A stretch of DNA of 54,657 nucleotides from Sphingobacterium sp. UBA7855. Its GTDB lineage: Bacteria; Bacteroidota; Bacteroidia; Sphingobacteriales; Sphingobacteriaceae. A program made the position numbers and the translations under genes. The notes beneath the pieces were generated by a model that saw only the letters and a list, made by a program, of their open reading frames with translations, had not been told where the DNA came from and did no database searches. The stretch's first letter is position 1. Every line of letters starts with the position of its first letter. Below are positions 1 through 54,657 of the stretch, piece by piece. The stretch lies in NCBI GenBank assembly GCA_002500745.1, contig DLST01000022.1:1-54657 (forward strand), written 5' to 3'.

Positions 1-41
1 CACAGTTCAGTTTACACCCTCACCTTTCTTCATCCTCGACA

Positions 42-1031
42 CTAACAAAGCAACATGATTTCAGCATATGGTTTTGTTCCTGAATGGTAATGTAGCTTTA
101 TTTTTGTTGTCTTTTCATTTTGGTATAATTTAAAAGATTGCAATAGAAACTCATTTCTATTGAGCAGCGGTTTCGGTCTTTGAGTGAATAGGGGATGTCG
201 ACTTAATTGTAATAGGGAAGCATGTGAAAATTTAGCTGATTTTTCACCGCCCCATTTTTCCACTTTATAGTGTCGACTACCATATTCTCCCATTATAGAT
301 ATTGTTTTTAAATTGAATTCATTTTGAAAACCATTATCATGTGGTAATCCGAATAGATGTCCCATTTCATGTGCTATACCTCCGAGGTACCAACTATTGA
401 ACTCTCCTACAGAACATGTTCTGTTTGTAGCGAACATCTCTGTGTAAGTCATTTTAGTGGTTGCGTTAGCGAGTAGCAACGGGTCTAGGAGATCACAGTC
501 TGCAACCATGCACACGCCGGAGGTGGCTGATCCCCTGCCATAGTAAGGCGAATGGAAGATGTAGGTGCCATTTTCATCTTTCTCGCTTAAAGCTGTAATA
601 ACAAGTATATGTTCTTTACTTGGTGTGATAGTAGGCGCCAATTTCTCGAAAATCTCATTTTCTATTTCATTACCTGAATGTATGGTATAGTCATTTGAGG
701 GTTTCGATCCCTGTACCACATGGTACTTGTAGCCCAAATTGTCTTTTTCAAATGGAATACCATCATTATCATAACCAGCATTTTCAAGTTCAGTTTTATA
801 GAAGGCTGAGATATCTTTTAGCGTTCGGTCGAGACGGTTTTTCCAACTTGAAGACAACCTTGAATCGGCACCAAAAAAATAAACTATCTTAACAGTATGG
901 TGATTTTTATTGTTAACTTTTAAACTTGCACCATAAGCGACTCTGGTAAATGTAAAGAGTGTGATGACAAATATCATCCAGCAGACATCTCGCTGAAGTT
1001 TTTTTCTGAATTCTGTAATAGTGATTTCCAT
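42..1031 (-). CDS. secreted metzincin-like zinc metalloprotease
   Basis: The 329-residue protein has a hydrophobic N-terminal stretch (about residues 17-34, ending VAYGA) that reads as a signal peptide or anchor, so it should act outside the cytoplasm. Residues 221-231 read HEMGHLFGLPH, the extended zinc motif HExxHxxGxxH of metzincins, with Glu222 as the expected catalytic base. SIMGE at about 245-249 is a good candidate for the Met-turn. The stretch before the motif has several cysteines (about 174, 179, 206). The substrate is unknown. The gene stands alone; no partner is visible because the window starts 41 bases past its stop. The ATG at 1029-1031 is the only start that keeps the whole signal segment. 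The protease class is well supported, the exact subfamily is not. Confidence 0.8.
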   Translation of the reverse strand: MEITITEFRKKLQRDVCWMIFVITLFTFTRVAYGASLKVNNKNHHTVKIVYFFGADSRLSSSWKNRLDRTLKDISAFYKTELENAGYDNDGIPFEKDNLGYKYHVVQGSKPSNDYTIHSGNEIENEIFEKLAPTITPSKEHILVITALSEKDENGTYIFHSPYYGRGSATSGVCMVADCDLLDPLLLANATTKMTYTEMFATNRTCSVGEFNSWYLGGIAHEMGHLFGLPHDNGFQNEFNLKTISIMGEYGSRHYKVEKWGGEKSAKFSHASLLQLSRHPLFTQRPKPLLNRNEFLLQSFKLYQNEKTTKIKLHYHSGTKPYAEIMLLC

Positions 1032-1296
1032 TTAACAAACTTTACGTAGTCTGATTTCCTTAGGTTTAATAAGATTTTTAAATGTCAATTCTTTAAATTG
1101 AATCATTGTAAATGCATCGCAATTGATCCTATTTTAGGCTAAAACTTGATTTGTATTGTTCTAATACTAAGTTAAATAAAATTATTATAGTTATCTAAAA
1201 TAAAATGCATAACCTTACTTTGTAATTATATGAAACCTTTACGCTTTTAATTGCGTCTTTGATGGAGATTTGCTTAATTAAAGGCATCCGCCTGGA
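1032..1296. other. AT-rich spacer, no gene seen
   Basis: This stretch upstream of the minus-strand protease is strongly AT-rich and has no reading frame I can support. It should hold the protease promoter, but I could not fix a convincing TAnnTTTG box. Confidence 0.4.
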
Positions 1297-1461
1297 ATGA
1301 TTAGTCTTGGATGTGGCGTTTTTGTAGTTTATTTATTGTCAAGTTGCATGTCCGATCAAAAAAGTAAGACACGAATGTTTTTCAACCCATTAATGAAACA
1401 TTGTAAATCGCTAGATTCCGAAACTAAACCATCTAGATCGCTGTTTAATCCTGAAAGCTGA
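1297..1461 (+). CDS. candidate small lipoprotein (54 aa), possibly a gene remnant
   Basis: This short frame begins with a short hydrophobic segment ending in LLSSC at residues 13-17, which fits a lipoprotein signal peptide with Cys17 as the lipidated residue. The remaining 37 residues are polar and basic and match no family I recognise. Past the stop at 1459-1461 the same frame goes on with protein-like composition across further stops, so it may be the front of a decayed gene. The opposite strand also has a 76-codon frame here (1356-1586) with a hydrophobic start; I judge it less likely. The call rests only on the signal-peptide pattern. Confidence 0.3.
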   Translation: MISLGCGVFVVYLLSSCMSDQKSKTRMFFNPLMKHCKSLDSETKPSRSLFNPES

Positions 1462-1631
1462 TCAGTTTTTAATGTTGGAATTAATGCCGAAAGGTTATTA
1501 TAGAATTTCGAGAAAACATATGGTCTTCGTGCTCGAAAAATATTAAGAATGCAAATGCTAAATATGACTATAGCAAAAAGGTGCATATCGTCAAAAAGAA
1601 TGAGATAAGATTGTTTAAAAAGTTATTAAAA

Positions 1632-2525
1632 ATGAACAATAATAAAAAGTCGATCTATAGTGCTCTTGTAGCAAATCTTCTAATAGCACTTACCAAATTT
1701 CTAGCAGGATCTTTTACAAACAGTTCTTCCATGATCTCGGAAGGTATTCATTCAACAGTCGATACTATGAATCAGATACTGATATTATATGGACTGAAAC
1801 GTAGTAAAAAGGTACCGGATCAGTCCCATCCTTTTGGCTATGGCAAGGAGCTTTACTTTTGGTCTTTTGTCGTTTCTATTCTGATATTCGGTTTGGGGGG
1901 AGCGTTGTCTATCTATCAGGGTATTATTCATATACGAAATCCGGAACCGATGAAGGATCCTTTTTGGAATTACGTCGTTTTAATCCTTTCACTTATTTTT
2001 GAGGGCACTTCCTTTATCATTGCCATGAAAGAATTTAATAAGACCCGGAATGGTATGGGCTGGTGGAAAGCTATGATCAAAAGTAAAGACCCTTCAAGTT
2101 TTCTTGTACTCTTTGAGGATGGAGCAGCGGTGGCGGGGCTCATTACCGTCATGATTCTGATGGCATTAAGTCATGCACTGCAGATTCCTGAATTGGACGG
2201 ATTGGCATCTATAATTGTCGGTTTACTATTGGTTTTTGTTTCCTTTATCCTTGCTAGGGAAAGTAGGAGCTTACTCATGGGCGAAGGCATTGCTTCTAAA
2301 ACAAGAAATGAAATTGCCAGTCTGGTGGAACAAGACGTTTGTGTGATAAAAACCAAAAACATTTTGTCTACTTACCAGTCTCCCGAGGACGTTATATTAA
2401 TGCTTATTATCGATTTTAAGGATCACCTAGATACTGAAGATATTACTGAGGCGATCAACCGGATTCGTACAACCATAAAAAACGAATTTAAATTTATACA
2501 TTATGTAATTATCCAGCCCGAATAG
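1632..2525 (+). CDS. cation diffusion facilitator family transporter (ZnT9/SLC30A9-like)
   Basis: This is a 297-residue inner-membrane protein of the cation diffusion facilitator family, which exports divalent metals such as zinc in exchange for protons. Visible marks are HSTVD (His40, Asp44) in the second membrane helix, the basic loop SHPFGYGKELYFWSF at about 65-79, and KDPSSFLVLFEDGAA near 152-166 in the fifth helix. The LFED form at that last site resembles the ZnT9-like branch rather than ZitB/FieF. The C-terminal 80 residues (after LLMGEG) fit the cytoplasmic dimerisation domain. I prefer the ATG at 1632 because the frame upstream (to 1581) adds only a basic extension. The metal is not determined. 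Confidence 0.88.
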   Translation: MNNNKKSIYSALVANLLIALTKFLAGSFTNSSSMISEGIHSTVDTMNQILILYGLKRSKKVPDQSHPFGYGKELYFWSFVVSILIFGLGGALSIYQGIIHIRNPEPMKDPFWNYVVLILSLIFEGTSFIIAMKEFNKTRNGMGWWKAMIKSKDPSSFLVLFEDGAAVAGLITVMILMALSHALQIPELDGLASIIVGLLLVFVSFILARESRSLLMGEGIASKTRNEIASLVEQDVCVIKTKNILSTYQSPEDVILMLIIDFKDHLDTEDITEAINRIRTTIKNEFKFIHYVIIQPE

Positions 2526-2995
2526 ATGGGATTGTATGTGCCCTTTATATCTCAACTATAATGCATACTGGTTTTACTTTGCTTAGGTATATTGGCGCAG
2601 GAGAATCATCAGATAGAGCTTTACACGCCTGATTGCCTCCAGGCATAAAGCGCGCAATTTTACGTTGACCATTTAAACGCTCTTTCTATTTTTTTCGAGT
2701 TCATAATTTTACGGTTTCTCCATTAACGGCTAGAATTCTCTTTTCGATTTTATGAGAGTCGTTTCACCTGCTTTTTGAGCTAACGACCAAATCCGCTGAA
2801 ATTAGCTCTCACGCTTACAGTTAGGGATGCGATATTGCCTAAATCGAATAGTAACTCATCTGCTACGAATTCTAAGTGATCGGATACAGATATTTAATTA
2901 TCATTTCAGTCATTGATTGTGTCTTTATTTTTATAGTCATATTCAAGATTATGCCACGAAAGCATAACATGGTTTAACAAATAAAGGCAAAAACA
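2526..2995. other. intergenic region with scattered minus-strand frame fragments
   Basis: No complete gene is visible in these 470 bases. The minus strand carries short protein-like stretches, the clearest at 2780-2904, and another open stretch near 2545-2685 (contains RFMPGGNQACKALSDD) without a start. I identify neither. The region looks like decayed coding DNA. Confidence 0.35.
2780..2904 (-). pseudogene. possible decayed gene fragment with a one-base frameshift
   Basis: From ATG at 2902-2904 the minus strand reads MIIK and then shifts; adding one A to the short A run gives MIIKISVSDHLEFVADELL followed by FDLGNIASLTV and SVRANFSGFGR before a stop at 2780-2782. The alternation of hydrophobic and polar residues is protein-like. 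I do not recognise the family. The reading could be chance in 125 bases, so confidence is low. Confidence 0.2.
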
Positions 2996-3142
2996 ATGAA
3001 AAAATTAATGGTAAGTAAGCTGGCCTTGGTCATGCTAAAATTTGCTAGGTCTGCTAGGACATTTGGAATAGCAGTCGAAGGAAATTCAAATTTGAAAACA
3101 TCTCGTTATCATATCGCCAAAAATATGGTTAATGTTACATAA
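2996..3142 (+). CDS. candidate 48-aa peptide upstream of the GLPGLI/TonB receptor pair
   Basis: The frame starts ATG AAA AAA after a purine-rich AAAGG about ten bases upstream, and encodes 48 residues beginning MKKLMVSKLALVMLKFARSA. The front half is basic and amphipathic, the back half is polar with one Gly-Asn pair and no cysteine. Its MKKL...SKLAL opening recalls leader peptides of Bacteroidota ribosomal peptides, but there is no double-glycine site and no maturation enzyme nearby. It lies 237 bases before the GLPGLI gene in the same direction. It could be a real small peptide, a degenerate precursor, or a chance frame. Confidence 0.3.
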   Translation: MKKLMVSKLALVMLKFARSARTFGIAVEGNSNLKTSRYHIAKNMVNVT

Positions 3143-3379
3143 TAAACCACTGAAGCAGATACGGTATCCTTACGTTAAAATTCTTAAAGGTAACCTTTAC
3201 AGTATTTGTGATTTTCATTTGTTTGACACAGAATTCACAAATGATTTTTCTTCAACTAGGGGTTGTGTCATCTTCTTTTTAGTAATGCACGACTTGTTAA
3301 AGATCAAATAACATTTCATTCAATTTTTTAAGAAAAATAAAAGCGGTGCTTAGGCACGTTACTTAAAACACAAATTATC
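3143..3379. promoter_or_regulatory. leader region of the GLPGLI/TonB receptor operon
   Basis: This AT-rich leader carries a short hairpin, GTGC-TTAG-GCAC with one extra outer G-C pair (about 3345-3358), some 20 bases before the ATG at 3380. No clear -7 box was found. The hairpin may affect translation of the GLPGLI gene; this is inference. Confidence 0.25.
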
Positions 3380-4156
3380 ATGCATAAATATTATATATTC
3401 TTTTTCGTTCTATTCCTTTCCAGGTTATCGTTTGCGCAGCGGATTCACGCCGTTTACGAATACATACCATCAGCAATGGCTACTTTTAAGGAAAATGTTT
3501 ATTATGATGGAATGGTGAAGATCGCTGTTCGGGATTCAACCCCGCAGCAGATGCAATTACTTGATAATGATGTGGACGATGAAGTAACGCCTTCATTTTC
3601 TATCACCATTGGTTCTGGTAAGAGGTTTAGTAGAGTTGTAATGCATCAAAATAATGCTAACCAACAGTTGGAAACCCGTTCCATCCAAGGGGTCAATTAT
3701 TTGGTGACTGACAAATTTCCGGTATTAGTATGGAACACAGCGTATGACGATGTTGATACTTTGGGTAACTATGTATGCCACAAGGCAACAGCATCTTATC
3801 GGGGAACAACTCTTGTAGCTTATTATACCAATACTATTCCCGTACCTGTAGGCCCGTCGAAGTTTGGTGGTCTACCGGGACTCATTGTTATGCTATATAA
3901 TGAAAGCGCTAATCCAAACTACTGGTATCTAAAGGAAGTCAACTACCCTTATAATGGAAGTATTCCAATTGATTATAAATATATACATTCCTTAAGCAAA
4001 TTGACTCTTGAAGAGTTTGTGAAGAAAGAAGACCAATTTAACGAAGAGCATATGCGTATGCTGTATAGTAAAATGCCAATGATGGAGGGTGTTAGTGTAG
4101 AGAAGCAAAAAGTTAGAGGCAGTGTAGAACAAAAGTATGAATGGGAAAATCAATAA
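3380..4156 (+). CDS. GLPGLI family protein
   Basis: The 258-residue protein has a clear signal peptide (FFFVLFLSRLSFAQ, cut near residue 20) and the family-naming motif GGLPGLI at 163-169. GLPGLI proteins are Bacteroidota-specific, exported, of unknown biochemical role, and usually sit beside a TonB-dependent outer-membrane protein, exactly as here. The C-terminus is rich in Lys and Glu (KKEDQFNEEHMRML). Its last 20 bases overlap the start of the downstream receptor, so the two are almost certainly translated from one message. The start at 3380 gives a signal peptide of normal length. Confidence 0.88.
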   Translation: MHKYYIFFFVLFLSRLSFAQRIHAVYEYIPSAMATFKENVYYDGMVKIAVRDSTPQQMQLLDNDVDDEVTPSFSITIGSGKRFSRVVMHQNNANQQLETRSIQGVNYLVTDKFPVLVWNTAYDDVDTLGNYVCHKATASYRGTTLVAYYTNTIPVPVGPSKFGGLPGLIVMLYNESANPNYWYLKEVNYPYNGSIPIDYKYIHSLSKLTLEEFVKKEDQFNEEHMRMLYSKMPMMEGVSVEKQKVRGSVEQKYEWENQ

Positions 4157-6827
4157 GCAGATAGCGACCTTATTCATTATTCTACTATTGGCAATGGCAG
4201 CCCATGCTCAGGTCGCTATCCATGGAAGGGTAAGGGCTGCCGGAAAAGCTGTGGGAGGAGTCCGTATTGAACTACTGGGTGACGGCGACAACAAAATGTT
4301 GGCATATACGTTCAGCGACGGACAGGGAAAGTATCGTTTGCAATCTTTGCGGAGTGGACCATTTTCTTTACTATTCACTGCACTTAGCTTTAAGCCTGTC
4401 TCGGTTCCTATCATGGCGGTGCAAGCAGATACGTTGGTCGATGTCCAACTATCGGCTGGAGGTGTAGAGCGATTGCAAGAAGTAATAGTTCATTCCAAAC
4501 GTCCTTACCGTCTAGGCAAGGACACCATCGAGCTTGCGGTCAAATCTTTTTTGCAGGGCGACGAACGTACCGTAGAAGATCTCCTTAAGAAGATTCCGGG
4601 TATTCAGGTCGGGACCGACGGCAGCATCAAAATAGGAGATAAGGAAGTGCAAAAAGTAATGGTTGAGGGAGACGATTTTTTTGAGAAAGGCTACCGCTTG
4701 CTAACGCAGAGTATGTCTGTTAGGCCCCTAAAGAAAATTCAGATATTACAGCGCTATTCTCATAACAAGCAACTTAATGGTATTGAAAATTCGGACAAGA
4801 TTGCGCTAAATTTGGAATTGGAAGAGGATAGTAAGGCACAGTGGATGGGGTCTTTAGATGCTCAGATGGTCCCAATTGGTCCCAAATATTATCAGGCTAA
4901 TACGAATTTGATGAACTTCGGGAAAAAGAATAAGCATTATCTATTGGGAGCCGCCAATAACAATGGATTTGATGCCGTCAGCAGTATTAATTACCTGTTG
5001 CAATCCGGATCGTCTGATGAACCGGGCCAGATCGGTATTGGAATAACAACACCTACCTTGATAGATAATACTCCAAATCTTCCTGGATTTGATTACAAGC
5101 GGACCAATTTCAATAATGATAAGTTGCTGTCGTTAAATACAATCTTAAATCCAAGTGCGCAGTTAAAGATTAAATGGCTCGGGTTTGCAAATCCTACCAA
5201 AAAGACATTTTACCGTAATACTGTGCAAAACTATCATCTACAGGATAATCAATTCACCAATACAGAAGATCACCATTTTAAGCGAAAAATCGATAATTAT
5301 TTCACGAAACTAGAGCTCCAATTTGAGCCTAACAAGGATGCGATATTGACCTATACAGGTACGCTCGGATCCCTTAGGAAAAATGATCTCGCTACATTAA
5401 TATTCAATGGTATTCAAAGTGAGGAAGGAACCAAAAACACGGGTTATGCCACCAACCAAAATATAAGTTATAGCCACAAATTTTCTAGCCGTGACGTGCT
5501 AGTTAGCTCATTACGCTGGATTAAGCAGCGGTCGCCAATAGATTATAATATTAATCAATTTTATTACGAAGACCTGTTTGGAGTCGAAGACATTCATGCG
5601 GTGCAACAGCATATTGCGAATAATTTAATGTTCATAGGTGCTACTGCTCATTATGTAGGCCGTAAAAGAAATGGCGATTCTTTTCAACTAGCTTTCAATA
5701 TGGATTACCAAAAGCAGCAGCTCAACACCGAATTGAAATTGCTGTCTAATCCAACAGGTTTAGGTGATTCAGTATCCTCTCCCTCGGGATTTTCTAATGC
5801 AATGGATTTTAACGTTTTTCAGACTAACATTATTACGAAATATACTTTCAAACGAGCTGGATGGGAATTAACGCCACATTTGCAGGCAGGTTTGGTACAA
5901 AGCATATTGATAGATTTTGGAACATCAAAAAGTAAAAATAACGTATTGCTTTCTCCTGGATTGTCGGCTAAATGGGGGCTTCATGCGAAAGGGCGATTAG
6001 AAGCAGACTTTTATTTTCTGCAACAGAATGCTACAAGCACTCAACTGGTTCCCAATTACTATACAACAGGTGTACGCAATTTTATCCGGGGAATGGATAA
6101 TCTCGCTCCTCTAAGTAGTTCAGGCGCCGCTCTAACCTATACTTATGGTAGTCTGACAGATCGTTTTTTTACCAACATGTCTGCCGGACATCAAATTTTG
6201 TTTGACTATGTGGGTATATCAAGCAGTTTAAATCCGAATTTCACCCTTATTCAACAAGTGTTGCTTAAAAACAAAAAGAGTAGCTATTTTAAGGTCGATC
6301 TTAATTATTATTTGAAAGCTGTACATGGAAATTTTCGATTAGATTTAGGAACGAATGCCACAGATTATGCGAACTTGGTAGAAGGAGTGGGCAGTCGTCG
6401 AATCCGTACAGCGAATTATGATTATGGATTATCGTTTAGAAGCGCGTGGAATTCTAAATTGAATATCTATATGGGATATACCGTTCAGCGTATTACCTAT
6501 AGAACAGAAAGTAAACTTATACTAAATAATAGCCGCGGGTTCTTGAATGTATTTTTCAGCTTGTCGAAAAATATCCAGTGCAATTTAAAAAATGAATCTT
6601 ATCGCTTTGGAAGTTTAATGGGGCAGACATCCAAGAACTATTATTTTTCGGATTTCACTTTATCGTATAAAATGAAAAAGCACAGAGCGAGATTTAACAT
6701 TATAGCAAAAAACATTTTTAATACGAAGTTTTTTAGAAATGTTGAGTTGACTGATCTGTATAATTCTAACACTGAATACAGACTATTGCCAGGATACATC
6801 AGTTTTGGCTTAGACCTTAGCTTCTAA
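4137..6827 (+). CDS. TonB-dependent receptor with carboxypeptidase-regulatory-like N-terminus (GLPGLI partner)
   Basis: This 896-residue outer-membrane protein begins with a signal peptide (LFIILLLAMAAHAQ), then a beta-sandwich of the CarboxypepD_reg type (about 26-115), then a plug-like segment (ERTVEDLLKKIPGIQVGTDGSIKIG, described by its two ends ERTVEDLLKK and DGSIKIG), then a long beta-barrel ending in a terminal Phe (LDLSF), the usual C-terminal signal for barrel insertion. It lacks the SusC signature and has no SusD neighbour, so it belongs to the general receptor class paired with GLPGLI proteins. Ligand unknown. The start overlaps the upstream stop by 20 bases. Many residues of the barrel are Asn/Tyr-rich as usual. 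Confidence 0.85.
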   Translation: MNGKINKQIATLFIILLLAMAAHAQVAIHGRVRAAGKAVGGVRIELLGDGDNKMLAYTFSDGQGKYRLQSLRSGPFSLLFTALSFKPVSVPIMAVQADTLVDVQLSAGGVERLQEVIVHSKRPYRLGKDTIELAVKSFLQGDERTVEDLLKKIPGIQVGTDGSIKIGDKEVQKVMVEGDDFFEKGYRLLTQSMSVRPLKKIQILQRYSHNKQLNGIENSDKIALNLELEEDSKAQWMGSLDAQMVPIGPKYYQANTNLMNFGKKNKHYLLGAANNNGFDAVSSINYLLQSGSSDEPGQIGIGITTPTLIDNTPNLPGFDYKRTNFNNDKLLSLNTILNPSAQLKIKWLGFANPTKKTFYRNTVQNYHLQDNQFTNTEDHHFKRKIDNYFTKLELQFEPNKDAILTYTGTLGSLRKNDLATLIFNGIQSEEGTKNTGYATNQNISYSHKFSSRDVLVSSLRWIKQRSPIDYNINQFYYEDLFGVEDIHAVQQHIANNLMFIGATAHYVGRKRNGDSFQLAFNMDYQKQQLNTELKLLSNPTGLGDSVSSPSGFSNAMDFNVFQTNIITKYTFKRAGWELTPHLQAGLVQSILIDFGTSKSKNNVLLSPGLSAKWGLHAKGRLEADFYFLQQNATSTQLVPNYYTTGVRNFIRGMDNLAPLSSSGAALTYTYGSLTDRFFTNMSAGHQILFDYVGISSSLNPNFTLIQQVLLKNKKSSYFKVDLNYYLKAVHGNFRLDLGTNATDYANLVEGVGSRRIRTANYDYGLSFRSAWNSKLNIYMGYTVQRITYRTESKLILNNSRGFLNVFFSLSKNIQCNLKNESYRFGSLMGQTSKNYYFSDFTLSYKMKKHRARFNIIAKNIFNTKFFRNVELTDLYNSNTEYRLLPGYISFGLDLSF

Positions 6828-6834
6828 AATTTGC

Positions 6835-6850
6835 ATTTAATATATTAAAT
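6835..6850. repeat. 16-base AT palindrome between convergent genes
   Basis: ATTTAATATATTAAAT is a perfect palindrome, flanked by GC on the left and GGC on the right so the stem can extend slightly. It lies between the converging receptor and selO genes. It could act as a weak two-way terminator, but there is no T tract. Confidence 0.3.
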
Positions 6851-6867
6851 GGCATATTTGTTTGCTA

Positions 6868-8409
6868 TTAAGAGCTGCATGAAAGCGTAGAGCATCCTGC
6901 GATATTATCATAGATGGGCGGACGCTTAGCTGAAAATTCTGGAAATATTTCTTGATATGGTTTTTCTAAAGCTTGTGTTAGTTTTAATAACATTGCTGTG
7001 TTTCCGTTACTGATTTCTTCAATACATTGGTAAAGCAAATAGTTTCTTAGTACGAATTTCGGATTTGTTTTTCTCATTAATTCTAGTGACTCTTCTTTTG
7101 AAATTGAATTTAAACGTAAACGGCATCGGTAATGGTCAATAAAATCTTTTAGTTTTTTGAGCTTTTCTTCATTTAAAGGTGTGTATGTAATCGGACTGAA
7201 ATGATCTTTAACATCAGTATCCGTTGTTATTTTTTCCAATTGATTGAAGAATAAGGTATGATCCATTTTAAGGTCCTGCATCAAGCTTTGCCAGTTTGTG
7301 AAAAACACTTCGTCTTCTTTTCTGAGTTCATTAAATCCAAATTTTTTGCAAAGCATTTTATTATTGGCCTCCAAAAAATATACACCAAAATTTCTTAACG
7401 AATTTTCAAGGAATTTTTCATCATTGATGACCGGGTGGAGCGCATTTGCTAATTTCCATAGATTCCACTGTCCTATCTGTGCTTGTCTACCGAACGCATA
7501 TCGTCTTCCAGGCAGATCGGTGGTGTTTGGTGTAAAATTTAAATTATATTCCTCCATGATTGCATAAGGGCCATAATCGATCGTCAATCCCAAAATAGAC
7601 ATGTTATCTGTATTCATTACGCCATGTACAAAGCCGACTCTCAACCACTCTACTATTAGGTCTGCTGTTGATCGACAGACAGTTTCAAAAAAGTCTTTAT
7701 ATTTACGAGTGGTAGAGGGAGCTATGGTGGGAAAGTAATTATCAATAGTAAAATCAAGCAGATCTTGTAATAATTTGTGTTCTCCTTGAGCAAATAGGAA
7801 TTCAAAATGGCCAAAGCGAAGGAACGTGTCTGCAGTTCTTACTACTACCGCCCCTTTTTCGTATTGCGGATTGCCGTTATACATAATATCCCGTATTACA
7901 TCTTCACCTGTGAGGGAGAGGCTCAATGCCCTGGTAGTCGGAACGCCCAAGTGATGCATAGCTTCACTCATTAGGTATTCCCGCACAGAGGATCTTAATA
8001 CAGCCCTTCCATCGGCACGTCTTGAGTAGGGCGTCTCACCAGCACCTTTCCATTGTATTTCCGTTTTTTTACCCTCAAGATTAATGATTTCTCCCGCGAA
8101 AATTGCTCTGCCGTCACCGAGCTGACCAGCCCAATTACCAAATTGATGCCCTGCGTAAGCTGTGGCATACGTCTGAATATTTTTAGGTAGTTGAGAGCCC
8201 ACCAGAAAGTTAAGGTCGTTTTCTTCAAATCCTCCAAGGCCTATTTCCTTCGAAAGAGCATCATTAAAAGCAATTAGTTTGGGTTGTTCAAATCCTGCTG
8301 TTTCAATCGTGGAAAATAAGACTTTTGGCGTAGCTCTCGGTATCGGGCTATTGGAAAAATCGCCAGGAAATCTTTTAAGGAAAGGTTGTTTGATCTGCTC
8401 AATATTCAT
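6868..8409 (-). CDS. selO: protein adenylyltransferase SelO (YdiU/UPF0061 family)
   Basis: The 513-residue protein matches the SelO pseudokinase family, which transfers AMP to Ser, Thr or Tyr of target proteins in redox regulation. Diagnostic stretches are YAGHQFGNWAGQLGDGRA (85-102), QWKGAGETPYSRRADGRA (119-136, Lys121), RTADTFLRFGHFE (191-203), HGVMNTDNMS (262-271) and DYGP (278-281, metal-binding Asp). Length is close to the bacterial norm. The C-terminus ends GCSTLSCSS, with Cys506 and Cys511; in vertebrate SelO a selenocysteine sits in this tail, here the equivalent place is filled by Cys/Ser. The gene is divergent from the ergothioneine operon, a neighbour that also concerns redox balance. 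Confidence 0.93.
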   Translation of the reverse strand: MNIEQIKQPFLKRFPGDFSNSPIPRATPKVLFSTIETAGFEQPKLIAFNDALSKEIGLGGFEENDLNFLVGSQLPKNIQTYATAYAGHQFGNWAGQLGDGRAIFAGEIINLEGKKTEIQWKGAGETPYSRRADGRAVLRSSVREYLMSEAMHHLGVPTTRALSLSLTGEDVIRDIMYNGNPQYEKGAVVVRTADTFLRFGHFEFLFAQGEHKLLQDLLDFTIDNYFPTIAPSTTRKYKDFFETVCRSTADLIVEWLRVGFVHGVMNTDNMSILGLTIDYGPYAIMEEYNLNFTPNTTDLPGRRYAFGRQAQIGQWNLWKLANALHPVINDEKFLENSLRNFGVYFLEANNKMLCKKFGFNELRKEDEVFFTNWQSLMQDLKMDHTLFFNQLEKITTDTDVKDHFSPITYTPLNEEKLKKLKDFIDHYRCRLRLNSISKEESLELMRKTNPKFVLRNYLLYQCIEEISNGNTAMLLKLTQALEKPYQEIFPEFSAKRPPIYDNIAGCSTLSCSS

Positions 8410-8632
8410 ACATCAAAGATATTAATTATTAACGAGAAGTCCTTTCAGTGCTAAAAAGCCCTTATATTTTAAATAGCAATAGAAAGTGAATTAGTGGTTA
8501 ATGCTATTGTCATTTCTAAAATTTGCTACTGCTTTCTTTTTTAATAACATAAAAGCAGAGACAATTATGAAACTATTCTTTTGGTTTGAATGTTATCTTT
8601 CCGTAAGAAACCATAGGAAAATTTAGCGAATT
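8410..8632. promoter_or_regulatory. divergent promoter region of selO and egtD
   Basis: This 223-base region must carry the starts of transcription for selO and the egt operon. TATCTTTC at 8594-8601 is one mismatch from TAnnTTTG and lies 31 bases before the egtD ATG, but no good -33 element precedes it. No riboswitch fold was recognised. Confidence 0.3.
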
Positions 8633-9616
8633 ATGAGTCTACAAGTTGATAGTGTCGTCAAAGAGATCGGAAATTATGAAGGTAATTTTCATAAGGACGT
8701 GATGGAAGGTTTAAATACTTATCCCAAGAAATTATATTCAAAATATTTTTATGATCCTATCGGCGACCGGCTTTTTCAGGACATTATGCAGATGCCGGAT
8801 TATTACCTGACAGACTGTGAACTCGAAATTTTTAGCACAAAGACATCGGAAATGGCTGAGCTCATCTCTTCCGACGATTCTGCTTTCGACCTCATTGAAC
8901 TGGGGGCTGGTGATGCGCTTAAATCAAGTCATTTATTAAGACATCTTAGTAAAAATGATATCGATTATTCCTACATGCCAATAGATATATCAGGCAATAT
9001 CCTTAAGGTATTGTGTGAAAAATTATCCAAAGAAATTCCAAATTTAGAGACTTTTCCTTTAGAGGGTGAATATTTTGAGATGCTGAATGAGGCAATGAAA
9101 ATATCCGACCGTCGAAAAGTAGTCTTATTTTTAGGGGGCAACATTGGTAACATGGATATGGAAGAAGCACAACTGTTTTGTGCTGAAATTCGTCGCAGAT
9201 TGAGTCCCGGCGATATATTTATTATTGGTTTTGACTTAAAAAAAAATCCTCACACCATTCTCTCTGCATATAATGATAAATCTGGAATTACTTCGGCATT
9301 CAATATTAATTTGCTTAGTCGTATAAATCGGGAACTCGGCGCAAACTTCGATACGCAATATTTTCAGCATTATCAGACTTATGATCCTATTTCTGGCGCT
9401 TGTAGAAGCTTTCTGGTTAGTTTAACTAATCAATATGTACACATTAAAGGAGATTCTATTTTTTTTAAGGAAAATGAATTGATTGACATGGAAATTTCAC
9501 AGAAATATTCGCTTGAGGAAATTCAACGTCTTTCTTCTTTGGCAGGATTTGAACTGTTGGTAAATTTGAATGATGACAAAGGTTGGTTTGTAGATTCCAT
9601 TTGGATGGTAGCGTAA
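8633..9616 (+). CDS. egtD: L-histidine N-alpha-methyltransferase EgtD
   Basis: EgtD trimethylates histidine with S-adenosylmethionine to give hercynine, the first step of ergothioneine synthesis. The 327-residue protein shows the family opening LPKKLYSKYFYDP-like segment (YPKKLYSKYFYDPIGDRLF, 30-48), PDYYLTDCE (55-63), the SAM site ELGAGD (89-94) and FLGGNIGN (166-173), which replaces the usual F-x-G-S-T-I-G-N. Length matches the family. It is first of four genes spaced by 12, 1 and -4 bases, so it leads an operon with egtB and an ABC transporter. The ATG at 8633 gives the normal N-terminus; no strong Shine-Dalgarno is seen, which is normal for this phylum. Confidence 0.93.
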   Translation: MSLQVDSVVKEIGNYEGNFHKDVMEGLNTYPKKLYSKYFYDPIGDRLFQDIMQMPDYYLTDCELEIFSTKTSEMAELISSDDSAFDLIELGAGDALKSSHLLRHLSKNDIDYSYMPIDISGNILKVLCEKLSKEIPNLETFPLEGEYFEMLNEAMKISDRRKVVLFLGGNIGNMDMEEAQLFCAEIRRRLSPGDIFIIGFDLKKNPHTILSAYNDKSGITSAFNINLLSRINRELGANFDTQYFQHYQTYDPISGACRSFLVSLTNQYVHIKGDSIFFKENELIDMEISQKYSLEEIQRLSSLAGFELLVNLNDDKGWFVDSIWMVA

Positions 9617-9628
9617 TTATAATCTTTT

Positions 9629-10822
9629 ATGAAAAATATAAATTTAGCAGTTAGCGTATTGCCAGAAAAAGAAGTGTTAAATGCCAGATATCTTACAGTA
9701 AGAGGCTATTCCGAAGAAATCTGCCAGCCATTGGAAATTGAAGACTATGTAGTTCAGCCAATGGTTGATGTTAGTCCACCAAAATGGCATCTTGGGCATA
9801 CTACTTGGTTTTTTGAAACCTTTATATTGATTCCTCACCTGCCAAATTACCAAGTTTTTGATAAGGAATACAACTTCGTTTTCAACAGCTATTACGAAAC
9901 CATAGGTTCGCGGGTGATTCGAACGGACCGAGGTAATCTTAGCAGGCCATCAGTAGCAGACATCTATAATTACCGACGATACGTTGATAGGTATATGATC
10001 GAATTTTTGAATGGAGGATTTTTGACGCAAAATCTTATTGATATTTTTGTTTTAGGTTTAAATCACGAGCAGCAACACCAAGAGTTGCTACTCACTGATA
10101 TAAAATATATATTGGGGCATAATCCTCTTTTTCCTCCCTATAGCAAAGAAAATAAAACAGCTGAATGCATTAATTATGAGAGGGAGTATGTTAGATTTGA
10201 GGCCGGAATTTATGAAATTGGATTCGAGGGACAGGGTTTCTGTTTTGATAACGAACTGGGAAGACATAAGGTCTACCTAGATGATTTCGAAATTGAAAAT
10301 ACCTTGGTCACAAATAAACAGTATCTTGATTTCATAGAGGCTGGGGGATATTTAGACTTTCAATTTTGGCATGCGGAAGGATGGGATTGGGTGAAAAAAC
10401 ATCAAGCAAAAGCGCCTTTATATTGGCATATGATTGATGGGAAGTGGATGAACTATACCCTCAACGGGTTGACAGATATCGACTTAGAAGACGCGGTTTG
10501 CCACATTAATTTTTATGAAGCTGCTGCGTATGCATCTTGGAGAGGTGTGCGACTCCCGACAGAGGCGGAATGGGAAGTTGCAGCCGACCACATTAGGTGG
10601 GGAGAACGTTGGGAATGGACAAGTTCCGCTTATCTTCCTTATCCGAAATTTAAAAAAGAGGCGGGTGCGGTAGGTGAATATAATGGCAAATTTATGATTA
10701 ATCAAATGGTGTTAAGGGGAGCTTCTATCGCTACACCAAAGGGCCATAGCCGTAAGACTTACAGAAACTTTTTTCAAACCGCACATCAGTGGCAGTTTAC
10801 AGGAATTAGATTAGCCAGGTAA
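9629..10822 (+). CDS. egtB: ergothioneine biosynthesis sulfoxide synthase EgtB
   Basis: EgtB is a non-heme iron enzyme that couples hercynine to a cysteine-type thiol using oxygen. The 397-residue protein has an N-terminal DinB-like helical domain with the iron ligands expected at His57 (KWHLGHTTWFFE), His146 and His150 (LNHEQQHQEL). FNSYYE (85-90) and RGNLSRP (101-107) are family marks. From about residue 190 it carries a formylglycine-generating-enzyme-like fold (VRLPTEAEWEVAAD, WEWTSS). It is somewhat shorter than the mycobacterial type but complete. There is no C-terminal methyltransferase, which argues against OvoA. Neither EgtC nor the PLP lyase EgtE is encoded beside it. The next gene starts 1 base after its stop. 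Confidence 0.92.
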   Translation: MKNINLAVSVLPEKEVLNARYLTVRGYSEEICQPLEIEDYVVQPMVDVSPPKWHLGHTTWFFETFILIPHLPNYQVFDKEYNFVFNSYYETIGSRVIRTDRGNLSRPSVADIYNYRRYVDRYMIEFLNGGFLTQNLIDIFVLGLNHEQQHQELLLTDIKYILGHNPLFPPYSKENKTAECINYEREYVRFEAGIYEIGFEGQGFCFDNELGRHKVYLDDFEIENTLVTNKQYLDFIEAGGYLDFQFWHAEGWDWVKKHQAKAPLYWHMIDGKWMNYTLNGLTDIDLEDAVCHINFYEAAAYASWRGVRLPTEAEWEVAADHIRWGERWEWTSSAYLPYPKFKKEAGAVGEYNGKFMINQMVLRGASIATPKGHSRKTYRNFFQTAHQWQFTGIRLAR

Positions 10823-10823
10823 T

Positions 10824-11744
10824 ATGGTCGAGATCGACTCAGTATCCAAATCATTTAACGGTAAGGCGGCCGTTGACGACATCTCAATAGAAGTGAGAGC
10901 GGGTGAAGTTCTTGTTATTTTGGGTACCAGTGGTTGTGGTAAAACCACTACTTTAAGAATGATTAATAGGCTGATTGAACCCGATAAGGGCAAGATTTTT
11001 ATCCGAGGTAAAGATATATCCAAACGGCGGCCGGAAGATTTGCGTAGAGAAATTGGTTTCGTAATGCAGCATGCTGGCCTTTTCCCCCATTACACCATAG
11101 CCAAAAATATTGCTGTTGTTCCAGAATTGCTGAACTGGCAAAAGAAAAAAATTAAGGATCGCACGGTTGAGCTTCTTGGCAAATTAAATTTAGGAGAGGA
11201 TCTGTTAAAGCTCTACCCACATCAATTGAGCGGAGGGCAACAACAGCGCGTAGGTATAGCAAGGGCGTTAATAGCCAATTCCCCTATACTGTTGATGGAT
11301 GAACCCTTCTCGGCACTGGATAACATGACTAGAAGTGGCATCCATGCCGAATTCAAACTGTTGGAAGAGATCCGAAGCAAAACTATTGTCTTGGTTACAC
11401 ATGATGTGCCTGAAGCTTTTGAACTTGGACATCGTATCTGTTTGATGGATGAGGGAAAGATTGTACAGATTGGAACGCCTAAAGAGCTACTGTATCGTCC
11501 AGCAAATGAATTTGTGTTTGATTTTTTTTTAGAAAATCGCTTGCTGTTGGAGTATAAAGTAACGATCCTACATGAATTAAAAGGAATTATAGTCTTGGAT
11601 CATTTCATCAATACCTATGGTTTTTCTGAAAACACAGACCTATGGCGTGTTTTACAGGTATTAAGCGCACGTGCGGATGCCATATTAGACTATGAAAAAA
11701 TATTGGTTGCATTCAACACGTATAGAAAACAGCAGGTGGTATGA
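10824..11744 (+). CDS. ABC transporter ATPase, betaine/ergothioneine (OpuCA/EgtV) type
   Basis: The 306-residue cytoplasmic ATPase has Walker A GTSGCGKTT (34-42), Q-loop VMQHAGLFPHY (80-90), signature LSGGQQQR (135-142), Walker B ILLMDEP (155-161) and H-loop VTHD. The sequence type is that of quaternary-amine (OpuCA/ProV-like) importers, the group that also includes EgtV. The C-terminal 65 residues form an extension without a recognisable CBS pair. It starts 1 base after egtB and overlaps the permease gene by 4 bases, so it is part of the same operon. The placement suggests that ergothioneine or a precursor such as hercynine or a betaine is the cargo; sequence alone does not prove it. Confidence 0.88.
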   Translation: MVEIDSVSKSFNGKAAVDDISIEVRAGEVLVILGTSGCGKTTTLRMINRLIEPDKGKIFIRGKDISKRRPEDLRREIGFVMQHAGLFPHYTIAKNIAVVPELLNWQKKKIKDRTVELLGKLNLGEDLLKLYPHQLSGGQQQRVGIARALIANSPILLMDEPFSALDNMTRSGIHAEFKLLEEIRSKTIVLVTHDVPEAFELGHRICLMDEGKIVQIGTPKELLYRPANEFVFDFFLENRLLLEYKVTILHELKGIIVLDHFINTYGFSENTDLWRVLQVLSARADAILDYEKILVAFNTYRKQQVV

Positions 11745-13309
11745 CGGAACAAACTCTTTGGCAATTCGTACTTGAGCAGCGGGAAAAGTTATTGATACAG
11801 GTCTGGCAGCATTTAGAACTTACATTTTTATCTTTGACATTTGCCATTCTTATTGGAGTACCTTTGGGCATATTGATTTCGAGGAAAAAGAAATTTGCTG
11901 CTATTGTTTTAGCTTTTGCAGGGATTTTACAGACTGTTCCTAGTATTGCATTACTGGGGTTTCTTATTCCAATCCTAGGTATTGGTCCAATTCCAGCTAT
12001 TGTTGCACTTCTTATTTATGCACTTTTACCCATTATTAGGAATACTTATACCGGAATTATTAGTGTAGACCATAGTATCTCGGAATCGGCGAAAGCTATG
12101 GGTATGACGGATTGGCAAATACTATTCAAAGTTCAACTTCCACTGGCGATACCGGTGATTGTCGCCGGAGTTCGGACAGCCGCAGTGATCAATGTAGGCG
12201 TCGCAACCTTAGCATCATTCGTTGCGGCCGGCGGATTGGGTGAATTTATCTTTGGCGGTATATCACTCAATAATTCCAATATGATCTTAGCGGGAGCTAT
12301 TCCCGCTGCTTTATTGGCGATACTTTTAGATAAAGGTATTGGATTGCTACAAAATGCTTTCGCTAACTTCAGACTTTTGCTCATCTTTATTTTGCCTAGC
12401 TTTCTTCTTATTCTTGCTATCATCTATATAAGAACAAACAATGTTAATCAGCAGATAAAGGCTGGTTTTACACCCGAATTTATGGGACGCCAAGATGGTT
12501 ACTTAGGTCTCCGCAATGTTTATGGGCTACAGATAAAGCCGCTTATCATTAGCGATGCGATTATGTATAAAGCCGTTTTTGAAAAGGATATCGATCTTAT
12601 TAGTGGATATTCAACTGACGGTCGCGTCAAAGCTTATGATTTGCTTGCATTGGAAGATAACAGGAAGATTTTTCCGCCCTACTTTGCCGCACCGATTGTA
12701 AAGGTAGAGACGCTCAAGAAATTTCCACAATTGGAAGGGGCAATAAATCTATTGGCAGAGAAGTTTACTGATTCGGTGATGATTAGCCTTAACTATAGGG
12801 CTGATTTCCTAAAGCAAACTCCTGAAAATATTGCCAAGGACTTTTTAGTGCAAAACAAACTCTATAGACCATCACGCCGAGGTCAGGCTGGCACCATCAG
12901 GATAGGTTCTAAAATTTTTGGGGAACAATACATTTTGTCGGCCATTTATAAAATTCTCCTTGAAGGGTATACCGATTATAAAGTGGAGACAAAGACAGGG
13001 CTCGGCGGAACCAAAATTTGCTTTGATGCTTTGATACATGACGCCATAGACTTTTACGTGGAGTATACAGGGACAGGGCTTCTGGTATTACTGAAACCGG
13101 AGCAACAAATTATATCCCATGTGTCCAAAGATCCTGCTGACACCTATAACTATGTAAAGGGTGAATTTGAGAATAAATTTGGCATTACTTGGTTAAAACC
13201 TCTTGGTTTTAATAATTCATATGCTCTAATGATGCGGCGTTCTCAAGCTGAACAAAATCAAATCCGAAGTATTAGCGACCTAAAAAAATACGAACAACTT
13301 AATAAGTAA
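11741..13309 (+). CDS. ABC permease fused to a circularly permuted substrate-binding domain (OpuC/EgtU type)
   Basis: The 522-residue protein joins an inner-membrane permease (1-210, with QTVPSIALLGFL at 64-75 and the EAA-like loop near 115-130) through a further helix (about 212-230) to a binding domain facing the periplasm. Residues 240-372 read GFTPEFMGRQDGYLGL, YSTDGRVKAYDLLALEDN and FPPYFAAPIV, which in OpuCC/EgtU-type binding proteins form the second part. Residues 385-522 read RIGSKIFGEQYIL, GLGGTKICFDAL, VEYTGTG and WLKPLGFNNSYALMMRR...ISDLKKY, which normally form the first part. The order is therefore swapped, with the break between SDLKKYEQLNK and KAGFTPEF. It overlaps the ATPase gene by 4 bases. 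A fused permease/binding protein is the EgtU arrangement of Helicobacter; choline or glycine betaine are alternative cargoes. Confidence 0.88.
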   Translation: MTEQTLWQFVLEQREKLLIQVWQHLELTFLSLTFAILIGVPLGILISRKKKFAAIVLAFAGILQTVPSIALLGFLIPILGIGPIPAIVALLIYALLPIIRNTYTGIISVDHSISESAKAMGMTDWQILFKVQLPLAIPVIVAGVRTAAVINVGVATLASFVAAGGLGEFIFGGISLNNSNMILAGAIPAALLAILLDKGIGLLQNAFANFRLLLIFILPSFLLILAIIYIRTNNVNQQIKAGFTPEFMGRQDGYLGLRNVYGLQIKPLIISDAIMYKAVFEKDIDLISGYSTDGRVKAYDLLALEDNRKIFPPYFAAPIVKVETLKKFPQLEGAINLLAEKFTDSVMISLNYRADFLKQTPENIAKDFLVQNKLYRPSRRGQAGTIRIGSKIFGEQYILSAIYKILLEGYTDYKVETKTGLGGTKICFDALIHDAIDFYVEYTGTGLLVLLKPEQQIISHVSKDPADTYNYVKGEFENKFGITWLKPLGFNNSYALMMRRSQAEQNQIRSISDLKKYEQLNK

Positions 13310-13338
13310 TTCCAGCATTTACTTTAAAATGTAAATAA

Positions 13339-13370
13339 TTGAAACTATCAATGCTTTAGCATTGTTTCAA
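13339..13370 (+). terminator. two-part hairpin after the egt operon
   Basis: TTGAAAC/GTTTCAA (7 pairs) encloses AATGC-TTTA-GCATT (5 pairs), with an unpaired TATC on the left side only. It lies 30 bases after the operon's last stop. No T run follows, so it may be an RNA stability element rather than a classical terminator. Confidence 0.45.
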
Positions 13371-13417
13371 GAACATCGCAATAAAGCTTATTGTGGGATA
13401 AATTATATGACATAGCT

Positions 13418-13963
13418 ATGAAAATTTTATTATGGAGAGGATTGATCAACAAATCCTGGGAGCATTGCTCCGTTGACGAAAGGGATAGCGGTTTCAAAAT
13501 AGCTTCTGAAATTGTTGGGAACTACGAAAGCAACACTTATATGGTAAATTATTTGATCAATACAGATAATCAATGGAATATACAGGATTTCGAAATTCGA
13601 TGCGACATTCAAGGTGAAATTAAACGATTTTATGGGCAAAAAAATGGTTTAGATTGGCTAATCAATGGACAGATTGAACCGTGTTTTGCAGGATTTAATT
13701 ATATCGATATCTCAATAACCCCATTGACAAACACGTTGCCTATAAAAAGACTCGCGCTTAATGTCAATGAATCAAAAGATATCAATGTTATTTATATCGA
13801 TATCTTGAACGGATCAATTAAGCCTGTTAGAGAACGGTACACAAAAATTTCCAAAGACCACTACCGATACGAAAACTTGGAGTCAACATTTGCGTCGGCT
13901 ATCCTTATTGATCGAAATGGTATAGTAAAAACCTACCCAGGCCATTTTGAGTTAGTGGCTTAA
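13418..13963 (+). CDS. putative glycolipid-binding family protein (PF06475-like)
   Basis: I start this 181-residue protein at ATG 13418 (MKILLWRG...), because the family normally opens with a short strand ending in a Trp-Arg pair; an upstream ATG at 13391 adds nine residues. Matching marks are the C-terminal block DISITPLTNTLPIKRLAL (about residues 104-121), YIDILNGSIKP, RYTKISKDHYRYEN and the end VKTYPGHFELV. The family has a beta-barrel fold seen in a Pseudomonas protein annotated as glycolipid-binding; no signal peptide is present, so it is cytoplasmic. Its role is not established. It stands alone between the egt operon hairpin and the L,D-transpeptidase gene. Confidence 0.75.
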   Translation: MKILLWRGLINKSWEHCSVDERDSGFKIASEIVGNYESNTYMVNYLINTDNQWNIQDFEIRCDIQGEIKRFYGQKNGLDWLINGQIEPCFAGFNYIDISITPLTNTLPIKRLALNVNESKDINVIYIDILNGSIKPVRERYTKISKDHYRYENLESTFASAILIDRNGIVKTYPGHFELVA

Positions 13964-14081
13964 CATCGTGTAATTGAATGATAATTGAGTCGCATTGTTT
14001 TCTATTGAGAGCATGTGGTGAATTTATTTTATATTTCTACGTGTTCGAACTATTTCCTTGTTAAGCTTGTTGATAAATTAA

Positions 14082-15428
14082 ATGAAAAATATTATTATGT
14101 TATCTAATTATAAAAACGTTATCCGGCTCTCTTTATGGGGCATATTGTTGATAAGCTTTGTTTTTACTGGTTGCCGGGACCGAAACACTAAAAATCAGCC
14201 GGCAGAAAAAGAAGTCTCCACAATGAAGGAGCAGGCTGAGAATACAGATTTTACACTGGCGTTTCTGAATGCTCTCTTCTACGAGGAGGATTTTGAGCCC
14301 TCTTTAAAATCCCAATTGCAACTCAGTGAAAGGCAGATTGGTGATTTAAAGGTAGCAGCGACTACAGCTGTGGAAAAACTTAGCGAGGAGGATGAACCTT
14401 CCAGTAAATCATTTAAAGAATCTATAAACCAGGCCACGACTCAAATTGTAAAGATACTCGGTAATCAAAAGGCTGCTCAATTCTTTCATTTTCTAACTGC
14501 ACGTTATGCTGATGGAGAGAATACGCTACCAATTGAGCCAAATCATATTCCTGAAGACACGCGTATTATTGTAAATGGACCAGCTTTTCGAATGGATGTA
14601 TTTCAGCAGGGTAAACTAGTTAAGACCTACAGTATTGCTATTGGATATCCCGAGTTCCCGTTGCCTACTGGCGTGCGTAAAGCGACCAACATCATATTTA
14701 ATCCTACATGGACACCTCCGGATGAGCCTTGGGTGAAAGGTAAGGTTAGTCCGGGCGAGAAAGTCCCTGCCGGAAGTAAACTAAATCCTCTTGGCCCCAT
14801 TAAAATTCCCATTGGTATGCCGTCTTTGATTCATGGTGGAAAAGATGTATCCAAATTGGGAGCGTTTGCTTCTCATGGTTGTGTTGGTCTTACGGACGGT
14901 CAGGTGCAGGATTTCACAAAATTTTTGTCCTTAGTAGCAGGAAATCCAATATCAGCAGAGACAATCGCTAATTACGAAAAAAAGGATACAAAAACTGAAA
15001 CTGTAAAATTAAAGCAACCTGTATTAGTAGAACTTCGATATGAAACCATAGTTGCTCAGGATGGGGGGCTGCATATCTTTCGGGATGTTTATGAGCGTGG
15101 TACAAATACCATTGAAAATGCGACCCGCGTGCTAAATAAATACAATATCAAGCTAGAGCAGCTCAGTGAGCAAGAACGCACTAGCTTAACGAAAGGTTTA
15201 GAAGATATGAATCAGGATGCACGAGGTAATAAAATAGCCGGCATTGACAACCCGGAGTCTTCTTCAACAGGCGATAGTTCCAAAGAACGAGCCGCTGATA
15301 AGGAAAGCCGAAAAGACAAAGGCCAAGTAACGAGAAAGGTAATTGGTCAAAAAGAAATCATCGTTAGAATTGCAGCATTGAAAGGTAAAGGTTATCCACT
15401 TCCTGTAGACATGAATTCAGGGAAATAG
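14082..15428 (+). CDS. L,D-transpeptidase (YkuD) lipoprotein
   Basis: The 448-residue protein has a lipoprotein signal peptide ending LISFVFTGC (Cys31). Residues about 160-290 form the YkuD domain, with HGGKD at 251-255 and the catalytic motif SHGCVGL at 264-270, Cys267 being the nucleophile. Such enzymes make 3-3 cross-links in peptidoglycan or attach proteins to it; activity is in the periplasm. Flanking segments are longer than in minimal enzymes: a helical stretch of about 120 residues before the domain and a Lys/Glu/Ser-rich linker (about 385-430) after it. ATG 14097 is an alternative start that leaves the signal intact. A 10-pair hairpin follows the stop. Confidence 0.88.
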   Translation: MKNIIMLSNYKNVIRLSLWGILLISFVFTGCRDRNTKNQPAEKEVSTMKEQAENTDFTLAFLNALFYEEDFEPSLKSQLQLSERQIGDLKVAATTAVEKLSEEDEPSSKSFKESINQATTQIVKILGNQKAAQFFHFLTARYADGENTLPIEPNHIPEDTRIIVNGPAFRMDVFQQGKLVKTYSIAIGYPEFPLPTGVRKATNIIFNPTWTPPDEPWVKGKVSPGEKVPAGSKLNPLGPIKIPIGMPSLIHGGKDVSKLGAFASHGCVGLTDGQVQDFTKFLSLVAGNPISAETIANYEKKDTKTETVKLKQPVLVELRYETIVAQDGGLHIFRDVYERGTNTIENATRVLNKYNIKLEQLSEQERTSLTKGLEDMNQDARGNKIAGIDNPESSSTGDSSKERAADKESRKDKGQVTRKVIGQKEIIVRIAALKGKGYPLPVDMNSGK

Positions 15429-15450
15429 AGAAATTCTTATTGCTTATTCG

Positions 15451-15488
15451 AACCCCATGAAACTTTATGCTACAAGTATCATGGGGTT
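15451..15488. terminator. bidirectional terminator between ldt and ompA genes
   Basis: AACCCCATGA and TCATGGGGTT form a perfect 10-pair stem with an 18-base loop, placed between two converging genes. A T-rich stretch follows on the plus strand (ATAGTTTTTTATTT after 15496), so it can end transcription from the transpeptidase side and possibly from both. Confidence 0.7.
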
Positions 15489-15502
15489 ATTTACATAGTT
15501 TT

Positions 15503-16501
15503 TTATTTAATTTTGACGAGTTCTACACGTCTGTTTTTAGACCTGTTGTCTTCTGAGTCGTTAGCGACTAAAGGACGGTCTGCACCGTAGCCCTTTGCTG
15601 ATAATCGGGATTTATCAATTTTCTGAGCAATGAGTGCATCCATCACAGCTTTTGCACGATCATTAGAAAGCTTTTTGTTGTGTGCAGCATCACCAATATT
15701 GTCAGTGTGCCCTTCTATTGCTATTTTTAATGAGGGATCATTTTTTAGCGCCTCGGCAATCTGAATGACCAAATCTATTCCAGCCGTAGTAATACTTGAT
15801 TTATCCGTATCGAATGTAATATAAACAATCGATTTACCTGTTTCAGAGAGATCTTTTGTGATTTCATCTGCTGTAATTTTTTTTATCGTTTGTTTGAAAT
15901 CATTCTCTTGAAGAATATTGAGCTTGGCTCCAGCATTGGTGCACGTATATTGAATAAATATATTACCTTGATCTTTAGTTTTAATAACATAAACTCTGAT
16001 TTGTTCATCAGCATATCCGATGTCCCCTTCATCACCTTTGTGTGGATCCTGTTTATTGTACCGATCATACTCTTCCCTTGTAATGGTGCCATCAAAAACT
16101 TTTACAGCGCCGATAGAGGCTAAATAATCCTCCATGCTTTTTTCAAAATAGCGCTGTGAAAATTGAGTGCCTTGCTCATTTGTTATATTTGCTTTATAGA
16201 GTCTACCTTCGAATGGCTTCATAACTCCATTGACGGCAAAATAGCAAACATCAAAGTCTTTTTTAATGGGCTGATTCATTTCCTTGTAACCTTTTGGCGG
16301 AGTAAAAAACGGGAACACACCGATATCACTTTCTGAGTACGGGATACTTGCAAGATCAAAGCTTGTTGTTGTGTCAATTTTTGTAGGCGCTTCGTCAATC
16401 GTTTTCTCCTGTGGAGCTGGCGGCGGGGTATTATCTTTTACTTGTTGGGTGCATGAGGCAACTGCCCATGCTGATGTCAATAAAAGTATTGTGCTTTTCA
16501 T
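15503..16501 (-). CDS. OmpA family lipoprotein
   Basis: This 332-residue protein has a lipoprotein signal peptide (LLLTSAWAVASC, Cys17) and a C-terminal OmpA peptidoglycan-binding domain from about 225: VYITFDTDKSSIT, IAIEGHTDNIGDAAHN, LSNDRAKAVMDAL, GYGADRPLVAND and NRRVELVKI. The Asp and Arg expected to hold diaminopimelate are in TDNIGD and the NRRVE end. The segment between (about 45-220) is of unknown fold. It would link the outer membrane to the wall, fitting the convergent L,D-transpeptidase next door. An inverted repeat sits about 45 bases upstream. Confidence 0.9.
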   Translation of the reverse strand: MKSTILLLTSAWAVASCTQQVKDNTPPPAPQEKTIDEAPTKIDTTTSFDLASIPYSESDIGVFPFFTPPKGYKEMNQPIKKDFDVCYFAVNGVMKPFEGRLYKANITNEQGTQFSQRYFEKSMEDYLASIGAVKVFDGTITREEYDRYNKQDPHKGDEGDIGYADEQIRVYVIKTKDQGNIFIQYTCTNAGAKLNILQENDFKQTIKKITADEITKDLSETGKSIVYITFDTDKSSITTAGIDLVIQIAEALKNDPSLKIAIEGHTDNIGDAAHNKKLSNDRAKAVMDALIAQKIDKSRLSAKGYGADRPLVANDSEDNRSKNRRVELVKIK

Positions 16502-16544
16502 ATTTTCTTTTTTTGTAGCTGTGGCAAATTTTATGCCTAAACCG

Positions 16545-16560
16545 TTGACATATTTGTCAA
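16545..16560 (-). promoter_or_regulatory. inverted repeat upstream of the OmpA lipoprotein gene
   Basis: TTGACA-TATT-TGTCAA is a perfect repeat with 6-base arms, 44-59 bases before the start codon. It also supplies a TTG for a -33 element; TAAAATTTG (16525-16533, minus strand) resembles a -7 box with one extra base. It could be an operator. Confidence 0.4.
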
Positions 16561-16570
16561 TTGGATTGAA

Positions 16571-17659
16571 ATGCGGAGCAATTCCTTTTCTTTTGCTCAG
16601 CTCATATTGAAGTCTTTAGGAAGTTGCAGATGCGCTGTTTTTTTAGTTGGCAGTTTGGGACTGCTATTATTTAGGAATATTCGAAAAGCTTTAATCGCTG
16701 CTAAATACTGGCAATTTATTGTCGTTGCTCTTCTCATACTTTTACCAAATATGGTATGGCAATACGTAGATGGCTTTCCAGCTTTGCATATGTTTAATAG
16801 ACTTTACCTGACGCAATTGGATGATCTTACTTTCATTGAAGTAGTATCTGGTCTTTTTTTAGATATCAACCCGATTACATCTATCATGTTAATTCCTACA
16901 TTGATTTTCATTGTAGGAGGTCAAAAAATGAAACATCATTACCGGCCCTTAGCGACTTCAATTTTATTTTCTGTTCTATTTTTAGCGTATTCTAAAGGCA
17001 AAGCCTATTACTTTTTCCCGATTGTTCTAACATTATTGCCATTTGTGGGTGTTTTTTTTGAGCGTATCATTATGCCCCAAAGAAGGTGGTTGTTATATCC
17101 ATTAGGTTTTATTCTATTATTAGGAAGTATGTTGATTCCTTTTGGTCTACCCATTTATTCTTATGTCCACTATATAGATACTATTCACAAATACCTTCCT
17201 AAAAACGTGAAAAATGGCAAGGAGGTTCTTCCTATGCAAGAATACATTACAAAGCAAAAGTGGGAAAGTACTATGCAGGAGTTACGATCCGTTTATGACA
17301 GTTTGCCTGCAAATGAACAGTCGCACTGTCTCATTTGGGGTAAACATTATTCTCAGGCTGGCGCTATCGAGCTGATGAAGAGTACATACAGGCTTCCGAA
17401 TGCCTTTTGCTACCACGGTAGTTTCTACAGTTGGGCACCATTTGGACAAATGCCAAAAACTCTAATAGCCATTTGTTACAACGATACCAGCGAAGAGTTT
17501 TTTTATCCTTTTTTTGAAGAAATCATTCCTGTGAAAAAGTTATATAGTCCATATGCCAGTAACGAAGGATGGGTGCTACAGACGATTTATATCTGCAAAA
17601 AACCTAAACAAAACTTTGACAAATTGAAAGATCTTTTTGCCACGAGAATATTTGAATAA
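16571..17659 (+). pseudogene. 5'-truncated GT39-like (ArnT/PMT-type) membrane glycosyltransferase
   Basis: The 362-codon frame matches only the later part of a family 39 glycosyltransferase: helices with LLPNMVWQYVDGFPALHMF, YSKGKAYYFFPIVLTLLPF and a C-terminal soluble part (CLIWGKHYSQAGAIELM). The family's N-terminal catalytic region, with its acidic residues in the first outside loop, is missing. The frame instead begins in the promoter region of the opposite OmpA gene, so a deletion or rearrangement near 16,570-16,640 likely removed the front. The remainder is intact without stops. It could still be made as a membrane protein, but not as a working transferase. Confidence 0.65.
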
Positions 17660-17891
17660 GCAAACCTATAGATAGGGATGTTATATTTTTTCCAACAATC
17701 ATTTGTTGATAAATTTAAATCCTCTTTAATTTTCAAAACCGTATTGTCACAATCTCAAATAGCGATGGCCATTCTGCTATTTCTGATTATGATCACGTCA
17801 CTGTTATTTTCTTATCCCAAAATAACACTAGAAAATTTTTTTTTATTTAAATTTAGCTGAATCCAGGTAAGACAACTAATAATCTCGGGCA

Positions 17892-18839
17892 ATGCATACT
17901 TCGTATCTACACCTTTTAACATCTAAAAAGGATATTAAGTGTTATTTTTTTATAGCTATTTTTCTTTTATGTACTAATTTGAATCAGCTTTTTGCGCAGA
18001 AAACAACTGCTCTATTAAAAGAGAAAATTGAACGAATAATTTCAACGAAGGATATGAGGGTGGGCGTTTCAATTTTAGCAAATAATGGTCAGGATAGCAT
18101 TTCAATAAACGCTGAAGAGCATTATCCTTTACAAAGTGTTTTTAAACTGCATATTGCTCTCGCAGTGCTCTCTGAAGTAGACAAAGGTAAGTTGTCATTA
18201 AACAAAAAGATAAAAGTTACTGAAAAGGAACTTCTCCCTGACTTTTGGAGCCCGCTTAGAGACGAACATCCAAAAGGGGGAGATTTTACAATAAAAAAAC
18301 TAATTCAATATTCTGTTTCTCAAAGCGATAATGTGGCTTGTGATGTGCTAATTCGCTTGTTAGGCGAACCAAAAACTGTAGAGGACTATTTCAAGAAAAA
18401 CCATATTATTAATAATTTTGAAATTAACTATACCGAAGAGGAAATGCAGTCTAAATGGGAAAATATGTTTCAAAATTGGACAACAGCTAACGCTGCAAGT
18501 GAGCTTTTGATGAAATTCTATACTAATGGAAATAATCTACTATCCCAGCAGAGTTATGATTTTATTTGGAAAACTTTGAGAGAAACAAATACTGGTGAAG
18601 ACAGACTGAAGGGAGCTTTACCAAAAGGAACGGTAGTAGCGCACAAGACAGGATATTCTGGCAAAAACAGCGAAGGAATTACTGCCGCTTTTAATGATAT
18701 CGGAATAGTGTTTCTGCCTAATGGTAAGTATTTTATTATCAGTGTTTTTGTGGCGGATTCTAAAGAGAGCAATGAAGTTAATGCACAAATGATTTCAGCT
18801 ATATCAAAGGCGACTTGGGATTTCTATTTGGAGAAATAA
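17892..18839 (+). CDS. class A beta-lactamase, subclass A2-like
   Basis: The 315-residue protein has a signal peptide ending LFAQ (about residue 36), so it acts in the periplasm. Class A marks are SVFK (Ser82, Lys85; the usual S-x-x-K), SDN (145-147), an acidic stretch TEEEM (181-185) at the omega-loop position and KTG (252-254). The pattern QSVFKLHIALAVL and the YTEEEM stretch fit subclass A2, which contains CfxA, PER, VEB and the CME/CIA enzymes of Bacteroidota, several with extended-spectrum activity. No mobile element or regulator of the AmpR type lies beside it. It is probably a resident gene. Spectrum cannot be read from sequence. Confidence 0.9.
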   Translation: MHTSYLHLLTSKKDIKCYFFIAIFLLCTNLNQLFAQKTTALLKEKIERIISTKDMRVGVSILANNGQDSISINAEEHYPLQSVFKLHIALAVLSEVDKGKLSLNKKIKVTEKELLPDFWSPLRDEHPKGGDFTIKKLIQYSVSQSDNVACDVLIRLLGEPKTVEDYFKKNHIINNFEINYTEEEMQSKWENMFQNWTTANAASELLMKFYTNGNNLLSQQSYDFIWKTLRETNTGEDRLKGALPKGTVVAHKTGYSGKNSEGITAAFNDIGIVFLPNGKYFIISVFVADSKESNEVNAQMISAISKATWDFYLEK

Positions 18840-18926
18840 ATTGGAGTGTACGAAATTAATGTTAAATTAAACCTATTTTTAGGAGAATGGCTAGGAAATA
18901 GATGGATGTTATTCTTGTGCTAAGAA

Positions 18927-19517
18927 ATGAAAAAATCAGCTGTAAACCAATATGTTATCGATAAATTTTCTCATTTTAATTTGAATGAGGAGGAACTTTT
19001 TGAACTTAACAAGATTTTAATCTTTAAAAGATTTCGTCGAAAAGAAATTATTTTTTCATATGGCGAACGCGTCACTACAATCGCTTTAATTATTGAGGGC
19101 GCTGTATATTCAAGTATCCTACAGCCGGATGGTTCCACCCGTATTACCAGTTTGCATTATCCTTCATCTCTGGGAGAAATAATTTTTAATTTTGAAGATT
19201 ACCTTCAAGATCGACCATCTAAGAAAGATTATCGGGTACAGGATGACTGTTTGCTATTGATGCTGGATATTCCAGCAGTTAAACGTCTGTATGAGCAATT
19301 TCCAAGATTTTATCAATTAGAACTAATGATTATTCAACCAAATTTCGTCACCGCCTTGAAAAATATCGAGATTCTACAATCAAAAAATGCAGCAGATAAA
19401 ATAAAACTACTAAAATTTCATGCGCCCGAAGTATTTAAATTATTTCCTTATGGTCATATCGCATCATATCTTGGAATACATCGAAATACGTTCAACAATG
19501 TTATATCAATTTTATAA
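18927..19517 (+). CDS. Crp/Fnr family transcriptional regulator
   Basis: The 196-residue protein has the cyclic-nucleotide-binding beta-roll (about 20-120: FSYGERVTTIALIIEGAVY and SLHYPSSLGEII) and a short C-terminal helix-turn-helix (IASYLGIHRNTFNNVISIL). It lacks the cysteines of oxygen-sensing FNR and the RxS phosphate motif of CRP, as in most Bacteroidota members, so its ligand is unknown. The protein ends right after the recognition helix, slightly shorter than relatives. It follows the beta-lactamase by 87 bases in the same direction and precedes the receiver protein. Confidence 0.85.
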   Translation: MKKSAVNQYVIDKFSHFNLNEEELFELNKILIFKRFRRKEIIFSYGERVTTIALIIEGAVYSSILQPDGSTRITSLHYPSSLGEIIFNFEDYLQDRPSKKDYRVQDDCLLLMLDIPAVKRLYEQFPRFYQLELMIIQPNFVTALKNIEILQSKNAADKIKLLKFHAPEVFKLFPYGHIASYLGIHRNTFNNVISIL

Positions 19518-19595
19518 CTAGTATACTATAAAATGCACAATTTTGTGCATTTTTTTAACGCTATTGTGATGTTAATTTGCTTCATGATTTGTAAA

Positions 19596-19994
19596 ATGAC
19601 TGAAAACAGTATTGGTATCGCAGTGGCAGATGATTCGCCAATTCATAGAAAGCTCATTTCTATTATTTTAAAAAGGGATCCACGTTTCCATCTTCTTGGC
19701 GTTTTTAATAACGGGAGCGATTTAATTTTGGCAACCGATCAAATGGATCTCAAACCTAGTGTATATTTTCTTGACATTTTGATGCCTATTAAGAACGGAG
19801 CTCAAACTACTATTCTGCTGAAAGAGCTGAATCCGAATGCTTTAATTTTTGGATACAGTAGCCTGTTTAGCAGCCCAATGGTGGACCAGATGTATGATAA
19901 TGGTGCGAAGAAGGTATACCAAAAAGGGGAAGAATCTCTTCAGCTAATTTTCGATGAAATATACAAATTCTGTATCTTAGAGTTTGCAGAATGA
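19596..19994 (+). CDS. stand-alone response-regulator receiver domain
   Basis: I start at ATG 19596 (MTENSIGIAVADDSP), giving a 132-residue receiver domain of normal size; the frame upstream to 19533 only adds a hydrophobic extension. Acidic pair Asp12-Asp13, phosphoacceptor Asp60 in FLDILMP, the Ser in GYSSLF (about 95) and Lys in GAKKVYQKG complete the active site. There is no output domain, so it should act through protein contacts, like CheY or phosphorelay carriers. No histidine kinase is nearby. It lies 78 bases after the Crp/Fnr gene. Confidence 0.85.
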   Translation: MTENSIGIAVADDSPIHRKLISIILKRDPRFHLLGVFNNGSDLILATDQMDLKPSVYFLDILMPIKNGAQTTILLKELNPNALIFGYSSLFSSPMVDQMYDNGAKKVYQKGEESLQLIFDEIYKFCILEFAE

Positions 19995-20136
19995 TGCCTA
20001 CCTTACGGCAGTATTAATAAATAAAAAAATACGATAATTATACTTAGTCTAGAAAGAAGTATTTGTTGATTGGTCGTGTCCTACCAGATTATATAACCGT
20101 CCAATGCGGAGAGGTTGAAATTAAATTTTGCAAAAA

Positions 20137-20871
20137 ATGAATGTTAATAAATATGTAAAGGTTTATATGAATTTAATAGATCCAAAAGCGTATATTCTAA
20201 ACTTGACGAATAGCGCAGACCGAGATAATAGGGGTGGTTTCAATAATAGCTTTTATCATTTCATTGCATTTATTTTGGTGTTAGTACCGTTAAACTTATT
20301 TTCTCAAAATATTGTTAGTAAAAAAAAATACACTTATCTGATTAGAGAAGAGATTGGGGATTTAAATAATGACGGTAAAATGGATAAAATTACTGTTAAT
20401 ATGGATACAGCCGATGATTCGCAACCGTTGAGATTACAAATCTTGCTATCAGGACATCATGGAAAGTTAACCATAGCATTAACTTCAGATCAAGCTATTG
20501 AACCGCAATATCCAGTCGAAAACCAAAGAAAGTACAATGGTTTTCAAGTGCCCGATTTTATTATTGAAAAAGGAATTTTAAAAATGTGGCAAGAAATTAA
20601 AGGTGGAAATATAACCTATCACTTCAAATACAATAGAGGTAATTTCGAATTGATTTATGTTGAAAAACTTACTAGTGATATCGCCAAAAGCTATTTTGAT
20701 GAAAACACAATCTTTACAGAAACTAAATTTGATCTCATAAGCGGAATCAGAACCGAAACAGATGAACACTTTGGATCAGGCAAAGTACTTACTGTACGAA
20801 AGAAGACCGTTTTGATAAGGCCTTTGCCAAGATTGCAGGATTTCAAATTTTCTGATAAGAATCGATATTGA
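20137..20871 (+). CDS. hypothetical exported protein with an EF-hand-like loop
   Basis: Start ATG 20137 gives 244 residues. A hydrophobic stretch at about 42-58 (FIAFILVLVPLNLFSQ) looks like a signal peptide but lies unusually far from the start, so the true start may be an unrecognised later codon. GDLNNDGKMDKITV (about 74-87) matches a calcium-binding EF-hand/FG-GAP-type loop with Asp, Asn, Asp, Lys, Asp spacing. The rest is predicted beta-rich without a known motif. Similar proteins in Bacteroidota are annotated only as hypothetical. No operon partner is evident. Confidence 0.6.
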   Translation: MNVNKYVKVYMNLIDPKAYILNLTNSADRDNRGGFNNSFYHFIAFILVLVPLNLFSQNIVSKKKYTYLIREEIGDLNNDGKMDKITVNMDTADDSQPLRLQILLSGHHGKLTIALTSDQAIEPQYPVENQRKYNGFQVPDFIIEKGILKMWQEIKGGNITYHFKYNRGNFELIYVEKLTSDIAKSYFDENTIFTETKFDLISGIRTETDEHFGSGKVLTVRKKTVLIRPLPRLQDFKFSDKNRY

Positions 20872-21284
20872 GGATTGCTCGTTATTTCCCAAATAATTCG
20901 ACATTTGGAGTGGTTTTTCGTATGAATGACCGTATGGGTTCAGAGTCAGTTCAATGTTTGAAAATTGGAGCGCTCTAATCACTCCATAGAAAGAGAAATT
21001 TAGGCCTTTGATGTTCTAACGCGACTTTCCAAATATAGCTTTCATAATAAGTATTTGTAGTAGGCCTCAAATAGGTGCCTGTTCTTTTTTGAATGACAGC
21101 ACTTTAATGTGGTTAAATACATTTTCAAATCCAATAGCTGTGAGCGTAGCCTACTTTTATTCCTATACAGCGATCAATAGTCAATTGCATTGTTTCAATT
21201 GAATAAAATTTTTGAAACATTTGAAACCAAAACGGATCTGGGGTTGTTAATTTAATACTTTTCATAAAATAGGTTAATAATTAG

Positions 21285-21316
21285 AAAAAGCCTTGAGTTC
21301 TCCACTCAGGGTTTTT
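21285..21316 (+). terminator. intrinsic terminator-like hairpin
   Basis: AAAAAGCCTTGAG pairs with CTCAGGGTTTTT across a 7-base loop and ends in a T5 run; the matching A run on the left makes it usable in both directions. It does not directly follow a visible gene. Confidence 0.6.
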
Positions 21317-21430
21317 CTATGTTTTTTAACACATGAGGCTCCCTTCGTTTTAGCAGTGATCAGGTCGTTGGATGTTATTTTAAGGTATACAGTATTGTGC
21401 AAATAATCGAAACTTTTGTAAGGAGGCGAC

Positions 21431-21447
21431 TGTTACATTAAGTAACA
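21431..21447. promoter_or_regulatory. inverted repeat upstream of the AI-2E family gene
   Basis: TGTTAC-ATTAA-GTAACA has perfect 6-base arms about 100 bases before the start at 21545. It could bind a dimeric regulator; nothing in the sequence names it. Confidence 0.3.
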
Positions 21448-21544
21448 TTTGAAAATTACATATTCGAATAAACTATGCGATTATTACATTGTTAATGATG
21501 CAAATTTAAGAGCAAAGCAAAATTAATTTTAGAAATATAAAAAA

Positions 21545-22597
21545 TTGGAAAATAAAGATCCTTTACCACAGATAAACCATCGATTTGCGTCAAGAGTATG
21601 GATAGCCACCGGCATCATATCATTGATAGTCGTCGCCCTCCTGCTATCTTGGAAAGCCAACCAGGTTTTCTTGTATACTTTAGCTGGTGCCATCATTGCA
21701 ATATACTTTCATGGATTTGCAGGTTTAATTGCCCGAAAAACAAAAATACACCCAAAATGGTCACTTCCACTATCTATCATTTTGTCGATCAGCTTTTTAT
21801 TCGGAACTTTTTTTCTAATTGGAGCCCGCGTAACAGGGGAGGTGGTTCAGTTTACCAAAGAAGTTCCTAGTCTAATTGAAGATACTAAAAACTTCATCGA
21901 AGGCAATAGTAACATAAAATTGATTTATGAAAAAATAGCTTCTTCTAAAATAGTCGAGAAAGCGTCACTATTATTTGGTGGATTTTTTAATAGTACAGTC
22001 GGCGTTTTTGGAGATATCTATATTGTGCTATTTATTGGAATTTTTTTCACTGCGGCTCCCGACCAATATAAGACTGGAATTGTAAAGCTTCTTCCAGCCG
22101 ATATGCGTTCTCAAGGCAATAATTTGATAGAAAAAATCGTAAAAAATCTCAGGTCTTGGTTAAAGGGAATGCTATTCTCAATGTTTGTTGTGTTTGTACT
22201 TACGAGCATTGGACTTGCTATTTTGGGTATAGATTTGTGGCTAGTATTAGCTCTTATTGCAGGGCTATTAAGTTTCATACCCAACTTTGGTCCGATTATA
22301 TCTATTATTCCAGCAGCTCTTGTTGCCCTTTCAAATTCCCCATCTGCTGCTTTGTGGGTGATTGTGCTTTATTGTTTTGTTCAGTTGGTAGAAAGCAATT
22401 TTATTACACCCTTGGTGCAACAGGAATTGATCAAAACGCCCCCGGCGTTAATTATCATTTCGCAAGTCTTTGTCGGGATCTGGCTTGGAGCGTGGGGTGT
22501 TATACTTGCTACACCAATATTGGTCATTGTTATGGTGTTGGTACAAGAACTTTATATTAAAAAGCAGGATCAAAAGCAGTCACTTGCTAAATATTAA
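21545..22597 (+). CDS. AI-2E family transporter (PerM/YdiK-like)
   Basis: This 350-residue inner-membrane protein has about eight helices in the AI-2E/PerM pattern: paired N-terminal helices, a soluble section (about 100-150: VVQFTKEVPSLIEDTKNFI) and the conserved C-terminal block LAIIAGLLSFIPNFGPIIS-like (ALIAGLLSFIPNFGPIIS) with VESNFITPLVQQ and the PPALIIISQVFVGIWLG ending. Family members export autoinducer-2 or act in sodium/proton exchange; the role here is open. Translation appears to begin at TTG 21545, because no ATG lies before the first helix. A strong hairpin follows. Confidence 0.82.
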   Translation: MENKDPLPQINHRFASRVWIATGIISLIVVALLLSWKANQVFLYTLAGAIIAIYFHGFAGLIARKTKIHPKWSLPLSIILSISFLFGTFFLIGARVTGEVVQFTKEVPSLIEDTKNFIEGNSNIKLIYEKIASSKIVEKASLLFGGFFNSTVGVFGDIYIVLFIGIFFTAAPDQYKTGIVKLLPADMRSQGNNLIEKIVKNLRSWLKGMLFSMFVVFVLTSIGLAILGIDLWLVLALIAGLLSFIPNFGPIISIIPAALVALSNSPSAALWVIVLYCFVQLVESNFITPLVQQELIKTPPALIIISQVFVGIWLGAWGVILATPILVIVMVLVQELYIKKQDQKQSLAKY

Positions 22598-22676
22598 GTC
22601 CGTCTCCACATAATTATAGCAGTACTATTGCTATCGACTAACTTTGGTAATTCAGGCAAGGTACTGGAGCAAAAAA

Positions 22677-22710
22677 AAATCGCTCGTCAAGCTGATATGA
22701 CGAGCGATTT
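22677..22710 (-). terminator. intrinsic terminator of the beta-glucan locus
   Basis: AAATCGCTCGTCA and TGACGAGCGATTT form a perfect 13-pair stem with an 8-base loop. On the minus strand it is followed by a run of T (plus-strand A9), the classical form, and it lies 20 bases past the stop of the GH16 gene. It may also stop reading from the AI-2E gene. Confidence 0.88.
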
Positions 22711-22730
22711 GAGATTTAGATTGGAGAGTT

Positions 22731-24782
22731 TTAATCCAATAGACCATATACACGCACATAATCTATTTCGAACGTTGCTGGGAATATTGTATCATCTACG
22801 CCCTCTTTGCCCCCCCAGTTTCCACCGACAGCAAGGTTAAGTAACCAATGGAACTTTTGGTCAAATGGCCATTCTTTAAAGCTCCTCTTTTCATTGACAA
22901 AGTGAAAGGTCTCTTGTCCATCAATGAAACCTTTGATATATGTCGGTGTCCAGTCTACACGATAGTTGTGAAATTTCTCAGAAACACCAGACACCTTTTT
23001 TTTACTCGTTTTCTGTGTGTTTATGCTATGGTTATAGGCTTTGGTATGCACTGATATATGCACCATATCCTGATCGTATCCGACATGTTCAAGTATATCT
23101 ATTTCGCCCGACTTGGGCCAATTACCATATTTCATATCAGTGGGAAGCATCCAGATCGCCGGCCAGGTACCAATCCCGCTCGGCAATTTTGCTCGCGCCT
23201 CAAATCTACCATACCTGAAGTCTCCTTTATTCTTGCTGGTCAGCCTTGCAGAGGTATAGGCTTTGCCATCTTTATTTCTTTTTCTTGCCGTAACCTTCAG
23301 GACACCATTTTCCACGATGGAATTTGATGCTGATGCCTCCATGTAATACTGCTGCTCATTGTTGCCCCAGCCGTTGTACAAAGAACCGACATCATAAGAC
23401 CATTTGTTTTTATCGGGCAATCCGGAATAATTAAATTCATCAGCCCATATCGGTGTCGGCGAAAAATGATAGGTTATCTTATTTGCTATAGCTGAATTTG
23501 GCTTTACAAAAAAGGGAATGTTGGCTGTTGCAACCTTGTTGTTTCCATCGTTTGCATAGACAAATAGCCGATAGGCGCCTTCCAGAGGAGGAGCCGTCAA
23601 GAGTGTCCTGTCAACTGCGTTATTATCTATAAAGCCACTTAATCCCTGCGGACGTTCTTCGCGGTCGCCACCTTCTTTAAGATCTGTGCTTTCCTTGAGA
23701 AGCTCCCAACGTATCTGTAATTTGTCGCCGTTGGGATCACTTACAAAGGCTTCTATAGGATAGGATTTACCGGATTCTAGGTAGATAAAATCTTTCGCAT
23801 GCTTATGATTCAATAATAGAGAGTCTAACTGTGGGGCCCGATTATGGGGCCATTGGCCCGACCAAAGGTATTGCATAACATCGACAACCTCATTTTCCTC
23901 ACCTTGCTCAGTAAATAATCCATACCATGTTGGTGTACGTTCCTGTTTTTGTCCCCACAAAAAGACATAAGAGCCCAGACAGTTTTTATCTTGTTCGATA
24001 GCGGCTTCGTATCGACTTTTGTAAACTTTCGCTTTCTCGTGGCTAGTCTCCTCAATAGGAGCTCCCCAAGGTGTTTGCAGGACTTCCCAATGGCCTGTAG
24101 GCCCCCATTCTGTCACAATATAGGGTTTACTCCATCCCGTCTTTTTTAATTGCTCAGGAACAGCGGCAAGGCCACCATATACTTGTACAGAGATCAGGTC
24201 CAGTGCTGTGCATCTGGTTTTAATATAATCAATTTCCTTTTGATTCACACCGGCCAGCATGGTAGTTACCAGATGATTGGGATCTAATTCATGGATCATC
24301 TCGGCGATCGAATTGACAGCATCCCATACTTTTGGGTTACTGTAATGTAGGTTGAGTTCATTGCCGATTCCCCATGCGAGCAGTGCCGGATGATCCTTAT
24401 ATTTCAGGATAATTGTGCGAATATATTCTTTTTGTTTGGCAACAGCTGCCGGATTATTGTAATCGAAGCCATGGCGTTCTGTTTTCACATCGAGCCCTAA
24501 GGTTACCGTGAGGCCCAGCGTTTGTGCTTTATTTAGGATTTCACCAGCTTGCTGGGGTGTCCATGTGCGTATGGAGTTGCCTCCATACGCTTTTAATTTT
24601 TCCAGATTGCTTGTTCCGCCTGCTCCTTTAATGAAGTAAGGCTGTCCATTACGCATTAGTGTAAAACCATTTTCATCTTTAACGATTGTCGATTTAACGG
24701 GTTTGCCTTCCTTTCCCAATGCATAGGAAAGGAAAAGTACGTTTAGCAATATGAATATTAGTGGTCTTGCTGCTGTCATCAT
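22731..24782 (-). CDS. two-domain beta-glucanase: GH-A TIM-barrel glycosidase fused to GH16 laminarinase
   Basis: The 683-residue exported enzyme has a signal peptide (LIFILLNVLFLSYALG). Residues about 30-310 form a (beta/alpha)8 glycosidase of clan GH-A, related to GH2/GH5: GIGNELN gives acid/base Glu142 and VTEWGP the nucleophile Glu225. About 320-428 is an immunoglobulin-like linker. Residues 445-682 are GH16: WGNNEQQYY (472-480), the active site GEIDILEHVG with Glu560, Asp562 and Glu565, and FDQKFHWLLNLAVGGNWGG-like ending in WLLNLAVGGNWGG. GH16 of this type cuts beta-1,3- or mixed beta-glucans. It abuts the susD gene with no spacer, so it is the last gene of this locus. Confidence 0.87.
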   Translation of the reverse strand: MMTAARPLIFILLNVLFLSYALGKEGKPVKSTIVKDENGFTLMRNGQPYFIKGAGGTSNLEKLKAYGGNSIRTWTPQQAGEILNKAQTLGLTVTLGLDVKTERHGFDYNNPAAVAKQKEYIRTIILKYKDHPALLAWGIGNELNLHYSNPKVWDAVNSIAEMIHELDPNHLVTTMLAGVNQKEIDYIKTRCTALDLISVQVYGGLAAVPEQLKKTGWSKPYIVTEWGPTGHWEVLQTPWGAPIEETSHEKAKVYKSRYEAAIEQDKNCLGSYVFLWGQKQERTPTWYGLFTEQGEENEVVDVMQYLWSGQWPHNRAPQLDSLLLNHKHAKDFIYLESGKSYPIEAFVSDPNGDKLQIRWELLKESTDLKEGGDREERPQGLSGFIDNNAVDRTLLTAPPLEGAYRLFVYANDGNNKVATANIPFFVKPNSAIANKITYHFSPTPIWADEFNYSGLPDKNKWSYDVGSLYNGWGNNEQQYYMEASASNSIVENGVLKVTARKRNKDGKAYTSARLTSKNKGDFRYGRFEARAKLPSGIGTWPAIWMLPTDMKYGNWPKSGEIDILEHVGYDQDMVHISVHTKAYNHSINTQKTSKKKVSGVSEKFHNYRVDWTPTYIKGFIDGQETFHFVNEKRSFKEWPFDQKFHWLLNLAVGGNWGGKEGVDDTIFPATFEIDYVRVYGLLD

Positions 24783-26333
24783 CTATCGAAAGTTAGGGTT
24801 TGCATCTATCTGAGTTTGCGGAATAGGTATGTATTCGCTGACACCAGGGGTAAATTTTGCGCCGAAGACTTCTTTGGCACGCTCGGTACGGACCAGGTCA
24901 TTAAAACGCTCACCCCACCATTCGCAGGCAAATTCCGCTCGACGTTCATCCAAGATCTGATTTAAATTTACATTTGTAATCGGTGCTAGTTTTGCGCGTT
25001 CACGAATCAGACGAAAAGGCTCATCCCCATTCTGTCCCTTCCTGACCTTCGCTTCGGCATTTAATAAAAGAACATCCGCATAGCGCAATATACGTACATT
25101 ATTGTTTGCTCCATATTCCATTCGGCCAGCTGTCATCTGCGATTTTGGGAGATAGGCTTTACCATTGAAATATTTTACGCCAAATGGATTTCCATAAACG
25201 GCATCACCACTTGGAGTTAACGATGTAGTCGCCGGATTGCCATCTACGCCACAATATAAAATCGTTGTCTTTAAGCGTTCCGTTTCACCTCTATTGGTTA
25301 AGAAATCAACGATATTTTGAGAAGGTGGTACCCAGCCTGCTCCGGAGATTGGACTTCCTTTTTGATCCCCAGAAGGGCCCTGCCATTTAAAAAAGGTACC
25401 CCAATCCACGCCTGGTCGAACGATGTCGCCCGTTCCCAATCCAAAATCAGAATATTGTAGTTCAAAGATAGACTCGTTCGACAACTTTCCTGGTATTTTA
25501 AAAAGCTCGTAATAATTTGGGTATAGCGAAAATCGACCGCTCGCAATAATTTTGTTTGTTGCATCCAGAACGTCATTCCAATGTGCACTGCCGTTATCAT
25601 TCCCGGCCAAATCTGCAGCGGCTTTCGCTTTCAAAAGAAGGGCAGAATATTTAGTTACCGCCCCAATGTGCTTCGACTGATTTGGACGGGCATCTTCAAG
25701 ATCTTCCGAGCAGGCATTCATTTCATCAATTATAAACTGACGTACTTCTGCTACCGTACTTTTCTGGATGGTAGCCAAACGGCCAATGTTATCGCTGTCA
25801 ATAAGAATAGGTACATTGCCAAACAGGCGTGAAGCCATCAGGTGAGCATATGCTCTTAAAAACCTGACTTCGGCTTTGTACTGCTTATTCAGTTTTATAT
25901 CCGCCGCATTGGAAACTGGAATTTTTTCAGCAAAATTATCCAATTCGATCAAAGCATTGTTTGCAGCGATGACGAGGCTATAATAACTGATCCATGATTG
26001 ATTTAGGCCCCAGTAGGATTGAATGGTAACATCATTTTGAAAATTTTTAATACCCATTAATTCGGGATTATCATTTGGATTAGGTGCGGCCTGTTGGTAG
26101 TCGTCATCACGCATACAGCGAATGGAAAGATCAATCCAATGCACTAAGTTATCGTCTGAAGCCGAGCGATATACACCAGATACTGGGCCGTACATTAAGG
26201 CGGTATTGCTATAATCAATCTCCTCAGATCGCTGCTGGTTTTCTAAAGGTTTGTCCAAAAAATTACTACAACTGGATAGGCTACAGGAAAGACCTAAGCA
26301 GCTTGCGATTAGGATATATTGAAGAGTTTTCAT
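24783..26333 (-). CDS. RagB/SusD family outer-membrane lipoprotein
   Basis: This 516-residue lipoprotein (LSCSLSSC, Cys22) has the SusD opening NFLDKPLENQ and the helical TPR-like body with QYKAEVRFLRAYAHLMASRLFG. The C-terminal hallmark is ILDERRAEFACEWWGERFNDLVRT, described by its ends ILDERRAEFA and ERFNDLVRT, and the close YIPIPQTQIDANPNF. SusD proteins sit on the barrel of their SusC partner and capture glycan at the surface. It lies 25 bases after the susC gene and directly abuts the glucanase gene, so all three share a message. The likely ligand is a beta-glucan, inferred from the GH16 neighbour. Confidence 0.94.
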   Translation of the reverse strand: MKTLQYILIASCLGLSCSLSSCSNFLDKPLENQQRSEEIDYSNTALMYGPVSGVYRSASDDNLVHWIDLSIRCMRDDDYQQAAPNPNDNPELMGIKNFQNDVTIQSYWGLNQSWISYYSLVIAANNALIELDNFAEKIPVSNAADIKLNKQYKAEVRFLRAYAHLMASRLFGNVPILIDSDNIGRLATIQKSTVAEVRQFIIDEMNACSEDLEDARPNQSKHIGAVTKYSALLLKAKAAADLAGNDNGSAHWNDVLDATNKIIASGRFSLYPNYYELFKIPGKLSNESIFELQYSDFGLGTGDIVRPGVDWGTFFKWQGPSGDQKGSPISGAGWVPPSQNIVDFLTNRGETERLKTTILYCGVDGNPATTSLTPSGDAVYGNPFGVKYFNGKAYLPKSQMTAGRMEYGANNNVRILRYADVLLLNAEAKVRKGQNGDEPFRLIRERAKLAPITNVNLNQILDERRAEFACEWWGERFNDLVRTERAKEVFGAKFTPGVSEYIPIPQTQIDANPNFR

Positions 26334-26358
26334 GCAGTTTAAATTAAAAGGTTAATAA

Positions 26359-29300
26359 TTAGAATGATACTTTGACCCCCAGGCTGTAGGAAGAAGCAAT
26401 CGGATACACATTGGCATCGAATCCCATTCCAGCTATTTCGGGTGTAAAACCATTGTATTTTGTAAATATAAAAGGGCGGTCGGCAGTTGCGAACACACGC
26501 GCGGGTATTTTATTGAGTTCAAAATTATAACCCAATTGTATATTTTGTATCCGTAGGTATGCTCCACTTTCCACAAAAAATGAACTTGCCTGAAGATTCC
26601 AAGGGGCAACGGATCCTTTGGCAGATGGGTGCGTATTACTGCTTCCTTCTGCAGTCCAGAGGTTTTCGACGAATGCGGCATCAACATTCATCTGATTGTA
26701 TTTTCGGCGCATTGCACGGTTAAGATTATGTATCTTGTTGCCGGATACGCCTTGAAAGGCAATACTTAGATCAAATTTTTTATAATCAAACGCGAGGTTA
26801 AATCCGTAGGCTATCGTAGGAAGATAATTGCCGAGGTTTACCCGATCTTTTTCATCAAGCTCGCCATTATTGTTCTGATCCCTATATTGAAGATATCCAG
26901 GTAAAATAGGTGTGTTTGGATTCTGTTGATTGTATCTTTTTGCTATGGGATCTGCATCAATCTCGGCTTGATTTTGATAGACACCAGCTACTTCATAACC
27001 GTAGAAAAAGTTTATGGGTTGATTCAGTTCTATACGTGCGGGGAATTCAGCAGACCATTCTGGATAACCATTCATTATGCTTTCTAGTCCACCGAGATTC
27101 GTAACGCTGTTTTTTAGGGTAGTCAGGTTTCCGCCAATCGCATAGCTCAATTCGCCAATTTTGTCTTTCCATTGCAGACCAATTTCCCAACCACTGTTTG
27201 TTACACTTCCCCAATTGCCATATACGCGATCCCACGAAAAGGGGATAGGTCGGCTAAAAGCAAGGTCATGTGTAGTGCGGTGATAATAATCTACCGCGCC
27301 GGTCAAACGATTATTCAGCAAGGCAAAGTCAAGTCCGCCATCCCATTCTTCCACAACTTCCCAGCGCACTTGGGTGAAAAAACGGCCGACGCGATATCCA
27401 GGTACGCGCGTTCCATTGGTAGTTCCTTCGCTTCCAAATATCCCTGAGTAGTTATTGCCTGAGTACACTGTAGCATAGCCTGCATTAGGCTGAATACCAT
27501 CGTTCCCCAATTTACCCCAGCTTCCACGCAATTTAAGCTGGTTGAAAAGTTTTTGATTTTCCATAAACTTCTCCTCGGTCAATACCCAGCCTAGGCCCAC
27601 TGACGGAAAATAACCCCATTTCGTTTGGTATTTTGAGCTGCCGTCTGCACGGAATGTTGCTGTTAGCAAATATTTGTTGTCATAATCGTAGGTGCCTCTG
27701 GTAAAATAGGATATTCCGGCATTTCGGAATCCCTTCTCTCCATATCCTGTGGCGGAACCCGTACCTTGCGCATCCACACCAACATACCAAAACTCCTCCG
27801 ATTCTGGCACATCATTGGCTTGTACCCAAGTTTCCCGCCAGCGTTCCTCACGTGATGATTGTCCGAGCAAAAATGACCAGTGATGTTTACCCGCCTGATC
27901 TTTATACGTTAGGAGATTGTCCAAAATATAATTGGTGTTGCGTGCTTGCGCTGAACGTAAAAAGGAGCGGTCATTGCGCTGATCATTGTCAATGTAGTAA
28001 ACAGGATTATAGTTTATATTATGTGTGGACTGATACCTCTGGCTCAGCTGCGAACGAACAGTGATCTTGTCCTTCCATAATGTTGCCTCGAGATAAATCG
28101 TCGGAAGAATCTGGAACCCCTTTGTCTGATTCGTATTATAAAAAGCTGTAGCTACCGGATTGTTATACCAAAATCCCGATTGCATACCGATGGCGGTACT
28201 TGATCCAAATTTTTCCGGTTTGGACAGTTCCAATGATTGGTCATAAACAGGGTAGAGTGGCGATGCGAAATAGGCTTGTCTAAAAGCAGCATTATTAGGC
28301 GAGTAGGTTTTAAAGTTATTGATGTGTGCGCTAAAACCCGCTTTCAGCCAATCTGTTACTTTGGCATCAGTTTGTAAGCGGATATTGTATTTTTGATTCA
28401 TATTGCTGGCATCCATGATGCCATCCTGTTTGACATAATTGAGCCCCATGGAATAGGTAATTTTATCAGATCCACCCATAATATCCAGGTTATGATTGGT
28501 GATCAGAGCCTTGGAGCGCAAGAGCTCTTTGAACCAATCGGTATCCATCGCCGGGTTGGTCGTTGTCCCACCATATTTTTCCACCGAACTTTTTACGAAG
28601 GCCTCATTTCCAATGGCTGTTGCATATTCCGCATATTGCTTTGCATTAGCCATTTTCAAAACATGTGTTGGGGCTTGGAAACCAGCGAAGCCATTATATG
28701 TAACTTTCCCTTTCATATTTAAACTTCCTTTTTTGGTGGTCACCAAAATGACACCATTTGCGGCACGTACTCCATAGATTGCTGCGCCAGAAGCATCCTT
28801 TAAAACCGAAATGTCGGCAATATCATTAGGATTGAGGAAATCAATATTGTCCATGAACATGCCATCCACCACATATAGAGGACTTTCATTATTAAAAGAG
28901 CCAACGCCACGTACACGAACAGCGGGCGAAGATCCGGGCGCGCCCGAACTTACGATTTGCACACCAGCAACAGCGCCTTGTATTGCATCCATTGGGTTGG
29001 AAACAGTACGTTTGGCCATTTCTTCCATATTTACTGTTCCTATGGGCGCTGTGAGGTCGCCCTTTCGTTGCGTACCGTAGCCTACAACTACCACTTCATC
29101 TAGATTGAAGTCACTGTTGTTTTGCATGAGCTGAATCGTTAAGATATCTCCATTTATGGGTACTGTCTTCGCCTCATATCCTAATGATGAGATGATAAGG
29201 TATTTGACGTTTGTAGGAATAGCGAGTGAAAATTCCCCGTTTTCATTGCTGCTTGTCCCAATCTTTGCATTTCCTTGCACAGTAATGCTTGCCGAGATAG

Positions 29301-29415
29301 GAGCACCTTTTTCGTTTGTAATCCGTCCAGTCACTGTTTTAGTCTGCGCACTTACTATAGTGGATAGGCAAGAGAACAGTACAGTACTGGCAATAATACT
29401 GATATTATTTTTCAT
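26359..29415 (-). CDS. SusC/RagA family TonB-linked outer-membrane receptor
   Basis: Starting at ATG 29413-29415 (MKNNISIIASTVLF) gives 1018 residues with a clean signal peptide ending SAQ; the longer frame to 29463 would place an improbable tail before it. It has the carboxypeptidase-regulatory-like domain (TKTVTGRITNEKGAPI), the SusC marker VVVGYGTQRKGDL and the plug motif DASGAAIYGVRAANGVILVTTK. The barrel runs to a terminal Phe (LGVKVSF). With its SusD it takes up oligosaccharides using TonB energy. A promoter box lies 46 bases upstream, and the divergent regulator faces it. Confidence 0.94.
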   Translation of the reverse strand: MKNNISIIASTVLFSCLSTIVSAQTKTVTGRITNEKGAPISASITVQGNAKIGTSSNENGEFSLAIPTNVKYLIISSLGYEAKTVPINGDILTIQLMQNNSDFNLDEVVVVGYGTQRKGDLTAPIGTVNMEEMAKRTVSNPMDAIQGAVAGVQIVSSGAPGSSPAVRVRGVGSFNNESPLYVVDGMFMDNIDFLNPNDIADISVLKDASGAAIYGVRAANGVILVTTKKGSLNMKGKVTYNGFAGFQAPTHVLKMANAKQYAEYATAIGNEAFVKSSVEKYGGTTTNPAMDTDWFKELLRSKALITNHNLDIMGGSDKITYSMGLNYVKQDGIMDASNMNQKYNIRLQTDAKVTDWLKAGFSAHINNFKTYSPNNAAFRQAYFASPLYPVYDQSLELSKPEKFGSSTAIGMQSGFWYNNPVATAFYNTNQTKGFQILPTIYLEATLWKDKITVRSQLSQRYQSTHNINYNPVYYIDNDQRNDRSFLRSAQARNTNYILDNLLTYKDQAGKHHWSFLLGQSSREERWRETWVQANDVPESEEFWYVGVDAQGTGSATGYGEKGFRNAGISYFTRGTYDYDNKYLLTATFRADGSSKYQTKWGYFPSVGLGWVLTEEKFMENQKLFNQLKLRGSWGKLGNDGIQPNAGYATVYSGNNYSGIFGSEGTTNGTRVPGYRVGRFFTQVRWEVVEEWDGGLDFALLNNRLTGAVDYYHRTTHDLAFSRPIPFSWDRVYGNWGSVTNSGWEIGLQWKDKIGELSYAIGGNLTTLKNSVTNLGGLESIMNGYPEWSAEFPARIELNQPINFFYGYEVAGVYQNQAEIDADPIAKRYNQQNPNTPILPGYLQYRDQNNNGELDEKDRVNLGNYLPTIAYGFNLAFDYKKFDLSIAFQGVSGNKIHNLNRAMRRKYNQMNVDAAFVENLWTAEGSSNTHPSAKGSVAPWNLQASSFFVESGAYLRIQNIQLGYNFELNKIPARVFATADRPFIFTKYNGFTPEIAGMGFDANVYPIASSYSLGVKVSF

Positions 29416-29460
29416 GTGTAATGAATTGAAATTTAGGAATTGTTTATAATTATCAAGAAT

Positions 29461-29491
29461 CAAAATTAGGCTTAAGCAGCTTATTGTCGAA
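29461..29491 (-). promoter_or_regulatory. promoter of the beta-glucan susC operon
   Basis: Minus strand: TTCG, 19 bases, then TAATTTTG, an exact TAnnTTTG -7 box of the Bacteroidota housekeeping sigma factor with a one-mismatch -33. The predicted start is near 29454, giving a leader of about 39 bases before the preferred ATG. Confidence 0.55.
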
Positions 29492-29520
29492 TTTTAGGGG
29501 TACAACAACACTACATCATG

Positions 29521-29552
29521 TTGGTTTTTTCGGCGGCAATTCAATATATTTG
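29521..29552 (+). promoter_or_regulatory. promoter of the SusR-like regulator gene
   Basis: TTGG, 20 bases, then TATATTTG (29545-29552), an exact TAnnTTTG box. The start would be near 29559, about 35 bases before the preferred ATG at 29594. Confidence 0.55.
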
Positions 29553-29593
29553 GGGTACGTCAAGTTTACGTCAGCCAATTGAAAGGAATTATT

Positions 29594-32497
29594 ATGAGGT
29601 GTTTTGCCATTCTGTTTTTTATATTGTTTTCTGTTTTTTCAAAAAGGCTATCCGCGCAGGAGTTACTTGGCTTACCTTTGGTTTATAACTATGGTAAATC
29701 GGTCTATCAAGGGGGAAGTCGCACTTGGGATATAAAACAAGATAGCCAGGGCATCATGTACTTTGGTAACAGTGAAGGGCTACTGACCTTTGATGGACGA
29801 TATTGGAAAACATTTTCCCTCCCCAATCATACCAACATCCGTTCTATCTGGATTGATGATGAAGATCGAATTTATGTTGGCGGACAGGGTGATTTTGGCT
29901 ATTTTGAGCGTTCGCCGCAATTTGGCCTTGTTTATCATTCCTTACACGATCTTGTTCCAGAAGGATATCGGAATTTTGCAGATATCTGGAATACGGTTGG
30001 CGTCGGGCAATCTGTTTTTTTTCGCGGTACCAATGCGATATTTGAATTGAAGGGACAAAAGATTCGAGTACATCCAGCGGCGGATGAGTGGTATTATATG
30101 GGGCAGTCGGACGGCATACTTTATGCACAGGATAAAAGCAATGGTTTGTTGGAGTTTCGCGACAATAAATGGAATCCCTACGTAAAAGACTTACCCTTTA
30201 AAGATGTGAAGATCGCATCCATGCTCTCCCTTGGCAAAGGCCGTTTGTGGCTGTCTACTTTAAATAACGAAACTTACAGCTTACAGAACCGGAAACTGAC
30301 AATACTACGTACGCAGGGTGGCGACGGCAGCTATACACCGTCTATAGGGAAAATAGATGACTCAACCTTCGTTGTCGGTAATGCCAAAGAAGGTTGCCAG
30401 ATCCGTAGCCTAAATGGCAAAACAATTCAAAATATCGGTGTCAGGGAAGGCTTGCAAAATAGAAATGTAACTTCCGTCTTTGTGGACAGACAGAAGAATA
30501 TATGGGTGGGTACAGACAATGTCATCTCTGTGATCAGCTATGGAAGTGCCATTCGCTATCTTCGGCCCAATATGGAGAATGATGTGACGGGATATTCTAC
30601 ACTCCTCTTCAATAATAAACTTTATCTTTCCTCCTCGAACGGAGTTTATTATGCTAGAATAAAAGAAGGATTGACCGATCAAAGCCGTTCACCAGCTTTT
30701 TTTTTCCTCCTTCCGGGTAGCGATGGTGGCGAAGCATGGCGCCTTGAACAACTTAATGGTCAATTACTACTTGGACACAACAAAGGTTTATTCCAGATTA
30801 CGGATCATTCCCTCAAGCCAGTTCGGCAGGGGATAGGAACTTGGAAGTTGCTTCCCCTTAGTATGGTTTATCCGGTAAAGGAAAGTTTAATAGGGACCTA
30901 TAATGGCCTCGAGTTGCTTGATTTTAATCAAGGCTTATTCTCGATAAAAGGCCCGCTAGATGGACCTTCTGATTCTTTCCGATTTCTCGAACAAGATGAC
31001 AAAGGGACTATCTGGGCATCTCACCCATATCGGGGTATTTACCGGATTACGCTGTCGGACGATAAGAAATCGTATCAGGCCAAACTCTGCAATCATAAAG
31101 ATGGGCTACCTGCCGATTATCAGAATTACGTATTTAAAATAAAAAATCAGATTGTCTTTGCGACGGAGAAAGGGCTTTATCGCTATGATTATAAGATAAA
31201 TCGTTTTTTGCCTGCAGAACAGTTCGCAGCCTTTAAAGACTTGACCATACGTTATCTAAAAGATGACCAGCAAGGAAATATCTGGTTTTGTACAAGGAAA
31301 ATGGTTGGGGTAGGGCGATTTGATTCCAAGCTTGGAACCTATCATCTTATTAATTTTCCTGAGATAGAAGGGATGAACACCACAGGATTTGAACATATTT
31401 ATACTATTGACCAATACAATATCTATATAGGAGCAGAGAAAGGGGCAATTCATATCAATTATGATAAGTATTTGAAACATAGTGTAAGGCCTGTAGCCAT
31501 GTTATCTCAAATTATTGCAACAGGAAAAAGGGATAGTCTTATTTATGCAGGTTTTCTTTCAAATGCCTTTGAGTCAAAAGAGGATCCACTCAATGCTAAT
31601 AAAGGCAACGTCCTAAGGTTACCTTCCATTTTTAACTCTTTCCGATTTAGCTTTTCCTCACCAAGTTATGGGATAAATCAGCATCTTGAATTCAGTTATA
31701 AATTATTGGGTTATGATGACGAATGGTCTTCATGGAACCCCCAGTCTGAAAAGGCCTATACCAATCTGCCGGATGGACAGTACACGTTTCTTCTGAAAGT
31801 AAAGAATAATTTAAACCAGCAATCCGATGTGGCCGAATACCGATTTATCGTTTTACCCCCATGGTATAAGACCCTATTAGCCAAAATTGCTTATTTTCTA
31901 TTGGCTATACTCGCTGTGTTTGCCTTGATTCATTTGCGTAAAATAGAGAGACACAAACAGCAGCTGAAACATGAGCAACAGTTGGCGCAACTCCGTTATA
32001 TCCATCAGCTGGAAATTGAGAAAAATGAGAAAGAAATCATGAAGTTGAATAACGAGAAATTAGCACATGAAGTGATGTCCAAAACAAAAGAACTAGCGAG
32101 TACTAGCATGCAGTTGCTTGAAAATTCGGGTGCATTAATTAAAGTTAAGGATGAACTCGCAAAGCTTGATACTGGCGATCACGAAGACGCTAATTTGAAA
32201 CGTATTAACATGTTATTGAAGGATATTGAAAAGAATAGTGCAAACTGGAACCAATTCGCGAGTCATTTTGATGAACTTAACGACGGATTTTTAAACAATT
32301 TGAAGGCAAAGCATCCAACATTATCTCGAAATGATCTCAAAGTATGCGCGTATTTAAAATTGCATTTTACATCCAAACAGATCGCTCAGCTGCAGAATAT
32401 TACCGTTAGGGGAGTAGAAATTCATCGGTATAGACTACGCAAAAAATTGCAGATCGAAACGGAGTTGTCTTTAAATGAATATTTAAATACAATTTAA
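29594..32497 (+). CDS. SusR-like membrane regulator: beta-propeller sensor with LuxR-type helix-turn-helix
   Basis: Start ATG 29594 follows an AAAGG and gives 967 residues; the TTG at 29579 is less likely. After the signal peptide (CFAILFFILFSVFSKRLSAQ) comes a periplasmic two-component-regulator-type propeller of repeated units (DSQGIMYFGNSEGLLTFDG, DRQKNIWVGTDN, DQQGNIWFCTRK), then a Y_Y_Y domain (FSYKLLGYDDEWSSWNP), one membrane helix (about 757-780), a coiled coil (about 785-890) and a C-terminal helix-turn-helix (LSRNDLKVCAYL, SKQIAQLQNITVRGVEIHRYRLRKKL). There is no kinase or receiver domain, so it is a one-component regulator that would sense a glucan fragment and switch on the divergent susC operon. 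The assignment to that operon is inferred from position. Confidence 0.9.
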   Translation: MRCFAILFFILFSVFSKRLSAQELLGLPLVYNYGKSVYQGGSRTWDIKQDSQGIMYFGNSEGLLTFDGRYWKTFSLPNHTNIRSIWIDDEDRIYVGGQGDFGYFERSPQFGLVYHSLHDLVPEGYRNFADIWNTVGVGQSVFFRGTNAIFELKGQKIRVHPAADEWYYMGQSDGILYAQDKSNGLLEFRDNKWNPYVKDLPFKDVKIASMLSLGKGRLWLSTLNNETYSLQNRKLTILRTQGGDGSYTPSIGKIDDSTFVVGNAKEGCQIRSLNGKTIQNIGVREGLQNRNVTSVFVDRQKNIWVGTDNVISVISYGSAIRYLRPNMENDVTGYSTLLFNNKLYLSSSNGVYYARIKEGLTDQSRSPAFFFLLPGSDGGEAWRLEQLNGQLLLGHNKGLFQITDHSLKPVRQGIGTWKLLPLSMVYPVKESLIGTYNGLELLDFNQGLFSIKGPLDGPSDSFRFLEQDDKGTIWASHPYRGIYRITLSDDKKSYQAKLCNHKDGLPADYQNYVFKIKNQIVFATEKGLYRYDYKINRFLPAEQFAAFKDLTIRYLKDDQQGNIWFCTRKMVGVGRFDSKLGTYHLINFPEIEGMNTTGFEHIYTIDQYNIYIGAEKGAIHINYDKYLKHSVRPVAMLSQIIATGKRDSLIYAGFLSNAFESKEDPLNANKGNVLRLPSIFNSFRFSFSSPSYGINQHLEFSYKLLGYDDEWSSWNPQSEKAYTNLPDGQYTFLLKVKNNLNQQSDVAEYRFIVLPPWYKTLLAKIAYFLLAILAVFALIHLRKIERHKQQLKHEQQLAQLRYIHQLEIEKNEKEIMKLNNEKLAHEVMSKTKELASTSMQLLENSGALIKVKDELAKLDTGDHEDANLKRINMLLKDIEKNSANWNQFASHFDELNDGFLNNLKAKHPTLSRNDLKVCAYLKLHFTSKQIAQLQNITVRGVEIHRYRLRKKLQIETELSLNEYLNTI

Positions 32498-32685
32498 TTT
32501 GAGACATTATCTTATTCCAAAACGCGATTATATCTTATTAATCAATACGTATCTGTTTTGTTATCTTTAACAACTTCATGTGTGGTGGCAAAATTAGGAA
32601 GGAAAGTTAACGTATCAACTGAATGTAACTATGAAAAATGAATTACAATATTGAGTAGTAAAACCTAACAGCCCATTAACGGAAT

Positions 32686-33144
32686 TTGTTGAAAGTCTTT
32701 GCATTTAGAATTGAACAATCCATTATTTTAAGTGCAAAGGGAGAGGAAAGTTTATCATTTTATACCGGTTGTAAAGTGTCTGAAAATTGGGTGCAGGACT
32801 GCGGTATTGACTTTAACGATAAACAACAGGTTTTCGAGTGGTTTAAAATCGCTTTCTCGCCATGGGGTAAGCAAAGGCAGGAACTTTTTTCAAGTGATGA
32901 AATTTGGTGTATCCCACGTCCACAATACCATTTTCCATTAGACCAAACTTGGATGACATTACCTAACTTGACATTGCTTGGCGATGCGGCGCATCGTATG
33001 CCACCATACGCCGGTGAGGGAGTAAACCAAGCAATGCAAGACGCTTTTGAATTAGCAGAAAATTTAACAAACGATGGCTTTCCCGACATTCAAACTGCCA
33101 TTGCACATTATGAAAAAAAATACAAGAAAGAGTTTCATTGGTAA
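32686..33144 (+). pseudogene. fragment of a TetX-like FAD-dependent monooxygenase
   Basis: The frame holds about the last third of a class A flavin monooxygenase of the TetX/PHBH type. GDAAHRMPPYAGEGVNQAMQDA (99-120, FAD-binding GD motif; ends given as GDAAHRMPPYAG and NQAMQDA) is typical. The N-terminal GxGxxG dinucleotide site is missing, and the C-terminus stops early (KEFHW) relative to full enzymes near 380 residues. The only start is TTG at 32686. The surroundings show no insertion element. It is best read as a remnant without function. Confidence 0.7.
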
Positions 33145-33224
33145 TTAGTGATACGTTGAAAAATACTGAAATATTACACAGCGAAAATGGGCTTATTAAA
33201 TTACTTCGTATGTTTAAATAGTTT

Positions 33225-34061
33225 CTATTCCGTTAGACTGGCCACAATTTCTTGATTTGATGGTTCACGAATAATGATAATCTCATTATCTTTAAAAATT
33301 ATAAGGCCGCTTTCACTAAATTTATTTAGCCATCCCATCATGGGCCAGACTCCCCACTTTTGAAAAAATTGAGTAGCGTTGTTGACAATGGATTTAAAGT
33401 GGTTTAAAGGTGGACTATAACTTGGGTGATACTGGTGATACGCCAATGCATCGATTGTAATATGAGCTATACTATTTTTCCTTGCGCTGAAGCCAAAATC
33501 TGTATCTTCAGCGCCATATCCAATATAGTTTTGATCGAATCCACCAATTTTATTGAAAGTATCTTTGCTACACCCAAAATTGAGTGACCAGAATAGTTCG
33601 TAACTAAATTGATTTAACTCTTTCCTGACAGGGTCGGCCCTACTGTTTTCCATTAATTGCGACATCCAGTCAGGTTTATCTGCAAAGCCTTTTTTTAAAT
33701 ACCTAACCCTACCGCTTAGTAAAGCATTCTTTTTATTCGAGTAGGGCAGATACTGTTCGATTAAATTTTGCGCAGGAATGCAGTCTACGTCTAAGAAGAT
33801 ATTAAAGGAAGAGCTAGAACTTTTTATGGCCATATTCCTTGCTTCGCCCAAATTTAGATCCCCTTCTGTTTCCATTTCTACGGTGTTTATTCTAAAGGGA
33901 TATTCATCATCTTCAAATGGGTATGCACGTTCATTGATAAACACGATCACTATTTCTGCCGGTAAGATAGAATTTTTAGCGAGTCCGTTAAGCAGGTTTA
34001 TCAGCGCATGATGGCGTTTATGTACAATTGTCAATACGGAGACCGGAGCAGTGGAGCACAT
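33225..34061 (-). CDS. family 2 glycosyltransferase
   Basis: Start at ATG 34059-34061 (MCSTAPVSVLTIVHKR) gives 278 residues and avoids overlap with the upstream gene. This GT-A enzyme shows the opening VSVLTIVHKRHHALINLL, the metal-binding DxD as FLDVDCIP (about 94-101) and the galactosyltransferase-like GYGAEDTDFGFSARK with acidic catalytic residues. It is cytoplasmic. It is the last of three consecutive transferase genes separated by 4 bases and an 11-base overlap, so it should extend a polysaccharide or glycolipid begun by its partners. Sugar donor and acceptor are unknown. Confidence 0.85.
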   Translation of the reverse strand: MCSTAPVSVLTIVHKRHHALINLLNGLAKNSILPAEIVIVFINERAYPFEDDEYPFRINTVEMETEGDLNLGEARNMAIKSSSSSFNIFLDVDCIPAQNLIEQYLPYSNKKNALLSGRVRYLKKGFADKPDWMSQLMENSRADPVRKELNQFSYELFWSLNFGCSKDTFNKIGGFDQNYIGYGAEDTDFGFSARKNSIAHITIDALAYHQYHPSYSPPLNHFKSIVNNATQFFQKWGVWPMMGWLNKFSESGLIIFKDNEIIIIREPSNQEIVASLTE

Positions 34062-34065
34062 ATTT

Positions 34066-35133
34066 CTAATTCGATAATGTTTTAAATAATTGTGAGTGCA
34101 GTTTCTTAAGCTGTGTTGCAATTTCAGAAGTCGCTTTTGGGTTCATCAATTTTTCCCAGCCTTCGATCTTCAATTTTTTTGTCTTTTCAATGATATGTAA
34201 CCAGTTTGCCTGATGTAAATCTTTCTCTTCTACCACCTTGGCTACTCCTGCATTTTCCAATATTTTGGCCTTTATTTTTTGTTCTTCAAAAGGCCTTTCT
34301 GCAGGTATACAAATAATCTTTTTCCTTAAATCACCCAATTCCATTATGCAGTTATGCCCCGCATTGCTAATTACGATCCCGCAATTTTTAAGTATAGGGT
34401 ATGCATTCTTTGAATTGCCATAATAACTGACTCCATCAATAGCCTGATAATTTTGTATGGTACCAAGTATATGTAAATTGAATGTTTGCGGTAGATCCCT
34501 CCTAATTTGAGCAATAAGCGGCAGGTCAAAACATGTGCCACCCTGGCCAAAGAAAATAGCTATCTGATCTTCCGAACTCGAATGCTCTTCAATTGACATT
34601 CCGCTATATTTGGAGAACCCACCTGAATAAAATGTCTTTTGTATAAACTCCTTTTCGATAGGCTGCGCCATTAATTTTGCGTAGGGTGCCAGCAGAAGAG
34701 ATGCGCTTTCATAGGCCAGTAGGTGCGGAGTATCAGACCGGTCACCGTGCTGCCTCACCACTACGGTTGGTATCCCACAGAGACGGGCTAGTAATGCGAT
34801 CTCGACAGACACATCAACAATAAGTAGGCAACGGTTATTTTTTCCGAAAAAATTTATTATACGATCGTTTCTCTCCACTATTCCCTTCACATTAAGAGGG
34901 GCATAATGTAAAAAATTCAACTCACTACTTGCCCAATCCTGATCGCTATCAGTAGGCGTGTCAAATGGCAATTCGATTGTTAAGATATCTTCCGGTAATA
35001 GATCTTTATAAGTTGCCAATGAACTACCAAAAAATACCACTTCGTTATGGGGAAGTTGCTCTGCTATGGCTAAGGCTCTCGTCAAATGACCCGCCCCGTG
35101 GTGATGGATATAAAAAGCGTACTTATAGGGCAT
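34066..35133 (-). CDS. MurG/GT28-like glycosyltransferase
   Basis: The preferred start is ATG 35131-35133 (MPYKYAFYIHHHGAGHLTRALA), giving 355 residues; the longer frame would run 120 bases further into the upstream gene. The opening HHHGAGHLTR is the acceptor-side glycine-rich loop of GT-B enzymes, and SNAGHNCIMELGDLRKKIICIPAERPFEEQ (ends SNAGHNCIME and PAERPFEEQ) is the nucleotide-sugar site in the C-terminal half, as in MurG and UDP-GlcNAc transferases. It overlaps the upstream gene by 11 bases and precedes the GT2 gene by 4. Donor likely a UDP-sugar; acceptor not known. Confidence 0.8.
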   Translation of the reverse strand: MPYKYAFYIHHHGAGHLTRALAIAEQLPHNEVVFFGSSLATYKDLLPEDILTIELPFDTPTDSDQDWASSELNFLHYAPLNVKGIVERNDRIINFFGKNNRCLLIVDVSVEIALLARLCGIPTVVVRQHGDRSDTPHLLAYESASLLLAPYAKLMAQPIEKEFIQKTFYSGGFSKYSGMSIEEHSSSEDQIAIFFGQGGTCFDLPLIAQIRRDLPQTFNLHILGTIQNYQAIDGVSYYGNSKNAYPILKNCGIVISNAGHNCIMELGDLRKKIICIPAERPFEEQKIKAKILENAGVAKVVEEKDLHQANWLHIIEKTKKLKIEGWEKLMNPKATSEIATQLKKLHSQLFKTLSN

Positions 35134-36208
35134 ACTTACTTTCGCAATTTTCGATGACTTGGGCAAATACATTTTCATAGGAGGATACCATTTCTTTAAT
35201 ATCCAAAGCTGACTCAGCATGTGCTCGACAAGCTTTTCTACTAAGCTGCGCCGCATCGTTTATGCATTTTGCCAATTCAACCACCGAGCACGATGCGGTA
35301 AGACATCCCGTTTCGTTATTTACAATCTTTGGCAGTGCTCCTCTCGCGAAACCCGCAACTGGTGTTCCGCAAGCTAAGCTTTCGGCGACAACCAAACCGA
35401 AAGGTTCTTCCCAACAAGGCGTAATAACACTTACTGCTGCATTCCCAATAAGTTCATTAAGTTCTTCGTGTGTACAGTGCTCTACCCACTCAGCGCTTTC
35501 ATCCAGAAGCGGCTTAACAAAAGTTTCAAAATAGTGCTTGTCGGCAACTGAACCCGCTATTTTGATAGGCCTTCCGGCCAATTTTGCTGCTGCGATTGCA
35601 AAATGGGTTCCTTTATCCGGATGAATTCTACCGAACCATAAGACATAATTTCCGGCATTTTTAGCTGTAAATATCCATTTGTCCAGATTGATACCATTTT
35701 GTATAACCTTGCATTCGGTGATATAAGGCTCCCACGAAGAAGCATTTGTTTCCGACACAGAGACATACGTTATTTTTTTGTAGCGATTTGCTGCCAAAAT
35801 AGCCCTTTTCATCTCAAAGATAGGAGGAGTATGCAATACGGTTACCATTGGTGTTTGCATAAGGGTTGCCATTGTAATCGGTACATAATTTAGGCTATTG
35901 TTAAACACCACATCAAAATCATATTGGTCTATCTCCTGCATCAGTTCCAGATAAGCGTGATGCGTAGAGATAAAATCCTCACTTAACTCGTGAGAGCGAA
36001 ATCTGCTCAATGTTTCCATATCATAATCAACATCGCTAAGGATAGAATGTACATTTAGATTAGGATCCGAATGCTCACTCGCAAACAAGGTAACCTCATG
36101 CCCCCTTTGCAGTAAAAGTTTAGTTACTTCGTATGTAAAGGCTTCCAGTCCGCCCATAAATGGTTTGCGGATGGGATGTTTTAAATGAGCAAGCACTGCT
36201 ATTTTCAT
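35123..36208 (-). CDS. family 4 glycosyltransferase
   Basis: The 361-residue GT-B protein has the N-terminal glycine-rich region PFMGGLEAFTYEVTKLL (17-33) and, in the C-terminal half, VLWFGRIHPDKGTH and the donor-site motif EEPFGLVVAESLACGTPVAG with the two Glu of the E-x7-E signature. It is cytoplasmic. It is the first of three overlapping transferase genes. No polymerase, flippase or sugar-nucleotide gene lies beside them, so the product could be a small glycolipid or part of a cell-surface polymer. Confidence 0.92.
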   Translation of the reverse strand: MKIAVLAHLKHPIRKPFMGGLEAFTYEVTKLLLQRGHEVTLFASEHSDPNLNVHSILSDVDYDMETLSRFRSHELSEDFISTHHAYLELMQEIDQYDFDVVFNNSLNYVPITMATLMQTPMVTVLHTPPIFEMKRAILAANRYKKITYVSVSETNASSWEPYITECKVIQNGINLDKWIFTAKNAGNYVLWFGRIHPDKGTHFAIAAAKLAGRPIKIAGSVADKHYFETFVKPLLDESAEWVEHCTHEELNELIGNAAVSVITPCWEEPFGLVVAESLACGTPVAGFARGALPKIVNNETGCLTASCSVVELAKCINDAAQLSRKACRAHAESALDIKEMVSSYENVFAQVIENCESKYAL

Positions 36209-36578
36209 AATATATTGAATGTATATATGCTGGCGACGTCACCATGCTGATTAGAACACGGCCAAGAGAAATTGGTTCACCACTATTTAAAATTATTTTT
36301 GGACTATCCCGGGCCAGTTGCTTACATGGTTAATACTGCGATGCAATATAGGGTTGTCTGTAGTTTAGTTAGTCGAGTTGTAAGGTCAATATTTGTATTT
36401 TGATAATTAGAAACAAAGACTGTTAGCTGTTGTTATATCTTTTTTTACGCTTTAGGTATGTTTACATTAATTTTATAAGACTCGAGATTATCCTATCTAT
36501 TGCCGTCAATAACTATGGCAGTTGATTTCGTTGTAGGCATTTATTGTTACATTTGTATTTAATAATAGTTTAAAATCT
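36209..36578. promoter_or_regulatory. divergent region between glycosyltransferases and the AraC gene
   Basis: This 370-base AT-rich region carries no gene. TACATTTG at 36548-36555 fits TAnnTTTG and lies 24 bases before the AraC start, with only a poor -33. No minus-strand box was found for the glycosyltransferase operon. Confidence 0.4.
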
Positions 36579-37436
36579 ATGCGCAAACGGACGGTATCTA
36601 TTCCTATTAGAACCTGGGGTCGAGATTACGGTAATGGCATAGCTGTCATTAATATGGAGTCGGAAATTCCAGGAAGTAAAGAATTCAATTATGCACATCG
36701 ACACGATTATCACCTTTTCGTATTGCAGGAAAGTGGCATCTCGCATACCGAAATTGATTTTAAGCAATATTTCATAGATCGGCCTACTATTATCTATCAA
36801 TCGCCAAATCAGGTACACAGGGCTTTGAAAGTTAAACAGTTAAGCGGTTTTATAATGACCATGTCCAATGAAAACTTACATGCGGATTATTTGAAAATAT
36901 TGCAGATGAATACACCTGTCGAGCCATTAACTTTATCCTCAAAGACAGATTTAGCAATTATACGAGAAGCTTTTTCTTTATGTAAAAAGCTATTCGATCG
37001 AAGAGATGACAAACTATACGATCGCCAGGTAAGAGACAGTTGCAATACCTTAGTTGGCCTATTTATGTCGCAATTTCTCAAACAAACAAAAGACGCAGAG
37101 AAACTTTCGCGTTTTGAAATAGTTCATAAGGCATTCACGGGTTTACTTGAGCAAAATTTTGTGAGCATGAAACGTCCCGCAGACTATGCCGCAGCATTAA
37201 ACATCTCCGTTGCTTATCTGAATGAGTGCGTGAAGAACGCAACAGGTGTATCCGTTTCATATCAGATACAACAACGAATTATTTTAGAGGCTAAGCGCCT
37301 GCTTTATCACTCAGATAGATCCGTAAAGGAGGTTGCAATTGAATTAGGCTACGATGATTATCCTTATTTTTCGCGACTATTTACCAAAGTTGCAGGAGTT
37401 ACCGCTTTGACATTTCGTAGAAAAAACCACGATTAA
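36579..37436 (+). CDS. AraC family transcriptional regulator
   Basis: The 285-residue regulator has an N-terminal cupin-like sensing part with the HRHDYHLFVLQESG stretch (41-54) and a C-terminal pair of helix-turn-helix units: RPADYAAALNISVAYLNECVKNATG and the classical second half VKEVAIELGYDDYPYFSRLFTKVAGVTALTFRR (ends VKEVAIELGY and SRLFTKVAG). It is followed after 75 bases by a siderophore-interacting flavoprotein in the same direction, a pairing that suggests control of iron use. The effector is unknown. Confidence 0.9.
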   Translation: MRKRTVSIPIRTWGRDYGNGIAVINMESEIPGSKEFNYAHRHDYHLFVLQESGISHTEIDFKQYFIDRPTIIYQSPNQVHRALKVKQLSGFIMTMSNENLHADYLKILQMNTPVEPLTLSSKTDLAIIREAFSLCKKLFDRRDDKLYDRQVRDSCNTLVGLFMSQFLKQTKDAEKLSRFEIVHKAFTGLLEQNFVSMKRPADYAAALNISVAYLNECVKNATGVSVSYQIQQRIILEAKRLLYHSDRSVKEVAIELGYDDYPYFSRLFTKVAGVTALTFRRKNHD

Positions 37437-37511
37437 TCCAATACTTACTCTCTTCTGTTCTTTTTTATACGATCGAATCTCGTGTACTTTGCTTAAACAA
37501 AATGTAATATT

Positions 37512-38228
37512 ATGCCAAGTGCACCAAAATGGTTATTTGATACTTTAGAGTTCTTAACGCCCAAGCTACCCTTGATCGAAGTTGTTGAAACGGTCTTTTT
37601 ATCAAAATCTGTTAAGAAGATTTGTTTTAAAGGTGATTTAAAAGACATACAATTCGCGGTCGGCTCCTTTATCGACTTTAGGGTGAACGATACAGAAGCG
37701 CGAAGATATTCGGTTTCTTATTCAGAGATTGAAAAGGGTTTGTTTGAATTCATCATTTATTTGAATGGTAAAGGTTGCGGAAGTAGTTTTATGGCGAACG
37801 TAAAGGTGGGCGACAAAATAGTTATGTATAAGCCGAGAGCGATAAGTAGGTATTATGATAAAACAGCGCGAAGGTTTGTGATTTTTGGCGATGAAACTTC
37901 ATTAGCACTTGCTGTTTCTTTTCTTCCGGTTTTAAAGGAGAATAAACGACAATTTCTGTTCATTTTTGAATTAGACGAAGAGAACAAAGAAGTTCCAAAA
38001 TTATTGGGTTTGGAAAACTGCCTTATATTTCCCAAAAACTTTTTGTTCAGTAAAGAGGACTGGCTAAGCGGAACACCGATAATTAATTGCTCGGATTGGC
38101 ACGAAGCCAGTTTTGTGTTGACCGGGAACGTAAAGTCGGCTCAAACGTTTCGAAAAATCATTAAAGAGAAATCAAATGGTAACATTTATTTACATGGCTA
38201 TTGGCTAGAGGGTAAAAAGGGATTATAG
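37512..38228 (+). CDS. siderophore-interacting protein (SIP family, ferric-chelate reductase-like)
   Basis: The 238-residue cytoplasmic flavoprotein has the FAD-binding RRYSVSYSE (about 64-72), the NAD(P)H-domain entry FVIFGDETSLALA (about 117-129) and the family ending YLHGYWLEGKKGL. SIP proteins reduce the iron of imported ferric siderophores to release it. It is short of the usual 250-270 residues, mainly by compact loops. It is preceded by an AraC regulator. No siderophore receptor is adjacent, so it may serve uptake systems elsewhere. Confidence 0.83.
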   Translation: MPSAPKWLFDTLEFLTPKLPLIEVVETVFLSKSVKKICFKGDLKDIQFAVGSFIDFRVNDTEARRYSVSYSEIEKGLFEFIIYLNGKGCGSSFMANVKVGDKIVMYKPRAISRYYDKTARRFVIFGDETSLALAVSFLPVLKENKRQFLFIFELDEENKEVPKLLGLENCLIFPKNFLFSKEDWLSGTPIINCSDWHEASFVLTGNVKSAQTFRKIIKEKSNGNIYLHGYWLEGKKGL

Positions 38229-38474
38229 CATTAGCACTTTAGCATTGCTATCGGGTACGATGGAGAAATGTCAACATGGCCAATATCACATGATCTCCAG
38301 CGCTTTATAGTAAACTGATCTTATGAAGCTGCCTAACCGTAGAGAACTAGATGTATAGCGAAATTAATGTTACAAAAACAAGCTGTAAGTTCTGATGGTA
38401 ATCATTCTCGAAAAATAGATTTACAGCCGAATCTTAGTGTGATAGTAAATACGGGCGATGCAAAAGTATAGTTG

Positions 38475-38849
38475 TTATGAGACTTTTATAAACTCACCAT
38501 TTTCACTTACTACTTCATTACCCCATTTCGTGATGGCTTCCAGAACTGGAAGAAGACTTTTTCCTAAATCGGATAGGCTGTAAATTGTCATTATAGGAGG
38601 CTTATCGCCATATGACCTCTTCGTGACTAAACCATCTTTTTCCAATTTCTTTAATTGCAAACTCAATGTCATTTCCGTAATTGCAGGCATTTCTTTCCGA
38701 AGCTCATTATACCTTTTTGGTACATCTTTTAAATGATACAGGATAACGGCTTTCCATTTTCCACCCATCAAATCCATTGTCAGACTAACCGTACAAGGGT
38801 AACTTTTCCCTTTAAGTGTCACGTAATCGCCGGTACATTCTGTTTTCAT
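38475..38849 (-). CDS. HxlR family transcriptional regulator
   Basis: The 124-residue winged-helix protein has the family layout YPCTVSLTMDLMGGKWKAVILYHL (ends YPCTVSLTMD and GGKWKAVILYHL), with Cys in the YPC position, then RYNELRKEMPAITEMTLSLQLKKLEKDGLV and the wing with SLSDLGKSLLPVL. Relatives sense electrophiles or redox change and control a divergent oxidoreductase gene. That is the arrangement here: an NAD(P)H-dependent oxidoreductase faces it across 86 bases containing a palindrome over the -33 site. Confidence 0.92.
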   Translation of the reverse strand: MKTECTGDYVTLKGKSYPCTVSLTMDLMGGKWKAVILYHLKDVPKRYNELRKEMPAITEMTLSLQLKKLEKDGLVTKRSYGDKPPIMTIYSLSDLGKSLLPVLEAITKWGNEVVSENGEFIKVS

Positions 38850-38885
38850 GCTACATTTATTTCGACCTATCCATCTTGATAGTTA

Positions 38886-38916
38886 TTGCAAATGCAATTT
38901 ACTTAAAATAGTTTTG
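38886..38916 (+). promoter_or_regulatory. promoter with overlapping palindrome for the oxidoreductase gene
   Basis: TTGC, 19 bases, then TAGTTTTG (38909-38916) is an exact TAnnTTTG promoter with normal spacing, 20 bases before the ATG. The -33 lies in the palindrome TTGCA-AA-TGCAA (38886-38897), well placed as an operator for the divergent HxlR protein. Confidence 0.6.
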
Positions 38917-38935
38917 TTACTAAAATAATTATAGT

Positions 38936-39484
38936 ATGTCATTAGTAATTTTAGCACACCCCAATTATGATAAATCTTTTGCTAACAAAACGATTATTGA
39001 AGAGCTAAAGAGCAACAACATGAATATTGAAATCAGGGATATCTATGCATTATATCCTGATTATGATATTGATGTAAGAGAAGAACAGAAAGCTCTTTTA
39101 CGCCATAGGAACATTATTTTTCAATACCCGTTTTATTGGTACAATATGCCGGCCATTTTAAAGCACTGGTTTGATAGGGTATTTGAGTATCAATTTGCTT
39201 ATGGTTCAAAAGGAGATAAACTAAAGGATAAAAACTTTATACCGAGTTTTACAGTAGGTTCATCAGAAAGAAGTTACACCGCTTTAGGCTTTCAGCATTT
39301 TCGTGTGTATGAATTTTGTAAACACCTTGAGCAGACAGCTTACCATACCCAAATGAATTACATTGAGCCGATTTATTTTCATGGTACTTCGCTAGCTGCG
39401 GGCTATACTGAGGAAGAAATAAGAGCCAATGCAAGACTGCACGCAAAAAAATTGATACAGAGATTGATAGAATTGGAAAGATAG
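38936..39484 (+). CDS. NAD(P)H-dependent oxidoreductase, flavodoxin-like fold (KefF/MdaB type)
   Basis: The 182-residue cytoplasmic flavoprotein shows the FMN/FAD phosphate loop ILAHPNYDKSFANKTI (4-19) and FQYPFYWYNMPAILKHWFDRVF (ends FQYPFYWYNMP and HWFDRVF), which holds the flavin ring in quinone reductases. It probably reduces quinones or similar electrophiles with two electrons. The divergent HxlR gene and the palindromic promoter suggest it is induced by such compounds. Confidence 0.9.
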   Translation: MSLVILAHPNYDKSFANKTIIEELKSNNMNIEIRDIYALYPDYDIDVREEQKALLRHRNIIFQYPFYWYNMPAILKHWFDRVFEYQFAYGSKGDKLKDKNFIPSFTVGSSERSYTALGFQHFRVYEFCKHLEQTAYHTQMNYIEPIYFHGTSLAAGYTEEEIRANARLHAKKLIQRLIELER

Positions 39485-39764
39485 CGACTTCTATTCACGA
39501 ATTCATGCTAAAGGTCAAAGTTGAATGAATAAAAATAAATAGTTTTTAGCATCTTTGTTGCAATTCCAAAATACAGGTTTTAAATTTATTTAGTACTAAA
39601 AGGGAAATTACATAATTAAAATGATCATAATGCCTACAAATTCACTTCATAATAAATAATCCGAAGGGACTATAAAATTTTATTTGGGGTACCAATGATT
39701 TTGATTTAGTAAATTTATCACTATATTAATTTCGTCGTTCGTACCAATTATAAGAATTTGCCAA
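39485..39764. promoter_or_regulatory. upstream region of the ECF sigma operon
   Basis: This 280-base AT-rich spacer holds no gene. TTTGGGGTA occurs at 39683-39691, also seen near two other transport loci, but it also occurs inside a coding sequence, so I do not call it an operator. No exact TAnnTTTG box was found, as might be expected for a gene read by an alternative sigma factor. Confidence 0.3.
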
Positions 39765-40358
39765 ATGAAATCTCCTAAAGAAGCTGCTACCCTGGAAAAA
39801 CTTAAAAATGGAGACTTAAATTCGTTTAATGAAATTTATTTCCATTATTCGCCGAAGATCTATATTAGATTGATTAAATTGGTGAAAAATCAAACTATTG
39901 CAGAAGAAATCCTACAGGAAGTATTTACCAAAATATGGCTCAAACGTGAAAAAATTGACCCTAATAAAGGATTTGTCTCATTTCTCAATCATATTTCGGA
40001 TAATTTGGCCATGGATTTTTTTCGAAAAGTGCAGAGAGACAAGGCCCTTCAGTTGGAAATTTGGGCTTCAGCAATAGAACTCTATTATCATACCGAAGAA
40101 AAACTGTTTTTCAAAGATAAACAACAGATGTTAACCAATGCAATTGACTCCCTGAGCCCCAAACGAAAGGAGATTCTGTTGCTCAATAAATTTGAAGACA
40201 AAAGTTATAAGGAAATTGCCGATTTATTGGGGATTTCAGTCTCTACAGTGAGTAATCAACTCGTGAGCGCACTCAAAGATATCAAAGAATATATTCAAAA
40301 AAATTACCGAGACGAGTATATAATCAGTCTTTTTGCAGCCTTTTTATTTAAGCTATAA
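39765..40358 (+). CDS. ECF-type RNA polymerase sigma-70 factor
   Basis: The 197-residue protein has sigma region 2 (about 20-90, with EEILQEVFTKIW) and region 4 (about 130-185, SPKRKEILLLNKFEDKSYKEIADLLGISVSTVSN, ends SPKRKEILLL and LLGISVSTVS). It is of the Bacteroidota expansion family that controls TonB receptor/SusD loci. The FecR-type anti-sigma gene starts 87 bases downstream, and susC and susD follow. It should activate its own locus when the anti-sigma releases it. Confidence 0.92.
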   Translation: MKSPKEAATLEKLKNGDLNSFNEIYFHYSPKIYIRLIKLVKNQTIAEEILQEVFTKIWLKREKIDPNKGFVSFLNHISDNLAMDFFRKVQRDKALQLEIWASAIELYYHTEEKLFFKDKQQMLTNAIDSLSPKRKEILLLNKFEDKSYKEIADLLGISVSTVSNQLVSALKDIKEYIQKNYRDEYIISLFAAFLFKL

Positions 40359-40445
40359 AAAAAATAAAAAAGCAATAGTGTGTTTCTCTTTGCCAAACGT
40401 ATAGAGTAACAAATACAGCAATGTATTGAACTAATTATAGAAAAT

Positions 40446-41531
40446 TTGAAAGAGCAATCCTTTAAAGATCAATTGTTGGCGTATATCCACAACCGCTTGG
40501 ATGTGCAGTATTATGAGTCATTTTTTGACGAAATGGCGGAGATAGATGCTGCAATTCTGGAATTATGGATCGCTCAGATGCTGGATCAGGATGAAGGACA
40601 GGCATTACAACAAATTCCCTTACCAGATTTAAACATCGTTCATCTGAAAGTGCTCGATCATATCTATGCCGTAGATCCGCCCAAACCTATGCTAGTCCGA
40701 AGAATAAGCCCGTGGGCCTGGGCTTCTTGTGCTGCTGTTCTATTCTGTGTACTTTCGGTTCTCTTTTTGAAAAATTTCTCAAGCTCAACAAAAGAACAGG
40801 TCATCTGGTATGAAAATAAAAATGCTTACACGATCAATGTTCAGCTTCCTGATAGCACGACCGTTATACTTTACCCCCATGCAAAAATCGGATTTGAATA
40901 TAATGGACAAGGCCACCGGGATGTACAGCAGGTGCAAGGTCGAGTTATTTATAAGGTGCACAAAAACAAAAATGCGCCTTTTCAAGTCAATTACAGCGGA
41001 TATTTGACTACTGCCTTAGGAACAATATTTAGCGTAGACCCCAAGGATGCCGATCATGTACTGATAAAATTAATGGAGGGCAAGATCTCGGTCGGATCAG
41101 TGGCAGCGGAAAGTCGAAACTTAATATACCTCAAACCAAAAGAGGAAGTATTGGTCAACTTAAAACTGCTGCAGATGATTAAGTTTTCGGAGCCCGAATT
41201 GACAAAATCTCAGCCTGCTCGTGTGGATAAGGAGTTAAGAAAACTCATTCCACATCTAACCACCGCCAATGTCGAATGGACCAATCAGTCTGTCAAATTT
41301 AACCAAACCAAAAACGTTCAACTATTAAGAGTAATCGAAAGCCTTTATGATGTTTCGATTATATGCGATAATCCTGATTTGCTCAACAGTTCCTTTACAG
41401 GAAGTTTAAATAGCAAAGAATCGCTAGCCAATTTTTTGACCAGCTTCTGTCAATTGAACGGTTGTACATTCCAAGTGAACAATGGTATTGTCAACATCAG
41501 TAATTCGGGAAGAAAGGAGGACGTACAGTAA
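40446..41531 (+). CDS. FecR family anti-sigma factor with DUF4974-like C-terminus
   Basis: The 361-residue protein, probably started at TTG 40446 since no ATG precedes the anti-sigma part, has a cytoplasmic N-terminus (1-88), one membrane helix (about 90-108, WAWASCAAVLFCVLSVLF) and a periplasmic FecR domain (QLPDSTTVILYPHAKIGFEYN, VQGRVIYKVHKNKNAPFQV; ends given). The last 85 residues, NVEWTNQSVKFNQTKN to VNISNSG, resemble DUF4974, an STN-like fold. It would hold the adjacent sigma factor until the outer-membrane receptor signals. It lies 67 bases before susC. Confidence 0.9.
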   Translation: MKEQSFKDQLLAYIHNRLDVQYYESFFDEMAEIDAAILELWIAQMLDQDEGQALQQIPLPDLNIVHLKVLDHIYAVDPPKPMLVRRISPWAWASCAAVLFCVLSVLFLKNFSSSTKEQVIWYENKNAYTINVQLPDSTTVILYPHAKIGFEYNGQGHRDVQQVQGRVIYKVHKNKNAPFQVNYSGYLTTALGTIFSVDPKDADHVLIKLMEGKISVGSVAAESRNLIYLKPKEEVLVNLKLLQMIKFSEPELTKSQPARVDKELRKLIPHLTTANVEWTNQSVKFNQTKNVQLLRVIESLYDVSIICDNPDLLNSSFTGSLNSKESLANFLTSFCQLNGCTFQVNNGIVNISNSGRKEDVQ

Positions 41532-41598
41532 GAGAGAATCAAGCCAACGCGGAAAAATAAACCAAAATATAAATCAGAATAACCAACTGTAAACAATT

Positions 41599-44500
41599 AT
41601 GAAGCATATTCTAATCAAATTAATGCTCGTGGGATTGCTATTTCCATACTTTTGTGTAGGATTTGCGCAATCAAACCTAAAAGTAACTGGTAAAATAGTA
41701 GACAATGAAGGGAATACATTACCCGGCGCAACTATTGATCTTGTCCACGAGAAGAGCAGTAAAAAATTCCATTTTGTGGCCGATAACAATGGATTGTTTG
41801 TTTTAACTCCACTTGTTGCTGGCGAAAATTATACAATCTATGCCCACCATCTCGGCTACGATACCGATTCTGTTAAGCATTTTGTGGCAACCGCTACCAG
41901 CAAAAACACCGTGCTTATCCGTCTGAAATCACACACCGGAATGATAGACGAAGTTGTTGTCGTCGGTTACGGTGTTCAGAAAAAGGTCAATTTGACGGGG
42001 GCTGTTTCCGCCGTATCGGGTGAAGATCTGAATAATAGACCTACTGGGCAAACTTCTTCGGCCCTTCAGGGCATGGCCTCTGGAGTAACCGTGACGCAGC
42101 GTTCCGGTAAGCCGGGAGCGGACGGTGCGGATATCCGTATTCGCGGTATCGGTACACTTGGCAACGCAGCACCGTTAGTGTTGATTGATGGGATCGAAGG
42201 TTCTATCAATAATATCGACCCCAATGTAATAGAAAATATTTCAATATTAAAAGATGCCGCATCTGCATCGATCTATGGCTCGAGAGCTGCCAATGGTGTT
42301 ATCTTGGTCACGACCAAAAGGGGAAGTTCTGATAAAGTCGCTATTGCCTACAATAATTATTTCGGCTGGCAGTCTGCGACTAATATGCCCAAAATCGTCA
42401 ATGCCCTGGATCATATGCTGCTGACGAATGAGGCGTATACCAATGTTGGTGCGAGTCCATTATATCCAGAAGATATCATTGCCGCTTATCGTAATCAGGG
42501 CAACGACAGCTCGGACGAGTATCCCAATACTGATTGGCAAAAGGAATCCTTGCAGGGGAATGGATTTCAGCAAAGCCATTTTCTGACAGTCAATGCAGGC
42601 ACAAATAAAGTAAAAATGCTGACTTCGGTCGGTTATTTCGACCAGAAGGGCTTGACACTGAATAGTTCGTTTAAGCGCTATACCATCCGCAACAACGTGG
42701 ATGTTAAATTCTCAGATCAGCTCGCCGTTAAATTTGACTTTCAATACGTCAATCCGATCGTCACCTCACCGGCAGCGAGCATCGAAGAACTTTTTCAGTG
42801 GATGAGCAGTATTCCTGCCAATCAATCCTTCAGAAATTCCAATGGTACCTGGGGATTGGGCTGGAATGGTAATAATCCCGTCTCTGCCGCGGCTGATGGT
42901 GGTGTTGCTACCAACAAAAGTCCATTTGGCAGTATCAATGCATCATTGATCTACAGACCCAAAGAATGGTTGACCGCCGAGGTCAATTATGCACCTAAAT
43001 ATGCGACTCAGGTAAATAAGAATTTCCGAAAAGCAGTGCAATCCTATTTTCCAGATGGTACGCCGAGCTTCTCGGTCCCTGTGCGGACAGCACTTACGCA
43101 ATACAATAGCCAAGAACTTTTTAATAATATGCGGGCGACCCTTACGCTAAACAAAGATTTTGGTCGGCATCAGGTGAAAGCATTGATTGGTGGTTCGAGG
43201 GAAGACTACAAGATTGATTACTCCCAGGGGTTTAGGGACACCTACGTTCTCCCTGACTATGAAGTGCTCAATGCCGGTTCGGCATTAAATCAGTCAGCGA
43301 CAGGAAGTGCTTCCGAGTGGGCATTACAATCTTTATTTTCCCGGATCAATTACATTTTCAAAGATCGTTATCTTTTAGAACTCAATGCACGCTACGATGG
43401 TTCCTCCAGGTTTGCCAAAGGTAAACGCTATGGTTTTTTTCCATCGGCATCCGCCGGATGGCGTTTTTCTGAGGAGCAGTTCCTAACAGCATCCAAGGGC
43501 TGGCTTACAGAGGGAAAAATCAGGGCATCATGGGGTAAACTGGGAAACCAGAATATCGGTACCTATCCAGCCGTGGCCTCTTTAAACCTAGGTTCTTACA
43601 CATTGGGCAATGGCATCGTCAATACGGCAGCGCTAAATGATATGTCCAATCCTGATATTACATGGGAGTCTACCGAAGAGAAAAATATCGGAATTGATCT
43701 TACCTTATTTAAGCGATGGACTATTACAGCAGATTTTTACAATAGAAAAACCAGTGATATATTATTACAGCTGGATATCCCGCTCATCATTGGTTTAAAT
43801 AAGCCTTATCAAAATGCAGGCGTCGTCGAGAATAAAGGTTGGGAGCTTTCCATGGGCTATCGAAGCGATCCGGCCAAAGACTTTAAATATAATTTTACAT
43901 TCAACCTCTCTGATGTCAAAAACAAAGTGCTGGATATGCGGGGAATCAATCAGACTGGTCTAACGGTTAATCGGGAAGGCTATCCCATTAATTCGATCTT
44001 TGGCTATGTTTCCGATGGCTATTTCCAAACAGTGGAGGAGGTAAAAGCTCATGCCACACAGTTTGGTACCTTAGCTCCAGGTGATCTCAAATACCGTGAT
44101 CAGAATGATGACGGAGTGATTAATGAGTCCGATAAGGTTATCATTGGTAGTACCATTCCACGATATACCTATTCGCTCAACTCCAATTTTAGTTTCAAGG
44201 GCTTCGACCTCAGTTTTCTTTTGCAAGGTGTAGGCAAAGCCGATGGCTACCTATACGGGGCCGGTATTCAGCCCTTTACGACGACCGGGGCAATTGGTGG
44301 AACAATTCGTGAGGATAATAAAGATAGATGGACACCCGATAATACTACAGCGAAATATCCCCGATTGGCTTTCGGACAGAACAACAACCATCAGTCTTCC
44401 CAATTTTGGATGAAAAATGCCGCCTATCTTCGCCTGAAAAATTTGCAGCTCGGCTATACCTTTCAGGCTGAGCTACTAAAGTCCATCGGGCTGAATAAAC

Positions 44501-44640
44501 TTCGGGTATTTGTTAATGGTTCAAACTTATTCAGCATAGATAAATTTTGGGACGGTTATGACGTCGAAGCACCAGTAGGCTATGGTAACTTTTACCCACA
44601 GGTAAAGGTGTATTCTTTTGGATTTGATATTACATTATAA
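41599..44640 (+). CDS. SusC/RagA family TonB-linked receptor of the flavoprotein locus
   Basis: The 1013-residue outer-membrane protein has a signal peptide (LMLVGLLFPYFCVGFAQ), a carboxypeptidase-regulatory-like domain (LKVTGKIVDNEGNTLPGATI), the marker DEVVVVGYGVQKKVNLTGAV and plug motif DAASASIYGSRAANGVILVTTK (ends DAASASIYGS and GVILVTTK). I see no N-terminal STN signalling domain before the regulatory-like domain, although the locus has an ECF sigma/FecR pair. The barrel ends FGFDITL rather than Phe, which is common in SusC proteins. Two bases separate it from the TTG of the susD frame, so both are on one message. Confidence 0.94.
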   Translation: MKHILIKLMLVGLLFPYFCVGFAQSNLKVTGKIVDNEGNTLPGATIDLVHEKSSKKFHFVADNNGLFVLTPLVAGENYTIYAHHLGYDTDSVKHFVATATSKNTVLIRLKSHTGMIDEVVVVGYGVQKKVNLTGAVSAVSGEDLNNRPTGQTSSALQGMASGVTVTQRSGKPGADGADIRIRGIGTLGNAAPLVLIDGIEGSINNIDPNVIENISILKDAASASIYGSRAANGVILVTTKRGSSDKVAIAYNNYFGWQSATNMPKIVNALDHMLLTNEAYTNVGASPLYPEDIIAAYRNQGNDSSDEYPNTDWQKESLQGNGFQQSHFLTVNAGTNKVKMLTSVGYFDQKGLTLNSSFKRYTIRNNVDVKFSDQLAVKFDFQYVNPIVTSPAASIEELFQWMSSIPANQSFRNSNGTWGLGWNGNNPVSAAADGGVATNKSPFGSINASLIYRPKEWLTAEVNYAPKYATQVNKNFRKAVQSYFPDGTPSFSVPVRTALTQYNSQELFNNMRATLTLNKDFGRHQVKALIGGSREDYKIDYSQGFRDTYVLPDYEVLNAGSALNQSATGSASEWALQSLFSRINYIFKDRYLLELNARYDGSSRFAKGKRYGFFPSASAGWRFSEEQFLTASKGWLTEGKIRASWGKLGNQNIGTYPAVASLNLGSYTLGNGIVNTAALNDMSNPDITWESTEEKNIGIDLTLFKRWTITADFYNRKTSDILLQLDIPLIIGLNKPYQNAGVVENKGWELSMGYRSDPAKDFKYNFTFNLSDVKNKVLDMRGINQTGLTVNREGYPINSIFGYVSDGYFQTVEEVKAHATQFGTLAPGDLKYRDQNDDGVINESDKVIIGSTIPRYTYSLNSNFSFKGFDLSFLLQGVGKADGYLYGAGIQPFTTTGAIGGTIREDNKDRWTPDNTTAKYPRLAFGQNNNHQSSQFWMKNAAYLRLKNLQLGYTFQAELLKSIGLNKLRVFVNGSNLFSIDKFWDGYDVEAPVGYGNFYPQVKVYSFGFDITL

Positions 44641-44651
44641 ACTTGGCTTGT

Positions 44652-46343
44652 ATGAAAACTCTAAATAAACTCGCGTTATATATGCTCTCGATTGCAGTTC
44701 TCCTTTTGGTGGGGGCATGCGAAAAATACTTGGACAGATCGCCCTTGGATGGCCCTTCGGACGAAAATTATTTCAAAAATCAGGATGAGCTGACATTGGT
44801 TGTCAATGGTTTGTACAGTGCCCTGGCATTTCATCCCACGGACGACATGCCCATTAACCTTACCCTTGATGATGCCACCGATATTGGGTGGGACCGTAAT
44901 ATCTCTGATTTACAGGCTGTGGGAAGGGGAGATCACGACAGCAATAATGGCTACATTCGAAATATCTGGACCAATTCTTATAAGGTCATTGGCAAATGTA
45001 ATTTCATCCTGGACAATATCCAGAAGTTGGATGGAAAGATGGATGCCAAACTCCAACAGCGTTATAAAGGCGAGACACAGTTTATCCGGGCTTATGTTTA
45101 CCAATATCTGATCGATTACTTTGGAGGAGTACCTTTGGTTACGAGCGGCCTAAGCCTTGCTGATGCCAACGTTCCGAAAACGTCTAAGGCTGAAATTGCT
45201 AGCTTCATCCTCAAAGAACTCGATCAAGCTGCCGCTATTTTACCGGTAAGCTATGGTTCGGCAGATATTGGGCGTGCAACCAAAGGGGCAGCATTGGCCA
45301 TACGTGCTCGGGCAGCACTTAATAACGGACTTTGGGAAGAAGCAGCCCGTTCGGCCAAAGAAGTCATGGACCTAAACGTATATGCCTTACACACCGATTT
45401 CGGCCAATTATTTACGTATGAAGGGCAGGCTTCCAAGGAGATTATTTTTGCTTTTCAATATCTGCGATTGCAAAAAACAAAGACCCACAGTGCTACGCGC
45501 GGATTTCTGTCGCGCAACGCGCAAGGGACTTCCAACAAAATCCCATCTCAATCCATTGTTGATAGCTATCTCTGTACCGACGGATTGGCCATTGACAAAT
45601 CTTCCAGATTTGATCCTAAAAAACCATTCGCCAATCGAGATCCGCGTCTGGGATATACTATTGCACTTCCCGGTAGCACGTTTTTTGGTTTTCAGTTTGA
45701 GACCCATAAGGATAGTATAACCTGTTGGAATTATACATACAATACATCTACGGCAGTACGTATCCAAAATCAGGATGCGATCAATGCTTATGCGACCTTT
45801 TCTGGTTATTGTTGGAAAAAATATGTCGATATAAAGGACAAAGATTTTACCATGGAATCGGAGTTAAATATTATTCAGAGCCGCTATGCCGAAGTGTTGT
45901 TGATTTACGCCGAGGCGATGGTCGAAAACAATACGATCGACAAAACCGTCTATGACGCAATCAACAGCATCAGGCAGCGCCCTACCGTCGATATGCCGGC
46001 AATCGCGAGTAATAAAACGCAAGCTGAGCTGCGCGAGATCATACGGAAAGAAAGACTTTACGAATTAGCCAATGAAGGCTTTCGCTTAGTCGATTTGAGA
46101 CGGTGGAAATTGGCCGATAAATTTATGAATTCGACGCTCTATGGCCGCATTCCAAAAAGCTTGCTGGCCAATGCGCCGACGATCGATGGAGATAATTACG
46201 TGAATTATAAAAATGTCGCTAATCAGAAAGACATGCGGGTTATCGAGCTCCGCAAGTTCGATCCCGGCAAGAATTACCTTTGGCCGATCCCGAATATTGA
46301 AATTGTAACCAATAAAAACCTGGAACAAAATCCAGGCTATTAA
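44652..46343 (+). CDS. RagB/SusD family lipoprotein of the flavoprotein locus
   Basis: ATG 44652 (MKTLNKLALYMLSIAVLLL) gives 563 residues with lipobox LLVGAC (Cys23); the TTG at 44643 is less likely. SusD features are KYLDRSPLDGPSDENYF, the helical core with KGETQFIRAYVYQYLIDYFGGVPLV (ends KGETQFIRAYV and YFGGVPLV), the C-terminal IIRKERLYELANEGFRLVDLRRW (ends IIRKERLYEL and FRLVDLRRW) and the end LWPIPNIEI. It should bind the substrate on the cell surface. It stops 8 bases before the first flavoprotein gene. Substrate unknown. Confidence 0.94.
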   Translation: MKTLNKLALYMLSIAVLLLVGACEKYLDRSPLDGPSDENYFKNQDELTLVVNGLYSALAFHPTDDMPINLTLDDATDIGWDRNISDLQAVGRGDHDSNNGYIRNIWTNSYKVIGKCNFILDNIQKLDGKMDAKLQQRYKGETQFIRAYVYQYLIDYFGGVPLVTSGLSLADANVPKTSKAEIASFILKELDQAAAILPVSYGSADIGRATKGAALAIRARAALNNGLWEEAARSAKEVMDLNVYALHTDFGQLFTYEGQASKEIIFAFQYLRLQKTKTHSATRGFLSRNAQGTSNKIPSQSIVDSYLCTDGLAIDKSSRFDPKKPFANRDPRLGYTIALPGSTFFGFQFETHKDSITCWNYTYNTSTAVRIQNQDAINAYATFSGYCWKKYVDIKDKDFTMESELNIIQSRYAEVLLIYAEAMVENNTIDKTVYDAINSIRQRPTVDMPAIASNKTQAELREIIRKERLYELANEGFRLVDLRRWKLADKFMNSTLYGRIPKSLLANAPTIDGDNYVNYKNVANQKDMRVIELRKFDPGKNYLWPIPNIEIVTNKNLEQNPGY

Positions 46344-46351
46344 ATCCGAAG

Positions 46352-48355
46352 ATGATGAAAAAGACACTCCTAATGACCCTTGGACTTTTGACGATGTTTT
46401 GGCATTTAGTCAAAGGGCAAACCGACAGACAGGTAGATCTATGTATTTATGGTGCCACCTCAGCGGGCGTAATAGCCGCCTACACCGCTTCACAGGCCGG
46501 AAAATCAGTACTACTGATCGATCCTGGTACACGGGTGGGCGGGCTCAGCTCCGGTGGATTGGGGCAGACGGATATCGGAAATAAATATGTCGTCACGGGG
46601 CTCGCACTTGATTTTTATCGCAAAATGGGCAAGCACTATGGCGGTTTTGAACAATGGATTTTTGAACCCAAGGTAGCCGAATCTATTTTTAAGGACTATC
46701 TGGCACATTCTGGCACACCAATGTTAATGGGACATCGTTTGGTAGCCGTAAAGACTGACAATCGATCGATTAAAACCATTTCACTGCTTCCGAGTGAGCA
46801 CAGGGATGGCAAAATGACAACTGTCAGTGCCAAAGTGTTTATGGACTGCAGCTACGAGGGTGACCTCATGGCCAAAGCTGGTGTGTCCTATCACGTTGGG
46901 CGAGAGTCAAATAGTACCTATGGAGAGACAATTAATGGTGTGCAATTACTTGACGGTCATCAGTTTCCGGACGGTGTAGATCCCTATAAGAAAAAAGGTG
47001 ATCCTCAGAGTGGTATTTTATGGGGGATCAATACGGAGCCTTTAAAAGAAAATGGAACGGGTGATGCTAAGGTTCAAGCCTATAATTATCGGATCACATT
47101 GACCAATGTCCCTGAAAACAGAAACGCAATCACCAAACCCCAAAATTACGACGCAACCAAATATGAACTCTTAAAGAGGCAAAAGGAGATACAGCCTTGG
47201 AAGAGTATCCAGGACGTATTTATCTGGAGTCTGATGCCCAATGGAAAGACTGATATCAATAACAGGAATGGATTTTCAACAGATATGATTGGCATGAACT
47301 GGCGTTATCCCGAAGCCGATTATTTCGAACGCAAAGAGATTATCAAGGCCCATGAAGATTACACCAAAGGTTTATTATATTTTGTTGCCAACGATAGTTC
47401 GGTACCAGAGGCGATCCGAAGCGAATTCAAAAAATGGGGATACCCCAAAGACGAATATCTCGAAAATAGCCATTGGTCTCCACAATTATATATTCGCGAA
47501 GCCCGAAGGATGATTGCTGATGTCGTCATGACACAACACCACTGTCAGGGGCGTGCGCGAGTATCCGATGGCGTAGGCTATGCTGCATACACCATGGACT
47601 CGCACAATTGTGACCGTGTGATCGTCAATGGCATGGTCAAAAATGAAGGTAACGTTGAGGTTGGCGGATTTTCTCCCTTCCCGATTTCCTATAGGGCTAT
47701 TGTGCCCAAAAAAGAGGAAATCGACAATCTTGTGGTTCCAGTATGCCTGTCGGCAAGTCACATCGCCTTTGGTTCCATCCGCATGGAGCCTGTATTTATG
47801 GTATTGGGTCAATCAGGTGCTGTGGCCGCTTGCCAAGCGATCGACAACAAAATAGCCGTTCAAGATGTTAATATTACGCGCGTTCAACAAATATTGCGTG
47901 ACAACCCGAAGGCAGATGGCCGCAGGGCCGATTATATTATTCATGTCGAAAATGAAGATCAGGTCATGTTGAAAGGAACTTGGCGTAAATCCGCAAAAAA
48001 AGGTTATGGTATGAGTTATCAGGAAGCCGACAGCAGCCCCGGGACCGTGGCCCGTTTTACTCCCGGCAAAGATTTTGCTGGCGGAAAACATATGCTATAC
48101 AGTTATTTTCCTAAAACCGCCGAAAGCACCCCGAGCGGGACATTCATTATCCATACAGGGAATACAAAGATTGAAAAAACAATAAATTTTAAGGAAGTCA
48201 ATATTCTGGGACAGACCACAAGTACTTGGGTAGCGCTCGGCGAATATGCGTTTGAAAAGGGAGTCAATACCCCTTATGTCGAGATTACGTCGGAGGCAAA
48301 AGGCATATTGGCAGCAAATGCCATCTTGTGGGTTCCCGTTTCAGATCAAAATTAA
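46352..48355 (+). CDS. exported FAD-dependent oxidoreductase (PF12831-like) with C-terminal beta-rich domain
   Basis: The 667-residue protein has a Sec-type signal peptide (LLMTLGLLTMFWHLVKGQ) without twin arginine. It then opens the FAD fold with VDLCIYGATSAGVIAAY and GGLSSGGLGQTD. SRYRAIVPKKEE-like text, DGVGYAAYTMDSHNCDR and IAFGSIRMEPVFMVLGQSGA mark the PF12831 FAD_oxidored family. After about residue 545 a beta-rich domain follows (GTVARFTPGKDFAGG, SGTFIIHTGN, STWVALGEYAF), similar in pattern to golvesin/xanthan-lyase-type carbohydrate-binding modules. The protein should oxidise a sugar-like or amino-sugar-like compound outside the cytoplasm; that is inference from the SusCD neighbours. 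A second, shorter copy follows. Confidence 0.85.
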   Translation: MMKKTLLMTLGLLTMFWHLVKGQTDRQVDLCIYGATSAGVIAAYTASQAGKSVLLIDPGTRVGGLSSGGLGQTDIGNKYVVTGLALDFYRKMGKHYGGFEQWIFEPKVAESIFKDYLAHSGTPMLMGHRLVAVKTDNRSIKTISLLPSEHRDGKMTTVSAKVFMDCSYEGDLMAKAGVSYHVGRESNSTYGETINGVQLLDGHQFPDGVDPYKKKGDPQSGILWGINTEPLKENGTGDAKVQAYNYRITLTNVPENRNAITKPQNYDATKYELLKRQKEIQPWKSIQDVFIWSLMPNGKTDINNRNGFSTDMIGMNWRYPEADYFERKEIIKAHEDYTKGLLYFVANDSSVPEAIRSEFKKWGYPKDEYLENSHWSPQLYIREARRMIADVVMTQHHCQGRARVSDGVGYAAYTMDSHNCDRVIVNGMVKNEGNVEVGGFSPFPISYRAIVPKKEEIDNLVVPVCLSASHIAFGSIRMEPVFMVLGQSGAVAACQAIDNKIAVQDVNITRVQQILRDNPKADGRRADYIIHVENEDQVMLKGTWRKSAKKGYGMSYQEADSSPGTVARFTPGKDFAGGKHMLYSYFPKTAESTPSGTFIIHTGNTKIEKTINFKEVNILGQTTSTWVALGEYAFEKGVNTPYVEITSEAKGILAANAILWVPVSDQN

Positions 48356-48359
48356 ACGT

Positions 48360-50009
48360 ATGAAAAAGATCAAAATTGGATTAAAATTAGTGCTTATCTT
48401 GGCTTTTCTACAGGCAGAAGCGCAGCATGTAACCAAAAAGGTAGATGTTTTGGTTTATGGAGGAACTCCTGCGGCGATTACTGCCGCATTGCAAGTGAAG
48501 AAGGCCGGTAAGTCTGTAATCATCTTATCGCCCGATCAGCATTTGGGAGGTCTGAGTTCGGGCGGACTTGGCTTTACCGATACCGGGAATAAAGCAGTTA
48601 TTGGTGGCCTTGCCAAAAAATTCTATCAGGACGTATACGATCATTATTCGAAAGAATCGAGCTGGAACTGGCAGTCCCGTACGTCGTTTGGCAATCGGGG
48701 GCAGGGCACTGTGGCGATGGACCGCGAGCATGGGACAATGTGGATTTTTGAGCCTCATGTCGCTGAAGGTATTTTTGATGCCTGGGTGCGGGATCATCAG
48801 ATTGATGTGGTCCGTGGAGCATATTTAGATCGGCAGGAAAGTGCCATTCAAAAAGAATCCACAGCCATCAAATCGATTAAGACCTTAGATGGAACAGTCT
48901 ACGAAGCAAAAATATTTATTGATGCCACTTATGAAGGCGATCTAATGGCGCTGGCCAAAGTAGGCTATACGATCGGGCGGGAGGCCAATAAGACTTATGG
49001 GGAGCAGTGGAACGGTGTACAGACCGGAGTCTTTCAGCACCGGCATCACTTTATTGCGCAAATTAGCCCCTATAAACGCGAGGGCGATCCTGGCAGTGGC
49101 CTGGTGTTCGGCGTTTCTGCAGAAGATCCCGGGGAATATGGCGCTGCAGATCAGAAGCTGCAGGCCTATTGCTTTCGGATGTGCCTGACCAATGATGCCC
49201 GAAATCGGAGGGCCTTCGCTAAGCCTGCTGGCTACGATCCACAGCACTATATTCTTCTGCAACGTCTATTCCGTGCCGGCTGGGACGAAGCCTTTCAAAA
49301 ATTTGATCTGGTGCCCAATCATAAGACGGATGCCAACAACCATGGTCCGTTCAGCACCGATTTTATTGGGATGAACTATAGCTATCCTGAAGCGAGCTAT
49401 GCGGAACGCAAATCCATTATCGATGCCCATCGCCGGTATCAACAGGGCCTGTATTATTTTATGGCCAATGATCCTTCGGTCCCAGCAGCAATCAGGACAA
49501 AGATGGCCGAATGGGGGCTGGCAAAAGATGAATTTAAGGATAACGATAACTGGCCTTTTCAGCTGTATATCCGCGAAGCAAGGCGGATGATAGGGCAATA
49601 TGTGACGACCGAACATAATATTCTAGGGAAGAGCAGCGTAGAAAATCCGATCGGCATGGGCTCCTATACGTTGGATTCCCACAATGTACAACGCTATGTG
49701 ACCAAGGAAGGATACGTTCAAAATGAAGGTGATATTGGCGTTCACGTACCCCAGCCTTATGCCATTTCCTATGGATCGATTATCCCAAAAAGCGATGAAT
49801 GCACTAATTTGCTTGTCCCTGTCTGCGTATCGAGTTCACATATTGCCTTTGGTTCCATTCGTATGGAGCCCGTATTTATGGTGCTGGGGCAAAGTGCTGG
49901 TGCCGCAGCAGTATTGGCACTTGATCATGATCTTGTTGTGCAGCATGTCGACTACGGGCTATTAAAAAAGCAGCTGTTGAAGGCAGGACAAGTATTGGAA
50001 CAAAAATAA
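48360..50009 (+). CDS. second exported FAD-dependent oxidoreductase (PF12831-like), paralogue of the upstream gene
   Basis: Start ATG 48360, four bases after the upstream stop, gives 549 residues with a signal peptide ending LQAEAQ. The FAD site reads VDVLVYGGTPAAITAAL and GGLSSGGLGFTD. It shares with its neighbour the blocks STDFIGMNYSYPEA, PFQLYIREARRMIG, YTLDSHNVQRYV and IAFGSIRMEPVFMVLGQSAGA, but lacks the C-terminal beta domain. The two genes therefore come from an old tandem duplication. It precedes the cstA-like gene by 30 bases. The longer frame to 48246 lies inside the upstream gene and is not used. Confidence 0.87.
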   Translation: MKKIKIGLKLVLILAFLQAEAQHVTKKVDVLVYGGTPAAITAALQVKKAGKSVIILSPDQHLGGLSSGGLGFTDTGNKAVIGGLAKKFYQDVYDHYSKESSWNWQSRTSFGNRGQGTVAMDREHGTMWIFEPHVAEGIFDAWVRDHQIDVVRGAYLDRQESAIQKESTAIKSIKTLDGTVYEAKIFIDATYEGDLMALAKVGYTIGREANKTYGEQWNGVQTGVFQHRHHFIAQISPYKREGDPGSGLVFGVSAEDPGEYGAADQKLQAYCFRMCLTNDARNRRAFAKPAGYDPQHYILLQRLFRAGWDEAFQKFDLVPNHKTDANNHGPFSTDFIGMNYSYPEASYAERKSIIDAHRRYQQGLYYFMANDPSVPAAIRTKMAEWGLAKDEFKDNDNWPFQLYIREARRMIGQYVTTEHNILGKSSVENPIGMGSYTLDSHNVQRYVTKEGYVQNEGDIGVHVPQPYAISYGSIIPKSDECTNLLVPVCVSSSHIAFGSIRMEPVFMVLGQSAGAAAVLALDHDLVVQHVDYGLLKKQLLKAGQVLEQK

Positions 50010-50039
50010 TATTGCGCTAGAATTAGACCTAGATATACG

Positions 50040-51878
50040 ATGGATTTAGATCATATGAATGCCCTCACACTGGTTTTTGCGTCGATTTTGATATTTGCGC
50101 TCGCATACCGCTTTTACGGAATTTTTATGGCGCAGAAAGTGCTACGGCTCAATGATGCGGTAGCGACTCCAGCAGTCGAGTTTGCTGATGGGCATGATTA
50201 CGTTAAGACGGATCGTAAGGTCTTGTTTGGGCATCATTTTGCTGCAATAGCAGCAGCGGGACCATTGGTAGGCCCGGTGCTGGCGGCACAGTTTGGTTAT
50301 CTTCCAGGGGCACTCTGGATTTTGATCGGCTGTGTCTTGGGCGGTGGTGTTCATGATATGGTTGTCCTGTTTGCTTCCGTACGGCACAAAGGGCAAAGTC
50401 TCGCTACCATTGCGTCCAAGGAGATCGGCCGCGTTGTCGGTGGGATAGCCGGTATAGCCGTTCTGTTTATTCTAATCCTGACCTTGGCCGGACTGTCACT
50501 GGCCTGCATCAGCGCTATGCACGAGGCTCCATGGTCCCTGTTTACTATTATTCTGACCATGCCAATTGCGATATTTATGGGACTCTTGATGCGGTATAAA
50601 ACAGGATCTGTAACGTTGGCAAGTGTATTGGGAGGCGTTTTATTGATCGTTGGCATCATAGCAGGGCATCGTTTGATGGAGATTCCGGGCGTACATAACC
50701 TGTTCGATTGGGATGTCAAGACCATTTCAATCGCGATTGCTGTTTACGGATTTTTAGCATCAGTCTTACCCATCTGGCTGCTTCTGGTGCCACGTGATTA
50801 CCTTTCCACCTATCTCAAGATCGGTACGATCCTGATGCTGGCCATAGGCATTGTCTTTGTTCATCCGACCATACAGATGCCAGCGCTGACGGATTTTATC
50901 CATGGTGGTGGGCCTGTGATCGGCGGACCTGTGCTGCCATTTATTTTTATCGTGATTGCTTGCGGTGCAATTTCGGGTTTCCATGCGATTATTGCCACCG
51001 GAACTACGCCTAAGATGCTAGGAACCGAAAGGGAGATTCTTTTTGTAGGGTATGGTGCAATGCTGGTGGAGGGATTTGTTGCTTTAATGGCATTGATCGC
51101 TGCCTGTACCTTACTGCCGGGCGACTATTTTGCGATCAACACACCAGTCGGTGATTATGCAGGATTTTTGGCACGACATCTTGAATTAAAAGCGGTAGAT
51201 CTGCAGCATTTTTCAGATCGGATAGGCGTAGACCTCCACGGCCGTACTGGGGGCGCCGTGTCTCTCGCTGTCGGGATGGCCCATATTTTTGATAAGGTTC
51301 CGTTTATGGACAATGTGATGGCTTATTGGTATAATTTTGCTATCATGTTTGAAGCCGTGTTTATTCTCACAGCTATCGATGCCGGTACGCGGGTCGGACG
51401 GTTCTTTTTGCAGGAAATGCTGGGAAATATCTTTCCTGCATTCAAAGATAAGGATTGGAAACCGGGTGTTTGGCTATGCAGCGCTATTTTTACTTTTTCA
51501 TGGGGCTATCTTGTTTTTACGGGAAATGTAAGCAGTATCTGGCCCTTGTTTGGAATCAGTAACCAGCTGTTAGCTGCCTGTGGGCTTATTGTTTGTACGA
51601 CGATGCTTATTCGGATGAATCGAGGGAAATATGCCTTAATTACGGCAATTCCGGGAGTATTTATGGCTGGAATTACCTTTTGGGCGGGCTATCTACAGGT
51701 CATGGATATTTATTTGCCCAAGGGACAGCTGCTATTGGCTTCATTGGCGATATTGGCTATGCTTTTGATGCTGCTTGTTTTTATAGGTACGTTCCGAAAG
51801 TGGTATCAGTTGTTTAAAATTGAGACCAAATTTATCGACCAAAATGGAGAATCTGTAAAGGAATTGGTTGATCGTTAA
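50040..51878 (+). CDS. cstA: CstA family carbon-starvation transporter
   Basis: This 612-residue inner-membrane protein of about 16 helices matches CstA: VKTDRKVLFGHHFAAIAAAGPLVGPVLAAQFGYLPG (ends VKTDRKVLFGHHFAAIAAAG and GPVLAAQFGYLPG), GGGVHDMVVLFASVRHKGQS and ISGFHAIIATGTTPKM. Family members take up pyruvate or peptides. It is shorter than the E. coli protein of about 700 residues, missing part of the C-terminal region. It is the last gene of the sigma/SusCD/flavoprotein block and has the same direction and close spacing. In this setting it may import an organic acid or small product of the flavoproteins; this is inference. Confidence 0.88.
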   Translation: MDLDHMNALTLVFASILIFALAYRFYGIFMAQKVLRLNDAVATPAVEFADGHDYVKTDRKVLFGHHFAAIAAAGPLVGPVLAAQFGYLPGALWILIGCVLGGGVHDMVVLFASVRHKGQSLATIASKEIGRVVGGIAGIAVLFILILTLAGLSLACISAMHEAPWSLFTIILTMPIAIFMGLLMRYKTGSVTLASVLGGVLLIVGIIAGHRLMEIPGVHNLFDWDVKTISIAIAVYGFLASVLPIWLLLVPRDYLSTYLKIGTILMLAIGIVFVHPTIQMPALTDFIHGGGPVIGGPVLPFIFIVIACGAISGFHAIIATGTTPKMLGTEREILFVGYGAMLVEGFVALMALIAACTLLPGDYFAINTPVGDYAGFLARHLELKAVDLQHFSDRIGVDLHGRTGGAVSLAVGMAHIFDKVPFMDNVMAYWYNFAIMFEAVFILTAIDAGTRVGRFFLQEMLGNIFPAFKDKDWKPGVWLCSAIFTFSWGYLVFTGNVSSIWPLFGISNQLLAACGLIVCTTMLIRMNRGKYALITAIPGVFMAGITFWAGYLQVMDIYLPKGQLLLASLAILAMLLMLLVFIGTFRKWYQLFKIETKFIDQNGESVKELVDR

Positions 51879-52199
51879 GCGGAAACTTCAAACCACACTC
51901 AACATCGTCATAAAGCTATTTTTATTTCTTGATATTTACTTTTAAAATCAAAAGTAAGTTTTAGAGGGTGTGAACATTTTTTTGTGGATTTTTATTACTC
52001 TTAAATTATATTGTGAGTTGCTTGATGGGAAATGTGTTCCTAATTAAGTGCTATGTTACGTACGAAAGTGGCTGTGGTTTTCGATAACGTTACCGCTACT
52101 TTATCCGGTAAAAGTGTTGGATTTTTAGGCTTTTAGGTCTTTCTTTGGGGTATAACGCAATTGAATAAACTAAAAATCTTAACCCTAAATGGATAAATT
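51879..52199. promoter_or_regulatory. intergenic region after cstA
   Basis: This 321-base region separates the CstA block from a truncated susC gene and contains a hairpin at 51936-51957. No small gene is seen. TTTGGGGTA occurs at 52144-52152. Confidence 0.4.
51936..51957 (+). terminator. weak terminator hairpin after cstA
   Basis: TTACTTTT and AAAAGTAA form an 8-pair stem with a 6-base loop 58 bases after the stop, followed by GTTTTAG. The AT-rich stem makes it a weak terminator. Confidence 0.4.
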
Positions 52200-53321
52200 A
52201 TGATAGTTCGTATCCACAGTAATCCAACATTTTCAGTAGGCACGATGCTGAGCTGTCTCTTCCTTTGGACAGGTCTCGCTACGGCACAGACTGCAACAGT
52301 ACAGGGGCGTGTCACCAATGCGACCGATCATGCCGCATTGGAAGGTGTAACGATCACTAATCTGAGTATGCCTGTTGCAGCACGGACAGACAAAAAGGGG
52401 AATTTTAATATCAGAGCGAATGCAGGGGACAGGCTCAAAGTTTCGCTGCTTGGTTTTAAGACCATCGAAATTGCTGTACCCTCAACCGGTAATCTCCAGA
52501 TTGCGCTTAACGAAGAAAGTCGACAGATTGATGAGGTGGTTGTTACTGCGTTGGGTATCAAACGTCAGACCAGGGGGCTGACCTATGCGACACAACAACT
52601 GGATGGAAGTGCAGTCAATGATGTCCACGACAACAGTGGCAACGTACTGAGTAGTCTGACGGGTAAAGTTGCTGGTGCTGTGGTGACGACTGCAGCTACG
52701 GGGCCCGGTGCCTCTGCCAAAGTGGTGTTGCGGGGCAACAAATCCATCTCCGGTAATAACAACGCGCTAATTGTGGTAGATGGTGTACCTTATGATAATT
52801 CCAGTGCACAACAAGCTACCGGAACAACCTACAATTATGGGACGAGTGATGGCGCTGCGAATATCAATCCGGACGATATAGAATCCATCAATGTGCTCAA
52901 GGGTTCTTCGGCTGCTGCACTATACGGTAGCAGGGCCGCAAATGGTGCCATATTGATTACAACTAAACAAGGTAAGGCTGGTCGGTATAATATTGATTAC
53001 AATGGTAGTGCATCCTTAGATCAGGTCAACTTGCTCAGTAAATTCCAGAATACCTACGGGCGGGGAAATGGAGGTGTCAGTGGTACGAATGTCGGTGAGA
53101 GCTGGGGACCACAAGGGCAAACCTATAAAAATAATGTCCGCGATTTCTTTGAAAATGCGACCTCCTTCAACAATAGCATTAGCACCTATGGAGGGACGGA
53201 AAAAGTGCCGGGTTATGTTTCCTATACAAACAATAAAATCGGAGGAATTGTTCCTGGCAACGACTTGAAACGTAATAACTTGAATCTTCGTATGCCTAAA
53301 GGATTCTTCATATTTAGATAG
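52200..53321 (+). pseudogene. 3'-truncated SusC/RagA family receptor gene
   Basis: The 373-codon frame has a signal peptide (LSCLFLWTGLATAQ), the regulatory-like domain (ATVQGRVTNATDHAALEGV), the marker DEVVVTALGIKRQTRGLTY and the plug with GSSAAALYGSRAANGAILITTK (ends GSSAAALYGS and GAILITTK). It ends after the first barrel strand, KRNNLNLRMPKGFFIFR, whereas complete SusC proteins have another 600 or more residues. The break is near 53290, where the DNA also becomes much more AT-rich. No SusD gene follows. Without a barrel it cannot work as a receptor, so a deletion or replacement removed the rest. Confidence 0.82.
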
Positions 53322-53397
53322 AGTTAAAGAATTGCGATACAAAATACTAAAAACTATCGAAAATTGCCCATTTTACTGTGGTCTACTAGTATAAATT

Positions 53398-53702
53398 TTA
53401 ATAATTATTGGATTTATCGGCAAAGTAATGGCTTAGAGAGCTGAAATTTTCATCATCCAAACAAACCATTATATCCACACTAGCGCCACCAAATAAAGAG
53501 TTGTTTGCAACGCTTACCTTTGTATCGAATTGGGTCGGAGTGATGTGTACTTTAATAATGTTTATTATTTTGTTCATTAGGTTTTCAATACGGTCAGGAT
53601 TGGTATCTACTATGGGGATTGTGCCTATATTTTTTTTAGTTGCCAAGGTACAAGATAAAAAGAACAAAATACTGCTGACAAAAGAAATTTTATTTTAGTC
53701 AT
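53398..53702 (-). pseudogene. small lipoprotein gene with a likely frameshift at its start
   Basis: From TTG 53665-53667 the minus strand encodes 89 residues starting FFLSC, a lipobox. An ATG 35 bases upstream (53700-53702) reads MTKIKF in the wrong frame. Adding one A to the run near 53686-53690 would join them to MTKIKISFVSSILFFLSC, a complete lipoprotein signal. The mature part (NPDRIENLMNKIINIIKV, FGGASVDIMVCLDD) is unknown to me. It may be a pseudogene, a sequencing error or translated from the TTG. Confidence 0.4.
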
Positions 53703-53974
53703 TTTTTATCTTGATTTAAGCTCTGAAGTATACTAATTTAAATCTCGAAAAAATTAAAAAAAAGATTCTGCGGAGATAAAGTACCTAGAAAGATATGGTG
53801 CCTATTTATTACTACGGACTACCCATACGATGCCGATAATTTCCGTTTTTTGAAGCTATCGTAATTTATATCTTATTCCAAAGTTTAAATAATTAGGACG
53901 GAATGCGCATTCATTAATATAGTATTTAACTTATAACCGGGATAAACCTATAATTTTTTTACAGTGAAAGTTCT

Positions 53975-54010
53975 ATCCCAACTCGGACATTCAGTGGGAT
54001 GAAATTTTTT
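53975..54010 (+). terminator. orphan terminator-like hairpin
   Basis: ATCCCAACT pairs with AGTGGGAT, with one bulged A, around a 9-base loop and is followed by GAAATTTTTT. The form is that of a plus-strand intrinsic terminator, but no gene precedes it within 650 bases. Confidence 0.45.
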
Positions 54011-54151
54011 CCAACTCCCTTTTCAGATTGTTTCCAGTTCTCGCTATAAAATTCTTCCCCAATACATTTGTGTAAACTTTGAAGATGTTGTTAAAATTGA
54101 TTAGATCATTACTATAATCAGCACCAATAAAATGATAGCTTGTTGAAAAAG

Positions 54152-54184
54152 GTAAAAAAAAAGGCTGATCACACTGACCAGCCT
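54152..54184 (-). terminator. terminator of the small membrane protein gene
   Basis: AGGCTGATC pairs with GACCAGCCT with one G-T pair and a 5-base loop; on the minus strand it is followed by a long T run (plus-strand A9). It lies 34 bases beyond the stop of the small membrane protein. Confidence 0.75.
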
Positions 54185-54218
54185 AGAAAATAAAACATTA
54201 CAATAAAACGTATTAATC

Positions 54219-54455
54219 TTAATCGTGTCCTTCGGTTTTAACTATCTTATTGTAAATACCCAATAGTAAAAATGGTGCCGCCCATTGACCAACGAATAGT
54301 GCCGTATTATCATTTTTAGTTTTGCAACATTTTAAAGCTGCTGAAATTCCCATTGCTGCTAACGAAGCTGCTAAAAATACAATAGAAGGAATTTTAGATG
54401 TTTGGGTTTCGACCTCTTTTGTTACTTTGTCCTCATTTCCTGTTGTAAGTGCCAT
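54219..54455 (-). CDS. small membrane protein of unknown function
   Basis: This 78-residue protein has a polar, charged N-terminus (1-22) and two hydrophobic segments: SIVFLAASLAAMGISAAL (about 24-41) followed by CC, and FVGQWAAPFLLLGIYNKIV (about 54-72), ending in a charged tail. It resembles small two-helix proteins annotated as hypothetical in Sphingobacteria; I assign no function. A good terminator downstream and an AT-rich region upstream support a real single gene. Confidence 0.7.
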   Translation of the reverse strand: MALTTGNEDKVTKEVETQTSKIPSIVFLAASLAAMGISAALKCCKTKNDNTALFVGQWAAPFLLLGIYNKIVKTEGHD

Positions 54456-54657
54456 AGTATTTATATTTTAGTTTATTAGTGAACTACTTTCAAAATAAAA
54501 TGGTTTTAAAATATTTTTTTTCTTCCTCACTTTGTCCCCAATGTGATCTTATTATAGTCCACATTGTTTTAAAAATGCTTTATAATCGAATTAAGGATTT
54601 TTCTTCTTTATTACAAATAGTTTATAAATCGAAATGTGGACTTGCAAATAAAATCGG

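What the first reader, a model, noticed from the sequence alone, without database searches (positions are those of the whole stretch)
11741..13309. Substrate-binding domain appears circularly permuted inside the permease fusion
Seen: after the permease the order is KAGFTPEF / DGYLGL / YSTDGRV / FPPYFAAP (residues 239-320), then a linker, then RIGSKIFGEQ / GLGGTK / EYTGTG / GFNNSYALMMRR / ISDLKKY (385-517), and the protein ends. Known: OpuCC/EgtU-type binding proteins run in the opposite order, starting at IGSKxFTEQ, passing SDL and continuing straight into the GF-x-PEF-DGY part. So the chain is opened exactly between SDLKKYEQLNK and KAGFTPEF and its old ends are joined by a short linker. Permuted order is known between the ProX and OpuAC groups; whether it is described for the EgtU/OpuC fused class I do not know.
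Basis: partly seen in the sequence, partly recalled or inferred. Interest (0 to 1): 0.72.

Follow-up and report, generated by a model that had tools for sequence, protein, structure and literature searches.

The report
Circularly permuted binding domain in transporter
A bacterial nutrient importer carries its solute-catching domain with the two halves of the chain in swapped order, in a large and apparently undescribed family that in many relatives sits beside the genes for making the antioxidant ergothioneine.

Summary

The best 80 named relatives and 313 of 316 database proteins, query included, have this order; the other 3 carry a second permease domain. They group as one clade and bear names from several phyla. 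Other Bacteroidota put the domain, in normal order, before the permease (31 of 53 sampled).

The gene ends an egtD-egtB-ATPase operon; egtB lies within 10 kb in 14 of 22 sampled permuted loci. I infer an importer of a carboxylated quaternary amine, most likely ergothioneine or hercynine, although published ergothioneine-affinity residues are absent. New variant of a known kind.

The parts
8633..9616 (+). egtD-like histidine N-alpha-methyltransferase gene, first of the operon
   Evidence: TIGR03438 275.6 bits, just under its 290.9 cut-off; PF10017 314 bits
9629..10822 (+). egtB (ergothioneine biosynthesis protein EgtB)
   Evidence: TIGR03440 535 bits against cut-off 360; SenA model only 351 against cut-off 420
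10824..11744 (+). ABC ATPase, ProV-like partner of the permease; its stop overlaps the start of the next gene by 4 bases
   Evidence: PF00005; best NCBIfam match proV TIGR01186, under its cut-off; coordinates
11741..13309 (+). permease / permuted substrate-binding-domain fusion, 522 aa
11741..12385 (+). permease (transmembrane) domain, residues 1-215
12374..12430 (+). extra hydrophobic helix, residues 212-230, that would bring the C-terminal domain to the outer face
   Evidence: Kyte-Doolittle peak 3.02; outward orientation is inference
12452..12868 (+). C-terminal half of the binding domain (from EgtUC 367 on), placed first: residues 238-376
12869..12892 (+). joint linking the two old ends, residues 377-384; this site holds long inserts in P0253-P0256
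12893..13306 (+). N-terminal half of the binding domain (up to about EgtUC 366), placed last: residues 385-522
   Evidence: PF04069 profile 2-113
12686..13192 (+). lobe D1, now one contiguous piece (residues 316-484)
   Evidence: lobe borders of EgtUC from PMC9732360 section 8, mapped
12458..12649 (+). lobe D2, first part (residues 240-303), the part tethered to the membrane domain
   Evidence: mapping
13220..13306 (+). lobe D2, second part (residues 494-522), now the chain end
   Evidence: mapping

Best explanation
The gene encodes the membrane/binding chain of an ABC importer for a carboxylated quaternary amine. Two such chains would pair with two ATPase subunits (gene just upstream). An extra hydrophobic helix carries the chain out of the membrane into a Venus-flytrap domain of the EgtU/OpuC/ProX sequence family that has been circularly permuted: the old ends are joined by a short linker and the chain is opened inside lobe D2. 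The permease is therefore tethered to lobe D2 instead of D1, which is the connectivity of OpuAC and of OpuA's fused subunit, reached inside a different sequence family. The pocket (four Tyr, Asn, and Lys/Thr/Arg for the carboxylate) is kept. In the branch that includes this window the substrate is most likely ergothioneine or hercynine, imported or recaptured by cells that can also make it. SHOWN: swapped order, conservation of the order and of most pocket residues, confident single-domain model, grouping of the permuted proteins in quick trees, operon. INFERRED: quaternary structure, outward orientation, substrate, advantage of the permutation, origin by duplication and trimming of a binding domain.
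Against: The residues that PMC9732360 reports as ergothioneine determinants are not met: G244 is Phe393, Phe293 is Tyr442, Tyr337 is Phe490, the state described there for AfProX; 47 of 47 permuted rows have Tyr and Phe at the last two positions. The cage residue at Tyr290 is Phe in 8 and Ser in 1 of those 47 rows. Co-occurrence counts ignore shared ancestry. Two of 22 permuted-gene genomes lack egtB at the threshold and 8 of 22 have none within 10 kb on the same contig. One of the 22 (G099, L024) has an in-frame stop inside the match. The full-length model has pTM 0.65 and a weak stretch at 164-177, so the relation of the two domains is not predicted. Some canonical chains (AfProX 3mam, H. pylori EgtU 8dp6) do align over most of the model in Foldseek, though badly (TM 0.37-0.41, rmsd 8-9 A). 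No duplicated-domain intermediate was seen among the 316 proteins scanned.
Confidence: 0.7

Rival explanations
1. Same permuted importer, but the substrate is a general osmoprotectant (glycine betaine, carnitine, proline betaine); linkage to egtBD reflects a shared stress regulon, not a shared substrate.
For: Pocket is AfProX-like at all three discriminating positions (criteria in PMC9732360 sections 8 and 13); the seven other-phylum members checked have nearly the same pocket; 8 of 22 sampled permuted genes have no egtB within 10 kb.
Against: Association with egtB holds for both architectures, 45 of 53 genomes against 68 of 342, and adjacency persists through several rearranged gene orders, which a shared substrate explains better.
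Confidence: 0.35
2. The two halves pair in trans: the C-half of one chain with the N-half of the partner chain in the dimer (domain swap), rather than in cis.
For: Two copies per transporter are expected; the joint tolerates changes, including long inserts.
Against: A single chain models as one compact domain with pTM 0.90; chains with two permease domains and one permuted domain exist (P0126, P0128, P0134), where there would be no partner half unless such chains pair up.
Confidence: 0.08
3. The domain is simply an OpuAC-family domain, so no new permutation occurred; the OpuAC order is its inherited order.
For: OpuAC is the best chain-order structural match.
Against: Identity is 14-16% to OpuAC but 42-43% to EgtUC over the matched half; at the four aromatic-cage positions it has Tyr, whereas OpuAC is described as using Trp (PMC9732360 section 8). 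If OpuAC order were ancestral to the whole group, the canonical members must have permuted back, so one event inside the group remains.
Confidence: 0.08
4. Artefact: chimeric assembly or decayed tandem gene.
For: None found for this window.
Against: P0001 and the 120 proteins listed, and 80 of 80 named loci, share the order; 16 of 16 rows aligned end within about a dozen residues of the ISDL-like motif.
Confidence: 0.01

Closest known systems
EgtU / EgtUBC (S. pneumoniae spd_1642; also L. monocytogenes BilEB)
   Same: Permease and binding domain fused in one chain; 42-43% identity over the matched half; most aromatic-cage and carboxylate residues kept
   Different: EgtU has the N-half first; the residues F293, G244 and Y337 are replaced
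OpuAC of B. subtilis and the fused subunit of OpuA (7ahd/7ahh; that these are from L. lactis is recalled)
   Same: Chain order of the flytrap and, for OpuA, permease then domain
   Different: 14-16% identity to OpuAC; OpuAC is described as using Trp for the quaternary amine (PMC9732360 section 8), here Tyr
AfProX / OpuBC / OpuCC binding proteins
   Same: Tyr cage as described in PMC9732360 section 8; sequence matches
   Different: Normal order; separate binding proteins (recalled); here permuted and fused to the permease
TpMglB-2 of Treponema pallidum (PMC4990184, abstract listing and passages seen)
   Same: A natural circularly permuted substrate-binding protein that keeps ligand binding; authors suggest tethering as a possible reason
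   Different: Type I sugar-binding class, a lipoprotein rather than a permease fusion
N-C-permease fusions of other Bacteroidota (L042-L072)
   Same: Same pieces, ATPase gene beside in 30 of the 31 fetched loci, egtB in 25 of 31 of the genomes
   Different: Binding domain comes first and in normal order

Membership tests
PF04069 OpuAC domain family | Score over the curated cut-off | tested here: met
   183.1 bits against 21.2, in two stretches
Circular permutant of the EgtU/OpuC/ProX domain | Both halves homologous to the parent, in swapped order | tested here: met
Circular permutant of the EgtU/OpuC/ProX domain | The permuted chain forms one complete fold of the parent type | tested here: inconclusive
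   Predicted model only: one confident domain, pLDDT 94.2, pTM 0.90, of OpuAC-like fold; the C-half matches EgtUC structures. A permutation-aware superposition of both halves on EgtUC was not run
EgtU (SpEgtU-type ergothioneine importer) | Order permease-N-C | tested here: not met
   Order is permease-C-N
EgtU (SpEgtU-type ergothioneine importer) | G244 and the Y-to-F switch (F293, Y337) | tested here: not met
   Phe393, Tyr442, Phe490; a Leuconostoc permease-N-C protein shows G, F, Y with the same method
EgtU (SpEgtU-type ergothioneine importer) | Aromatic cage and carboxylate-binding residues | tested here: met
   N492, Y494, Y290, Y314, K391, T445, R250 conserved; the fourth aromatic is Tyr442 for Phe293
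EgtU (SpEgtU-type ergothioneine importer) | Binds and imports ergothioneine | not testable with these tools
   Needs binding and uptake assays
OpuAC/OpuA (glycine betaine) | Chain topology of OpuAC | tested here: met
OpuAC/OpuA (glycine betaine) | Trp residues at the quaternary-amine site | tested here: not met
   By sequence the cage positions are Tyr290, Tyr314, Tyr442, Tyr494; Trp feature taken from PMC9732360 section 8

The most novel reading that the evidence does not exclude
A multi-phylum clade of ABC importers fixed, once, a circular permutation of the EgtU/OpuC binding domain that converged on the OpuAC connectivity and moved the membrane tether from lobe D1 to lobe D2; in Bacteroidota it serves as an ergothioneine or hercynine importer coupled to ergothioneine synthesis, with a pocket that recognises the ligand without the residues thought necessary, and it has a one-binding-domain version with two permease domains in a single chain.
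Probability: 0.42. Interest if true: 0.72.

Novelty: new variant of a known kind. Interest (0 to 1): 0.55.

Why it matters
A natural circular permutation that marks a whole clade, with unpermuted cousins in the same phylum and partly in the same operon context, is a clean system for asking what chain topology costs or buys: folding, docking and which lobe is tethered can be compared between permease-C-N, permease-N-C and N-C-permease versions of one importer. The egtBD linkage gives a testable ergothioneine-transport hypothesis for Bacteroidota, a phylum whose name stem does not occur in the main text of the EgtU paper, and questions the residue rule used there to recognise such transporters. 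Sources name these proteins 'permease/substrate-binding protein' or 'osmoprotectant transport system permease', and the precomputed Pfam domain lists do not show the swap.

Tried and rejected
Genome of the window's own assembly: not held; relatives and a phylum sample were used instead. Intermediates of the permutation (permease-N-C-N-C and the like): none among 316 proteins or the 53 sampled loci; the only odd form was permease-permease-C-N in 3 proteins. Permease-N-C fusions within Bacteroidota: none among the 53 sampled hits, but the threshold (1e-30 to P0001) could have missed distant ones. Remnants of a normal domain downstream of the gene were not searched for specially; 16 of 16 rows aligned end soon after the ISDL-like motif. 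I tried to read the Helicobacter EgtU paper (not held), so I could not compare its pocket residues. The I243 position looked hydrophobic in many permuted proteins but is Lys or His in the six N-C-permease proteins with egtB within 10 kb, so I dropped it as an ergothioneine marker. In the tree eight near-duplicate rows were dropped before counting, and for the two-permease rows one of the two permease domains was used; trees are of the 'quick' kind, permease-N-C rows are few and on long branches, so rooting and direction of change are unsure. In one search only 30 hits became loci; the 23 others were fetched and classified. One search kept the best 80 of at least 587 relatives; the database searches listed the best 120 of about 8000 hits each, so the order of the rest is unknown. 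Fold search: a family not listed there is not excluded. Print: (0 papers), and searches listed the ProX/OpuAC permutation (PMC2395249) and TpMglB-2, and no paper whose listing describes a permuted EgtU/OpuC fusion; searches listed none on egtBD next to such a transporter. Several of these listings were capped (for example 20 of 608, 15 of 110), and only open-licence PMC text was searched. Papers seen: PMC9732360 outline with abstract, sections 8 and 13 in full, passages; PMC2395249 section 11 in full, passages; PMC4990184, PMC2861598 and PMC12689799 passages; the others as search listings.

Full report
WHAT IS IN THE SEQUENCE. The + strand ORF 11741-13309 encodes 522 residues. On the reverse strand of the stretch the only ORF of 80 codons or more is a 96-codon one. 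Residues 39-205 are a BPD_transp_1 permease (PF00528) and the rest carries PF04069, the OpuAC substrate-binding family, in two stretches; the best stretch, residues 385-519, matches positions 2-113 of the 257-position profile. In the nearest held genome the same ORF shows profile 113-255 first and 2-124 second. Sequence matches to solved structures say the same: against EgtUC of S. pneumoniae residues 235-374 align to chain 135-274 and 387-518 to chain 9-136.

CONTROLS FOR THE METHOD. Scanning with the three pieces separately returns T-N-C for fusions of Leuconostoc (L173), Synechocystis (L172) and Cetobacterium (L175), and separate permease and N-C proteins for Cytobacillus (L174). Pfam covers a Bacteroidota protein with the domain in front (L051) in one stretch, profile 3-257.

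GEOMETRY. PMC9732360 (section 8 read in full) gives EgtUC lobe D1 as 233-331 plus 445-506 and D2 as 341-432. Mapped on this protein, D1 becomes the contiguous block 316-484 and D2 is split into 240-303 and 494-522. The permease, through an extra hydrophobic helix at 212-230, is therefore tethered to D2 where EgtU is tethered to D1. In a homodimeric permease this exchanges which lobe sits next to its own permease half (inference). The joint between the old ends is short here but carries an insert of some 60-70 residues in four of the 75 proteins (P0253-P0256) and a shorter one in P0315, as expected of a surface joint.

HOW WIDESPREAD. Of 395 sampled genomes of the phylum, 53 had a hit at E <= 1e-30. 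By piece order 22 are T-C-N and 31 are N-C-T (domain in front); none is T-N-C. One of the 22 (G099) has an in-frame stop inside the match. The 80 best named loci in GTDB genomes, of at least 587 relatives found, are all T-C-N: among others Chryseobacterium, Epilithonimonas, Mucilaginibacter, Pedobacter, Chitinophaga, Dyadobacter, Spirosoma, Hymenobacter, Lewinella. Of 316 proteins, namely P0001 and those listed by three database searches (P0002-P0121, P0122-P0241, P0242-P0316), 313 are T-C-N and 3 are T-T-C-N with two permease domains. Names attached by sources include Geitlerinema, Baaleninema, Microcoleaceae, Myxosarcina and other Cyanobacteriota, Scalinduaceae, Aminicenantes, KSB1, Thermodesulfobacteriota and Melainabacteria; many are metagenome bins, so single names may be wrong. 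In a tree of permease plus both halves all 42 T-C-N rows (the three T-T-C-N among them) are one side of a branch (SH-aLRT 98) and the 28 N-C-T rows another (99); on the binding domain alone 94 and 99; on the permease alone 77 (36 rows) and 93 (31 rows). One origin is the simplest reading; the root is uncertain because the T-N-C rows are few and on long branches. The T-T-C-N proteins fall in two places, so that fusion probably happened twice.

OPERON AND SUBSTRATE. The gene follows egtD-like 8633-9616, egtB 9629-10822 and an ABC ATPase 10824-11744 on the same strand; the ATPase stop overlaps the fusion's start by 4 bases. EgtB is over its curated cut-off (535 against 360); EgtD is just under (275.6 against 290.9) but 314 bits to PF10017. 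Of the 80 named loci 61 have egtB in the fetched flanks, in several gene orders (ATPase-fusion-egtB-egtD in 47, egtD-egtB-ATPase-fusion in 8, and others); 19 do not, and some contigs are short. Genome-wide, egtB at E <= 1e-30 is present in 20 of 22 T-C-N genomes, 25 of 31 N-C-T genomes and 68 of the 342 with neither (Fisher p about 1e-11 for each, without correction for relatedness). It lies within 10 kb of the transporter on the same contig in 14 of 22 T-C-N and 6 of 31 N-C-T genomes. The nearest held genome shows no other PF04069 match.

The pocket keeps the EgtUC contacts to the quaternary amine (N492, Y494, Y290, Y314, with Y442 for F293), to the carboxylate (K391, T445, R250) and to the imidazole (E246, T424). 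Across 47 T-C-N rows these are constant or nearly so, except Y290, which is Phe in 8 and Ser in 1. The acetylcholine-sensor binding protein aligned has Ile at the Lys391 position and Lys at Arg250, so a carboxylated ligand is more likely here than choline (inference). But the features that PMC9732360 (section 13 read in full) ties to ergothioneine affinity are missing: G244 is Phe, F293 is Tyr, Y337 is Phe, as that paper describes for AfProX; 47 of 47 T-C-N rows have Tyr and Phe at the latter two, and 43 of 47 Phe at the first. The same paper says other subclusters lack them and may have other or looser specificity, and that Helicobacter work shows some such transporters take up ergothioneine with lower affinity. 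I weigh the operon evidence more and propose ergothioneine or hercynine at about 0.55, a general betaine at about 0.35.

VERDICT. Observation confirmed, interpretation supported, and the thing is a new variant of a known kind: the permuted topology is known for OpuAC, the fold and transporter class are known, but in the searches made I saw no listed paper on a clade-marking permutation within the EgtU/OpuC fusions, nor on its link to egtBD (open-licence papers only, listings capped).

Noticed in passing
P0126 (788 aa), P0128 (779 aa), P0134 (805 aa): Single chains with two permease domains followed by one permuted binding domain, from two places in the tree: an importer that would have one binding domain per two permease halves.
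   Followed up: partly
P0253, P0254, P0255, P0256, between about residues 372 and 445: Low-complexity insert of some 60-70 residues in the joint between the two half-domains.
   Followed up: partly
L042-L072: Other Bacteroidota carry the domain in normal order in front of the permease (N-C-T), also with egtB in 25 of 31 genomes: three chain orders of one importer exist.
   Followed up: yes
6868-8409 (-): SelO-type protein adenylyltransferase gene (PF02696, 415.9 bits) divergent from egtD; that SelO relates to redox biology is recalled, no link tested.
   Followed up: no
8633-13309: No C-S lyase (EgtE) gene is among the four operon genes; the last step of ergothioneine synthesis would be encoded elsewhere or done by another enzyme (recalled pathway). 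Not searched genome-wide.
   Followed up: no
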